The notes under the pieces were generated by a model, which was not told the origin of the DNA, did not search any database, and worked only from the letters and a program-made list of their open reading frames with translations. Both the position numbers and the translations under genes were made by a program. Of a DNA stretch of 46,090 nucleotides, positions 1-46,090 are shown piece by piece; the stretch's first letter is position 1, and every line of letters begins with the position of its first letter. The stretch comes from an uncultured Geobacteraceae bacterium (GTDB taxonomy: Bacteria > Desulfobacterota > Desulfuromonadia > Geobacterales > Pseudopelobacteraceae), in NCBI GenBank assembly GCA_903862245.1, contig CAIOXL010000059.1, positions 1 through 46,090 of the forward strand, written 5' to 3'.

Positions 1-291
1 CTAAGGCAGCATAAATTCAAGTTGGTTTGACAATCAAATAACCGCCACACGACCCGCCTTTACGGCGGAAAGGTGGCGCTGTAACTCTAAAGTCCAGTCG
101 TTTCTACATACTGCAAAATTTGAAGATGTTTTTTTGCGGCCCACGATAGGGACAAGCAGAGAGTAGGATACACTACTACCATCAACAACGGGTACGGTGA
201 CTCCCGGCCAGGTGACTTTACTGGCACCTCATAAATCTTCTACACACAGTTCGACAGCGCTGCGTGTCCCGATCCGCCAACTATTGTACGG
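1..291. other. Intergenic region downstream of a glycosyltransferase operon; no gene seen
   Basis: No convincing coding region. At 43-78 there is a nested stem-loop: an outer 6-base stem (CGCCAC with GTGGCG) encloses an inner 5-base stem (CCGCC with GGCGG, loop TTTAC). A second small hairpin lies at 207-225 (GCCAG with CTGGC). Neither is followed by a T-run on either strand, so neither is a textbook terminator. They could be part of a palindromic repeat or a structured RNA. I do not recognise a known riboswitch here. Confidence 0.4.
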
Positions 292-1305
292 TCAGCGGGA
301 AAGTGCCGGAGTGGCACTGCGCCCCGTATTCCGCAGGGGAGTTCCGCCGCATCTGGTCCGGAGGTAGCGCAGTACGCCGGCGAATTGCGGGTAGACGACG
401 AAGGCGGCATGCAGGGAGTACAGCAGGGCGGTGTAACAAGTGATCTGGTAATTCCTCATAAGACGCGGGACCCGCAAAAGCGGCCTGACCGCCACCGCCA
501 GAGCCAGCAGAAAACCGGACAGCGGCCGCTGTAACAGCAGACCGGCGAACAGCAGCAGAAACGGGAGGAGCGCCGTAACGCTTACCCGCAGCAGCTCCCG
601 TGCCCAAAGCCTCTCCGGAGTGTTCACATGCCGCAGCCCGACCTCGGCGTAGGCGTGCCCGCTCCGGTAGGCGCGCTTCCAGTACTGGGCAAAGGTGGTC
701 ATATTCAGATCGTGCAGCGTCATCGGGGCGGCGATCCTCCAGATGATCCACCCGGAGCGCCGCAATCGGGCGCTGAAGTCCGGTTCCTCCCCGGCGATCA
801 GCAGGTCGTCAAAGCCGCCTTCCGCAACCAGCGGTTCCCGGCGCGCCAGAAAATCCCCGCCGAAATACCGGCAGGGACCCTGCTCGTAGTGCCACTCCAC
901 CGAAGCGATAACGTGATAGTTGTTTTTATCCGGCCAGCGTTCGCTCCGCTTGCCGCAGACCGCCACTGTTTTTTCATCGAACCGTTCCAGAGCTCTCTTC
1001 AGCCACTCCCTGTCCAGCAGGGTATCGGCATCCATAAACTGCACAAACGGCGCAGTGGCGGCAAACAGCCCGGCGTTTCTCCCCCGTCCCGGAGTGGGAT
1101 AGCGGTCATTCAGCTCTATCACCCGCACACCGGCTGCCAAGCCGATGGCAACGCTGTTGTCGTTTGAACCGCCGTCCACGAAGGTGAGGGTGAGCAGATC
1201 TTGCGGGTAATCGGCAGCACGGATGGAGGCGATGCAGTCGGCCAGGTATTTTTTTACATTAATGCCGATGATAACGATGTCTATGTTCGGAAAGGTCGGG
1301 GTCAT
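292..1305 (-). CDS. GT2 family glycosyltransferase with C-terminal membrane segments
   Basis: A 337-residue GT-A fold glycosyltransferase, probably transferring a sugar from a nucleotide-sugar donor during repeat-unit assembly on the cytoplasmic face of the inner membrane. The N-terminal domain (about 8-220) has the GT2 pattern: a DGGS nucleotide-binding motif near 44-47, a MDAD (DxD, metal-binding) motif near 91-94, and a GEEPDFSARL acceptor/catalytic segment near 170. A hydrophobic C-terminal part (about 240-320) has two or three likely membrane helices. It is the last gene of a five-gene minus-strand operon: its ATG overlaps the stop of the preceding gene in an ATGA, implying translational coupling. 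The substrate cannot be read from sequence. Confidence 0.85.
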   Translation of the reverse strand: MTPTFPNIDIVIIGINVKKYLADCIASIRAADYPQDLLTLTFVDGGSNDNSVAIGLAAGVRVIELNDRYPTPGRGRNAGLFAATAPFVQFMDADTLLDREWLKRALERFDEKTVAVCGKRSERWPDKNNYHVIASVEWHYEQGPCRYFGGDFLARREPLVAEGGFDDLLIAGEEPDFSARLRRSGWIIWRIAAPMTLHDLNMTTFAQYWKRAYRSGHAYAEVGLRHVNTPERLWARELLRVSVTALLPFLLLFAGLLLQRPLSGFLLALAVAVRPLLRVPRLMRNYQITCYTALLYSLHAAFVVYPQFAGVLRYLRTRCGGTPLRNTGRSATPALSR

Positions 1306-2945
1306 GAGGTCAGTGTGCCGGCATCGATCTCCGGCTTTTTCTTGGGAATGAGTTTGGCCGGTATTCCGGCGGCAATATGGTCGTCCGGCACGTCAACCAT
1401 AAGGACCGTATTGGCGCCTATGTCCACATTATTGCCGACAGTGATTCTTCCCAGCACCTTGGCGCCGGTACCGATGTTAACGTTATTGCCAAGCTGTGGT
1501 GCACAGGGGTCATCCACCCGTTTCAGCCCCACCGTAACGCCGTTGCGAATAATGCAGTCATCGCCGAATTTGGCAAAACCACTGACAATAATGTCGCCGA
1601 AATGGTCGATGCGGAAATTTTTCCCCACCGGCACTTCGCAGGGGAGCTCAACCCCGGTCAAAATCTGCACGACCTTAAAAAGAAATTTGTAGAGCAGTGA
1701 GAATGGCTTACGTACCAGACCGTTCGACAACGTGTAGCGCCACCGGCCGAAACGGTACACGAGCATCACCCAGAAGCCCTGGCGGCCCCAGTCGCCGAAG
1801 TGGGTGCGCAGATCCCGTTTGATGTTGCGCATCAGGTGGCGGTCCTCGTTGATGATCCGGTTTTGCAGCGCCTCTCGGGGAAGTCCGTCGGTCGTACTGT
1901 CGATCGGCGCATCAAGCGGAGATCGTCGTTCTGCCGGGGGAGCCGGCATCCCGTCACCGGCCAGCTCTTTTCCGTAGCCGTCATTTTTCAGCGTCGCCAT
2001 GATCAACTCCATCGTCTGAGCGGCATCCTCGCGCTTGGCACGCGCCTGACCGCCCCCTTTCAGTGAATTCCTCAGCCTGATGACACCTTTCCAGAACAGC
2101 TCCACCCCGGCGGCCAGCAGCACCTTCGGCAGGCCGTAGTTGGCCCGGTAATAACGAAATTCGCTCTGCACCCGCAGATAGGTCAACTGACGCCCCGCCT
2201 TCGTCACTTTACCGGTGGACTCGGAGCTCTGCCCCCCCAGATGGATACATTTGGAGTACGGATAGAAAACCACCGGCCAGCCGGCCCTGGCGGATTTGTT
2301 GCAGAATTCGATCTCCTCGTAATACAGGAAGTAGCGCCCCTCATTCAGCAGGCCGACAGCGTCGAACACTTCGCGGCGTACCAGAAAAAATGCCCCGGGA
2401 ACCCAGCCGACGATCTTTTCAGTGGAGTGATCCCACCAGCTGTAGTCCGGCCCCCCCAGCAGCGGAGAATGTTTGAATTTGTTGGCAATACCGGAAATAA
2501 CCAGAAACTTGGTCCAGGGGGAAGGGAGCATCCGCGCCGACGGCTGCAGTTTGTCGTCCTCTCCCACCAGCTTGACACCGAGGATGCCCCACTTCGGGTT
2601 TTCCTCCATCCCCTTCAGCGTGGTGAACAGGGTATCCGGAAAAAGGTAGGCATCCGAGTTGAGCAGCAGCAGAAAACGCCCGCGAGCCTGACGGATTCCC
2701 ACGTTGTTGCCGCCGGCAAAACCGAGATTCCTCTCCGTGCAGAGCAGGGTTGCCTGGGGAAATTCCGCAGCCACCATGGCCGCTGAATCATCACGGGAAG
2801 CGTTATCGACGACGATAACCTCCATATCCAGGCCGGTGCCGTACGCGTAAACCCTGCTCAGACACTCGCGGGTGACGTCGCGGGTATTGAAGCTGACAAC
2901 GATTACGGAGAGAAGCAGAGAGGGTGCATGGATTATTTCGCTCAT
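1302..2945 (-). CDS. Fusion of GT2 glycosyltransferase and serine-acetyltransferase-like left-handed beta-helix domain
   Basis: A 547-residue two-domain protein. Residues about 10-290 form a GT2 (rhamnosyltransferase-like) glycosyltransferase with VVDNAS near 45-50, an NSDAY (DxD-like) motif near 96-100 and a YYEEIEFCNKSARAGW acceptor segment near 208-223. A polar linker (about 295-360) leads to a C-terminal domain (about 385-535) like CysE-family acetyltransferases: the RIDH segment with His448, a VTVGL turn, hexapeptide repeats and the typical AAGIPAK ending. The expected role is sugar transfer plus O- or N-acetylation of the same repeat unit, both in the cytoplasm. The two activities are usually separate proteins. 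Four-base overlaps with both neighbours place it inside the operon. The GT2 call is firm; the acetyl acceptor is unknown. Confidence 0.85.
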   Translation of the reverse strand: MSEIIHAPSLLLSVIVVSFNTRDVTRECLSRVYAYGTGLDMEVIVVDNASRDDSAAMVAAEFPQATLLCTERNLGFAGGNNVGIRQARGRFLLLLNSDAYLFPDTLFTTLKGMEENPKWGILGVKLVGEDDKLQPSARMLPSPWTKFLVISGIANKFKHSPLLGGPDYSWWDHSTEKIVGWVPGAFFLVRREVFDAVGLLNEGRYFLYYEEIEFCNKSARAGWPVVFYPYSKCIHLGGQSSESTGKVTKAGRQLTYLRVQSEFRYYRANYGLPKVLLAAGVELFWKGVIRLRNSLKGGGQARAKREDAAQTMELIMATLKNDGYGKELAGDGMPAPPAERRSPLDAPIDSTTDGLPREALQNRIINEDRHLMRNIKRDLRTHFGDWGRQGFWVMLVYRFGRWRYTLSNGLVRKPFSLLYKFLFKVVQILTGVELPCEVPVGKNFRIDHFGDIIVSGFAKFGDDCIIRNGVTVGLKRVDDPCAPQLGNNVNIGTGAKVLGRITVGNNVDIGANTVLMVDVPDDHIAAGIPAKLIPKKKPEIDAGTLTS

Positions 2946-3859
2946 GGGTAGAGTCCCGCCGGCGGTGCCGGTATGTTCTCCAGCCGCGTGCCGATCTTCA
3001 GCTTTTCGAATTGCCAGGCGTGCAGCGATTCGCGGAAGCCGGGTTCTTCGTAGCGCGGCATTCCCTCCAGCATGGCCTTGAAATATCCGCAGATGATGCC
3101 GAGCCCGCCGATGATGAACGGCTTTTCCGCCATACGGTAAACGCCCATCGGTACGATATACACGGGGTGTGTTCCCATGAAATACTGTCCCCGTCCCCAG
3201 CGCATGCGGCCGTGCCAGATTCCCTGATGGGACGAGCCCATCAACCGTTTATGAATGATGGCCAGTTTCGGGGTGCGGACGCTGCGGGTGCGCCACCCGG
3301 TGATGCGGGCTTTGTGATAGGCGATGCCGTCCCAGTGTACCTGCCGCACAAAGCCGCCGATCGCTTCAAAACACTCCCGGCGGTAGAAGTTGACCATCCC
3401 GGCCACCATCTCGTCGCTGGCCCGTTCCTCCACCAGGCCACCGTCGGCCTCTATGAAAATCTTGCCGCTTGCCGAACCGAGCTGCGGATCCTTCTCAAAA
3501 TATTCGACCAGGGTGGAGAAGTACTCCGGACCTATCTCGATGTCGCCATCCATTTTGCAGATGTAATCGTACTCTTTGGTTTCGATCTGGTCGTAGCCGA
3601 AATAAAACGCCTCAACCACCCCCGGACCGACCGCCCGTACGCCGCGATCCTGACGCTTTATGACCCTGATCCAGGGATGCTCACGGGAGGCCCGCTCGGC
3701 AATGGCGTAAGTTTCATCGGTTGAACCGTCATCCACCAGCAGCCACTCAACCGGCTTCAGAGTCTGTGCCGCGAGACAGTCGATGGTTCCCTGGAGATAT
3801 TTTGCTTCGTCGCGCACCGGGGCGACGATGACGATACGCCTTCCTGCCGTTTCACTCAT
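2942..3859 (-). CDS. GT2 family glycosyltransferase
   Basis: A 305-residue glycosyltransferase with the N-terminal GT-A fold: VDDGSTDE near 42-49 for nucleotide binding and KMDGDIE with the DxD metal site near 103-109. The middle region runs through VNFYRRECFEAIGGF and RITGWRTRS, in the position of the acceptor site. Hydrophobic stretches towards the C-terminus (MAEKPFIIGGLGIICGYF) suggest monotopic membrane attachment. It overlaps both neighbours by four bases and should be translationally coupled. The likely role is addition of one sugar to the lipid-linked repeat unit; donor and linkage cannot be deduced. Confidence 0.85.
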   Translation of the reverse strand: MSETAGRRIVIVAPVRDEAKYLQGTIDCLAAQTLKPVEWLLVDDGSTDETYAIAERASREHPWIRVIKRQDRGVRAVGPGVVEAFYFGYDQIETKEYDYICKMDGDIEIGPEYFSTLVEYFEKDPQLGSASGKIFIEADGGLVEERASDEMVAGMVNFYRRECFEAIGGFVRQVHWDGIAYHKARITGWRTRSVRTPKLAIIHKRLMGSSHQGIWHGRMRWGRGQYFMGTHPVYIVPMGVYRMAEKPFIIGGLGIICGYFKAMLEGMPRYEEPGFRESLHAWQFEKLKIGTRLENIPAPPAGLYP

Positions 3860-5100
3860 GATTGTGATCCTGTCAAAATAGATTTGAATAACGTGGCCAG
3901 TATTTCTGCGTTTACCTGTTCCGAAAATTCTTCAGCAACCTTCCGCATGCCGCCTTCACTACAGCGGGAACGCAATTCGGATGAATCCAGCAATTTAGCC
4001 ATCGCCATGGACAAGGCACGGGGATCGGCCGGCGCTACGATCAGGCCGGAAACTTCATGTTCGACCAGTTCCGGTATGGCAGAAACCGTCGTGGAAATCA
4101 CCGGGACAGCGGCAGCCATGGCCTCCATCAGCGCCACGGGGATGCCGTCCATGTCTCCGTTTGAGTCGATGCGGCAGGGAAGCACGAATTGATTCAGCCT
4201 GGCAAGCCAGACCGGGACTGCGTCATTGGCAACCGGCCCGAGAAAGGAGATCAGTCCGCCGACCCCTTCCTGCTCTGCCTGTTTCAGCAGTGCCGCTTTC
4301 AGCGGGCCGTCCCCGGCGATCTCGACGAGGAAAACCTTCCCGCTCCTGGCCAGAATTCCGGCGGCGGCAATCAGGGTGTCAAAACCCTTTTTTTCAACCA
4401 GTCGGCCGAGGGAACCGATGACCGGCGGCGACTCTGGCACTTCGCCTCTCCTGCGATCAAACCGTCCACCGTCAACCCCGCAGCGCACGATGGCAATTTT
4501 AGCCCGGTCAGCCCCCTGCGAAACCAGAAACCGGCGGTTGTATTCCGAAATTGTCATGGCCCATGCTGCCCGGTCAACCTTCTCCTTCAGCAGCCAGCCC
4601 CGCTCGAACAGATCGTTGGCGTGGGAGGTAAAACTGAAGGTTATGCCGGCAAGTCGTGCCGCATACATGGCGATATCAGTGGGAACGTGAGCAAAGTGCA
4701 CATGCAGGTGCCGGCAGCCGTGCGCCTCCAGAATCCGGGCGAGCCGGGCGGCGGCCAGAAATCGGTAGAGCAGGCCGGCGGCGGCACGACTGAAAAACCC
4801 CAGCGTCGCCATGTCCCCCAGCAGCATGACTGCCGTGGCGACATAACGGAGCGGATGGCGCAGTTTGCAGGCCACCGCAGCAGCCAGGAAAGAGGCGGTC
4901 CCCAGCGGGTAGAGCAGGGTTGTTTCCGCCGCCAGCGCTCGGGCGCACTCCTCCGTTGCCGGAGATGCGGGGGGGTGCACGGAGAACGGCAGCACATCGA
5001 ACCCCTTTTCCCGCAGGGCAAGAATTTCATGGTAGACGAAAGTGGCGGACAGCGCCGGTATCTCCGGTGCCAGATAGGCGATACGCTCTTTCGTTTTCAT
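3856..5100 (-). CDS. GT4 family glycosyltransferase (colanic-acid-type)
   Basis: A 414-residue GT-B fold glycosyltransferase. The N-terminal Rossmann-like half (1-185) carries HVHFAHVPTDIAMYAARLAG, resembling colanic acid and amylovoran transferases. The C-terminal half has the GT4 signature: CGVDGGRFDRR, then IGSLGRLVEKKGFDTLI, and the donor-binding loop DGIPVALMEAM. In that loop the usual first Glu of the E-x7-E pair is Asp, a substitution tolerated in parts of the family. It overlaps both neighbouring genes by four bases. It is a retaining transferase by family membership; the sugar is unknown. Confidence 0.88.
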   Translation of the reverse strand: MKTKERIAYLAPEIPALSATFVYHEILALREKGFDVLPFSVHPPASPATEECARALAAETTLLYPLGTASFLAAAVACKLRHPLRYVATAVMLLGDMATLGFFSRAAAGLLYRFLAAARLARILEAHGCRHLHVHFAHVPTDIAMYAARLAGITFSFTSHANDLFERGWLLKEKVDRAAWAMTISEYNRRFLVSQGADRAKIAIVRCGVDGGRFDRRRGEVPESPPVIGSLGRLVEKKGFDTLIAAAGILARSGKVFLVEIAGDGPLKAALLKQAEQEGVGGLISFLGPVANDAVPVWLARLNQFVLPCRIDSNGDMDGIPVALMEAMAAAVPVISTTVSAIPELVEHEVSGLIVAPADPRALSMAMAKLLDSSELRSRCSEGGMRKVAEEFSEQVNAEILATLFKSILTGSQS

Positions 5101-5939
5101 GGCGTTCCTCCGGACCCGCTCCGCACCAGACGGGGAGGCTTATGGAAAGGGCGGTCGAGATCAATGGAGATGTCATCGTTCAGTATCAGGCCGCGGCGGT
5201 TCTTTCCCTCTCCGTACGCCCCCCAGTGGGCTTCGCACAGGCCGACTCCCCCAGGGCCCCACTCTTTTTCCGCCTCGGCGACCGGCCGGCCGTCCTGAAG
5301 CAGCAGGATACCGCCCGGGCCGACCTGAACGTCAATCTTCACCCATTGGCGCAGGGGAAATGGAATGGCGGAAATCCTCTTATAGACACCTTTTCCGAAA
5401 ACCGGGACATGGAACAGAACCAACCGGTCCTCCCCCTGCTCAAAGCCGAGGTTGACGCCGAACAGATCTTTCCACTCCAATTTGTTGCTGTAGGTGGCAA
5501 AGCTAAACCAGCCGCGCTCCGTTGACGGAGGCAGGTCTGCCCAGACGCTGAAGGAGGAACGGTAGCTTCCCCGGTAGCATTCCGGCAGCAACAGGGCCGG
5601 GTAGAGACGATGGCTGCCTCCGCCGGGGGGGCTGACGGCGGTTATTTCACCGCTCAGTACAGACCCGCGACCGGAGTCGGTGGGATCGGGGATAATCCTG
5701 AGCGTGCCGGTGGGGACTCCTCCCTCTCGCCACCAACTGTACTCCTCCAGGTTGCCGGTCTCGTGGCGCGCCTGCCAGTAGAGGCGCTCCGACCGGGTAG
5801 AGGCTGTGGTCTGGGCTTGATCCGGGGCGGAGGGGCGTACGCTCTGCGCGCCAAGATCACGGGTCACATCCTTAAAGGTCAACACCGTCAGAACAGTCAC
5901 TGCTGCCAGAATCACGAATTTTACTATTTTCATAGGCAT
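5097..5939 (-). CDS. Exported polysaccharide-lyase-like (heparin lyase I / concanavalin-like fold) protein
   Basis: First gene of the five-gene minus operon, 280 residues. An N-terminal hydrophobic segment (about 5-20, IVKFVILAAVTVLTVLTF) is a signal peptide or anchor. The body resembles the heparin-lyase-I-like jelly-roll family: an HETGNLEEYSWW opening near 58, a DPTDSGRGS segment, and later a jelly-roll strand rich in aromatic residues (WFSFATYSN). Such proteins bind or cleave acidic polysaccharide in the periplasm or outside the cell. I cannot identify a catalytic triad, so it may be a binding protein. In an EPS operon it could trim polymer or clear misrouted chains. ATG codons at 5939 and 5933 are both possible; a GGAAAAC stretch precedes the first. 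Confidence 0.65.
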   Translation of the reverse strand: MPMKIVKFVILAAVTVLTVLTFKDVTRDLGAQSVRPSAPDQAQTTASTRSERLYWQARHETGNLEEYSWWREGGVPTGTLRIIPDPTDSGRGSVLSGEITAVSPPGGGSHRLYPALLLPECYRGSYRSSFSVWADLPPSTERGWFSFATYSNKLEWKDLFGVNLGFEQGEDRLVLFHVPVFGKGVYKRISAIPFPLRQWVKIDVQVGPGGILLLQDGRPVAEAEKEWGPGGVGLCEAHWGAYGEGKNRRGLILNDDISIDLDRPFHKPPRLVRSGSGGTP

Positions 5940-6028
5940 GTTTTCCGGTGTGCGTAGTTTTCCGCATTCTTACCAGTTTTTTTGCGGTATGCAATCGCAA
6001 AAACAATATACGAAAAATCACATACAGG

Positions 6029-6056
6029 TTGCCATATTTTTAGTTCGTAGTATAGT
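6029..6056 (+). promoter_or_regulatory. Candidate sigma70-type promoter for the phosphatase/EPS operon
   Basis: TTGCCA (6029-6034), a 16-base spacer and TATAGT (6051-6056). The predicted transcription start, about 6062-6064, lies only a few bases before the ATG at 6066, and no Shine-Dalgarno sequence is visible (CTGAACCC precedes the ATG). If this promoter is used the transcript would be almost leaderless. It lies in the 126-base divergent gap 5940-6065, which must also hold the promoter for the minus-strand operon; I found no convincing minus-strand promoter there. Confidence 0.45.
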
Positions 6057-6065
6057 GCTGAACCC

Positions 6066-7262
6066 ATGAAGATCGTATATATCGACGACAAACCTGAAAT
6101 GCGCACACTATTGCACCGTTTCCTCACCGCCTGGGGATACGACGCTGTCGGTGCGGCTGACGGCGAAAACGGCTGGGAGCTGATCCGCACCGAACGTCCG
6201 GACATCGTCATTACCGACTGGATGATGCCGGAACTGGACGGGGTCAGCTTGTGCCGCCGCATCCGCTCTTCCGACATGCCGAACTACATTTACATCATAC
6301 TCCTTACCGCCCGCAACGTGACCGACGACCTGGTAACCGGCCTGGAGGCGGGAGCCGACGATTTTGTCAGCAAACCGTTTAACAAGCAGGAACTCAAAGC
6401 GCGCATCAACGCCGCCGCCCGCATCATCTCCCTGGAGCGCGCCCTGGAGGAGAAGAACCGCCAACTCAAGGAAACCTACGACATCATCAAAGAGGATCTT
6501 GAGGCGGCGGCCAGAATACAGCGAAGCCTGATTCCCCAGAAGATAGAGCAGTTTGGCGGAATAACTTTTGACTGGCTGTTCTGCCCTTCCCAGTTTGTGG
6601 CGGGCGACATTTTCAACATCCTGCGCATCGATGAGCATGCACTCGCGTTTTACCTGCTGGATGTGAGCGGCCACGGCATACCGGCAGCGCTGTTGTCCAC
6701 CACCCTCAGCCGGGTACTGACACCGTCGCCCAACTTTTCCGGGCCGATCCGCCGCCCGCTGGCAACCCCCCCCTTCTACAGTATTACCGCGCCGCGCGAC
6801 GTCGCGGCAGAGCTCAACGGGCGGTTCATGAGCGAAGGGGCTCACACCGAATATTTCACCATGGTGTACGGAACAATCGACATCGGTTCCGGAAGCGGCA
6901 CCCTGACCCAGGCCGGCCACCCCTCTCCAATCCACCAGGCTGCCGATGGCACGGTCCGGCTGATCGGCGACGGGGGCTTCCCGGTCGGCATGATACCGGA
7001 CGCCGAATATGATGAACACCCCTTCACCATTAAAGCCGGAGAGCGTCTGTTTATCTATTCCGACGGCATCACCGAATGTCGCGGGCCCGATGACACCATG
7101 TTCGGCATCGACCGGCTGCTGACAATAATCCGCGACGGCTACCGGTTGCCGCTGCGCGACCTGATGGCCGGCATCGAACGGGAACTGGCCCGGTTCCGTG
7201 GCGAAGCCCGGTTTGATGATGATATTTCGCTGCTGGCACTGGAACAAAGGAGGGGAGCATGA
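6066..7262 (+). CDS. Response regulator with PP2C-type (RsbU/SpoIIE-like) serine phosphatase output
   Basis: A 398-residue cytoplasmic signalling protein. Residues 1-120 are a receiver domain with acidic pair D7-D8, phosphoacceptor D51 (in TDWMMP), T81 and K103 (in SKPF). A coiled-coil linker (about 118-165, ending in DLEAAARIQRSLIPQ) joins it to a PP2C/SpoIIE phosphatase domain with the metal-binding segments AGDIFN, LLDVSGHGIPAALL, YSDGITE and FDDDISLL all present, so it should be active. Known relatives dephosphorylate STAS antagonists when their receiver is phosphorylated. The natural substrate here is the STAS protein encoded two genes downstream. A C8 tract occurs at 6766-6773. It overlaps the next gene by four bases. 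Confidence 0.92.
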   Translation: MKIVYIDDKPEMRTLLHRFLTAWGYDAVGAADGENGWELIRTERPDIVITDWMMPELDGVSLCRRIRSSDMPNYIYIILLTARNVTDDLVTGLEAGADDFVSKPFNKQELKARINAAARIISLERALEEKNRQLKETYDIIKEDLEAAARIQRSLIPQKIEQFGGITFDWLFCPSQFVAGDIFNILRIDEHALAFYLLDVSGHGIPAALLSTTLSRVLTPSPNFSGPIRRPLATPPFYSITAPRDVAAELNGRFMSEGAHTEYFTMVYGTIDIGSGSGTLTQAGHPSPIHQAADGTVRLIGDGGFPVGMIPDAEYDEHPFTIKAGERLFIYSDGITECRGPDDTMFGIDRLLTIIRDGYRLPLRDLMAGIERELARFRGEARFDDDISLLALEQRRGA

Positions 7263-8443
7263 AGGCCATGATTCTGGGAGCCGGCAAGGGCACCCGCGTC
7301 CGTCCCGTAACCTATACCGTACCAAAACCGATGATCAGTCTGGCTGGTAAACCGGTTCTGGAGTTTATCGTCGAGCACCTAGTTGCACAAGGGTTCAGCC
7401 AGATTGTCATAAACACCAGTTACATGGCGGATACGATCGAGGGCTACTTCCGCGATGGTTCCCGTTTCGGAGCAGACATCGCCTATTCCTTCGAAGGGAA
7501 GCTGGTGGATGGTGAACTGCAGGGCGAGGCGATCGGTTCTGCCGGTGGAATGAAAAAAGTTCAGGATTTTTCCGGTTTTTTTGATGACACGTTTGCGGTA
7601 TTATGCGGTGATGCCGTGATCGACGTTGATCTGCGCGCCGCCCTGGAGTTTCATCGAAGCAGGGGAGCGGTGGCAACCATTATCCTCAAGGAGGTGGAAC
7701 CGGACGAGGTATCGAGTTACGGCATCGTTCAACTGGGAGATGACGGCCGGATAGAGCGCTTCCAGGAAAAACCGACCCCGGAAGAAGCGGTCTCCCGGGT
7801 TGCCAATACCGGTATTTACCTGTTCGAGCCGGAAGTATTTTCTTTCATCCCTTCCGGTGTAGAATATGATATCGGCTCCCAGCTCTTTCCGGCCCTGGTG
7901 GCGGCCGGCGCGCCGCTGTACGGTATTGCACTCCCGTTTACCTGGCTCGATATCGGTAACGTACGTTCCTGGTGGGATGCCACCCGCTCTGTAGTTTCCG
8001 GAGAACTGGCCGGTTTCAAGCTGCCGGGGAGAGAGTTGCGTCCCGGTATATTCTGCGGCCTGAACTGCTCCATAGACTTCGATGCGGTGGAAATCGCGCC
8101 TCCGGTTCTGATCGGCGGCAGTGTCAGTGTCGGTGCCGGCGCCCGCATTATCGGCCCTGCCGTCATCGGTCCCGGCTCCGTGATTGAACCGGGCGCGGAC
8201 ATATCCGGCTGCATCATCGACAGCTACACCAGGGTCGGCGGGGTGGCCACGCTGGAGGACAAAATTATTTTTGGCAACCGCTGTATTTCGCCCGACGGCG
8301 TTTCAATCAGGATAGCAGACCATGACATCGGCTGGATTCTGGGTGATGCGCGGGAGCAGGGACCGCCCAACCCCGTTAATGAAACGTTGCAGGAACTGGC
8401 GAATGAGCTGCGGGATAAAAATGGGCCGCAGGTATTAATTTAA
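7259..8443 (+). CDS. NDP-sugar pyrophosphorylase (mannose-1-phosphate guanylyltransferase-like)
   Basis: A 394-residue sugar-1-phosphate nucleotidyltransferase with a left-handed beta-helix tail. The start shows the activation signature (GAGKGTRVRP, then VPKPM and AGKPVLE) and a GDAVIDVD metal-site segment near 117. The N-terminal catalytic domain covers about 1-235; hexapeptide repeats (PPVLIGGSVSVGAG, IIGPAVIGPGSVIEPG) cover about 260-345. It makes an activated sugar for the transferases. The GDP-mannose assignment is supported by the mannose-6-phosphate-isomerase-type cupin encoded nearby at 8834, but glucose or another sugar cannot be excluded. Its start overlaps the phosphatase stop, so the two are probably translated together. 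Confidence 0.85.
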   Translation: MKAMILGAGKGTRVRPVTYTVPKPMISLAGKPVLEFIVEHLVAQGFSQIVINTSYMADTIEGYFRDGSRFGADIAYSFEGKLVDGELQGEAIGSAGGMKKVQDFSGFFDDTFAVLCGDAVIDVDLRAALEFHRSRGAVATIILKEVEPDEVSSYGIVQLGDDGRIERFQEKPTPEEAVSRVANTGIYLFEPEVFSFIPSGVEYDIGSQLFPALVAAGAPLYGIALPFTWLDIGNVRSWWDATRSVVSGELAGFKLPGRELRPGIFCGLNCSIDFDAVEIAPPVLIGGSVSVGAGARIIGPAVIGPGSVIEPGADISGCIIDSYTRVGGVATLEDKIIFGNRCISPDGVSIRIADHDIGWILGDAREQGPPNPVNETLQELANELRDKNGPQVLI

Positions 8444-8484
8444 CCCGTTACGGGTATCAAGAGGAATCATAGGGAGGAACCAGC

Positions 8485-8820
8485 ATGTCAGTCAAGGTGC
8501 AGCATGAAGCAGCAATAACGGTGATAACCGTTGCGGGGCGCTTTGACGCTCTGATGGCAAAAGAGTTTAAAAACTGCATCGCCGATCTGACCGACGGCCA
8601 TCGGACCTTGATCGCCCTGGATATGGCGGCGGTCAATTTTATCGACAGTTCCGGGTTGGGATCTTTGGTGGGCGCCCTGAAGGGAATTTCCAAGGAGAAG
8701 GGTGAAATCAGGATAGCGGGGCTATCACCGGAAGTACGGACGATCTTTGAACTGACACGATTGCACCGGATTTTTGATATCTACGAAAACATTGAAACCG
8801 CCTGTGCAAGTTTCGGGTGA
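8485..8820 (+). CDS. STAS-domain anti-sigma factor antagonist (SpoIIAA/RsbV-like)
   Basis: A 111-residue single STAS domain. The phosphorylation site motif IDSSGLGS is intact at D54-S55-S56-G57, as in SpoIIAA and RsbV, and the length is normal. In the known partner-switch logic the unphosphorylated form binds a HATPase kinase partner, phosphorylation releases it, and a PP2C phosphatase resets it. All three components are encoded here: the phosphatase at 6066 and the kinase at 9211. A strong ribosome binding site (AGGGAGG, 8471-8477) precedes the ATG. The last residues are followed after 13 bases by the cupin gene. It may also control a polysaccharide protein directly, as STAS protein SypA does in Vibrio fischeri. 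Confidence 0.93.
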   Translation: MSVKVQHEAAITVITVAGRFDALMAKEFKNCIADLTDGHRTLIALDMAAVNFIDSSGLGSLVGALKGISKEKGEIRIAGLSPEVRTIFELTRLHRIFDIYENIETACASFG

Positions 8821-8833
8821 CCCTGGAGGATAT

Positions 8834-9205
8834 ATGGAGCGGGGAGAACGGCCGTGGGGCACTTACACGGTGCTGGATGAAAGCAGCAATTACAAGATCA
8901 AGCGCATCGAGGTGCTCCCGGGCCAACGTCTGTCGTTGCAGAAGCACCATCATCGCAGCGAACACTGGATCGTGGTTTCAGGGACAGCCAAGGTAACCTG
9001 CGGGGACAAGGTGTTCCAGGTCAACGTCAATGAATCCACCTATATTCCTATCGGCAACCGGCATCGACTGGAAAATCCGGGTAAGATCGCACTGGTGATC
9101 ATTGAAGTTCAGAATGGCGAATATCTGGGCGAGGATGACATCGTCCGCTTTGACGATGATTATCACCGTTGTGATACCTCCCCGGACGTTTCTCCAGCAG
9201 GATAA
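8834..9205 (+). CDS. Cupin, mannose-6-phosphate isomerase type II C-terminal-like
   Basis: A 123-residue cupin equivalent to the stand-alone isomerase domain found at the C-terminus of bifunctional ManC/AlgA proteins. It opens with RPWGTYTVLDE, carries the metal-binding QKHHHRSEHW motif and the PxGNRHRLENPG motif, and ends soon after the EVQNGEYLGEDDIVRFDDDY family signature. It would interconvert fructose-6-phosphate and mannose-6-phosphate, feeding GDP-mannose synthesis. The ATG at 8834 is chosen because GGAGG at 8825-8829 sits just upstream and the family motif starts there; a longer in-frame start at 8774 would overlap the STAS gene. In ManC the pyrophosphorylase and isomerase are fused; here they are separate genes with the STAS gene between them. 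Confidence 0.85.
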   Translation: MERGERPWGTYTVLDESSNYKIKRIEVLPGQRLSLQKHHHRSEHWIVVSGTAKVTCGDKVFQVNVNESTYIPIGNRHRLENPGKIALVIIEVQNGEYLGEDDIVRFDDDYHRCDTSPDVSPAG

Positions 9206-9210
9206 GGGAT

Positions 9211-9621
9211 ATGCGTAATTACTTGATTGAACTTCCTGCAGTCATCGAATCGCTGCGTATTGCGGCCCCCTTCACCGAAGCTGTTTTGAGGGAGCTGCCG
9301 GATATGCCGGAGCGCGAACGTCTGCGGCACGATCTCGCCCTGGTCTCCAGTGAAGCTCTGACCAATGCTCTCAACCACGGGAAAAATGCGGGTTCCCCGG
9401 TCCGCCTCACCTATGCCCTTGATTCAGACGGAATTATGATCACCGTTACCGACCGGGGCAGCGGCTTTGATCCGGACTCGGTCAGTCAACCGGATTTTGA
9501 CAAACGCCCGGAAGGGGGATACGGCATCTACATCATGAAAACGATCATGGATGACGTCCGGTATGAAAAGGGCATTGACGGCAACAATCTGATACTTACC
9601 AAAAAGTGGGCGGTGAATTGA
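9211..9621 (+). CDS. Anti-sigma-factor-type serine/threonine kinase (HATPase_c, RsbW/SpoIIAB-like)
   Basis: A 136-residue GHKL-fold ATPase. The N-box is present (SSEALTNALNHG near 49-60), as are the G1 box (TDRGSGFDP) and the G2 box (GGYGIYIMKTIMDD). There is no His-phosphotransfer domain, so it is of the RsbW/SpoIIAB class that phosphorylates a STAS antagonist on serine and sequesters a partner protein. No sigma factor gene lies in the window, so its output partner may be elsewhere or may not be a sigma factor. A ribosome binding site (AAGGGA) lies just before the ATG. It is sandwiched between sugar-nucleotide and export genes of the same operon. Confidence 0.9.
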   Translation: MRNYLIELPAVIESLRIAAPFTEAVLRELPDMPERERLRHDLALVSSEALTNALNHGKNAGSPVRLTYALDSDGIMITVTDRGSGFDPDSVSQPDFDKRPEGGYGIYIMKTIMDDVRYEKGIDGNNLILTKKWAVN

Positions 9622-9622
9622 C

Positions 9623-10636
9623 ATGATTCCGGGGTATAGAGCAAGGATATTCACGCTGGTTTTCGCCTGCATCGCGCTGCTCTCAGGGTGCGCAACTGGG
9701 CCGCAACCGCTCCCGCCAGGTTTCGTTATCGAACGGGATGTGAAACCGGTCGAATCCGCTTCCTCTGAAATAATGCGGATCTTTGAAGCCGGGCTCAACA
9801 AGGAATATCTTCTTGGCCCCGGTGATGTGGTGGAGATACTGGCCCCCTCATTGCCCGAAATTGCAGGCGAGCAGACGGTCAGTCCGGACGGGAGCATGAC
9901 CCTCTACCCTTCGGGTGAGCTAAAGGTGACCGGGAAAACCCGCACGGAAGTTGAAGCAGTTATCAGGGAATCGCTCCGGCACTATTTCGATACACCGGCT
10001 TTTACTCTGCGCATCAAGTCGTTCGAAAACAATCTGGTGCATGTGCTGGGGCGGGTAGCGATACCCGGCACGGTCAAGTTCCGTGGCAAACCGAACCTTC
10101 TGGAAGCCCTTTCCCGCGCCGGCGTCTTCTCCAGCGGCGGGCAGACCCGTCCACCATCCAGTTGCGCCATCATCCGGGGGAAAGATCAGCTGCTCTGGGT
10201 TTCTCTTGATGAAATGCTGCGGGGCGCCTCTTCCGGGCGCAACCTGGAACTGGCCGGAAACGACATTATTTATATTCCCGAGGCTGACGAGGCCAACGTG
10301 TATGTCTTTGGCGAAGTCAACAAACCGGGCGCGTTTGATGTCGGCAGCGTCAAAACGCTCCTGAACGCCATTGCACAGGCCGGCGGACCGACGGAAAATG
10401 CGGTTACCGACAGTGTCATGCTGGTTCGCAACAGAGGCATCGATGCCGGTGAGCCGATTAAAATCAGCCTGGACAGCTTTGTAGATAAAACGGACTTCTC
10501 CAAAAACGTTGTACTGGCCAAAAACGACATAATTTTCGTTCCCCGCAGAGGGATAGCGGGTCTGAACTATTACCTGCGGATGATAAACCCCTTCACCCAA
10601 TTATTGATCACCGGCTACACCCTGAGCAGAATATGA
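9623..10636 (+). CDS. Outer-membrane polysaccharide export lipoprotein (Wza/GumB-type OPX)
   Basis: A 337-residue precursor with a lipoprotein signal peptide (lipobox LLSGC, Cys23). A Poly_export domain (about 45-140: LLGPGDVVEI, then VSPDGSMTLYPSGELKVTGKTR) is followed by SLBB-type domains (VHVLGRVAIPGTVKF near 137; VYVFGEVNKPGAFDVG near 227). Proteins of this family form the periplasm-spanning and outer-membrane channel for capsule or EPS. The C-terminus (YYLRMINPFTQLLITGYTLSRI) is amphipathic, consistent with outer-membrane insertion. One base separates it from the kinase gene; its stop overlaps the next ATG. Confidence 0.92.
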   Translation: MIPGYRARIFTLVFACIALLSGCATGPQPLPPGFVIERDVKPVESASSEIMRIFEAGLNKEYLLGPGDVVEILAPSLPEIAGEQTVSPDGSMTLYPSGELKVTGKTRTEVEAVIRESLRHYFDTPAFTLRIKSFENNLVHVLGRVAIPGTVKFRGKPNLLEALSRAGVFSSGGQTRPPSSCAIIRGKDQLLWVSLDEMLRGASSGRNLELAGNDIIYIPEADEANVYVFGEVNKPGAFDVGSVKTLLNAIAQAGGPTENAVTDSVMLVRNRGIDAGEPIKISLDSFVDKTDFSKNVVLAKNDIIFVPRRGIAGLNYYLRMINPFTQLLITGYTLSRI

Positions 10637-12807
10637 CGAGAGAGCCATCCGTTAAGCAGCCAAAGCGCATTTTCAGCAAGCCGTTCAACCCGATCGGCGC
10701 CATCATTGAATATCTGCATATCGTGGTCGCCATCACGCTGATCGGCACAATTCTGACCGTTCCCTTCGTCATCCTCAAGAAAAAGCCTAAATACGGGACT
10801 GAGGGAATCATCATGATTAATCCCTACATGCCCAAGATTCTTTACCGGGTTGAGGATAGTAACTTTATCCATTCCTTTGAAGACTGGATGCGTACCCAGG
10901 TTAAGGTAATCACCAGTTATCCGGTGCTGGAATGGGCCATAAAGGATTATGAGGCACAGGGATTCAAGTGGCGGCTTCAGGGTGAATCTTCGCTGTCAGC
11001 GGTCAACCGGCTTAACGGCCGTATCAAGGTGGTGCAGATCCGGGACACCCAGCTCATCACCATTTCTACGGAGAGCCTGCGCAGCGACGGCATGGCGGAA
11101 ATTATCAACAGCGTCATCAAGGGGTATATCAACTCCATCGATTCATATACCCACACTCAGGACAGTTACAAGCTGGACGTACTGGGGAAAGAACGGCAGA
11201 AAGTCCAGAAAGAACTGGATGAGGGGTACCGGAAGCTTGAGGAGATCTCCCAGCAATACGGTACTGCCATAACCGAGGAGAAAAATTTATACATCTACTT
11301 CGAGTCGCTTATGGACCTGAAGAAAACTTATAACAAGATGGTTGCCGACCGGATCACGGCTGACAGCCGCATGAAGGCTCTGAATGAAAAGAGTGGCGTC
11401 CTGAAGGGGATGCCGCTTTCCGGACTGGTGGCCGACCGGGTTGACGCGGGACTCGGCATGTCCAGCCTGATAGTCCAGATCAGCACCCGTATTCAGGAGG
11501 CCAAGGAGCAGATGGTAGGACTGACCGAAGATAACCCGCGTCAGATTCTGCTCAAACGCCGCCTGCAGGAATTGGAAGGGCAGGTTGCCCGCCTGCAGGA
11601 GTGGACCGCAAAAAATCAGGATTTGGTCGTGCGGGGCAAACTTCTGGATGACAATCAGCTGGCGATTGAAAATTCCAGGGTTGACTACCGGACATCAAAA
11701 GACGCTGAAAAGCTGTTGCTGAAAGAGCTGGACCGCGCCCAGCAGGAGATTTTGAAATACAACTCCGCCGTGCTGCACGCCCAGACCAAACGTCAGGAAA
11801 TCCAGAGGCTGATGGAAAGTCTGACCAGGATAAATGAGCGTACCGACCAGATCCAGATGGAGTTTGCCTCGCCGGGACGTATCACGGTTACCGCCTGGGC
11901 CCAGAAACCGGAGCATCCCAATGTGGACCCGCGCGGCAAACTGGTGCCGATCTGCTTCCTCATATCGTTGCTGGCCGGGGTTGGTGTAGCCCTGGGGCGC
12001 GAAATGAGCGACAGCCGCATCAAGCGACCAGCCGATGTGGAAAAACTGCTCGGATTCCCGCTGACCGGTTTTCTGCTGCGCCCCGCAGAGGAAAAAATTC
12101 CGCTGGACGACCTGTACTCCCTGCATAAACGCCGCCCCCGCTCCTTCATGACGCAACAACTGGCCGAGATCGTCGTAAAGATGGATCGGGAACGCTTGGA
12201 GCACGGCTCAAAGGTCTTCGCCTTCACCGGACTTGGTGACGGCTGCGGCGTCACCATGCTGGCCATGAATCTTCTGGCCATGAGTTCAGTGCCGAGAGAC
12301 CGCAGACTCTACATCGACCTGAACAGCCGCGCCCCATCCGGCAGCAGTGAGCCGTTGAAAAGCATCCTAAGAGCCGCCCGGGAGGCCAATCTTCCCAATG
12401 GCTTCATCAATGGCGTCAGTGACGAATTCCCGTTTGTATTTTACCCCAGCGCCAGCGACCCGAACGGAGGGTTTGCGTATTCGTACGAAGACCTGAAGGT
12501 GCTTATCGAAGCGCTGAAAGAGTCCTTCGACATGATTGTACTCGATCTCCCTCCGATCCTGCTTTCAGCAGATACCCAGGCTCTTGTCAGCATTGCCGAC
12601 GTAACGGTCCTGACCGCCCTGGCACGCCATTCCCTCTGGGGAGAACTGATGAGTTCCGTGTCAATGTTGGATGATAGCGGCGTCAAGGTGATTTCGGTAG
12701 TGTTGAACCGGGTCGGTTTTGTGCGTGGCGGGTACCTCCGTAAAAAACTTCAAGCCTACTTGACCCTGGGACGGGAAAAGAAACGCCGCCTGTTCGGGAA
12801 CGGGTAA
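10633..12807 (+). CDS. Wzz/GNVR chain-length protein fused to a degenerate tyrosine-kinase-type ATPase domain
   Basis: A 724-residue inner-membrane polysaccharide co-polymerase. An N-terminal cytoplasmic tail and TM1 (about 32-52) lead to a large periplasmic domain with long coiled coils (about 175-410). The PNVDPRG-preceded TM2 (about 437-455) leads to a cytoplasmic MinD/BY-kinase-like domain (about 480-724). That domain keeps Walker A' (LYIDLN) and Walker B (MIVLDLPPIL), but the P-loop reads GDGCGVT, with Val540 where the conserved Lys is expected, and the C-terminus (LTLGREKKRRLFGNG) has no tyrosine cluster. It is therefore probably a pseudokinase that retains the chain-length role. It overlaps the export lipoprotein gene and sits directly before the polymerase. 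Confidence 0.9.
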   Translation: MTREPSVKQPKRIFSKPFNPIGAIIEYLHIVVAITLIGTILTVPFVILKKKPKYGTEGIIMINPYMPKILYRVEDSNFIHSFEDWMRTQVKVITSYPVLEWAIKDYEAQGFKWRLQGESSLSAVNRLNGRIKVVQIRDTQLITISTESLRSDGMAEIINSVIKGYINSIDSYTHTQDSYKLDVLGKERQKVQKELDEGYRKLEEISQQYGTAITEEKNLYIYFESLMDLKKTYNKMVADRITADSRMKALNEKSGVLKGMPLSGLVADRVDAGLGMSSLIVQISTRIQEAKEQMVGLTEDNPRQILLKRRLQELEGQVARLQEWTAKNQDLVVRGKLLDDNQLAIENSRVDYRTSKDAEKLLLKELDRAQQEILKYNSAVLHAQTKRQEIQRLMESLTRINERTDQIQMEFASPGRITVTAWAQKPEHPNVDPRGKLVPICFLISLLAGVGVALGREMSDSRIKRPADVEKLLGFPLTGFLLRPAEEKIPLDDLYSLHKRRPRSFMTQQLAEIVVKMDRERLEHGSKVFAFTGLGDGCGVTMLAMNLLAMSSVPRDRRLYIDLNSRAPSGSSEPLKSILRAAREANLPNGFINGVSDEFPFVFYPSASDPNGGFAYSYEDLKVLIEALKESFDMIVLDLPPILLSADTQALVSIADVTVLTALARHSLWGELMSSVSMLDDSGVKVISVVLNRVGFVRGGYLRKKLQAYLTLGREKKRRLFGNG

Positions 12808-12814
12808 TACCCGG

Positions 12815-14173
12815 ATGGACAAGATCATCCTCCTCTTCATGCTGGCATCCATCGCCCTGCTCATGTACAAGGAGCCGAAGGAGCTATTCCTCTACTTCTT
12901 CCTGCCGGTACTAACGATGATGCCAGTTTATTACCAGACCAAGGTTGTATCCGGCATACCGGAAATCAGTTTCTGGAGTGCCGTGCTGCTGCCAATCGCG
13001 TTCGTCTGGATTTTCAACAAACATGGCGAAGGGTACCGCTTTTCTCCCCTGGATCTTCTCATCCTCCTGCATCTCGTTCTCGTTTTTTCCGGTGAATGGC
13101 ACAATACTACCTACAAGGAAGCCCAGAAGGTGTTCTACAACGACCTGACCATTCGTCTGCTCCCCTGTATTATGGCGCGGGCCTGGTTCATGGACTCCGA
13201 CAGTCGCCTGAAAATGTTCAAGATTATTGTTGTGTGCGGCGCGATAGTAGCTGCATTCCAGATCATCGAATTCCGTTTATGGTTCAACGTGTTTGACGAC
13301 ATCCTGCGGAAAATCTGGCCCCATTCCGTCCCCTGGGGTGGCGGCATGAGACGTGGCGGATTGAAGCGGGCGGCCGGCCCCTTCGGACACCCCATCTGCT
13401 CCGGTTATTTCTTTACCATGTTCGTACCACTGGCGATCTGGCTCTGGAAAAACGATTATTTCGAGTTAAAAAAACATGGCCGCTGGCTGTTTCTGCTCTG
13501 CGTGATGGGCGGGATCACATCCATCTCCCGTGCTCCCATCGCCGGGATTGTCATGGGATTTATCATCATCTGGTACGGCTGGGCTAAAAACAAAAGTGTG
13601 GCGACCATGCTCCTGGTCAGCTTCCTCATCATTACTTCCATCCTGGTGGTACCCAAACTTGTCGCCTACATGAGCGCAAGCCGGGCCACCGCAGAAACAG
13701 AGGATCAGCGCAACGCTGCCTACCGAAAGGAACTGCTGGAAAACTACCAGGAGGTCATTGCCGAAAAACCGCTGTTCGGCTGGGGGCGCTTCGGCGTACC
13801 GGTGGTCAAGGGGCAGGACTCGGTTGACAATGAATATCTGGTGATTGTTCTGGCATCGGGCTATATGTCGCTCTACGCCTACCTGGCGTGCATACTCTGG
13901 GTGCTGGTCAGGCTGACTCTGTTCGCGGTTTTCAGTGATCCCTCCTCACGGGAGGGGCGCCTGGCCTGGTGTCTTCTGGCGGGGCTCATAACCGCCGCAT
14001 TCACCCAGACTACGGTGTATGCCGGCACTCAGACGGTGCAGTTCTTCTATATGCTCATGGGTTTTTCGGAAGCTCTGGTACAACTGAAACATTTTGAACA
14101 CGAGGGGCAGCCCGCGCTTGCTCGGACACTTGGAGGAGATGAGTATGGCTATACCTTTTCTCGGACGTTGTAG
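12815..14173 (+). CDS. Wzy-type O-antigen/EPS polymerase
   Basis: A 452-residue very hydrophobic protein with about ten or more predicted membrane helices and a large periplasmic loop. The region GGLKRAAGPFGHPICSGYFF (about 186-205) and the following FVPLAIWL resemble the Wzy_C/O-antigen-ligase family. The loop near 290-330 carries conserved charged residues (ENYQEVIAEKPLFGWGRFG), also typical. It would join lipid-linked repeat units in the periplasm, working with the Wzz-like protein encoded just before it. Polymerase fits better than ligase because of the Wzx, Wzz and OPX partners. Last gene of the plus operon starting at 6066; 82 bases separate it from a convergent gene, without a strong terminator hairpin. 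Confidence 0.85.
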   Translation: MDKIILLFMLASIALLMYKEPKELFLYFFLPVLTMMPVYYQTKVVSGIPEISFWSAVLLPIAFVWIFNKHGEGYRFSPLDLLILLHLVLVFSGEWHNTTYKEAQKVFYNDLTIRLLPCIMARAWFMDSDSRLKMFKIIVVCGAIVAAFQIIEFRLWFNVFDDILRKIWPHSVPWGGGMRRGGLKRAAGPFGHPICSGYFFTMFVPLAIWLWKNDYFELKKHGRWLFLLCVMGGITSISRAPIAGIVMGFIIIWYGWAKNKSVATMLLVSFLIITSILVVPKLVAYMSASRATAETEDQRNAAYRKELLENYQEVIAEKPLFGWGRFGVPVVKGQDSVDNEYLVIVLASGYMSLYAYLACILWVLVRLTLFAVFSDPSSREGRLAWCLLAGLITAAFTQTTVYAGTQTVQFFYMLMGFSEALVQLKHFEHEGQPALARTLGGDEYGYTFSRTL

Positions 14174-14255
14174 GGAAGTGGCGGGATGAGCAGGAATAGG
14201 CGTTATTCTGAATGATTACGATATGATATGCTTCTCATGGATTCCCGGTTTTCTA

Positions 14256-14897
14256 TTACAGCTGACGGCGAAAGGAGGTGTCGCGAGTATTCCGCTGTTC
14301 CTGGGGGCTTCCATTCTGTCGATTTACATCTAATCGGACATACAGCCAGCGTAATGCTCCCACCACCGTCATGCCCAGTCCGGCCAGTTCCAACAGTCTA
14401 CCCACTGAGATTCCGGCCAGCCGCAGGTTAAACAGAGTGTCCGTATCGTGATAGGAAACCAGCTGCAGCAACGCAAGCAGAAGCAGCAGGCCGACACCCA
14501 AAACCGCAGGCATGCACTCTGACCAGACCTCATGCAATCTGACGAGATAGCGCTTCAGTGTCATGAGAGTCGCCACGCAGAGGAACATAAGAAGCAGGAG
14601 CTGCCATTCGCGGCGCCCCGCATACCACCCGTCGGTTTGTGCAAATGCACGGACAAAGTTGGTCAGCAGGTTGTCGATCCGGTACAACGTATTACCACCC
14701 AGCAACGCCAACATGATGGCGGCCAGAAACCAGACGCCGCCGCTTTCGCCGCTGCGCCGGCTCATTTGGCGGGCGGCGAAGCAGAGCAGCGCGGCACAAG
14801 AATAGGCCGCCACGAGCAGGAGTTCGCGCCAACCGGCACGCTGAACGACCAATTCCCACTGGTAATACGCTATGTCCCACGCCTCATTCCAGATCAT
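14256..14897 (-). CDS. Unknown integral membrane protein
   Basis: A 213-residue protein with about five membrane helices (near 24-42, 53-71, 94-115, 127-147 and 162-185). Between helices two and three is RIDNLLTNFVRAFAQ followed by GWYAGRREWQ. I do not recognise the family. It is the only minus-strand gene between two plus-strand EPS operons, convergent with the polymerase and divergent from a GT4 gene, and it has its own good promoter candidate (14939-14967). Codon use looks like that of its neighbours. It could take part in EPS assembly or membrane signalling, but nothing in it shows a catalytic function. The ATG at 14897 has only a weak GGTGA upstream. Confidence 0.7.
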   Translation of the reverse strand: MIWNEAWDIAYYQWELVVQRAGWRELLLVAAYSCAALLCFAARQMSRRSGESGGVWFLAAIMLALLGGNTLYRIDNLLTNFVRAFAQTDGWYAGRREWQLLLLMFLCVATLMTLKRYLVRLHEVWSECMPAVLGVGLLLLLALLQLVSYHDTDTLFNLRLAGISVGRLLELAGLGMTVVGALRWLYVRLDVNRQNGSPQEQRNTRDTSFRRQL

Positions 14898-14938
14898 TCA
14901 GGTCACCCGCACGCGACGATACAATATTTTGCAGAGCA

Positions 14939-14967
14939 TATATACAGAAGACGCTGACAAATATCAA
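14939..14967 (-). promoter_or_regulatory. Sigma70-type promoter for the unknown membrane protein
   Basis: Read on the minus strand: TTGATA (14967-14962), a 17-base spacer, then TATATA (14944-14939). The predicted start of transcription is near 14932, giving a leader of about 35 bases before the ATG at 14897. The -35 box matches the consensus at 5 of 6 positions and the spacing is ideal, so this is the best promoter-like sequence I found in the window. Confidence 0.55.
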
Positions 14968-15033
14968 ATTTTGTGACATTGTGGCAACTCACCGGCCTGA
15001 TGGACCGGTACTGATACCTTGAAGGATGCAATC

Positions 15034-16086
15034 ATGGATATAACTTTTCTCGTACCCTTTAAAGGGATCGCCGGAGGTCTGCGGGTGGTCACCTGTTACG
15101 GCAACGCCCTCATCCGCAGGGGACACCGGGTCACGGTCGTCTACCCGAAACGTGAATTTGCCTTCCGGGAACGGCTGCGCCGCGAGGTCAAACGAGCGTT
15201 TCATCACGAGAAGGATCATCTTGATTATTTCTGCGGAAAACTCGTTGAAGTGCCGGAAATAAACGAAGCATATATCCCCGACGGTGACGCCGTGATCGCC
15301 ACGTCGTTTCAGACCGCCGAGTGGGCCGCCCCCCTTCCCGACCGGTGCGGTGCCAAGTCCTACCTCATTCAGGGTTATGAAAAACTGTGGGCCAAAGAGA
15401 GCGAGGACGTGGATGCCACCTTCCGTCTGCCATTTCGTAAAATAGTCATCTCCCGCTGGCTGAGAGATCTGGTGGAGGAAATTTCCGGGGAACGCGGCAT
15501 CCCGGTCATACCGAATGGACGGGATTTTTTCCTTTCCTGCTTTGACGGCGAAGGGATCAGCAGGAAATTCGACGTGGGGCTTCTCTACTCACCGGTTCCG
15601 CTGAAACGCACCGATGTGGCGCTGAAGGCGCTGGCGATCCTGATGAAGCGCCATCCCGGCCTGAAGATCGCCATGTTCGGTTCCCAGGAACCTGATCTGG
15701 TACAGTACCCGGATTTCCCCTTTCGCGAGGTGGAGTTCCAGCGGACCCCCACCCAGGAGGAGATCCGCCGCACCTATCTGGACACGAAAGTATGGATGAC
15801 GGCTTCCAGCACCGAAGGGTTCTGCCTGCCCGCCCTGGAAGCTATCTCCCTTGGCTGCCCGATCGTCTCCGCAGACAACAGGGGCATTTTGGATGTCATC
15901 AGCGACGGCGTGGAAGGGTATATCGTCCCGGTGGGCGATCCGGCGGCACTTGCCGACCGGGTCTCACACCTTCTGGCCGACCGGGATCTGCTGAACCGCA
16001 TGAGTGCCGCCGCCCTGCGCCGGGCCGACGACTTTTCGTGGGAGCGCTCGACCGACATGCTGGAGAAGGTGCTGGAGGGAGCATGA
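15034..16086 (+). CDS. GT4 family glycosyltransferase
   Basis: A 350-residue GT-B glycosyltransferase. It opens with DITFLVPFKGIAGGLRVV, with the glycine-rich acceptor loop; the C-terminal half shows GLLYSPVPLKRTDVALKA, then the donor loop TEGFCLPALEAISLGCPIV containing the E-x7-E pair, and a DNRGILDVI segment. The ATG at 15034 is preferred over a TTG at 15019 because AAGGA (15022-15026) sits at the right distance and homology begins there. It heads a three-gene operon in which each stop overlaps the next start. Substrate unknown. Confidence 0.88.
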   Translation: MDITFLVPFKGIAGGLRVVTCYGNALIRRGHRVTVVYPKREFAFRERLRREVKRAFHHEKDHLDYFCGKLVEVPEINEAYIPDGDAVIATSFQTAEWAAPLPDRCGAKSYLIQGYEKLWAKESEDVDATFRLPFRKIVISRWLRDLVEEISGERGIPVIPNGRDFFLSCFDGEGISRKFDVGLLYSPVPLKRTDVALKALAILMKRHPGLKIAMFGSQEPDLVQYPDFPFREVEFQRTPTQEEIRRTYLDTKVWMTASSTEGFCLPALEAISLGCPIVSADNRGILDVISDGVEGYIVPVGDPAALADRVSHLLADRDLLNRMSAAALRRADDFSWERSTDMLEKVLEGA

Positions 16087-17261
16087 CCGCCACCATCCGT
16101 ATCGCCTATATATCCCTTGCCGACCCGAACGACCGCCGTTCCTGGTCAGGCGGCATCTGGTCCATGGCCCGGGCGTTGGAGCGTCACGCCGGCGAAGTGA
16201 CCTGCCTGGGGCCGGTGAACCACCAGCGGTTGGAATTACGGAGTGGCAAACTGCTGGCGTCTCTGGCCCACACCACCACCGGCAAACGGTACGCCCCCCA
16301 CCACTCCCTGTTCTGGGCCCGTCGCCACGCCCGTTTTTTTGAGCAGCAGCTGGCCGGGAAAGAGTTTGACCTCATCTTCGCCCCGGTCGCGTCATCGATC
16401 ATTCCCTTTCTAAAAACCGACATACCGGTAATTTCCCTCTCCGACGCCACCTTTGCCGCCATGGAAGGGTATTATGAGGACTACAGCGACCTGTTGGCAT
16501 CGTCCCGCACAGCGGGTCACGAACTGGAACGGCGCACCCTTGAAAAATCAGCGCGCGCCGTGTATCCCTCCCCCTGGGCTGCCGAATCCGCCGTGCGGGA
16601 TTACGGTATGCCGCGCGAGCGGACAGCGGTGTACCCGCTGGGGGCGAATCTGGAAGAACCGCCCAGTCGTGAAGATGCCTTGACCAAACAACGTGGCGCT
16701 GAATGCCGCCTGCTGCTCCTGGGGCGCGACTGGGAGCGCAAGGGGGGGGGCATTGCCCTTGACGCGCTGAAGGAACTGGAACTTCTCGGCATATCCGCCA
16801 CCCTGACGGTTGTCGGCTGTCGTCCACCGGCAGGTGTAGAGCATCCCCGCATGGCAGTGGTGCCGTTCATCAACAAGAACGAACCGGCGGGGCGTCTCCG
16901 CTTTCGTGAACTGCTCCTTTCTTCTGATTTTCTGGTACTTCCGACCCGTGCCGAATGTTACGGCTATGTCTTTGCGGAGGCCTCGGCTTTCGGGCTGTTT
17001 TCTTTTGCAACCGACACCGGCGGAGTACCGGGGGTAGTGGCAAACGGTGACAACGGCGCTCTTTTGCCGCTTTCAGCAGGTGGCAGGGAATGGGCGGAGG
17101 CAATTGCAGAGCGCTTCTCCGACGACGCACTCTACCTGCAGGGTCGCCTGCACGCGCGCAACGCCTTCGAGGAGCGGCTGAACTGGGATGCCTGGGGAAT
17201 CAGGACTGCTGAACTGATGCGGCAAGTGCTGGCGGAAAATTTATCAAAGGGAACCTTATGA
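16083..17261 (+). CDS. GT4 family glycosyltransferase with a G9 tract
   Basis: A 392-residue GT-B glycosyltransferase. The start at 16083 overlaps the preceding stop in an ATGA and begins MTATIRIAYISLADPNDRRS, with the conserved glycines of the acceptor loop (WSGGIW). The C-terminal half has LLLGRDWERKGG, typical of the GT4 nucleotide site, and the donor loop AECYGYVFAEASAFG containing the E-x7-E pair. Codons for KGGG at 16742-16750 form an uninterrupted run of nine G, a possible slippage site that would truncate the protein. The gene is read through to the next by another ATGA overlap. Confidence 0.88.
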   Translation: MTATIRIAYISLADPNDRRSWSGGIWSMARALERHAGEVTCLGPVNHQRLELRSGKLLASLAHTTTGKRYAPHHSLFWARRHARFFEQQLAGKEFDLIFAPVASSIIPFLKTDIPVISLSDATFAAMEGYYEDYSDLLASSRTAGHELERRTLEKSARAVYPSPWAAESAVRDYGMPRERTAVYPLGANLEEPPSREDALTKQRGAECRLLLLGRDWERKGGGIALDALKELELLGISATLTVVGCRPPAGVEHPRMAVVPFINKNEPAGRLRFRELLLSSDFLVLPTRAECYGYVFAEASAFGLFSFATDTGGVPGVVANGDNGALLPLSAGGREWAEAIAERFSDDALYLQGRLHARNAFEERLNWDAWGIRTAELMRQVLAENLSKGTL

Positions 17262-18190
17262 ACTTCTTCGGCTATTATGTCCTGAATCTGGAACCGACGG
17301 TCCTGGCTTTTCTCGGTCAACGGCACCCGGCCCCCGACTGGCTGAAACCGGTGGCGGTAATCGAGCATGTTCCCTGGTGGCACGGCCGCCCCTGGACAAT
17401 GCTGAAACGGAAGGCGCACCAGCTCTCCTACTCGCTGAAAGGGATCGATCATCACCTGATGGTGCACGCCGCAGATGAGGAGCGGATGCGGAAACTGTGC
17501 GGCGTGCGCGGCGCGTTTATCAGCCAGAACATCTACGTGGACAGCGACGTTTACCGCCCCATGCCGGCTGAAAAGGAGTACGACGCCATCTACGTGGCGC
17601 AGATGAAACAGTTCAAGCGCCACCACCTGGCCGCCAGGGTGGAGAAGCTGTATATTGCCACCGCCTGGGGGGGGGACCTCCCTTCCTTCTGCCGTCAGGT
17701 GAGCCATGCCACATTCAACGAAAAACGCCTGGACAAGTCGGAACTTGCGGTTATGTACAACCGTACCCACTGCAGTCTGGCCCTGTCAGCGGTGGAAGGG
17801 GCCATGCTGGCCAGTTATGAAAGCCTGCTCTGCGGAACGCCGGTGGTGACCACCGCGTCGCGCGGCGGGCGGGACGAGTTTTTCGACCGGAGCAACAGCA
17901 TTCTGGTGGAAGCGCATGAAGATGCCGTGTACGCAGCGGTGGAACGCTGGAAGGCGAACACCCCGGACCCGGAGGCCATTCGAGCCGGAACAGTGGCGAG
18001 GACGGAAGTGCATCGCCGCCGCTTGTGCGGATATGCGGCGGAGCTGATCAAACGCCACGGCGGGGGGGGGATTGACCCGGAGCGCCTCTACCAGCGCTAC
18101 TTTGGCCAGCCGGGCGGACTCGGCAGGCGCTTCATCTGGGCCGATACGTTTGACAAGTCGGAGCAGTTGGAGCGGGTGCAGAACGACTGA
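17258..18190 (+). CDS. GT4-like glycosyltransferase with two G9 tracts
   Basis: A 310-residue protein, shorter than usual for GT4. The C-terminal part has LSAVEGAMLASYESLLCGTPVV, containing an E-x7-E pair, followed by TTASRGGRDEFFDRSNSILV, a good GT4 donor-site match. The N-terminal half is abbreviated and starts NFFGYYVLNLEPTVLAF; WGGDLPSFCRQV and SELAVMYNRTHCSLALS belong to the second Rossmann domain. Nine-G runs at 17667-17675 (in AWGGD) and 18062-18070 (in HGGGGID) are possible phase-variation tracts. Third and last gene of the operon from 15034, followed by a large inverted repeat. Confidence 0.8.
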   Translation: MNFFGYYVLNLEPTVLAFLGQRHPAPDWLKPVAVIEHVPWWHGRPWTMLKRKAHQLSYSLKGIDHHLMVHAADEERMRKLCGVRGAFISQNIYVDSDVYRPMPAEKEYDAIYVAQMKQFKRHHLAARVEKLYIATAWGGDLPSFCRQVSHATFNEKRLDKSELAVMYNRTHCSLALSAVEGAMLASYESLLCGTPVVTTASRGGRDEFFDRSNSILVEAHEDAVYAAVERWKANTPDPEAIRAGTVARTEVHRRRLCGYAAELIKRHGGGGIDPERLYQRYFGQPGGLGRRFIWADTFDKSEQLERVQND

Positions 18191-18233
18191 GGAAATTAAG
18201 AGAACAACAGCTTGATCCTAGAAAAAACATTTA

Positions 18234-18370
18234 TAACACGGAGCAACGAAGCAACGGAGTGAACCAAATAAGAATCGTTTTGAAACTGACTTTTTCATGT
18301 TCACCGTTTCGGTGAATGCTGTTTTTCAGGTAAGGTACTGATTGCTCTGTTGCTCCGTTGCTCCGTGTTA
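18234..18370. repeat. Long inverted repeat between convergent genes; possible bidirectional terminator
   Basis: Arms 18234-18259 and 18345-18370 pair over 26 bases with one mismatch (18249/18355); the outer 15 bases match perfectly. The arms contain tandem near-copies of an 8-base unit (GGAGCAAC, GAAGCAAC). Inside the 85-base loop is a smaller hairpin at 18300-18316 (TTCACC with GGTGAA). The element lies between genes ending at 18190 and 18417, so it could terminate both. The tandem octamers suggest a dispersed genomic repeat rather than a plain terminator. No other gene is visible in 18191-18416. Confidence 0.6.
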
Positions 18371-18416
18371 TTCGAACTGCCGTTTTTGATGATAGAGATC
18401 GCGTAGGTCGTACCGT

Positions 18417-19055
18417 TTATACCAGTTCCTTTTCCCGGGCATAATGCAACAGCGCTATACGGCTATTGAGCTGTAGTTTTTCGAAGATATTGTGCAGATG
18501 TACCTTTACCGTTCCGTCGCTGATGCTGAGTTTTTCTGCAATTTCACGGTTGCGTAGACCACGGGCCGCCATCCGGACCACTTCAACTTCCCGGCTAGTA
18601 AGCTGTGCGGCTGCCGCCACACTTCCAGCCTCCCTCCGCATCATCTTACTGACTATTCGGGTTGCCACCTGCTGTTCCAGCCACTGCTCGCCGCCATGCA
18701 CCGTTCTGATACACTGTACGAGCAGCCGGGGTGCCGTCTCCTTCAACACGACACCGTGAATGCCAAGCTGGGCAATCTCCAGTAGAACATCTTCTTCCAG
18801 ATCCGCAGTCAGCAGCACGATCCGGGTTGGCAGCTTCTCCCTGGTGACCGCTCTCGCAACCGCCAGTCCTCCCATTCCCGGCATATGAAGATCAAGAACC
18901 GCCACATCAGGGTGATGAGAGCGCACCGCTTCCAGCGCCTGTGAACCATCCGTGCAGGATGCCACCACATCAATATCATCTTCGAGACGGAAGAGATCCT
19001 CCAGACCCTTTATAATGAGGTGGTGATCGTCGGCTATAACCAATCGTATCGGCAC
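18417..19055 (-). CDS. NarL/LuxR-family response regulator
   Basis: A 212-residue transcription regulator. The receiver domain (1-118) has acidic residues D9-D10, phosphoacceptor D55 (VLDLHMPG) and K105. The LuxR-type helix-turn-helix (about 148-206) contains [22 protein letters not shown] and [14 protein letters not shown]. It should bind DNA as a dimer when phosphorylated. Its partner is almost certainly the HisKA_3-type kinase encoded 13 bases upstream, forming a NarX/NarL-like pair. Targets are unknown; the nearby EPS operons and the LruC gene are candidates. Confidence 0.93.
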
Positions 19056-19068
19056 TTAATTTTCCTCC

Positions 19069-20151
19069 TTATTCTGCCAGGGGCAGACTGATTTCAAGGT
19101 GTGATCCGGCTGCGCCGGAGTGTATGACCAGAGAACCGCCTAAATGTGCTGTCCGTTCCATCAGAGTAAATGGTCCGGCGTTCATCGTGCGCAGCTCCGT
19201 AAGATCATAGCTCCCGCAAAAGGTGAAGCCACGGCCGTTATCACGTACGGAGATTCTGACCGCGGCGGCCCTCTCCAGACAAAGTTCAGCACGGGCAGAC
19301 GATGCCCGGGCGTGATGGGCAACGTTTATCAGAGATTCATGGACAAGGTAGTATATCTCCCGGCAGAGGATGCGGGGAACAGCATGGTCGAGGTTGTCGT
19401 CATACACCATTTCCACAGGGAGACCCCAGTGACGCTCCATACGTGCCGCCAGTTCGTCCAGACTGGCGGAAAGCTCGTGCAGCATTTCGGGCCGCCGAGC
19501 CAGCACCGGCTTCAGGTGCTGAATGTGGGAGCGCAGAGCCCGTTGCTCGGCAATAATGATGTCCTGGGTTTCACAAAGATGCTGCCGCGCTTTTTGCGTA
19601 TCCGCATCAATAAGCCGCGACGCCATTTCCAACTGCAGCGCGGCGGCGGTCAATGACTGCAGCAGGCCGTCGTGCAGATCGCGCGCCAGCTTGATCCGTT
19701 CTTCCGAGGCGGCCACCTGCAGCATCATTTCCTCTGCCAGCAGACGGTGTGCACTCTTCAGCAGGCAGGCATGAAGATCAAATTTATTGACCGGTTTGGA
19801 GACAAAGCTGTCGATGCCGATATTGATCGCTTTGATGAGACAGTCGTTTTCATCCAGTGCGGTCAGGACAACAATCGGCACCTTCCCGTCCAGTGTGCGG
19901 ATCTCATCGAGCATGCTCAGCCCGTCCAGATGCGGCATCATCACGTCGGTCACAATGATATGGGGGCGATGATCCCGGAAGGAGGCCAAACCTTCCACAC
20001 CATCCCGAGCGATAATCAGTTTCCCGGTGAAACGGGACAGATACCTGGTGAACAGATTACGGGTCATCTCATCGTCTTCCACGTACAAGACAGTCAACCC
20101 CTTCAGATATTCCTGATCCAGAACGCTGAATTCACTTATCTTTTTATTCAT
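19069..20151 (-). CDS. Soluble receiver-histidine kinase (HisKA_3, NarX/DegS type)
   Basis: A 360-residue cytoplasmic protein with an N-terminal receiver domain (about 18-135; D26-D27, phosphoacceptor D69 in VTDVMMP, K119) followed by a HisKA_3 dimerisation and phosphotransfer domain (H160 in ARDLHDGLLQ) and a HATPase domain (HESLINVAHHA near 271, VRDNGRGF near 302). No membrane segment is present, so it takes its signal through the receiver from another kinase. The start at 20151 is chosen because GAGGA lies upstream and MNKKISEF begins the typical leader; a longer reading from 20196 has a basic leader without support. It phosphorylates the LuxR-type regulator encoded immediately downstream. 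Confidence 0.92.
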   Translation of the reverse strand: MNKKISEFSVLDQEYLKGLTVLYVEDDEMTRNLFTRYLSRFTGKLIIARDGVEGLASFRDHRPHIIVTDVMMPHLDGLSMLDEIRTLDGKVPIVVLTALDENDCLIKAINIGIDSFVSKPVNKFDLHACLLKSAHRLLAEEMMLQVAASEERIKLARDLHDGLLQSLTAAALQLEMASRLIDADTQKARQHLCETQDIIIAEQRALRSHIQHLKPVLARRPEMLHELSASLDELAARMERHWGLPVEMVYDDNLDHAVPRILCREIYYLVHESLINVAHHARASSARAELCLERAAAVRISVRDNGRGFTFCGSYDLTELRTMNAGPFTLMERTAHLGGSLVIHSGAAGSHLEISLPLAE

Positions 20152-20342
20152 GGGTCTTTTTTTCCTCGTATAACGATGGTATCCAGAGTGTAGCATGTTA
20201 CCGGCATATACCGAAAGGTATAGAAAAATATAAACAGGGATCTATTTACCAATAATCATGCTTACTGTACAGATAGAATAAACAATATGTAGGACCACAA
20301 ACTAGAGTGACCTTACAGCTAATCAGGCAAAAGGAGCTGACA
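20152..20342. promoter_or_regulatory. Divergent intergenic region with hairpin and weak promoter candidate
   Basis: AT-rich gap between the receiver-kinase gene (minus) and the lipoprotein gene (plus). A perfect 6-base stem closed by a GAAA tetraloop lies at 20207-20222 (TATACC with GGTATA). On the minus strand TTGGTA (20252-20247), a 16-base spacer and TATTTT (20230-20225) form a weak sigma70 candidate for the kinase gene; the hairpin would then fall in its leader. I see no firm plus-strand promoter, although TAGAAT-like sequence occurs near 20270. Confidence 0.35.
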
Positions 20343-20816
20343 ATGAAATTTCAATGGATAGTAGTTGTGTTGGTACCGGCAATACTAATTGGTTGTGGCG
20401 GTGGTGGCGGTGGCGGCACACCCGCAGTGGAATACAAAATGGCAGATGTGGCCGCACCTAAAAATGCCGGGACAGAAGGCGGTTTCATCTACGACACGAC
20501 AAACCGCCAGACCGTTGCCGTCGATATTAGACTACCCTATCAATTTGGCTCAGTAAGTATCTATGACAGCCGCCCTTTAGTCTCGTTTGACTCTTCGGGA
20601 GCTCCGATTTCAACCCCGTCACTCCTCTTGGACCAGGGACAGGCGGCCACGGATATCGGTGGTGGAGTGTATCAATACAAAGATACTATTTCGATCTCCG
20701 CGACGGTCACCAGCTTATATATAGTGCCAATGATGGGACTGTATCCGAGCAGCATTACAATACCAATTACTAACGGCGCAGTAACTAAGACGTTCGCCAA
20801 AGGAAGTGCGCTATGA
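20343..20816 (+). CDS. Small predicted lipoprotein with poly-glycine linker
   Basis: 157 residues. The ATG at 20343 is supported by AAGGAG at 20331-20336. A lipoprotein signal peptide ends in the lipobox LIGC (Cys18), followed by eight or so glycines (GGGGGGG), a flexible tether often seen after the lipidated Cys in this group. The rest (about 30-157) looks like a small beta-sandwich with no motif I recognise. Its stop overlaps the start of the LruC-domain gene (ATGA), so the two products are probably made together and may form a surface complex. Confidence 0.8.
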   Translation: MKFQWIVVVLVPAILIGCGGGGGGGTPAVEYKMADVAAPKNAGTEGGFIYDTTNRQTVAVDIRLPYQFGSVSIYDSRPLVSFDSSGAPISTPSLLLDQGQAATDIGGGVYQYKDTISISATVTSLYIVPMMGLYPSSITIPITNGAVTKTFAKGSAL

Positions 20817-22678
20817 AAAATAAACTGCCTGAAAACGCACCCAAATATATCATCATCCTGCTGGTGTCCATAATTTTGACCGGCTTTGGCTATACACTGT
20901 CAACACTTCCATTCACCCAAAGCAATCCCTGGCCGACCCTTTTTACCTGGAACAGTTCCATCCCGCTGAGCAGGTACGATTCAAACGGCATACCCGTATT
21001 TGCCAAGATAAGCAGTTCCAGGCTGTATAATGACTCAGCCAGCAGCAGTCCGACCAATAACCCCGACTTCCTGAACTACATCACGGCCACGTTGCCGGAG
21101 TACGCCAATCAGAGTAACAACACGAGCCTCTTTCCAGTAGGTGTGACTGATGCCGACTACAACTCCAACTACAACGTGTACCTCAGTGCTGCGGCAAAAG
21201 TCGAAGTTGCGTTCGTCTACGAAGGGGCCGGGTATCGCAACAGCTTCGGCTACTTTACGTTTGATCCGGACAACCCGCCAACGAGTTTGACTCATCCCAA
21301 TGTTATTCTGGATAAAATAATTTTCCCCAACGCATCGTTGTATAACTCCGGTGGAACACCTACGGGAAATGTCGGAATGCAAACCGGCGATACGGTAAAC
21401 CTCGGCGTTATAGACCCGGCACTCTACCCGTGGAACCTCTCCAAGAACTGCACTGTCGCGAACACCTGTAAAGTAGGCATCGGCTTTATGGTGGTAGCCA
21501 ACGGGTTTATGCTTAATACAGCAGGACCCGTCAACCCCTATCCCGATCCTGAATGGATATTTTATTCACTGAGCGCCCTGAATCCGGAAACAACGTTGGC
21601 TAAAAGACGCCATATGGTGCTGCTCAAAGATCCCAAAAGCGGTTTGATCGCTCTTGCCATGGAAGATATGAACCGTGACAAGGGGAGCGACTCCGATATG
21701 AACGACATTATCTATCGCCTCAAGGTGACTCCTGAAACAGCCATTACCAACAGCGCAAGCTTCTACAGCAAACCGGTAGGCGACCGTGATGGTGACGGGA
21801 TTCCCGATGTTCTTGACGAATTCCCGGATGACAACCAGCGGGCTTCGTCAACCTGGTACCCTTCCAAAACCGGCTGGGGGACTCTGGCATTTGAGGATTT
21901 GTGGCCCAGCAAAGGTGATTACGATATGAATGACCTCGTAGTAAACTACCGCTGTCACCAGATTCTTAAAGCAGATGGCACTGTGAAGGAGGTCGAGATT
22001 TTTTATCAGCTTGCGGCCCTAGGAGCCGGATTGCATAACGGGTTTGCCGTTGAACTTACCGGCATTCCATCTACTGCTACGCTGGATTATGCCAGGATGA
22101 AAATTAACGGAGGAACAGCAAGCAGCATAAGCCCGGTGGTCAATCTGAATGGGAGCGCGGCCACCAATAAAAATCTGGTTTTCACGATATTTGACGACGC
22201 ATACAGCGCATTTGCCGTGAGCACTGGTTTTGTCAACACCGTTAAGGGTTCAGCCGCTAAAGCTCCCGTGACATACCAGCTGAATGTCGCCTTTACAACC
22301 ACGCAGCCCAAATCAGCGTTTACGTATCCCGCGCCGTACAATCCGTTCCTCTTCAGAAGTACCGCTCTCGTAAATGGCGCCAACCCACCGTTTAAGGGGC
22401 AGGAAGTTCATCTTCCCGGATATGCCCCCACCTCTGCAGCGGATACGTCAAGGTTCGGCACATCAGATGACAACAGCAGCGTTGCTGCCAAACGTTACTA
22501 CGTCAGCAAACTGGGACATCCCTGGGCGATCAACCTCCCCATTGCCTGGAAATGGCCGGCGGAAACGATCGATATGCTGCTCGCGTATCCGGATTTCAAA
22601 GCCTGGGCAGAATCAGGCGGTGTGCAGAAACCGACCTGGTATGCAACTCCGAGTGCCAACGCCGCGTACATGTATTAA
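20813..22678 (+). CDS. Secreted LruC-domain protein
   Basis: A 621-residue exported protein with an N-terminal hydrophobic signal or anchor (about 11-28). The middle has a DUF4114-like segment (LVALAMEDMNRDK-type region with GSDSDMNDIIYRL near 292-305). Next comes a calcium-binding-like DRDGDGIPDVLDEFPDD near 323-339, then the LruC core (LAFEDLWPSKGDYDMNDLVVNY near 354-375, followed by EIFYQLAALGAGLHNGFAVEL). The repeated D-x-D-M-N-D motif is typical of this domain, named from Leptospira LruC. Function is not established; a surface role, perhaps carbohydrate or calcium binding, is inference. Translationally coupled to the preceding lipoprotein gene. Confidence 0.85.
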   Translation: MKNKLPENAPKYIIILLVSIILTGFGYTLSTLPFTQSNPWPTLFTWNSSIPLSRYDSNGIPVFAKISSSRLYNDSASSSPTNNPDFLNYITATLPEYANQSNNTSLFPVGVTDADYNSNYNVYLSAAAKVEVAFVYEGAGYRNSFGYFTFDPDNPPTSLTHPNVILDKIIFPNASLYNSGGTPTGNVGMQTGDTVNLGVIDPALYPWNLSKNCTVANTCKVGIGFMVVANGFMLNTAGPVNPYPDPEWIFYSLSALNPETTLAKRRHMVLLKDPKSGLIALAMEDMNRDKGSDSDMNDIIYRLKVTPETAITNSASFYSKPVGDRDGDGIPDVLDEFPDDNQRASSTWYPSKTGWGTLAFEDLWPSKGDYDMNDLVVNYRCHQILKADGTVKEVEIFYQLAALGAGLHNGFAVELTGIPSTATLDYARMKINGGTASSISPVVNLNGSAATNKNLVFTIFDDAYSAFAVSTGFVNTVKGSAAKAPVTYQLNVAFTTTQPKSAFTYPAPYNPFLFRSTALVNGANPPFKGQEVHLPGYAPTSAADTSRFGTSDDNSSVAAKRYYVSKLGHPWAINLPIAWKWPAETIDMLLAYPDFKAWAESGGVQKPTWYATPSANAAYMY

Positions 22679-22710
22679 TCTGAGCAGTACTGATTGATCC
22701 ATCACCTATC

Positions 22711-22816
22711 CCTTCTCCCTGAGGGAGAAGGTGGCTGAAGGCCGGTTGAGGGGGCAACGATGCTGCATAATCCAGGGTTTCCCCCTCAACCCGACCCTCT
22801 CCCTCATGGAGAGGGT
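22711..22816. repeat. Three-hairpin palindromic intergenic repeat
   Basis: Three perfect stems arranged symmetrically: 22711-22720 with 22722-22731 (10 bases); 22744-22754 with 22781-22791 (11 bases); and 22794-22802 with 22808-22816 (9 bases). The sequence is of the widespread kind rich in CTCCCTC and GAGGGAG blocks. It follows the LruC gene by about 30 bases and could act as its terminator or mRNA stabiliser. The gap 22679-22874 has no gene; a minus-strand reading frame through it only translates the repeat. Confidence 0.65.
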
Positions 22817-22874
22817 GCTTTAAGCGGGAGATTCGCTCCATTCAGGTTTATTACTACCGCAACAGGGTTTAGCC

Positions 22875-24671
22875 ATGTTTCATAACAGTTCAAAATACAT
22901 CATACTTTCCTGTCTGGTGACACTTGCTGTCATCTGGAGTGCCCTCTATTACCATACGTCATCGGACCAAAAACTGGCGATTGCCGCCAGCAAGGCCAGT
23001 TCGGCAAATCTGGCCATGGCATTTGAGGAGCATGTCAAAAAAAACGTCCAGACTATCGACGGGTTGCTGCTGCAGCTGCGGCATGAGTATCAGAGCAATC
23101 CCCGGAGTTTTGCCGACCGGATACAATTATTGGCTGAACATAAGAGCGTCGCAGAGCTTCTGATACAGGTAAGCGCCACAGACAAACGGGGCATAATGAC
23201 CTATAACACCAAAGGGTTGCCTGCTGTCCCCGTTGACCTGAGCGACCGCGAGCATTTCCGCGTACATCTTGACGGACAGGATGACCGGCTGTTTATCAGC
23301 AAACCGGTCATCGGCAGGGTTTCGAAAAAATGGAGTGTCCAGTTCTCCCGTAAAATGGTTGACAGCACCGGTTCCTTTGCCGGGATGATGGTCATTTCCA
23401 TTGATCCGGACTATTTTTCAAATTTTTACACAGGCATTGATCTAGGAACAGGCGGTGCCATCTCGCTGGTCGGGATGGATGGTGTCATCCGTGCCCGCGC
23501 TTCAAAAATTAAAACCGAAATAGATCCGAGAGGGCTGGCTCTTCCAAAAGACCGGCCGTCTTTCGATCCGGCCATGCCCGCAACCGGATCGTTCAGAGTC
23601 CCGAGTGCTGTGGATGGGGTCATACGCATCGGGGCATATCGGCGCCTTCAGGAGTATCCTCTGGTGGTGAATGTTCTGCAGTCGGAAGACGATATTCTGT
23701 CTGCTTCCAACGAACGCAAAAAGGAGACGTACTCTGCCGGTGTTTTTCTCTCTGTTCTCGTCCTGCTCGTTGGCTGGATTCTCTGGAAGAACGATTGCCG
23801 GCGGAGGGTACTGCTGCAAACCCTCCTGGAAAGCAAGGATGCACTCCTTACTCAAAATGAGCAGCTGCTGGCGATCGAAGATAAACTGCGCGAGCAGATT
23901 TCAGAATTTGAAAATTCACAGGCGCAGTTACAAAAAGCCACGGCGGCGGCAGAGACGGCCAACAGTGCCAAGAGTGAATTCCTTTCAACCATGAGCCACG
24001 AACTCCGCACCCCCATGAACAGTGTCATCGGCATGATCTCCATGCTGCTGGAAACTGAACTGAGTGCCGAACAGTATGAGTACGCTGAAATAGCCCATAG
24101 AAACGGTGAAAACCTGCTGAAGCTGGTCAACGAAATTCTGGATTTCTCTAAAATCGAGGCACGCAAGCTGGATATGGAGATACTCGCTTTCGATCTTCAG
24201 GAAGTGCTGCACGACTCCGTCAAGCTGTTGGCAGTGCGGGCAGCCGATTCCAGTCTGGAGCTTTCCAGCCACATAGATCCTGCAGTTCCGCTTCATCTGA
24301 GGGGAGATCCGGGACGGTTACATCAGGTCATCACCAACCTGGTCAGTAATGCGCTCAAGTTCACCGAAAAAGGGGACGTTGCCATCACGGTATCGCTCAA
24401 AGCCGAAGATGACGGTAGTGCGGAAATACTTTTTGTGGTACGTGATACCGGCATCGGCATTCCGCAGGCCCGGCGAGAGAACATCTTCGCTCCGTTCACC
24501 CAGGCGGATGGTTCCACCACCCGCAAATACGGCGGTACCGGTCTTGGACTTGCCATCTGCAGCCGGCTTGTTGCATTGATGGGCGGGGAAATCGGGGTGG
24601 AGAGTGAGGAAGGCAAAGGCTCTGCCTTCTGGTTCACGGCACGGTTTGAAAAGCAGGCGAGTACCCTGTAA
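22875..24671 (+). CDS. Membrane sensor histidine kinase with periplasmic Cache domain
   Basis: 598 residues: TM1 (about 8-27), a periplasmic double-Cache-like sensing domain (about 30-285, with [10 protein letters not shown] near 123 and [14 protein letters not shown] near 140), TM2 (about 287-304), a coiled coil (about 310-365), a HisKA domain (H375 in [10 protein letters not shown]) and a HATPase domain ([25 protein letters not shown]). No receiver, PAS or HAMP is present. Such sensors bind small organic molecules in the periplasm. No response regulator gene is adjacent; the receiver-kinase at 19069-20151 is a possible partner. Its stop codon lies inside the terminal repeat of a palindromic element, so the last residues are encoded by that element. 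Confidence 0.93.
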
Positions 24672-24763
24672 CATTTAAAAGTTCCCCCGCCCCTTGCGGG
24701 AGGGGAAGCTAACAGCAAAGACTGGTAGGACAATACTGCAAAAGTTTAAATGTTACAGCGTAC
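24661..24763. mobile_element. MITE-like inverted-repeat element overlapping a stop codon
   Basis: Arms 24661-24679 and 24745-24763 are 19-base inverted repeats with one mismatch; the inner 14 bases are perfect (CTGTAACATTTAAA). The core at 24683-24704 has a C-rich/G-rich hairpin (CCCGC with GCGGG) like the core of the element at 42360-42436. The TAA at 24669-24671 that ends the histidine kinase lies in the left arm. The element is too short to encode a transposase; mobility is inferred only from its structure. Confidence 0.55.
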
Positions 24764-24782
24764 TAGCTTGAAAGGGATCCCC

Positions 24783-25370
24783 ATGAAAAATCTGATTCTC
24801 TCTCTGTTCGCGACAATAGTGTCCTTCCCCTTTCGCCTGGCGCGACCGTTTGGCTATTACTGGGGGCGGATTTGGAACGGCGGGCGGGCGGCGGCGCAGA
24901 TTCGCGGTCTTGATCCCTCAGTGCAGTTTGACGGCAGTGTGACGGTACTGGGGACCGGAAATATCAAGATTGGTGAGAAGGCCCGCATCGGTGACCTGGC
25001 GGAGCTTACCACCAATCACGACGGTGTTATCAGGATAGGACGTGAAGTGCGACTCAACCGGGGATCGACGATCTGCGCTTACTCGGAGGTATCGATTGGT
25101 GATTTCAGCATGGTGGGTGAATTTGTGTCCATTCGTGATGCCAATCACGGCATTGCGCGAGGTGAACTGGTGCGCAGCCAGCCCCACGATGCAAAACCGA
25201 TCCGTATCGGCAGTGACGTCTGGGTTGGGCGCGGTGCCTGCATCCTGCCCGGCGTTACCATCGGTGACGGGGCAATCATTGGCGCCAACAGCATCGTGAC
25301 CAAAGATGTCCCGGCAAATTGTATCGCTGCCGGGATACCAGCAAAGGTCATCAGAGAGAGGTCGCAGTAG
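24783..25370 (+). CDS. Hexapeptide-repeat O-acetyltransferase (WcaF/WbbJ-like)
   Basis: 195 residues. A basic hydrophobic N-terminal segment (about 1-35) is followed by left-handed beta-helix repeats (IKIGEKARIGD, IRIGREVRLNRGSTI, VSIGDFSMVG). The catalytic-type region DANHGIARGE has the conserved His near 121, then IGSDVWVGRGACILPGVTIGD and the AAGIPAKVI ending. It would transfer acetyl from acetyl-CoA to a sugar of the repeat unit. The ATG at 24783 follows AAAGGGA; an upstream in-frame start at 24750 would begin inside the palindromic element. It is convergent with the next gene, with only two bases between the stops, so no room exists for a separate terminator. Confidence 0.88.
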   Translation: MKNLILSLFATIVSFPFRLARPFGYYWGRIWNGGRAAAQIRGLDPSVQFDGSVTVLGTGNIKIGEKARIGDLAELTTNHDGVIRIGREVRLNRGSTICAYSEVSIGDFSMVGEFVSIRDANHGIARGELVRSQPHDAKPIRIGSDVWVGRGACILPGVTIGDGAIIGANSIVTKDVPANCIAAGIPAKVIRERSQ

Positions 25371-25372
25371 AA

Positions 25373-26299
25373 TCAATGCCCCCGCAGTACATATACGCAG
25401 AGCCGCCACGCTCCCCAGGTGAACGGCTGCTCCTTCACCGCTTTCAGGGCATATTTACGTGCCGTCTGCAGGTGCCCCGCCTTTAACGCCCACCATGACC
25501 ATTTGATATAGGCATCACCGATATCCTGACGATCCTTTGCCGGTTGCGGGCGGAGTGATAATTTTTTGTAATCGATACCCCTGCGCTGGCAGGCATCCGT
25601 GATCGCTCGCGTGGCGGAATCTGCCTGTTTGTTCCCGTGAAGATACCCGATGCTGGACAGATGCTGCCGATATTTCAGCAATACCTCCGGTATATTGGCC
25701 AGCTTTCCGATCTCGGCCAGACGCAGAAAGAGATCAAAATCCTCGGCACAGGGGAACTCCTCCCGATAACCACCCACCTGTTCCACTGCAGCTTTTCGAA
25801 GTGCCACCGTCGGTTGGAAGAAAATCGAGTCACCGGACATATTGGTCGAATCGATCTCCTCATGACTGAATTTGTTGCCCATCTCGGTAATCGGCAGGTC
25901 TTCGGTATCGATAAGCAGTATCTTTGAGCCCACGGCAACGCAGTCCGGGTTTTCCTCCAGATACCGGAGCTGTTTCTCAAAACGGTCCGGCATACAGATA
26001 TCATCAGAATCCATCAAAATTATGATATCGGCTTTCGCCAGACGGTTTCCCTCATTCCGAGTCGCGATAATCCCCCTGTTAGGCCAGTGATAGACCCTGC
26101 AGCGGCTGTCCGCCGCCTGGTAGCGGTCCAGTATTTCGGATGAACCATCACTGCTGCCGTCGTCGAGCAGCAGCAGTTCGAAATCGGCAAAGGTCTGACC
26201 AAGAACGGAATCAATCGCCCGTTCGAGGTATGCAGACGTATTGAAGACCGGAATTACCACACTTGCAGCCGGACGTGAGGGGTCGTTCAATTCGGACAT
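25373..26299 (-). CDS. GT2 family glycosyltransferase
   Basis: A 308-residue GT-A glycosyltransferase. Motifs are LLDDGSSDGSSE near 45-56, then ILMDSDDIC (DxD) near 94-102, and EEFPCAEDFDLFLRLAEIG near 180-198, with the catalytic ED pair. The C-terminal part (230-308) is helical and holds RKYALKAVKEQPFTWGAWRL, common in bacterial GT2 proteins. Last gene of the long minus-strand run; nine bases separate it from the flippase gene. The sugar donor is unknown. Confidence 0.88.
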   Translation of the reverse strand: MSELNDPSRPAASVVIPVFNTSAYLERAIDSVLGQTFADFELLLLDDGSSDGSSEILDRYQAADSRCRVYHWPNRGIIATRNEGNRLAKADIIILMDSDDICMPDRFEKQLRYLEENPDCVAVGSKILLIDTEDLPITEMGNKFSHEEIDSTNMSGDSIFFQPTVALRKAAVEQVGGYREEFPCAEDFDLFLRLAEIGKLANIPEVLLKYRQHLSSIGYLHGNKQADSATRAITDACQRRGIDYKKLSLRPQPAKDRQDIGDAYIKWSWWALKAGHLQTARKYALKAVKEQPFTWGAWRLCVYVLRGH

Positions 26300-26308
26300 A
26301 GGTGCCTC

Positions 26309-27706
26309 CTACGACAACAGATACGCCAGCCCTTTGCCGATCAGCGCACCGGCCGGCAGCGCCGGCAGAACCATGAGTTCGCGCTTGATATCAAGGATGC
26401 CGTTGATTTTTTTGAAATAATAGGTAAGGGGAAGGCTGATGAATGAATTGGTTGCGATCACCCAAAGCGCACCATCAAATCCGTAATAGTTAAAGACGAT
26501 GGGGAGCACGATATAGAGTGGCACCAGTCTGCTGCCGATGAGCGGAATGAGCAGTTTGGGTGTCCCTCTGGCCATATAGTACTGACCGGTAACGCCGAAG
26601 CGGGTCTCAAACAGTGCCAGGGAGAGTATCTCCAGCATCGGCCCGGCAGAGGCGTAGCGGACGTCATAGAGCGAAGTGATCAGGACTCGTCCGGAAAAGA
26701 AGAGGAAGCCGGTCAGAAAGAGCAATACCAGATCAATGGGCACGCGCAGTTTGTAATATTTATTGAGCAGCTGTTCCGGTTTATCGCGGATTATCTCGCT
26801 TAACAATGGAAACGAAATATTGTCGATCAATTTCGCCGCCACCTGCTGAATAGAGGAGATCATCATGAATGCAATGGAATAGAGGCCAAGGGTTTTGGCA
26901 TCAACCAGACCGCCGAGCATCAGGCGGTCGCCGCTGGCAACCAGAAAACCGAGTATTGATGAAAAAAATACCCACTTGCCGTAGCCGATGATTTCGCGGA
27001 AACAGTCACGGTCCCAGGTCAATTTGTTTTTCGGACCACTGAGCAGTGTATGGCTGAGAATCACCCGCACCAGAGCGGCAACCAGAGCGCCCGCCACCAG
27101 CACCCAGATCGTTTTGCTCACCAGCGCCCAGCCAAGCATGAATATGAGCGCCACAATCTGGCTTGCCAGTTCAATCTGGGTAACCCGTCCCAGTTCCATT
27201 TTGCGCCGGGCAAGGGCCAGTTTATTCGACTCGAATCCCGAGAACAGCGCGGAAAATGAGAGCGCCAGGATGACGACGGGGAGGATGGCATTTGCGTAGG
27301 CACTTCCTGCCGGTAACAGGTGAAAAACTCCCGCCAGATACAGCGCCAGAGCGATCAGCATGGCCAGGAGCCACAGAACGGCGCCGCGTAGAATCTGTAC
27401 GACCCAGGCGGTATTCAAAAAATCCGGATCCTCTCCGCGCCGGCTCTGGATAATGCTCTGGCCAAGTCCAAAATCCGAGAACAGCGCCAGGCCGAACAAA
27501 ATGATATTGGCGATTGCCATGACGCCGAACATTTCCGGGATCAGCAGACGGGTCATGATGAGGTTGCTGCCCAGGCGCAGCACCTGGCTCACACTGTAGC
27601 CGACCAGGGTCCAGCTGCCGGCATGCAGCACACGATTTTTCAGTGACCGGGTGGGTGGTGGATTTTCTGTTTGAGTGGGGGTGCTGGAGTTGTCGCTGTT
27701 TGCCAT
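26309..27706 (-). CDS. Wzx-type polysaccharide flippase
   Basis: A 465-residue polytopic inner-membrane protein of the MATE/MOP superfamily, with about twelve to fourteen helices. It begins with a polar tail, then LKNRVLHAGSWTLVGYSVSQ, and RLGSNLIMTRLLIPEMFGVMAI is the classic family opening; SDFGLGQSIIQ and LGGLVDAKTLGLYSIAF are also typical. It would flip the undecaprenyl-linked repeat unit to the periplasm for Wzy. The ATG at 27706 is chosen because no ribosome binding site precedes the alternative at 27745; a GGGA lies 12 bases upstream of the chosen start. It is the only flippase in the window, so it probably serves the whole locus. Confidence 0.88.
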   Translation of the reverse strand: MANSDNSSTPTQTENPPPTRSLKNRVLHAGSWTLVGYSVSQVLRLGSNLIMTRLLIPEMFGVMAIANIILFGLALFSDFGLGQSIIQSRRGEDPDFLNTAWVVQILRGAVLWLLAMLIALALYLAGVFHLLPAGSAYANAILPVVILALSFSALFSGFESNKLALARRKMELGRVTQIELASQIVALIFMLGWALVSKTIWVLVAGALVAALVRVILSHTLLSGPKNKLTWDRDCFREIIGYGKWVFFSSILGFLVASGDRLMLGGLVDAKTLGLYSIAFMMISSIQQVAAKLIDNISFPLLSEIIRDKPEQLLNKYYKLRVPIDLVLLFLTGFLFFSGRVLITSLYDVRYASAGPMLEILSLALFETRFGVTGQYYMARGTPKLLIPLIGSRLVPLYIVLPIVFNYYGFDGALWVIATNSFISLPLTYYFKKINGILDIKRELMVLPALPAGALIGKGLAYLLS

Positions 27707-27759
27707 TAGGTAATCCCGGTGTTCATTGCTTCGGATAAGACTCAAGAGTTATTGTGATG

Positions 27760-30339
27760 CTATTTCAAAATCAGCCAATGCACCATCGTCGGGGCTAAAG
27801 CTATCGAATATCGGCCATGTGAATACTTCACCGCCAGCGGTCTGTCAAGTATGCCGGATCTGGACACAGGATACAAGCGCAGCCCTTTCGGCGCGGCAAA
27901 TGAGATTGTGCCGACTACCGGCTCCGAAAGAAAAAGTGATTTGTCACTCCGGTCAGGCTGTGAACGTGCCATGAGGGTAATGAATATTCTGCCAGACGTG
28001 CCAATGGGGCGGTCGTCCAGACTCTGAATCGCCACAACAGCTTTTTTTGTCCGGATCGCAAAGGTGGCATTGCTCAACCTGATGGTCTTGCCGCCGATAG
28101 TACCGGCGGCGATCTGGGATCTGGAGCTGTTGACAGTCTGAACCCCCTTTACCCAGTCCCGCCGCAATTCACCGGTATCGGAGGTAACGTGCGACTGCCC
28201 CGCAGGGATAAAATCCTTATCCATGTCATGGATAACGGTCACTTTCCCGGCCGGAACAGCACCGTTTTTCAGCCAGGGGAGTTCAGGTGTGTCCGGCACC
28301 CGGATACTGAAACGACTGGTTTCCAGCAATGTTCGTATCGTTTTGGAGGTGGTCGGATCCTGACGGGTGAAGAAAAACGTGGCGCGGTCCGGGGCCAGTT
28401 CATAGCTGTATTTCGCCACGGCCACATGACCCTGCCGGTACAGCAGCGCAGCGGCCGGCATCAGCCCCATGATCGCCGGATCGTTGAACGAGGAGTAATT
28501 GCTCCCCCCCACCCTGCCGTTCAGCGGCGCCTGGGCGTAGCCGTACAGCATGAGCGCATCCCACCCCTGCAGGCTGGCAATGCTGGCGGTAAAGAGCGGT
28601 GCGGTAAAGCGATCCGCAGCCGGGAATGGTTCGATATTCCACTCCGTCACTGACAGCGGTTTATTGGAAACCTGTGCGGCGCCGACCCAGGCGAGAAAGC
28701 CGGTATAATAGCGCGGATTGCGCGTCATCTCTTCGGCGGTACCGTAGGCATGGGCATCCATAATCCCGCCGTCGGTCAGGGAAGGCAGACCGGACAGTCC
28801 CATCCCCCCCCAACTGTTGGTGGTTGCGATCAGCGACTTCGCCCCCAGCTGCCGCAAATGGTCAATCATGCTCCGATTGAAGCGGTGTTCCACATCGTTA
28901 AGGTAGATTTTCGCCTCCCCCGGTTCCCATGTCCGCATGACTTTGTCATGGTTCATGGCGTGGGCCGCCGAGAACTGTTTCGCATCCGCCACAAGAAGCT
29001 TGTTGTGCAGGGGGACACCCTTGTTCCCCAGCAGGGCATTGCCGAAATGCTGCGACAGATCGTTTTCGTTGGTGAGCAGCAGCGCTATGACCGCCGGGTC
29101 GTCCTTATAGGCGATGCGGGTAAATTCGTTGACGTGGTTCAGATAGGCCGAGTTGAATGCCTGCATCTGGCGCTGAATACTGGCGCTATAATAGTTGAAC
29201 CCCCTGATTTCGCTATAGTCCTTCCCCTTGGCCAGGTCGGAAAAATTATCGATACGGTCTTTTTTGGTGAACGTCCTGCCGACATGCAGGTCCAGCCAGA
29301 GATACACCCCCTGCTCCTTGAGGCTTGCGATCCAGAGGTCCAGCTTGCGCAACGAGGCGGGGGACAATTCAGAGGTGTTGTCATCCGGATTTTTGAAGAT
29401 ATTCGGCCTGACCCATTTTGAATCATGGTGATGAATCCGTACCAGATTGAAGCCGAGCCGCGCAATCCGCGCCGCATGCAGCTTGATATGTTCATCGGTG
29501 GTACTGAACAGCGTATGCGCCTGCAGATTGGCTCCCCAGAATCTGGCCGGCGTGCCGTCGGCAAAGACCAGTTCAGCCCCCTTCGCCGTAACAAAACCGC
29601 GCTTTCCGGCAGGTCTGTCACGTTTGTTGAGAAACGACAGGTCCACCGGTGACGTTTCGTCCGGCAGCACATCCGCGTGCCATCTGGTGAGGTCGATATC
29701 GTCATAATCAAGGCTGGCCGGGCCGGACAGTTTCACCGCATCATCAACGGTGACGGTCATGACCGTCTGCTGCCTGCCCCGTTCAAGAGCGGCAAAGAAG
29801 AAGGCGCGAATGGTCTCTTTCTGCTGTTTTTCAAAATAGATCCGGGCAAGGGGGGGGGTAAACTGCACCGTCACGTTGCGTCCGTCGGGCGTCCGCCAGC
29901 GCCAGCCGTTGTTGCCGGTCAGCAATTCAGGGGGTACCGGGGGAGTGGCAAAGGTGGGTGAGTTGAGCAACAGCCGGAATTCAATGCCGAATCCGGTCGC
30001 ATCGGCAATATTCTTCTGCTTGTCCCACTGGTAGGTCCAGGTGAAGCGCTGCGGCTGAGCGCCCACGTTCACCGTGCCGGAAAAATCAATTCCCAGATCA
30101 GGGACGCGGCCGGTAAAGGTAGAACGCGGATTCCCCCGTTGATACAGGGGATGAACCTGGGAATCGGTCCATTTCCAGTTTTTGTTCCAGCCGATATAGG
30201 AGGAGGTGACCACCGGGAGCGATTTATCAAGCACGGAGAACAGGGAGTTCTTTTCATCGATCCGTACGCCGTCCAGCGCGTAACAATCCGGGCTGAGACA
30301 GAGAAGCAGTATGAGGAAGCATGTACAACGAATGGCCAT
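27760..30339 (-). CDS. Secreted clan GH-A glycosidase (cellulase-like)
   Basis: 859 residues. A signal peptide (about 1-23, cleaved after CYA) is followed by an N-terminal beta-rich domain (about 24-215) and a TIM-barrel domain (about 245-620). A motif FARFWGAN-like start (PARFWGANLQ) and LGFNLVRIHHHD are typical of GH5/GH-A enzymes. Probable acid/base Glu425 lies in LLLTNENDL and nucleophile Glu566 in LSVTEWN, 141 residues apart. A C-terminal beta domain follows. It should cleave beta-linked polysaccharide in the periplasm or outside. Similar enzymes in EPS operons (PslG, for example) trim or degrade polymer. C9 codons for TPPL give a homopolymer at 29850-29858. The ATG at 30339 is preferred to a TTG six bases upstream. 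Confidence 0.8.
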   Translation of the reverse strand: MAIRCTCFLILLLCLSPDCYALDGVRIDEKNSLFSVLDKSLPVVTSSYIGWNKNWKWTDSQVHPLYQRGNPRSTFTGRVPDLGIDFSGTVNVGAQPQRFTWTYQWDKQKNIADATGFGIEFRLLLNSPTFATPPVPPELLTGNNGWRWRTPDGRNVTVQFTPPLARIYFEKQQKETIRAFFFAALERGRQQTVMTVTVDDAVKLSGPASLDYDDIDLTRWHADVLPDETSPVDLSFLNKRDRPAGKRGFVTAKGAELVFADGTPARFWGANLQAHTLFSTTDEHIKLHAARIARLGFNLVRIHHHDSKWVRPNIFKNPDDNTSELSPASLRKLDLWIASLKEQGVYLWLDLHVGRTFTKKDRIDNFSDLAKGKDYSEIRGFNYYSASIQRQMQAFNSAYLNHVNEFTRIAYKDDPAVIALLLTNENDLSQHFGNALLGNKGVPLHNKLLVADAKQFSAAHAMNHDKVMRTWEPGEAKIYLNDVEHRFNRSMIDHLRQLGAKSLIATTNSWGGMGLSGLPSLTDGGIMDAHAYGTAEEMTRNPRYYTGFLAWVGAAQVSNKPLSVTEWNIEPFPAADRFTAPLFTASIASLQGWDALMLYGYAQAPLNGRVGGSNYSSFNDPAIMGLMPAAALLYRQGHVAVAKYSYELAPDRATFFFTRQDPTTSKTIRTLLETSRFSIRVPDTPELPWLKNGAVPAGKVTVIHDMDKDFIPAGQSHVTSDTGELRRDWVKGVQTVNSSRSQIAAGTIGGKTIRLSNATFAIRTKKAVVAIQSLDDRPIGTSGRIFITLMARSQPDRSDKSLFLSEPVVGTISFAAPKGLRLYPVSRSGILDRPLAVKYSHGRYSIALAPTMVHWLILK

Positions 30340-30370
30340 AATCAAACCCAGTAAAAGCCGTTCAACACGG

Positions 30371-30545
30371 AGAAAAGTTCCCCGCCTTGCGCTTTGAAGT
30401 CTCCCCTGTTAAAGGGAGATTTAGAGGGGTTACACACGAAAGTGTAAGTGCCAGAGTACCAGTGCCTTGGAATATTAAATCTACCCCCCCTCAATCCCCC
30501 CTTGCCTAAGAGGGGAAGCTTTGAAATCCAAAATTTAGAGGAGTT
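30371..30545. repeat. Composite palindromic intergenic repeat
   Basis: Between the glycosidase and the Cys/His mini-protein. Hairpins at 30400-30419 (TCTCCC with GGGAGA) and 30430-30447 (TTACAC with GTGTAA) are followed by a C-rich/G-rich palindrome about 30486-30520 (CCCCCTT with AAGAGGGG, imperfect). Short blocks such as GCTTTGAA recur at both ends (30391 and 30519). This has the look of dispersed palindromic repeats. No gene is seen in 30340-30559. Confidence 0.5.
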
Positions 30546-30559
30546 TGGTGCAAAAGGTA

Positions 30560-30745
30560 CTAGCCGATCGGCATCGGTTGACAGACGCTGGTGCTCTCTG
30601 TTACGCGTGCTGCGCAGAAGAGGCAGTAAAAACGGGGGTTTTCTGAAGCGGAGGTGATCTTCTCCTGCTCCCCGTTCTTTTTGAGGGAGCAGATGTGGTT
30701 GGCATGATTTTCCGGGTTGGTGCAGATGTGGTTGTGGCTGGTCAT
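30560..30745 (-). CDS. Cys/His-rich mini-protein (probable metal-binding knuckle)
   Basis: 61 residues. It carries Cys8, His14, His17, Cys19, a C-x2-C pair (Cys41-Cys44) and Cys55, in the arrangement expected for a small zinc-binding fold: ICTNPENHANHIC and YCLFCAARV. A purine-rich AGAGAGAG lies upstream of the ATG. I believe similar proteins occur in Geobacter relatives but cannot name a family. It sits between RmlA and the secreted glycosidase in the same orientation, 42 bases after the RmlA stop. Function unknown; a regulator or chaperone is possible. The real risk is that it is chance coding, but the Cys/His pattern argues against that. Confidence 0.65.
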   Translation of the reverse strand: MTSHNHICTNPENHANHICSLKKNGEQEKITSASENPRFYCLFCAARVTESTSVCQPMPIG

Positions 30746-30787
30746 ATCGCTCTCTCTCTTTACGGGTGGATGGTAAGGATAATTTGC

Positions 30788-31666
30788 TCAGAACTTTTCA
30801 AGCAGATTCTTCAGATAAAGGCCGTAGCCGTTCTTCATCAGGGGCTGGGCAAGTTCAGACAGCCGGGCATCGTCAATCCAGCCGTGGCGCCAGGCGATCT
30901 CCTCAGGGCACGCAACTTTCAGCCCCTGCCGTTTTTCCAGAGTCGCAATGAACTGCCCCGCCTCCAGCAGACTTTCATGGGTGCCGGTGTCCAGCCACGC
31001 ATAGCCGCGCCCCATGATCTCAACCGACAGCTTCCCCTCATCCAGATACAGGCGGTTAAGATCGGTGATTTCCAACTCGCCGCGAGGGGACGGCTTCAGT
31101 GCTTTTGCCCGGTCAACAACGGAGTCGTCGTAAAAATACAGCCCTGTGACGGCATAATTGGATTTGGCCTTTACCGGTTTTTCTTCCAGGCTGATCGCCA
31201 TTCCGGCGGCATCGAATTCAACCACACCATAGCGTTCAGGATCCTGGACATGATAGGCAAAAACGGTGGAACCATCTGTTTTCTTCAACGCACTGGCGAG
31301 CAGGGTAGGAAAATCATGGCCGTAAAAAATATTGTCGCCAAGGACCAGGGCTGATGGTGCGCCGTTCAGGAATGATTCGCCAATCAAAAAGGCCTGGGCA
31401 AGGCCGTCAGGCGAGGGCTGTACCGCATACTCCAGGTGCAGTCCCCATCTGCTGCCGTCACCAAAGAGCTGTTCAAAGCGGGGGGTATCCTGCGGGGTGG
31501 AAATAATCAGAATGTCCCGTATCCCTGCCAGCATCAGCGTGGAAAGGGGATAATAAATCATCGGCTTGTCAAAGACCGGCAGCAGCTGTTTTGAAACAGA
31601 CAGTGTTGCCGGGTGCAGCCGGGTGCCGGAACCGCCCGCAAGAATAATTCCTTTTCTGTTGTTCAT
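30788..31666 (-). CDS. rmlA: Glucose-1-phosphate thymidylyltransferase
   Basis: 292 residues, the normal RmlA length. It shows the nucleotidyltransferase signature [18 protein letters not shown] and [28 protein letters not shown] near 108-119 and [21 protein letters not shown] near 160-180 are RmlA-specific. It makes dTDP-glucose from glucose-1-phosphate and dTTP, the first step of dTDP-sugar synthesis. The usual rmlB, rmlC and rmlD partners are not in the window, so they lie elsewhere or another dTDP-sugar is made. Its start overlaps the preceding stop by four bases. Confidence 0.95.
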
Positions 31667-32634
31667 ATCACTCTCCTTTTCAATGTATGCAGTGTAATTT
31701 CCGGCGGGCAGAAAAACCGTGCCGCAACCGTGGAAAAGCCGGTTCCCCTGCTGGTGTAGCCCTGCATTTTTTTATATGTCCACGGACCCGACAGATAGCG
31801 GTAATCACAGCTGGCATTAGCGATAATCGGGAAGCCCCCGGGCAGGCAGATCTGGCCGCCGTGGGTGTGTCCGCACAGGTAAAGGTCAACGCCGCACTGT
31901 GCCGCTTCGCACACAATCTCCGGCGAATGAGCCAGCAGAATGGAGCAGGTGTGAGCCGATCCCGTTCCCAGTGCGCGGAGGAGATTATGAGCACCGTAAA
32001 AATGGGGATCATCAACGCCGGCAAGAGTCAGGGAGTGGCCGCCCCGCGTGATGAAAACCCGCTCGTTCAGCAGCATCCGCAGCCCCAGACGCTCCAGAAC
32101 CGGCACTGACTCCAGGAAATCGTGATTACCTAAAATGCCGTAACAACCGTCCCGGGCAGCGGAAAGCTGTGCCACAATCGGCTTCATTGCGGAGAGGCAG
32201 GGGAGGTAATCGTCATTGGTTTCAAAACGATAATCTCCCGTAATCACCGCCAGATCATACTCCAGCTCTTTCAGGGCAGACAGTATGCCGGCTCCGCCGT
32301 CAATCAGGGCATCGGCATGCAGGTCAGAAAGCTGGACGATCCGGTACCCGTCGAAAGCCTCCGGCAGGGTTGTCAGCCCGATTTCCACCTGTTCCACACG
32401 GTAGTCGGCGCAGTTTCTTCTGGCGCGCCCGGTCAGACCGCTCGCCCGTAGCAGCAGATTCAGCGCAATCCGGATAGAGTGAATATTTTCAAAGTGCAGA
32501 TGGCCGCGGCCGGCACCGAACAGGGTGGCTGAATGCTCCACCTGCAGCCTCATGCGGCGCTCGGCAGACTCGCGCCCCATGCGCTCGAAGAGCGGCAGCA
32601 GGTCGCCGGCGGTTGTGTCCGGTATCGTGTGCAT
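31663..32634 (-). CDS. Calcineurin-like metallophosphoesterase (YaeI/YkuE type)
   Basis: 323 residues. The dinuclear metal motifs are complete: LSDLHAD (near 106), VITGDYRF (near 133), [10 protein letters not shown] (near 167), LLAHSPEIV (near 232) and CGHTHGGQ (near 254). The N-terminal 100 residues are a helical extension without clear homology ([21 protein letters not shown]); this is not the membrane anchor often seen in the family. Family members hydrolyse phosphodiesters or pyrophosphates, including UDP-sugar lipids (LpxH relatives). Sitting between two sugar-nucleotide genes, it may process a lipid-linked or nucleotide-sugar intermediate, but this is inference. Confidence 0.85.
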
Positions 32635-32639
32635 GGGAG

Positions 32640-34085
32640 CTATCCGGTACGGGGGAATGCTGCAGCGGCCTTCAGCAGTACGGCCAGATCGCCGCTGAAG
32701 GTTCTGGTTACCTGGTGGAAGTTTTCCCTGGCAAGCCGCTCTTCGGCACTTTCCGGCAGGTCTCCTTCCACCTCCCAGATATGAAACAGGCCGCGCGCCG
32801 TATCCAGGCCAAACAGCGACTCGCCGTCACTTGAATCCACTTCCTCCGCACGGCTTGCCCAGGCGCCCACCAGCGCCAGATCTCCCGCCAGGACCGCGAA
32901 AAGCCCGGGCCAGCGGCGCAGGAGGAGCGGCCCGAAACTGAATTGCCGCAACGTGAACGGCAGACGGGGTTCTTCACCGGTCAGTTTTTTCAGCCGCCTG
33001 TTGCCGAGACGACGCTCCGACTGGCACATCCCCGGCACCACCATGGAGAGCGCCAGCAGCGGCAAACCGAGCGGCAGCAGCACCAGCAGCAGAGCGGCAG
33101 CCGGCAGCAGACTCCCCGCGCCGCCGGTCGCTTCTGCCGTTACGGCGGCCATATCCCCCAGTATAAAGGCATCCGGCGCGGCAACGGCAGCACCGCTGTT
33201 CAGATTGACCAGAAATTTTCCGCGAGCCGCCATGCCGTTCAGTTCAGTGTGCGGGCCGGTGACGGTACCGGACATGACCAGGCTGTCGCAGATCAGATCC
33301 GTATTATTCACCAGGCAGTAGCTGGAGATGACGGCATTGGGACCGATCTGCCCGGAACCGGTTATCCGGCAGTGACTGCCGATCAGAACCGGCGCTACCA
33401 GGCGGATGCCGGATGCAATTTCCGTGTGGTCGCCAATCCAGAGCCCGGCGCCGGCCGGAGCGGCTGAGATGCGGTACTCTGGCAAGCGGCCTGCGAGAAT
33501 GTCCCGCTGAGCCTGAAGAAACCGGTTCAGGTCGGTGATCAGACCCGCCTCGGGGGGCGTTGCCGCAGCGGCAGAGAACAGCCCCTTCAGGCGTACTATC
33601 GTCATCAGCTCTTCAACGGTTTCAAAATTGTCGTCCTGCGCCACGCCGCGCAGCGTGGCGGCAGCGGCGGCAAAAACGGCACCACCCGGACCGCCGCACA
33701 GTGCCGCACCATCTTCGACAGCAGCCGATTCGGCCAGAAAGCGGGAAAGCTCAGCCGAAACAGCCAGGTTGCCGGGGAGGCAGACCACCCCCCCCCGGAT
33801 GCCGTGCAGGGCAGCCCGCAGCATGCGCTGAAGCCCCCCCTGATCCCGTACAGAGGAGATCGCCAGCCGGCATCCCCACCGTTCGCCGTTACCGAAATGA
33901 TGGGCAACCTCTTCAGAACGGTCATCGCACAGCAGCGTCACATCGCGGATTCCGGCGGTGACAAGCTGCTCGACGAGATGTTCAACGATCGGTTTGCCGG
34001 CCATGGGGAGCAGGAAATCGGGGCAGAGCGAACGGAGCGGAGCGAGGGATTCGCCCCGCTGGAACGGAAAGATCAGCGCTTTCAT
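32640..34085 (-). CDS. Fusion of degenerate nucleotidyltransferase, beta-helix and pseudo-phosphoglycosyl transferase
   Basis: 481 residues in three parts. Residues 1-175 resemble a sugar nucleotidyltransferase (LLPMAGKPIVEHLVEQL), but the G-x-G-T-R loop is replaced by FQRGESLAPL and the PKP motif reads CPDF, so catalysis is unlikely. Residues about 206-285 are left-handed beta-helix repeats. A hydrophobic helix (about 325-351) leads to a region like the end of a phosphoglycosyl transferase: WPGLFAVLAGDLALVG and GDLAVLLKAAAAFP match WNVFKGDMSLVG and DIVLLLKTIPAVLF of the active enzyme encoded at 35629. The catalytic Asp-Glu pair is absent. A run of nine C lies at 33788-33796. It may be a scaffold or regulator. 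Overlaps the next gene by four bases. Confidence 0.75.
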   Translation of the reverse strand: MKALIFPFQRGESLAPLRSLCPDFLLPMAGKPIVEHLVEQLVTAGIRDVTLLCDDRSEEVAHHFGNGERWGCRLAISSVRDQGGLQRMLRAALHGIRGGVVCLPGNLAVSAELSRFLAESAAVEDGAALCGGPGGAVFAAAAATLRGVAQDDNFETVEELMTIVRLKGLFSAAAATPPEAGLITDLNRFLQAQRDILAGRLPEYRISAAPAGAGLWIGDHTEIASGIRLVAPVLIGSHCRITGSGQIGPNAVISSYCLVNNTDLICDSLVMSGTVTGPHTELNGMAARGKFLVNLNSGAAVAAPDAFILGDMAAVTAEATGGAGSLLPAAALLLVLLPLGLPLLALSMVVPGMCQSERRLGNRRLKKLTGEEPRLPFTLRQFSFGPLLLRRWPGLFAVLAGDLALVGAWASRAEEVDSSDGESLFGLDTARGLFHIWEVEGDLPESAEERLARENFHQVTRTFSGDLAVLLKAAAAFPRTG

Positions 34086-35629
34086 GGTTCCCGCCGATCG
34101 GCAAGAACCGATTGGTCATCCGTAATCGTGAACAGGCTGTCAAGGCGGGTCAGACGGAGCAGCTGCCGTACCGCCGGGGTCGGCGCGCAAAGCGTGCACG
34201 TTTTGCCCTGTTTGTGCACATGGCGCTGGATGCGGTGGAATGCCACCAGACCGCTGCTGTCGGAAAATTCCAGAGCGGCGAGATCCATGATGCAGTCCCT
34301 GTTGTCAAGGGCTGGCAACAGCTCGTCAAAGGGAAAGTTTTTTATGGCCAGGGCATCCAGCCTCCCCTGTAATGTAATCACTGCGGTGCCGTTCCGCAGA
34401 ACGGAGATCCGGTACGGCGCTCCTTCGGCGCTGCGGTCCAGACGGATCCGGCTGACGGCCTGGTTTCTGTCGGCGAACGTGCGCTCCTGAAACAGGTCGG
34501 CAATGCGGTTGAAGCGGAAAAACTCCTGAACATGGACATTCAGCGACACCAGCTTGAGTTTGCCGCCGCCCGATTCCTGCTCCTGCCGCCACAAACGCAC
34601 CAGAAGGCCAAGGCCGGAGGAGTCAACCATGTCAACCTTGCCAAAATCCAGAATCAGGTGACTGCTGTATTTATACGCACTGCCCACAGCGGGAGCCAGT
34701 TCCTTCACCGCCAGGGCATCCAGTCTGGCCGGCAGCCTGATGGTGTAGATATCCTCCTCAGTATGCAAAACTACCAAGCCGCCGGCCTGGGCAGCCAGAA
34801 GTTCCGGAGTGTACCGCTGCCGGGCGGCGCGGTAGGCCCGGATGGCGGGCCAGGCGTGGAGGGCAAACTTGACCATGCCGACCGCGTAGCGTTTCCAGAG
34901 CCGGCGCGGTTCCATCAGGATGCGATAGATCCATTCCAGTCCGGCTTTCTGGACCCAGTGCGGCGCGCGCGACACTGTGCCGATGATGAACTCGAAGGTG
35001 CCGCCGATGCCGATGGAAACCGGCACCTTCAGGCGCGGCGCGTTGCGGGCAAACCAGAGTTCCTGCTTGGGATTGCCGAAGGCGATCAGCAGGACGTCCG
35101 GCCGGGCGGCGTTGATTTCATCCACAATAGCTGTATCCTCTGCCTCAAAATTCACGAGGTGTTCCCCCTCGGTGTACACGAAGGGCGAACTGACACCGGC
35201 AACGATCAGGCCCGGATTGCGCTGCACAAGGAGGTCGGCGGCACGCTGCCCCACATCGCCGCGCCCCCCCAGAAAATAGAGGGAAGCACCGCGTCCGGCA
35301 GCAGCGGCGGCCAGGGCCGGCACCATATCGGCACCGGTTACCCGCTCCTTGAGCGGAGCGCCCAGCAGGCGGGACATCCAGACCACCGGCATGCCGTCGG
35401 CGGTCACCATGTCGGCCCGGCGCAGAATGTCCAGCAGTTCGGGGTGGTTAATCCCCCCCTGCTCCCAGGAAAGGGTGTTGACGATGAAATCCACATTGAC
35501 CGTCGCCACCTGGCGCGGCACCCCATCCGTTTTGTACCCTCCGACCAGCGTAAATATTCCCTCGATCGCCTCGGTAAGGGTCAGGTTGTCAACGGGAATG
35601 CCGAGAATAACAACGGTGTCGCGCGGCAT
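34082..35629 (-). CDS. WecG/TagA/CpsF glycosyltransferase (GT26) fused to two STAS domains
   Basis: 515 residues. The GT26 domain (about 5-265) is complete: VATVNVDFIV, the catalytic-type VTADGMP (Asp78), RVTGADMV, FGNPKQELW (185-192), GTFEFIIGTVSRAP and the membrane-associating tail LEWIYRILMEPRRLWKRY. By family it adds the second sugar (for example ManNAc-type) to a lipid-linked acceptor. Two STAS domains follow: about 284-385 with VDSSGLG at 335-341 and about 405-508 with SDSSGLV at 456-462. Both retain the phosphorylatable Ser motif. STAS domains are normally stand-alone partner-switch proteins, so this is an unusual fusion that could put a glycosyltransferase under kinase/phosphatase control. 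It overlaps its neighbours and follows the phosphoglycosyl transferase whose product it should use. Confidence 0.92.
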   Translation of the reverse strand: MPRDTVVILGIPVDNLTLTEAIEGIFTLVGGYKTDGVPRQVATVNVDFIVNTLSWEQGGINHPELLDILRRADMVTADGMPVVWMSRLLGAPLKERVTGADMVPALAAAAAGRGASLYFLGGRGDVGQRAADLLVQRNPGLIVAGVSSPFVYTEGEHLVNFEAEDTAIVDEINAARPDVLLIAFGNPKQELWFARNAPRLKVPVSIGIGGTFEFIIGTVSRAPHWVQKAGLEWIYRILMEPRRLWKRYAVGMVKFALHAWPAIRAYRAARQRYTPELLAAQAGGLVVLHTEEDIYTIRLPARLDALAVKELAPAVGSAYKYSSHLILDFGKVDMVDSSGLGLLVRLWRQEQESGGGKLKLVSLNVHVQEFFRFNRIADLFQERTFADRNQAVSRIRLDRSAEGAPYRISVLRNGTAVITLQGRLDALAIKNFPFDELLPALDNRDCIMDLAALEFSDSSGLVAFHRIQRHVHKQGKTCTLCAPTPAVRQLLRLTRLDSLFTITDDQSVLADRREP

Positions 35630-36351
35630 CAGTAGGCCCCTTTTCCGAACAGGACCGCCGGAATGGTTTTGAGCAGCAGAACGATATCGAACCAGAACGA
35701 GCGGCTTTCGATGTAGCGGGTGTCCAGGCGGACCTGCCCTTTGAAATCGATGTTGCTTCTGCCGCTGACCTGCCAGATGCAGGTGATGCCCGGCAGGGCG
35801 TCCAGACGGCGGCGGTCGTCCAGGGTGTATTCGGCCACCTCTCCCGGAATGGCCGGACGCGGCCCCACCAGCGACATGTCCCCTTTGAACACGTTCCAGA
35901 ACTGGGGCAGTTCATCCAGGGAGGTTCTGCGGATAAACGCGCCTACTCTGGTGATGCGGGGGTCTTTTTTCATCTTGAAGATCACCCCGGCAGCCGATTC
36001 GTTCTGCTCCTTCAGTTTTTCCAGCAGCTTTTCGGCGTTGACCACCATGGAGCGGAACTTGTACATCCTGAACAGCTTGCCCCAGCGGCCGACCCGGTTC
36101 TGGGCGAAAAAAACCGGGCCGGGCGATTCCAGATAAATGAGCAGCGCCAGGGCGGCAAAGAGAGGCGCCAGCATGATCAGCAGCAGGCCGGACAGGAGTA
36201 TGTCCATACCGCGCTTGGTCAATTCCGCCATCCCGACCACCGTCCGCCAGGCGAGACGCTTGTGCAGGAAGTAGAGGCGCGAGCGGAGTCCGCCGTCGGC
36301 ATAGGTGGTATACAGGTTATCAAGCAGCTGCTGGTCTTTCATGACAGGCAT
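35629..36351 (-). CDS. Initiating undecaprenyl-phosphate sugar-1-phosphate transferase (monotopic PGT)
   Basis: 240 residues, the small catalytic-module form without the N-terminal four-helix domain. A re-entrant hydrophobic segment (about 48-72, ILLSGLLLIMLAPLFAALALL) leads into SPGPVFFAQNRVG, then FRMYKFRSM. The catalytic Asp-Glu pair is in RRTSLDELPQFWNVFKGDM, followed by SLVGPRP and the C-terminal LLLKTIPAVLFGKGAY. It would transfer a sugar phosphate to undecaprenyl phosphate and so start the repeat unit. Its stop overlaps the start of the GT26-STAS gene. ATG codons at 36351 and 36342 are both possible. Confidence 0.93.
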   Translation of the reverse strand: MPVMKDQQLLDNLYTTYADGGLRSRLYFLHKRLAWRTVVGMAELTKRGMDILLSGLLLIMLAPLFAALALLIYLESPGPVFFAQNRVGRWGKLFRMYKFRSMVVNAEKLLEKLKEQNESAAGVIFKMKKDPRITRVGAFIRRTSLDELPQFWNVFKGDMSLVGPRPAIPGEVAEYTLDDRRRLDALPGITCIWQVSGRSNIDFKGQVRLDTRYIESRSFWFDIVLLLKTIPAVLFGKGAY

Positions 36352-36366
36352 CCTGTTCGGCGGCGA

Positions 36367-36708
36367 TTATTCATAACAGACTTCGATGCAGTCAAGATAG
36401 GCTTCCAGCAGAGCCACCTGGGCACGCACACCCTGCAGATCTGCGGCTATCGCGGCACTCTCCATGGAGGCTCCGATCCCGGTAATCTCCGGGAAACCAT
36501 AGCAGCCGCCGGAACCCTTCATGCCGTGGGCAATGCTGCGGATCTCTCCGCACGCCGCCCCGTTGGCCAGCTCCCGGATCTGCAGGCACTCCGCCCGTTT
36601 TCCCTCAAGATACTCCGGAATGATATCGCTCAGATCGACATCGCAGACAACCAGATTGCGCGCGTTGTTGCCGACTGTTCTCTGTTCATGCGTGGTGACA
36701 CTGTCCAT
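36367..36708 (-). CDS. Histidine phosphotransfer (Hpt) protein
   Basis: 113 residues from the ATG at 36708. This start is preferred to a GTG at 36726 because AGGGAG lies five bases before it; the GTG overlaps the kinase stop. The protein is helical with the Hpt motif IRSIAHGMKGSGGCYGF; the phospho-accepting His is residue 61 of this reading. It lies between a hybrid kinase with a C-terminal receiver (36726-39401) and the phosphoglycosyl transferase gene, so it should accept phosphate from that receiver. It may pass the phosphate to the receiver-PP2C phosphatase (6066) or the receiver-kinase (19069), both inference. Confidence 0.85.
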   Translation of the reverse strand: MDSVTTHEQRTVGNNARNLVVCDVDLSDIIPEYLEGKRAECLQIRELANGAACGEIRSIAHGMKGSGGCYGFPEITGIGASMESAAIAADLQGVRAQVALLEAYLDCIEVCYE

Positions 36709-36725
36709 AATGGCTCCCTGATCCA

Positions 36726-39401
36726 CTAACTCTGCCCCGTGACGACGGCATATCCGCTGACCACTTCCAGCAGCCTGTCCTTGTGTATCGGTTTCGTCAG
36801 ATGATCGCTGCAGCCGGCGGCCAGGCTTTTCTGGCGATCCTCTTTAAGAGCGTTGGCCGTCAGGGCGATGATCGGCGCCGGGTCGCGCCCGGTTGCCGAT
36901 TCCCAGTCCCGCATCAGGCGGACCGCCGTATAGCCGTCCATGACCGGCATCTCCATGTCCAGCAGGACCAGATCATACCTCCCCTGCTTGACCTTGGCAA
37001 CGGCCTCCTCACCGTTTACGGCGATATCCACCCGGTGATCAGTGTGACGGAAGTAGGCGCTCAGCACCGTGCGGTTATCCTTGTTATCGTCAACCAGTAA
37101 AATGGAGAGCGGCCTGAAGACCCTTCCCTCGTTTTTTTCTTCAGGGTGGTGCTCTGGCGGCGTTTCCGACGGAGCAGCAAAACGGCAGGTGAAAAAGAAA
37201 CAGCTCCCCTCGCCCGGCGTACTTTCCACACCAAGCTCCCCCCCCATCATCTCCACGAGCCGTTTCGATATTGAAAGCCCCAGGCCGGAACCGCCGTACC
37301 TGCGGGTGGTGGAGGTGTCAGACTGGCTGAAACTCTCAAAGATCTTCTGCCGCTTGTCCGGCTGAATCCCGATACCGGTATCGGTAATGGAGAATTTCAC
37401 CAGTATGTTGGTGCCGTCTACCGTAACCGGCTCAACGTTCAGAGTGACACTCCCCTGCTCGGTGAACTTGATCGCGTTACCCACCAGATTGAGCAGAACC
37501 TGCTGCAGCCTGAAAGAATCCCCCACCAGCCAGTCAGGCACACCCGTCGTCAGCGACGAGGTAAGAACCAGCTTCTTCTGCGCTGCCCGCACCGACGCCA
37601 GAGCCGTCAACTGTCCGATACAGTCCGGAAGGTTGAACAGGGCGTCATCCAGCTGCATCATGCCGGCTTCTATTTTGGAAAGGTCAAGAATATCGTCGAT
37701 CAACCCCTGCAGGGTGACGCCGGCCGTCTGGACAACCGCCAGGTATTGCGTCTGTTCACTGTTCAGCGCCGTTTCGGCCAGCAGGTCGGTCATGCCGAGA
37801 ATGGCATTGAGCGGCGTACGGATTTCATGGCTCATACTGGCCAGAAAATCACTCTTGGTCTTGTTGGCCTGGTCAGCTCTGTCGCGTGCCAGCTTTTCAT
37901 TTTCGGCGGCTCTGGTAAGCTCTTCCTGGAGTAGCTTCTGCTCACCGATGTTCTCACTGACCCGCACGAAATGGGTAATGGCTCCGGAATCGTCCCGGAT
38001 CGGTGAGATGGAGATCCGCTCCCACACCAGGCTGCCGTCCTTGTTGCGGTTGTGCACTTCGCCGCGCCACTCTCCGCCGGACAGAATCGTACGCCACATT
38101 TCCTGGTAAAATTCCAGCGGCTGTGCCCCCCCCTTCAGGATGCGGGGATTATGCCCCAGCACTTCCGCCGGGGAGTACCCGGTCAGCTGGCTGAATTTGG
38201 GGTTGACGTATTCGATCGCGCCGCTGCTGTCGGTAATGATAATGGGAACCGGGCTGTTATCCACGGCGGTTGAAAGCTTGCGCAGGGAGCGTTCCATTAT
38301 TTTGTTGAGGGTAATGTCGCGGATCACCCCCACGGAGTGCCATGCGCCGTCAAGCCAGACCGGCGACAGTGACAGGGCGACCGCAATCTCCTGCCCCCCC
38401 TTGCGCAGGGCGAAGCGTTCAAGGGTCTTGCCCAGGGCATTGCCGGTGCCGGTGCGCAGAAACTCCGGGTAGGCGGCATTGAAATCGTCGTGATAACGAT
38501 GCGGGACCAGCAGGTCGTGGAGGTTTTTCCCGAGCACCTCCCCGGGTGAATAGCCGAAAACCTGTTCGGCGGCCGGATTCCAGTAGGTTATGGCGCCCCG
38601 TTCATCCATCATTAAAATGGCGTCGAGGGCCGAATCCGTAATACCCCGCAGCAGTTTTTCATTCCCCTCGGAGGTTTCCTTGGCGATGGTCAGTTCAGTA
38701 ACCCGCTCGGCAATAACCCGCGACATGGTGTTGAAGGCGGCCCCCAGCCGCCCCACATCGTCATCCCCCTCCCGCAGCGGCTGCGGCGCCAGATTGCCGG
38801 CGGCCACATCGAGACTGGCCCTGGTCAGCGAGGTCAGGTGCCGCGTCAGCCAGTAGCCGATCAGCAGCAAGATAAGCGAAGAAAGGACGATCTCCACCGC
38901 CGCGATGCCCATCCCCTGAGTCAGCAGTTTGCCCCGCGCAGAGATGATTTGAGAAACATTCAGACCGAAATGAAGGGTGCCGAGAGGTTGATTGGACAGC
39001 GAAATCGGAACCACAACGTCATAACGCGGCTCCTTTTTTGTCTCGAACAGCGGCAGATCCTTGCTCGGGCTCGGCAGCGCCAGGCCGTCCGGCCAGCCGC
39101 TACTGCCGACAACTTTGCCGGAACGGTCGACAATCACGATATAGTCAACCCCGCCGGCGGAGCGGCTTTCATTGATAATCGCCTGCACCGTAACGTAATC
39201 CCGCTGGGCCAGGGGAGCGGTCAGAGCAGCTTCCAGCACCGGATAATACTGGGCCGCCTGTGAGCGGGCCTGGTTGCTCATGGCGCCGTGCAGCAGCCGC
39301 AGACTGTTGGCGACCATAATCGTCAGCATCAGTATTTCCACACCGATTGCCAGCAGCAGCAGGCGCCCGCGGATGGTATGGCGAAGGGCAATCCTGATCA
39401 T
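36726..39401 (-). CDS. Membrane hybrid sensor histidine kinase (HAMP, two PAS, receiver)
   Basis: 891 residues: TM1 (about 12-35), a periplasmic sensor (36-162), TM2 (about 166-187), HAMP (188-240), PAS1 (about 252-370), PAS2 (about 378-490), a HisKA domain (H525 in ASMSHEIRTP), HATPase (NLVGNAIKF, DTGIGI, GGSGLGLSI) and a receiver (about 765-885, phosphoacceptor D815 in LLDMEMP, K870). Phosphate would run H525 to D815 and on to the Hpt protein encoded directly downstream. The receiver shares a perfect 63-base DNA repeat with the second hybrid kinase (36913-36975 and 42729-42791). The periplasmic domain is short and resembles a single Cache; its ligand is unknown. Confidence 0.93.
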   Translation of the reverse strand: MIRIALRHTIRGRLLLLAIGVEILMLTIMVANSLRLLHGAMSNQARSQAAQYYPVLEAALTAPLAQRDYVTVQAIINESRSAGGVDYIVIVDRSGKVVGSSGWPDGLALPSPSKDLPLFETKKEPRYDVVVPISLSNQPLGTLHFGLNVSQIISARGKLLTQGMGIAAVEIVLSSLILLLIGYWLTRHLTSLTRASLDVAAGNLAPQPLREGDDDVGRLGAAFNTMSRVIAERVTELTIAKETSEGNEKLLRGITDSALDAILMMDERGAITYWNPAAEQVFGYSPGEVLGKNLHDLLVPHRYHDDFNAAYPEFLRTGTGNALGKTLERFALRKGGQEIAVALSLSPVWLDGAWHSVGVIRDITLNKIMERSLRKLSTAVDNSPVPIIITDSSGAIEYVNPKFSQLTGYSPAEVLGHNPRILKGGAQPLEFYQEMWRTILSGGEWRGEVHNRNKDGSLVWERISISPIRDDSGAITHFVRVSENIGEQKLLQEELTRAAENEKLARDRADQANKTKSDFLASMSHEIRTPLNAILGMTDLLAETALNSEQTQYLAVVQTAGVTLQGLIDDILDLSKIEAGMMQLDDALFNLPDCIGQLTALASVRAAQKKLVLTSSLTTGVPDWLVGDSFRLQQVLLNLVGNAIKFTEQGSVTLNVEPVTVDGTNILVKFSITDTGIGIQPDKRQKIFESFSQSDTSTTRRYGGSGLGLSISKRLVEMMGGELGVESTPGEGSCFFFTCRFAAPSETPPEHHPEEKNEGRVFRPLSILLVDDNKDNRTVLSAYFRHTDHRVDIAVNGEEAVAKVKQGRYDLVLLDMEMPVMDGYTAVRLMRDWESATGRDPAPIIALTANALKEDRQKSLAAGCSDHLTKPIHKDRLLEVVSGYAVVTGQS

Positions 39402-39514
39402 GGTGCGCCGCCGCTGCGGAGAAATGTCCCGGTTATTTCCATTGGTGTATCACCTTGTGTTCTGTATCCGCCACACTCTGTTGCCAACGTCATGAGGCTT
39501 GTAACTCCCCCCAC

Positions 39515-39537
39515 CCCCCTCTTATCTTAAGAGGGGG
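39515..39537. repeat. Perfect 10-base hairpin between two genes
   Basis: CCCCCTCTTA (39515-39524) pairs with TAAGAGGGGG (39528-39537) around a 3-base loop. It lies in the 155-base gap between the STAS gene and the downstream kinase gene, and has the same C-rich/G-rich composition as the hairpins at 24683 and 42390. No T-run follows on the minus strand, so it is more likely a dispersed repeat or mRNA-processing hairpin than a terminator. The rest of 39402-39556 holds no gene. Confidence 0.5.
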
Positions 39538-39556
39538 AGCTTTGGGTGAATCAATT

Positions 39557-39904
39557 TTAGCGGCAAACCGGAATCAATAGGGCCAAAGCCTCTTCAACAC
39601 CGGCCATCATCGGGAAGATCCGGTCCATCCTGGTAAGCCGGAAGAGGGTCGTTACCTGTGATCCGGCACCGAAAATCGCGACATTCCCGCTTTCGCCGAC
39701 CGCCTTGAGCAGGGAAATGATACCACCCAGACCACTGCTGTCAACAAACTCCACCTCGCCCAGGTCAAGAGCGATGAGCCGGTGGCCGGCCTCGACCCTT
39801 CCGGCCATGTATTGCTTGAATTCCTGGGTTACCGGCGCGTCCAGACGCCTTTCCAGCGGCCTGACGACCAGAACCCCCCGTTCCTGACGTTCTTCGAATT
39901 GCAT
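39557..39904 (-). CDS. STAS-domain anti-sigma factor antagonist-like protein
   Basis: 115 residues, a single STAS domain with the intact core VEFVDSSGLGG (D55-S56-S57-G58) and the usual RLTRMDRIF region. Length matches SpoIIAA/RsbV proteins. It lies 31 bases after glycogen phosphorylase and 155 bases before a hybrid kinase, so it is probably co-expressed with carbohydrate and signalling genes. It is the fourth STAS domain in the window (with 8485 and two in the GT26 fusion) and may compete for the same kinase (9211) and phosphatase (6066). Confidence 0.92.
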   Translation of the reverse strand: MQFEERQERGVLVVRPLERRLDAPVTQEFKQYMAGRVEAGHRLIALDLGEVEFVDSSGLGGIISLLKAVGESGNVAIFGAGSQVTTLFRLTRMDRIFPMMAGVEEALALLIPVCR

Positions 39905-39935
39905 GTATGTTCTCCTTGCCGTCGCTGACGTGGAA

Positions 39936-42470
39936 TCAGGTCAGGTTCCAGATCTCCCGGGCATACTCGCGGATGGTGCGATCGCTTGAAAATTTGCCGA
40001 TCCGGGCCACGTTGAGAATCGCTTTCCTTCCCCACAGCTCCGGCTGGGCAAAATCAGCGGTGGCCGCTGCCTGGGCTTCGGCATAGCTGTCAAGATCGGC
40101 CAGATGGAAATAATGGTCCGGGGTATCCAGCAGGGAATGGCCTATCCAGTCAAACAGGCCCGGCTCGCCCGGGCTGAACATGCCGGCAGCAATGGCATCC
40201 ATGACCCGCCGCACCCGTTCGCTCCGTTCGTAATAATCCCTCGGCCGGTATCCCTGGCGGCGCAAGCGGAGCACGTCCGCCGTCAACAGGCCGAAAATGT
40301 AAATATTTTCCTCCCCGACTTCCTCCATGATCTCGATGGTGGCCCCGTCCATGGTACCGATCGTCAGGGCTCCGTTCATGGAAAGCTTCATGTTGCCGGT
40401 GCCGGAAGCTTCCATGCCGGCCGTAGAAATCTGCTCGGACAGGTCGGCGGCCGGAATGATTTTTTCCGCCAGCGACACGCGGTAATCGGGGAGAAAGGCG
40501 ATCTTGATCTGATCCCGCACACGCGGGTCATTGTTGATCCGCTCGGCAGCAGCGCAGATCAGCCTGATGACCTGCTTGGCCGTCCAATAGCCGGGGGCCG
40601 CCTTGCCGGCAAAAAGAAACACCCGTGGCGACGGCAGCTCCACGCCATCCTCAACGATAGAAAGATAGAGGGAAATGATGTGCAGTACGTTCAGCAGCTG
40701 GCGTTTGTATTCATGCATCCGCTTGACCTGGACATCGAAGAGCGCGTCCGGATCGATCCGCACGCGGTTGCTGGACCAGACCGTTTCTGCCAGCAGGCGC
40801 TTGTTGCCCACCTTCACCTCTCGGAACGCCTGCCGGAACGCGCTGTCATGAACGCACGGTTCCAGCCCGCGCAGTTCGTCAAGGTTGGTGATCCACCGGT
40901 CACCGATCGTGGCGCTGATCAGTCCCGCCAGCCCCGGATTTGCTTTGAGCAGCCAGCGGCGCGGCGTGACGCCGTTGGTTTTGTTGTTGAATTTTTCCGG
41001 CCAGAGTTCATAAAAATCCGGCACCAGATCGGACGTGACCAGATCGGAGTGCAGTTTGGCGACGCCATTGACCGAATGGCTCCCGACGATGGCGAGATGG
41101 GCCATGCGCACCTGTTTCGGGTCGCATTCTTCAATAACCGACATGCGCGCCAAACGCGCCAGGTCACCCGGCCAGCGCTGTGCCGCCAGCTCGAGAAAGC
41201 GCCGGTTGATCTCGTAGATGATCTGGAGATGGCGCGGCAGCACCCGCTCAAACAGCGGCACCGACCATTTTTCCAGGGCCTCCGGCATCAGCGTGTGGTT
41301 GGTATAGCCGAGGGTCGCCTGCACCAGTGCCCAGGCATTGTCCCACTCCAGATGCTCCTCATCGACAAACAGGCGCATCAGTTCGGCAACGGTGATCGCC
41401 GGATGGGTGTCGTTAAGCTGGATGGCAACCCGCTCCGGAAAACGTTCCAGTTCGGTATCGCCGTGCGCCGTGCGGTAACGGCGCAGTATGTCGCGCAGCG
41501 AGCAGGCGACCAGAAAATACTCCTGAATCAGCCGCAGCTCCTTACCGCTCAGCAGCGTGTCCGCCGGATAGAGAATTTTCGAGATCGTTTCAGAGGAGAT
41601 CTTCTGCTGGACAGCGTGGAGATAATCGCCTTCGTTGAAGATCTGCATATCGAAATCCTGCGACGAACGTGCGGAGTAGAGCCGCAGATAATTAATGCAC
41701 TCACCGCCGTAACCCGGCACCGGAAGATCGGAAGGGACCCCGATCAGCACCTGCCAGTCAAGCCACATGGGGTTGTACTCGCCGTTACCGTCAACGGCAT
41801 GTTCGATCCGCCCGTAGATTGGAATTATGCACGCTTCTTCGGCGCGCTCGATCAGCCATGGCGACCCTTGTGAAAGCCAATGATCCGGTTTCTCCACCTG
41901 CCGGCCATTGCGCACGTCCTGACGAAACAGGCCGAATTCGTAGAGCAGGCCGTAGCCGTAACCGGCATAGCCCAGGCTGGCCAGCGAGTCGAGAAAGCAG
42001 GCGGCCAATCTTCCCAGACCGCCGTTACCGAGAGCGGCATCAGGCTCGACCGAGCGGACCTCTTCCAGATCAGCCCCCAGACTGGCCAGGGCTTCACGGC
42101 AGGTATCCAGAAGTCCCAGATTATACAGGCTGTTTCCCAGGGCACGCCCCATCAGGAACTCCATGGAGAGGTAATACAAACGCTTTGTCCCGGCACGGCT
42201 ATGGCGCTGTTCCGTCTGGATCATGCCGTCAATCAGGCGCTCCCGGATCGCCAGTGACGTGGCATCAAAGAGCTCCCTGCAGCTGAGGTCCTCCCCGCTG
42301 CTGCCAAGCGAATACCGCGCATAGTGGCGCATGGTTTCCGCGAGAGATGCACCTGCCGAGTCTCTTGCAAAAGTTTTGGAAACATTCTCCCCCTCCCTTG
42401 ACGGGAGGGGACCTTTTTTGGCTTTTGCAAGAGCCTCTGCCGACAGCCTGTTCTCTGCTTTTGGCATCAT
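39936..42470 (-). CDS. glgP: Glycogen/maltodextrin phosphorylase with in-frame repeat insertion
   Basis: 844 residues, GT35. It releases glucose-1-phosphate from alpha-1,4-glucans using pyridoxal phosphate; the cofactor site EASGTGNMKLSMNGAL carries the Lys of the conserved NMK. Other signatures are LGNGGLGRLAACFLDSLA and NDTHPAITVAELMR. The ATG at 42470 overlaps the stop of the kinase upstream (ATGA). Codons about 13-40 are encoded by a palindromic element (42360-42436) plus one copy of a 7-base duplication, adding 84 bases (28 codons) in frame; without them the protein would be 816 residues, the usual bacterial length. Glucose-1-phosphate produced here would be the substrate of RmlA (30788). 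Catalytic parts look intact. Confidence 0.96.
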   Translation of the reverse strand: MMPKAENRLSAEALAKAKKGPLPSREGENVSKTFARDSAGASLAETMRHYARYSLGSSGEDLSCRELFDATSLAIRERLIDGMIQTEQRHSRAGTKRLYYLSMEFLMGRALGNSLYNLGLLDTCREALASLGADLEEVRSVEPDAALGNGGLGRLAACFLDSLASLGYAGYGYGLLYEFGLFRQDVRNGRQVEKPDHWLSQGSPWLIERAEEACIIPIYGRIEHAVDGNGEYNPMWLDWQVLIGVPSDLPVPGYGGECINYLRLYSARSSQDFDMQIFNEGDYLHAVQQKISSETISKILYPADTLLSGKELRLIQEYFLVACSLRDILRRYRTAHGDTELERFPERVAIQLNDTHPAITVAELMRLFVDEEHLEWDNAWALVQATLGYTNHTLMPEALEKWSVPLFERVLPRHLQIIYEINRRFLELAAQRWPGDLARLARMSVIEECDPKQVRMAHLAIVGSHSVNGVAKLHSDLVTSDLVPDFYELWPEKFNNKTNGVTPRRWLLKANPGLAGLISATIGDRWITNLDELRGLEPCVHDSAFRQAFREVKVGNKRLLAETVWSSNRVRIDPDALFDVQVKRMHEYKRQLLNVLHIISLYLSIVEDGVELPSPRVFLFAGKAAPGYWTAKQVIRLICAAAERINNDPRVRDQIKIAFLPDYRVSLAEKIIPAADLSEQISTAGMEASGTGNMKLSMNGALTIGTMDGATIEIMEEVGEENIYIFGLLTADVLRLRRQGYRPRDYYERSERVRRVMDAIAAGMFSPGEPGLFDWIGHSLLDTPDHYFHLADLDSYAEAQAAATADFAQPELWGRKAILNVARIGKFSSDRTIREYAREIWNLT
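42353..42443. mobile_element. MITE-like palindromic element inserted in glgP with 7-base target duplication
   Basis: Perfect 12-base inverted repeats CTCTTGCAAAAG (42362-42373) and CTTTTGCAAGAG (42422-42433) flank a hairpin core (CCCCTCCC with GGGAGGGG, loop TTGAC). The direct repeat CTGCCGA occurs at 42353-42359 and 42437-42443, exactly outside, as expected for a target-site duplication. Element (77 bases) plus one duplicate is 84 bases, a multiple of three, so the host frame is kept. A further copy of the 12-base arm lies at 45969-45980. No transposase is encoded; mobilisation in trans is inferred. Confidence 0.75.
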
Positions 42471-45400
42471 GAATTCCCCTCCTCCGGCGTGGCGCAGGAA
42501 ACCGTATCACCGGGGCACTCTGCCGTGAGATGCGTGGAACCGGCGCCCGGGCTGAGCCCGGCGGCATATTCGTCAATCGTTTTCAGCAGAACTTTCTTGT
42601 TCACCGGCTTTGTTATGTGATCGGTGCACCCCGCGGCAAGACTTTTCAGCTTATCCTCCCTGAGCGCGTTGGCCGTCAGGGCAATAACCGGCAGCGGCGA
42701 ACGCCCGGTTTCCTGTTCCCATTCCCGGATCAGGCGGACCGCCGTATAGCCGTCCATGACCGGCATCTCCATGTCCAGCAGGACCAGATCAGCCCCACCC
42801 TGTTTTACTTTGGCAACCGCCTCTTCACCGTTTACCGCGCATTCCACCACATGCAGGGTACTGCGGAAATAGGCGCTCAAAACCGTGCGGTTATCCTTGT
42901 TGTCGTCAACCAGCAAGATGGTTAACGGCCGAATCTGGTTTTCAGCGACAACAACCGGCTGCGGCGGTTCGGGCTGCCGCCCGGTCGGCAGGGTGAAACG
43001 GCAGGTGAAGTGGAAGCAGCTCCCCACCCCCCAGGTGCTTTCCACCCCGATCTCCCCCCCCATCATTGCTGTCAGCCGGTGTGAAATTGAGAGACCAAGC
43101 CCGGAACCGCCGTAATTGCGGGTTGTGGATGAATCCGCCTGACTGAATTTTTCAAAAACGGTCTGCAGCTTATCCGCCGGAATACCGATACCGCTGTCGG
43201 AAACGGAGAATTTTACCATGATCGAGGAGGACCCGGTCGTAAGCGTCTCCACCTTCAGGCTGATGCCGCCACGCTCGGTAAACTTGATGGCATTACCGAT
43301 CAGATTGAGCAGAATCTGACGCAACCGGTACGGATCTCCCACCAGCCAGTCAGGGGTGCAATCCGCCAACGACGACGTGAGAGACAACTCCTTCTGGTCT
43401 GCCCGTACGGACATCAACTTCACCACCCGGTCGATGCAGTCGTGCAGGCTGAACGGGACCGACTCAATGTGCAGCATCCCCGCCTCTATTTTAGACAGGT
43501 CCAGAATATCGTCGATCAGCGACTGCAGCGCCTCGCCGGCGGAATGGAGGACGCTGAGGGATTCTCTCTGCTCTCTGTCCAGCGCTGTTTCAGTCAGCAG
43601 ATCGGTCATACCGAGAATGGCGCTGAGCGGCGTGCGGATTTCATGGCTCATGGTGGCCAGGAAGTCGGTCTTGGCGCGGTTGGCAAAGTCCGCCTCTTTC
43701 GCCCGGCTTGCCAGCTCCTTGTTCATCAGTACTAACTTGAACTCCGCATTCTTCATTGCGGTGACATCAGCAACCAGCACGAAGAAACCACGAACGTGTC
43801 CCTCTTCCATGTCCGGAATATAATGTGCCATGGTGTATCCGGAACTGCCGTCGGTTTTGACCAGGATGCGTTCAAACTGCTGACATTCCCCCCGCAGGGC
43901 CTTGCGGATATGCGCTTCATTCTGGCTGAACAGCTCCTCCCCCAGCAGCTCACGGATATTGATGCCGATCATCTGCTCCGACGTCCTGCCGAACCACTCA
44001 AGATAGGCGCTGTTGGCAAAGGTGCAGTTCAATTCATTATTCCAGTAGCCCAATAAGCCCGGTGTCACGTCGATCAGCTTGCGCATGAACCGGGAATTCT
44101 GCTGCAGCTCTTCTTCCAGCAGCTTACGCTCGGTGATGTTGGTATGGGAAACGATAACGCCGGAGTGTTGCCCCTTCAGCCTCATCACGTTCATGGTGAA
44201 CCAGCGCCGCATGAGCTGATCGTGGCAGGGATATTCCAGGGTGAATTCATTCTGTTCCCCCTGCAGCACCGCCTGTATCCCCTTGAATGCAGCTTCCGCC
44301 GATTCATCCCCTTCGGTGTCAACGCCGTTTCTGCATTCGTCCAGATACCTCTTGCCAAGATCGCTGACCAGTGCACCGGAACCGCGATCTTCGTTGGCGA
44401 TATTTAGCCATGGTTCGTTTACCGCGACAATGACCCCGTTGACATCAAGCACCGCAACTGATGACGGCAGCGAGTTTAATATATCGATGCTGAACTGTTC
44501 ACTTTCTTTCAAATCACTTGCCAGAAGCTTTGCTATTTTCATCGCATCAGCACGGGTATTGCGCAGGGAACGGATCAGCCGTGTCAACAGCAGTGTGCAG
44601 GTAATGCCGCCGGCCAAGAGAATCCAGACTTTGCTGTATTCCCCGGAGAACAGGCCGCCGTCGATTTTTGTAAAGCGCACTGTCCAGGGATGGCTGTGGG
44701 CTTCGAAGGAAACCTGATGGGAAAAATACGTCGGGAGCGGGGTCCGCAGGTTGGCGCTGGACACAGATTCATAAATCAGATTTTGGCGTGAAGGCAGCAC
44801 ACCGTCATAGAACTGAAAATGAAGCTGCTTTGCTTTTTCCAGGCTCCCCCCGAGGATTCCCTTCAACAGGTCGTCCATCCGGCAGGGGCTGTACACCCAG
44901 CCCTGGATTGCGGCACGGCGCTGTTCGACCGTTTCCACCGGCAGACCTCTGCGGTAGACCGGCGCGTACATCACGGTGCCGGCCTGAGCATCGACGTCGG
45001 TTTCCCATGTCAGGGTGACACGACCGGAGAGCGTTATGGAATTTGTATCCCGCGCCAGCTCCATGGCTGCCCGGCGGGTCGGTTCCGATAACATGTCATA
45101 GCCGAAGGCCTTCAGATTGCGACCGGAAAACGGTTCCAGATAGATGATGGAGGAATATACGTCCCGTGCCCCCTCCGGCTGTACCGTGTAGCCGGGGAAA
45201 CCTTCCGCACGGATCTCCTGGATGTGCCGGGGGAGCTCCGCAGGCTGGATAATGCGCGAATAACCGAGGCCCATTAAGCCGGGGAGATCTTTTTTATATT
45301 CCAGCTTTTCGGCAAAGGCAGCCCATTCCGCGCGGGTCACATTGTCAGATGCGTAAAAAATCGCCCTGCCGCTCTTCAGCATCCGGGCATGGTCATCAAA

Positions 45401-45568
45401 CCTCTCTGCAACAAGGTCCTGTAGCTCGAGACATTGATGAATAAATTGCCGCTCTGAACTCCTTTGCACGCTTGATTTCACGTACAGGGTGGCGGCGGCG
45501 GTAATAATCAGGCCGATAACCAGAACGACAATGGGTGAACTCCATTTACGGAAGTATCGATTATTCAT
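42467..45568 (-). CDS. Membrane hybrid sensor histidine kinase (CHASE, PAS, receiver)
   Basis: 1033 residues: TM1 (about 12-30), a periplasmic CHASE domain (about 50-230; GLMGLGYSRII and YLEPFSGRNLKAFGYDML are typical), TM2 (about 314-332), PAS-like domains (about 360-480 and 490-610), HisKA (H642 in TMSHEIRTP), HATPase (NLIGNAIKF, DSGIGIP, GGSGLGLSI) and a receiver (about 883-1000, phosphoacceptor D932, K987). The ATG at 45568 is preferred to a TTG at 45631 because the hydrophobic segment follows directly; its ribosome binding site is weak. The kinase core and receiver are close paralogues of 36726-39401. It is first in the long minus-strand run and coupled to glgP by an ATGA overlap. Confidence 0.93.
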   Translation of the reverse strand: MNNRYFRKWSSPIVVLVIGLIITAAATLYVKSSVQRSSERQFIHQCLELQDLVAERFDDHARMLKSGRAIFYASDNVTRAEWAAFAEKLEYKKDLPGLMGLGYSRIIQPAELPRHIQEIRAEGFPGYTVQPEGARDVYSSIIYLEPFSGRNLKAFGYDMLSEPTRRAAMELARDTNSITLSGRVTLTWETDVDAQAGTVMYAPVYRRGLPVETVEQRRAAIQGWVYSPCRMDDLLKGILGGSLEKAKQLHFQFYDGVLPSRQNLIYESVSSANLRTPLPTYFSHQVSFEAHSHPWTVRFTKIDGGLFSGEYSKVWILLAGGITCTLLLTRLIRSLRNTRADAMKIAKLLASDLKESEQFSIDILNSLPSSVAVLDVNGVIVAVNEPWLNIANEDRGSGALVSDLGKRYLDECRNGVDTEGDESAEAAFKGIQAVLQGEQNEFTLEYPCHDQLMRRWFTMNVMRLKGQHSGVIVSHTNITERKLLEEELQQNSRFMRKLIDVTPGLLGYWNNELNCTFANSAYLEWFGRTSEQMIGINIRELLGEELFSQNEAHIRKALRGECQQFERILVKTDGSSGYTMAHYIPDMEEGHVRGFFVLVADVTAMKNAEFKLVLMNKELASRAKEADFANRAKTDFLATMSHEIRTPLSAILGMTDLLTETALDREQRESLSVLHSAGEALQSLIDDILDLSKIEAGMLHIESVPFSLHDCIDRVVKLMSVRADQKELSLTSSLADCTPDWLVGDPYRLRQILLNLIGNAIKFTERGGISLKVETLTTGSSSIMVKFSVSDSGIGIPADKLQTVFEKFSQADSSTTRNYGGSGLGLSISHRLTAMMGGEIGVESTWGVGSCFHFTCRFTLPTGRQPEPPQPVVVAENQIRPLTILLVDDNKDNRTVLSAYFRSTLHVVECAVNGEEAVAKVKQGGADLVLLDMEMPVMDGYTAVRLIREWEQETGRSPLPVIALTANALREDKLKSLAAGCTDHITKPVNKKVLLKTIDEYAAGLSPGAGSTHLTAECPGDTVSCATPEEGNS

Positions 45569-45797
45569 GGCGTGCCGCAGGGAGAAGAGGTGTGTGAGGG
45601 GGGAACGGCAGCATCGCCGGGTTCGGGTCAACCTTGGTAGTTCTGACGATTGCGAGCGCCATGGCCTTGCACCTCGAATGATCGATTTGCTAATGAGACA
45701 TAATGTACTGGTTTTGTCTTATTTCAGTAACACAATAGTCTGGTAAAAACAATAGCCTGTTGCAGAATTTGTGCAGGTCACGGAAGCCTTCTGTACG

Positions 45798-45847
45798 GGA
45801 CAGGTGAGAAGGCAGACATTTCTGCCGTTCACCTTCCCCCCCTGTCC
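45798..45847. repeat. Long imperfect hairpin upstream of the CHASE kinase
   Basis: Three stacked stems: GGACAGG (45798-45804) with CCTGTCC (45841-45847); GGTGA with TCACC (45829-45833), partly competing with the outer stem; and GGCAGA (45811-45816) with TCTGCC (45821-45826). It lies about 230 bases before the kinase ATG. It may be a leader structure, a terminator of an upstream gene or a palindromic repeat; no T-run follows. Confidence 0.45.
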
Positions 45848-45968
45848 GGTGTTGGGCGCTTTGGGCCTGCCATGCAGCGGGAATAAAAGTTTTATACACC
45901 TCGCCGTTTCCTATACTAATTTGTAACATTCTGTAATTACTTCTACTATTTTAAATTGTCAGCTGAGC

Positions 45969-45980
45969 CTCTTGCAAAAG
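45969..45980. repeat. Extra copy of the glgP element's 12-base arm
   Basis: CTCTTGCAAAAG matches the left arm of the element in glgP base for base, and the preceding GAG is shared as well. The other arm is not seen before the window ends at 46090, so this is either a solo end or an element with a longer interior. Confidence 0.55.
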
Positions 45981-46090
45981 TATATGCAAGGTTTTGAATA
46001 CTCGTTTTTTTACATATAACATGCCGTAATAATTGAGCTTCATGGCATTTTGTGGTATTGTTTCTTTGCGAAGAGAACCAGTACCAGGAG

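Follow-up and report, generated by a model that had tools for sequence, protein, structure and literature searches.

Several described systems resemble parts of the locus reported here. In the SpoIIAA/RsbV systems, a free STAS protein, together with the kinases SpoIIAB/RsbW and the phosphatases SpoIIE/RsbU, controls sigma factors. Partner switching that ends on an output other than a sigma factor is already known from SypA/SypE of Vibrio fischeri and from SiaABC-SiaD of Pseudomonas aeruginosa. The partner-switch proteins SypA and SypE are encoded in the polysaccharide locus syp and exert a receiver-gated control below the level of transcription (PMC4517449, PMC10120452), with the unphosphorylated SypA promoting biofilm (PMC10120452). 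In SiaABCD, a kinase/PP2C pair sets the phosphorylation of the STAS-like protein SiaC (DUF1987, Thr68), which controls the activity and the oligomeric state of the diguanylate cyclase SiaD in trans (PMC7647112, PMC8457831). On the enzyme side, the GT26 glycosyltransferase TagA/TarA of Thermoanaerobacter italicus requires a C-terminal appendage for activity and membrane contact, and its proposed regulation is membrane association (PMC6493773).

Here we describe a GT26 glycosyltransferase which carries two STAS domains of its own. The gene lies in a stretch of 46,090 nucleotides from an uncultured Geobacteraceae bacterium (the window). An earlier note had proposed that partner switching acts on this enzyme itself, and we consider it probable that such a direct control exists.

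The glycosyltransferase and its two STAS domains

The coordinates in Table 1 agree with those of the earlier note, and the coding strand is the minus strand (the plus-strand frame over the same interval is interrupted by a stop). The reading of the product as a GT26 domain with two STAS domains is borne out by Pfam, by the AlphaFold model and by the fold matches alike. In Pfam, the GT26 domain (PF03808) scored 204.6 bits against a cut-off of 27.4 (E 1.2e-60, residues 72-248), and STAS was matched in two stretches (E 5.5e-24). The AlphaFold model, made with 26 aligned relatives, had a mean pLDDT of 87.9 and a pTM of 0.87. Structure comparison matched residues 3-219 of the model to TagA/TarA (Z ~26), residues 282-398 to SpoIIAA from its complexes with SpoIIAB, and residues 403-504 to RsbV from the RsbV/RsbW complex.

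Table 1. Features of the window discussed in the text
Feature	Position	Strand	Evidence or remark
CDS, 515 aa, GT26 (WecG/TagA/CpsF) glycosyltransferase-STAS-STAS	34082..35629	(-)	reading frame, Pfam, AlphaFold model, fold matches
GT26 catalytic part and C-terminal appendage helix (residues 1-273), catalytic T43, D78, R236, R243	34811..35629	(-)	TagA match, alignment, model
STAS1 (residues 283-398), phosphoacceptor-position Ser337 at codon 34619-34621	34436..34783	(-)	SpoIIAA match, Z ~15
STAS2 (residues 403-505), phosphoacceptor-position Ser458 at codon 34256-34258	34115..34423	(-)	RsbV match, Z 14.6, rmsd 1.8
Initiating phosphoglycosyl transferase (Bac_transf), overlaps start of GT26-STAS gene	35629..36351	(-)	Pfam, E 1.3e-67
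Hpt phosphotransfer protein	36367..36726	(-)	Pfam Hpt
Hybrid histidine kinase (HAMP, PAS, HisKA, HATPase, REC), candidate input	36726..39401	(-)	domain scan
Stand-alone STAS protein, adjoins glycogen phosphorylase gene	39557..39904	(-)	Pfam
Nucleotidyltransferase-like protein with degenerate phosphoglycosyl-transferase-like tail, overlaps end of GT26-STAS gene	32640..34085	(-)	Pfam; neighbour conserved in relatives
Receiver-PP2C (SpoIIE) phosphatase	6066..7262	(+)	Response_reg E 5e-29, SpoIIE E 7e-40
Stand-alone STAS (anti-sigma-antagonist-like), IDSSGLG	8485..8820	(+)	Pfam
RsbW/SpoIIAB-like serine kinase	9211..9621	(+)	HATPase_c_2 E 9.5e-24; matches RsbW 6m36, SpoIIAB 1th8
Polysaccharide export, chain-length and polymerase/ligase genes (Wza, Wzc, Wzy), directly after kinase gene	9623..14173	(+)	domain scan

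The alignment with TagA extends through residue 258, and a long helix at residues 241-273 of the model corresponds to the appendage helix, with STAS1 attached directly behind it. The TagA residues T37, D65, R214 and R221 correspond to T43, D78, R236 and R243 (alignment and PMC6493773), the pairing of the arginines being our own reading of the alignment. The two arginines do not vary among the relatives, and the conservation of T43 and D78 is at least 90%. The gene encodes, as judged from its sequence, a GT26 glycosyltransferase with intact catalytic residues, which is predicted to transfer a sugar to a polyprenyl-linked acceptor. It is the sole GT26 gene of its genome (a 2.9-Mb draft), and its closest named relatives are from uncultured Geobacteraceae. 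A chance reading frame or an assembly join was ruled out, because the architecture is conserved at 25 other loci with 36-90% identity. A plasmid- or virus-borne element was also rejected, as a search of plasmids (E 1e-40) and viral contigs gave no relative.

The D-S-S-G motifs were confirmed in the translation at residues 336-339 (STAS1) and 457-460 (STAS2), and both domains have the STAS fold with the D-S-x-G acceptor site and the LD loop. We take S58 to be the phosphoacceptor of SpoIIAA. SypA is phosphorylated on the first serine of its motif, S56 (PMC10120452), and on these two precedents the acceptors here would be S337 and S458. The earlier note had treated both serines as relevant, and equal weight for the two is ruled out by their conservation: Ser458 is a serine in ~90% of the relatives by weight, and only two columns of STAS2 are more conserved, whereas many relatives have lost Ser337, which Geobacteraceae, Desulfobacteraceae and some others retain. 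Across the clade, an acceptor serine is retained in STAS2 of most members and in STAS1 of some.

The GT26-STAS fusion is rare, being present in 10 of 395 genomes of the phylum, in 5 of 141 genomes of the order (all of one genus) and in 2 of 369 sampled gammaproteobacteria. The proteins form one clade which spans Desulfobacterota, Gammaproteobacteria and others. A tree built from the GT26 part placed the fused proteins in one group (support 90/60), joined at 100/98 by its sister, the unfused protein L030 of Parachlamydiales. This nearest unfused GT26 has a receiver-PP2C-RsbW-STAS protein as its neighbour. In one fused protein, L061, the catalytic motifs are lost (TADG to IPVG, GNPKQELWF to RDPASAAWY), both STAS sites are retained, and a receiver-PP2C-RsbW protein is encoded ~1 kb away; here the STAS part must have a function that does not involve sugar transfer, and a role in binding is possible. 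The catalytic motifs were intact in every other full-length member inspected.

Kinase and phosphatase genes near the fused enzymes

Pfam confirmed the kinase (9211), the receiver-PP2C phosphatase (6066) and the two further STAS proteins (8485 and 39557) which the earlier note had named in the window. The plus-strand genes between 6066 and 14173 run in the order receiver-PP2C, sugar nucleotidyltransferase, STAS, mannose-phosphate isomerase-type cupin, RsbW-type kinase and Wza/Wzc/Wzy. Among the window proteins scanned there was no sigma-70 region 2 gene, such as accompanies the classical, sigma-controlling form of the module. From the window alone the link between kinase and enzyme is weak, because the kinase operon is 25 kb from the GT26-STAS gene and has a free STAS protein of its own beside the kinase.

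The gene order in the relatives bears more closely on this link. In four gammaproteobacterial loci (L010, L013, L016 and L017), the genes for GT26-STAS-STAS, receiver-PP2C and RsbW are consecutive on one strand with short gaps, and no separate STAS gene stands beside them. In the genomes G008, G011, G014 and G015, the RsbW of the locus is the only strong PF13581 match per genome; by our arithmetic, the chance that a random position in a 5-Mb genome falls within 3 kb is near 0.001. Outside these four loci the kinase and phosphatase, where present, are 1-25 kb from the GT26-STAS gene. A PP2C, STAS and RsbW set is found 15-25 kb away on the same contig in Geobacteraceae (G002, G004 and the window), Desulfobacteraceae (G005, G006), f38 (G233, G277) and Contendobacter (G013), and receiver-PP2C-RsbW is a single fused protein within ~1.5 kb in f37 (G208, G255) and f65 (G159). 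In the window and most non-gammaproteobacterial lineages the kinase is adjoined by its own stand-alone STAS, which counts against the enzyme as the target.

The co-occurrence of GT26-STAS with RsbW/PP2C genes, which the earlier note had suggested as a check, holds in several lineages, with the genes either adjacent or 1-25 kb apart, and fails in others. There was no module on the 52-kb contig of L014 (G276), and none within ~20 kb of L056 (G392), even though L056 has a canonical STAS1 site. The Halieaceae clade, L018 and L014 had neither a canonical LD and D-S site nor a module nearby; at the level of lineages, Halieaceae and Victivallales lack both the site and a nearby module. The contigs of L004, L009, L011, L012 and L060 were too short to judge. 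Because the fusions are one clade, the associations between site and module are not all independent: the tree holds only 2-3 independent pairs, for which a sign test was not significant and, at this number, cannot be. The linkage to the enzyme could reflect a general clustering of polysaccharide genes.

A second enzyme is also fused to STAS. A phosphoglycosyl transferase of L016 and one of G008 have a STAS domain with IDSSG fused at the N-terminus; the L016 protein matches Bac_transf with E 2.9e-67 and STAS with E 6e-13, and its gene is ~2.3 kb from the kinase gene. This STAS-phosphoglycosyl transferase was found in all five genomes of the L010-L017 group (G008, G009, G011, G014 and G015), each time with the first serine intact, and in none of the 21 other genomes searched. 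Among the 369 gammaproteobacterial genomes, both fusions occurred in the same two. The STAS-phosphoglycosyl transferase is the strongest independent support for a putative use of STAS domains on the early enzymes of polysaccharide assembly.

Proposed control of the enzyme and alternative readings

The adjacent kinase and phosphatase genes in several lineages, the conserved Ser458, the second STAS-fused enzyme and the lack of a sigma gene among the window proteins scanned together suggest a direct phospho-control of polysaccharide building in GT26-STAS bacteria. We consider it probable that the RsbW kinase and the PP2C phosphatase directly control STAS-fused polysaccharide enzymes through phosphorylation of the enzyme. 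The earlier proposal is kept in this form, with its support now coming from the relatives.

The phosphorylation, any effect that it has on activity and in which direction, and the part played by the appendage are our inferences. A working GT26 would act early in the making of an exported polysaccharide, transferring a sugar to its lipid-linked precursor, and would carry its own regulatory target domains. The RsbW-type kinase would phosphorylate the first serine of D-S-S-G; its main site would be Ser458 in STAS2, joined in some lineages by the serine of STAS1, and the receiver-gated PP2C phosphatase would take the phosphate off. Phosphorylation, or the binding and release of the kinase, may alter the docking of the appendage helix on the active site and the membrane, turning transfer down or up. 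With less confidence, we take the active state to be the unphosphorylated one, by analogy with SypA, which promotes biofilm in that form. The hybrid kinase and the Hpt protein encoded beside the gene could form a phosphorelay to the receiver of the phosphatase.

The target of the kinase and phosphatase may instead be the stand-alone STAS protein 8485, just as SypA is the target of SypE, with the STAS domains of the enzyme serving as docking or assembly modules that are not phospho-switched and that bind, for example, the phosphoglycosyl transferase or a stand-alone STAS. The window and most Desulfobacterota indeed have a full PP2C/STAS/RsbW trio even with the enzyme left out of account, the serine is often missing from STAS1, and in Vibrio the output component is SypA itself (PMC10120452). 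However, we regard this reading as unlikely, since the kinase and phosphatase adjoin the fused enzyme in the four gammaproteobacterial loci with no free STAS beside them, and since a pure docking domain would not be expected to have Ser458 among its most conserved positions. An improbable reading is that the enzyme is a decoy or titrator, whose STAS domains bind RsbW and so free another target (another STAS or a sigma factor) while sugar transfer goes unregulated. Classical STAS proteins do work through RsbW sequestration, and L061 keeps its STAS sites and a nearby PP2C-RsbW protein with a degenerate GT26; but the catalytic motifs of all other full-length members inspected are intact, and a second biosynthetic enzyme is likewise fused to STAS. 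An ECF sigma gene ~1 kb after the kinase in L010 would also fit a decoy, but no such gene was seen after the kinase in L016, nor any sigma-factor gene among the window genes scanned.

The STAS pair could also be an inherited piece of structure which today has no connection with a kinase, the proximity arising from the presence of partner-switch genes in many polysaccharide clusters. Halieaceae and Victivallales, which retain the extension without canonical site or module, and Omnitrophota L033, where a module lies near a STAS-free GT26, are consistent with this reading. Against it, the arrangement differs between lineages (consecutive genes, a fused kinase-phosphatase, a distant trio), so that the link seems to have been re-formed and not merely inherited; no module lies near unfused GT26 genes in genomes of the same genus (G857, G862, G884); and the loss of the site coincides with the absence of the module. 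We consider it the least probable of these readings.

A direct control of the enzyme may extend beyond GT26. It is possible, though we put this forward only tentatively, that the partner switch acts directly on both the phosphoglycosyl transferase and GT26, the first two enzymes of lipid-linked assembly, each of which has its own STAS in some bacteria; entry into the pathway would then be gated by serine phosphorylation without a sigma factor, and SypA and other free STAS proteins would have enzymes of this kind as their targets in trans. If this is true, partner switching would gate the entry into the undecaprenyl-phosphate pathway, in which a half-finished product ties up the limiting lipid carrier.

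Comparison with described systems

The earlier note knew of no described example of such an enzyme. In searches mostly outside subscription journals, no paper describing a GT26(WecG)-STAS or a STAS-phosphoglycosyl transferase fusion was found; on the other hand, all4160 of Anabaena and the Syp and Sia systems come close to parts of the proposal. By its description, all4160 is also a glycosyltransferase-STAS fusion, needed for the heterocyst envelope polysaccharide (cited in the review PMC8256260). Unlike the window protein, all4160 has its STAS at the N-terminus, and a link to a kinase or phosphatase is not described in the accessible part of PMC8256260.

The window protein shares its fold and catalytic residues with TagA, as well as the appendage, whereas TagA has no STAS domains (PMC6493773). 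With SpoIIAA/RsbV and their partners it shares the STAS fold, the LD loop, the D-S-S-G site and the kinase and phosphatase families; unlike in those systems, its STAS domains are not free, and the window genes scanned include no sigma factor. The Sia system sets the precedent for a kinase/PP2C pair that controls an enzyme through a STAS-like protein, but here the STAS domains would act in cis, and on a sugar transferase.

The closest likeness is to SypA/SypE, with partner-switch genes in a polysaccharide locus, a receiver-gated control that would operate below transcription, and the first serine of the motif as the acceptor. In its arrangement the window resembles syp further, since STAS 8485, with 6066 and 9211, heads the Wza/Wzc/Wzy genes. 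SypE joins kinase, receiver and PP2C in one protein, whereas the window kinase and PP2C are separate and receiver-PP2C-RsbW fusions occur only in some relatives. SypA is free-standing, whereas here the STAS domains are held covalently on the glycosyltransferase and, in some gammaproteobacteria, a STAS is also fused to the initiating phosphoglycosyl transferase, beside a kinase and a phosphatase. We propose the early membrane steps of polysaccharide assembly as a candidate target of SypA-type switches.

Variant GT26-STAS-STAS proteins

In one relative (locus L061, genome G159), the glycosyltransferase part of GT26-STAS-STAS has lost its catalytic motifs, yet both STAS sites are kept; a receiver-PP2C-RsbW protein is encoded about 1 kb from the gene. 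The additional C-terminal part of the Contendobacter protein (locus L015) contains, as judged by eye only, a Nudix-box-like motif (GKVRPGEDPLEAARRELREEIGL). Near the Halieaceae genes (loci L019-L027) are found a gene for a sigma-54-type response regulator and a protein resembling, by eye, a heme-NO-binding (HNOB) domain.

Features of the window and of related loci
Feature	Location	Strand
GT26-STAS-STAS, glycosyltransferase part without catalytic motifs	L061:1480-3057 (G159)	-
Contendobacter GT26-STAS-STAS with additional C-terminal part	L015:9962-12064	+
GT26-STAS-STAS without canonical sites	L019-L027 (Halieaceae group), e.g. L019:14049-16034	
Nucleotidyltransferase-like protein containing hexapeptide repeats	window 32640-34085	-
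Additional stand-alone STAS gene	window 39557-39904	-
STAS-phosphoglycosyl transferase fusion	L016:10340-11338	-
STAS-phosphoglycosyl transferase fusion	L084:2043-3038	+
STAS-phosphoglycosyl transferase fusion	L091-L093	
Single chain, 695 aa: receiver, PP2C, RsbW kinase and STAS domains (Parachlamydiales)	L030:7211-9298	-

Other genes of the window

The C-terminus of the nucleotidyltransferase-like protein has a weak, degenerate match to the phosphoglycosyl transferase family, and a gene of this type is kept beside GT26-STAS in several lineages. The additional STAS gene has a glycogen phosphorylase gene on one side and a hybrid histidine kinase gene on the other; it is also present in two related loci (L003 and L005).

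Phosphoglycosyl transferases and unfused GT26 loci

An initiating phosphoglycosyl transferase with an N-terminal STAS fusion (IDSSG) occurs in all five gammaproteobacterial GT26-STAS-STAS genomes of the L010-L017 group. The four-domain Parachlamydiales protein has as its neighbours a GT26 that is not fused and a gene for a phosphoglycosyl transferase. Omnitrophota GT26 proteins (L032-L034) have 557 aa, with the C-terminal half additional and membrane-like, and in one of these loci (L033) PP2C, STAS and RsbW genes lie a few kb downstream of GT26.
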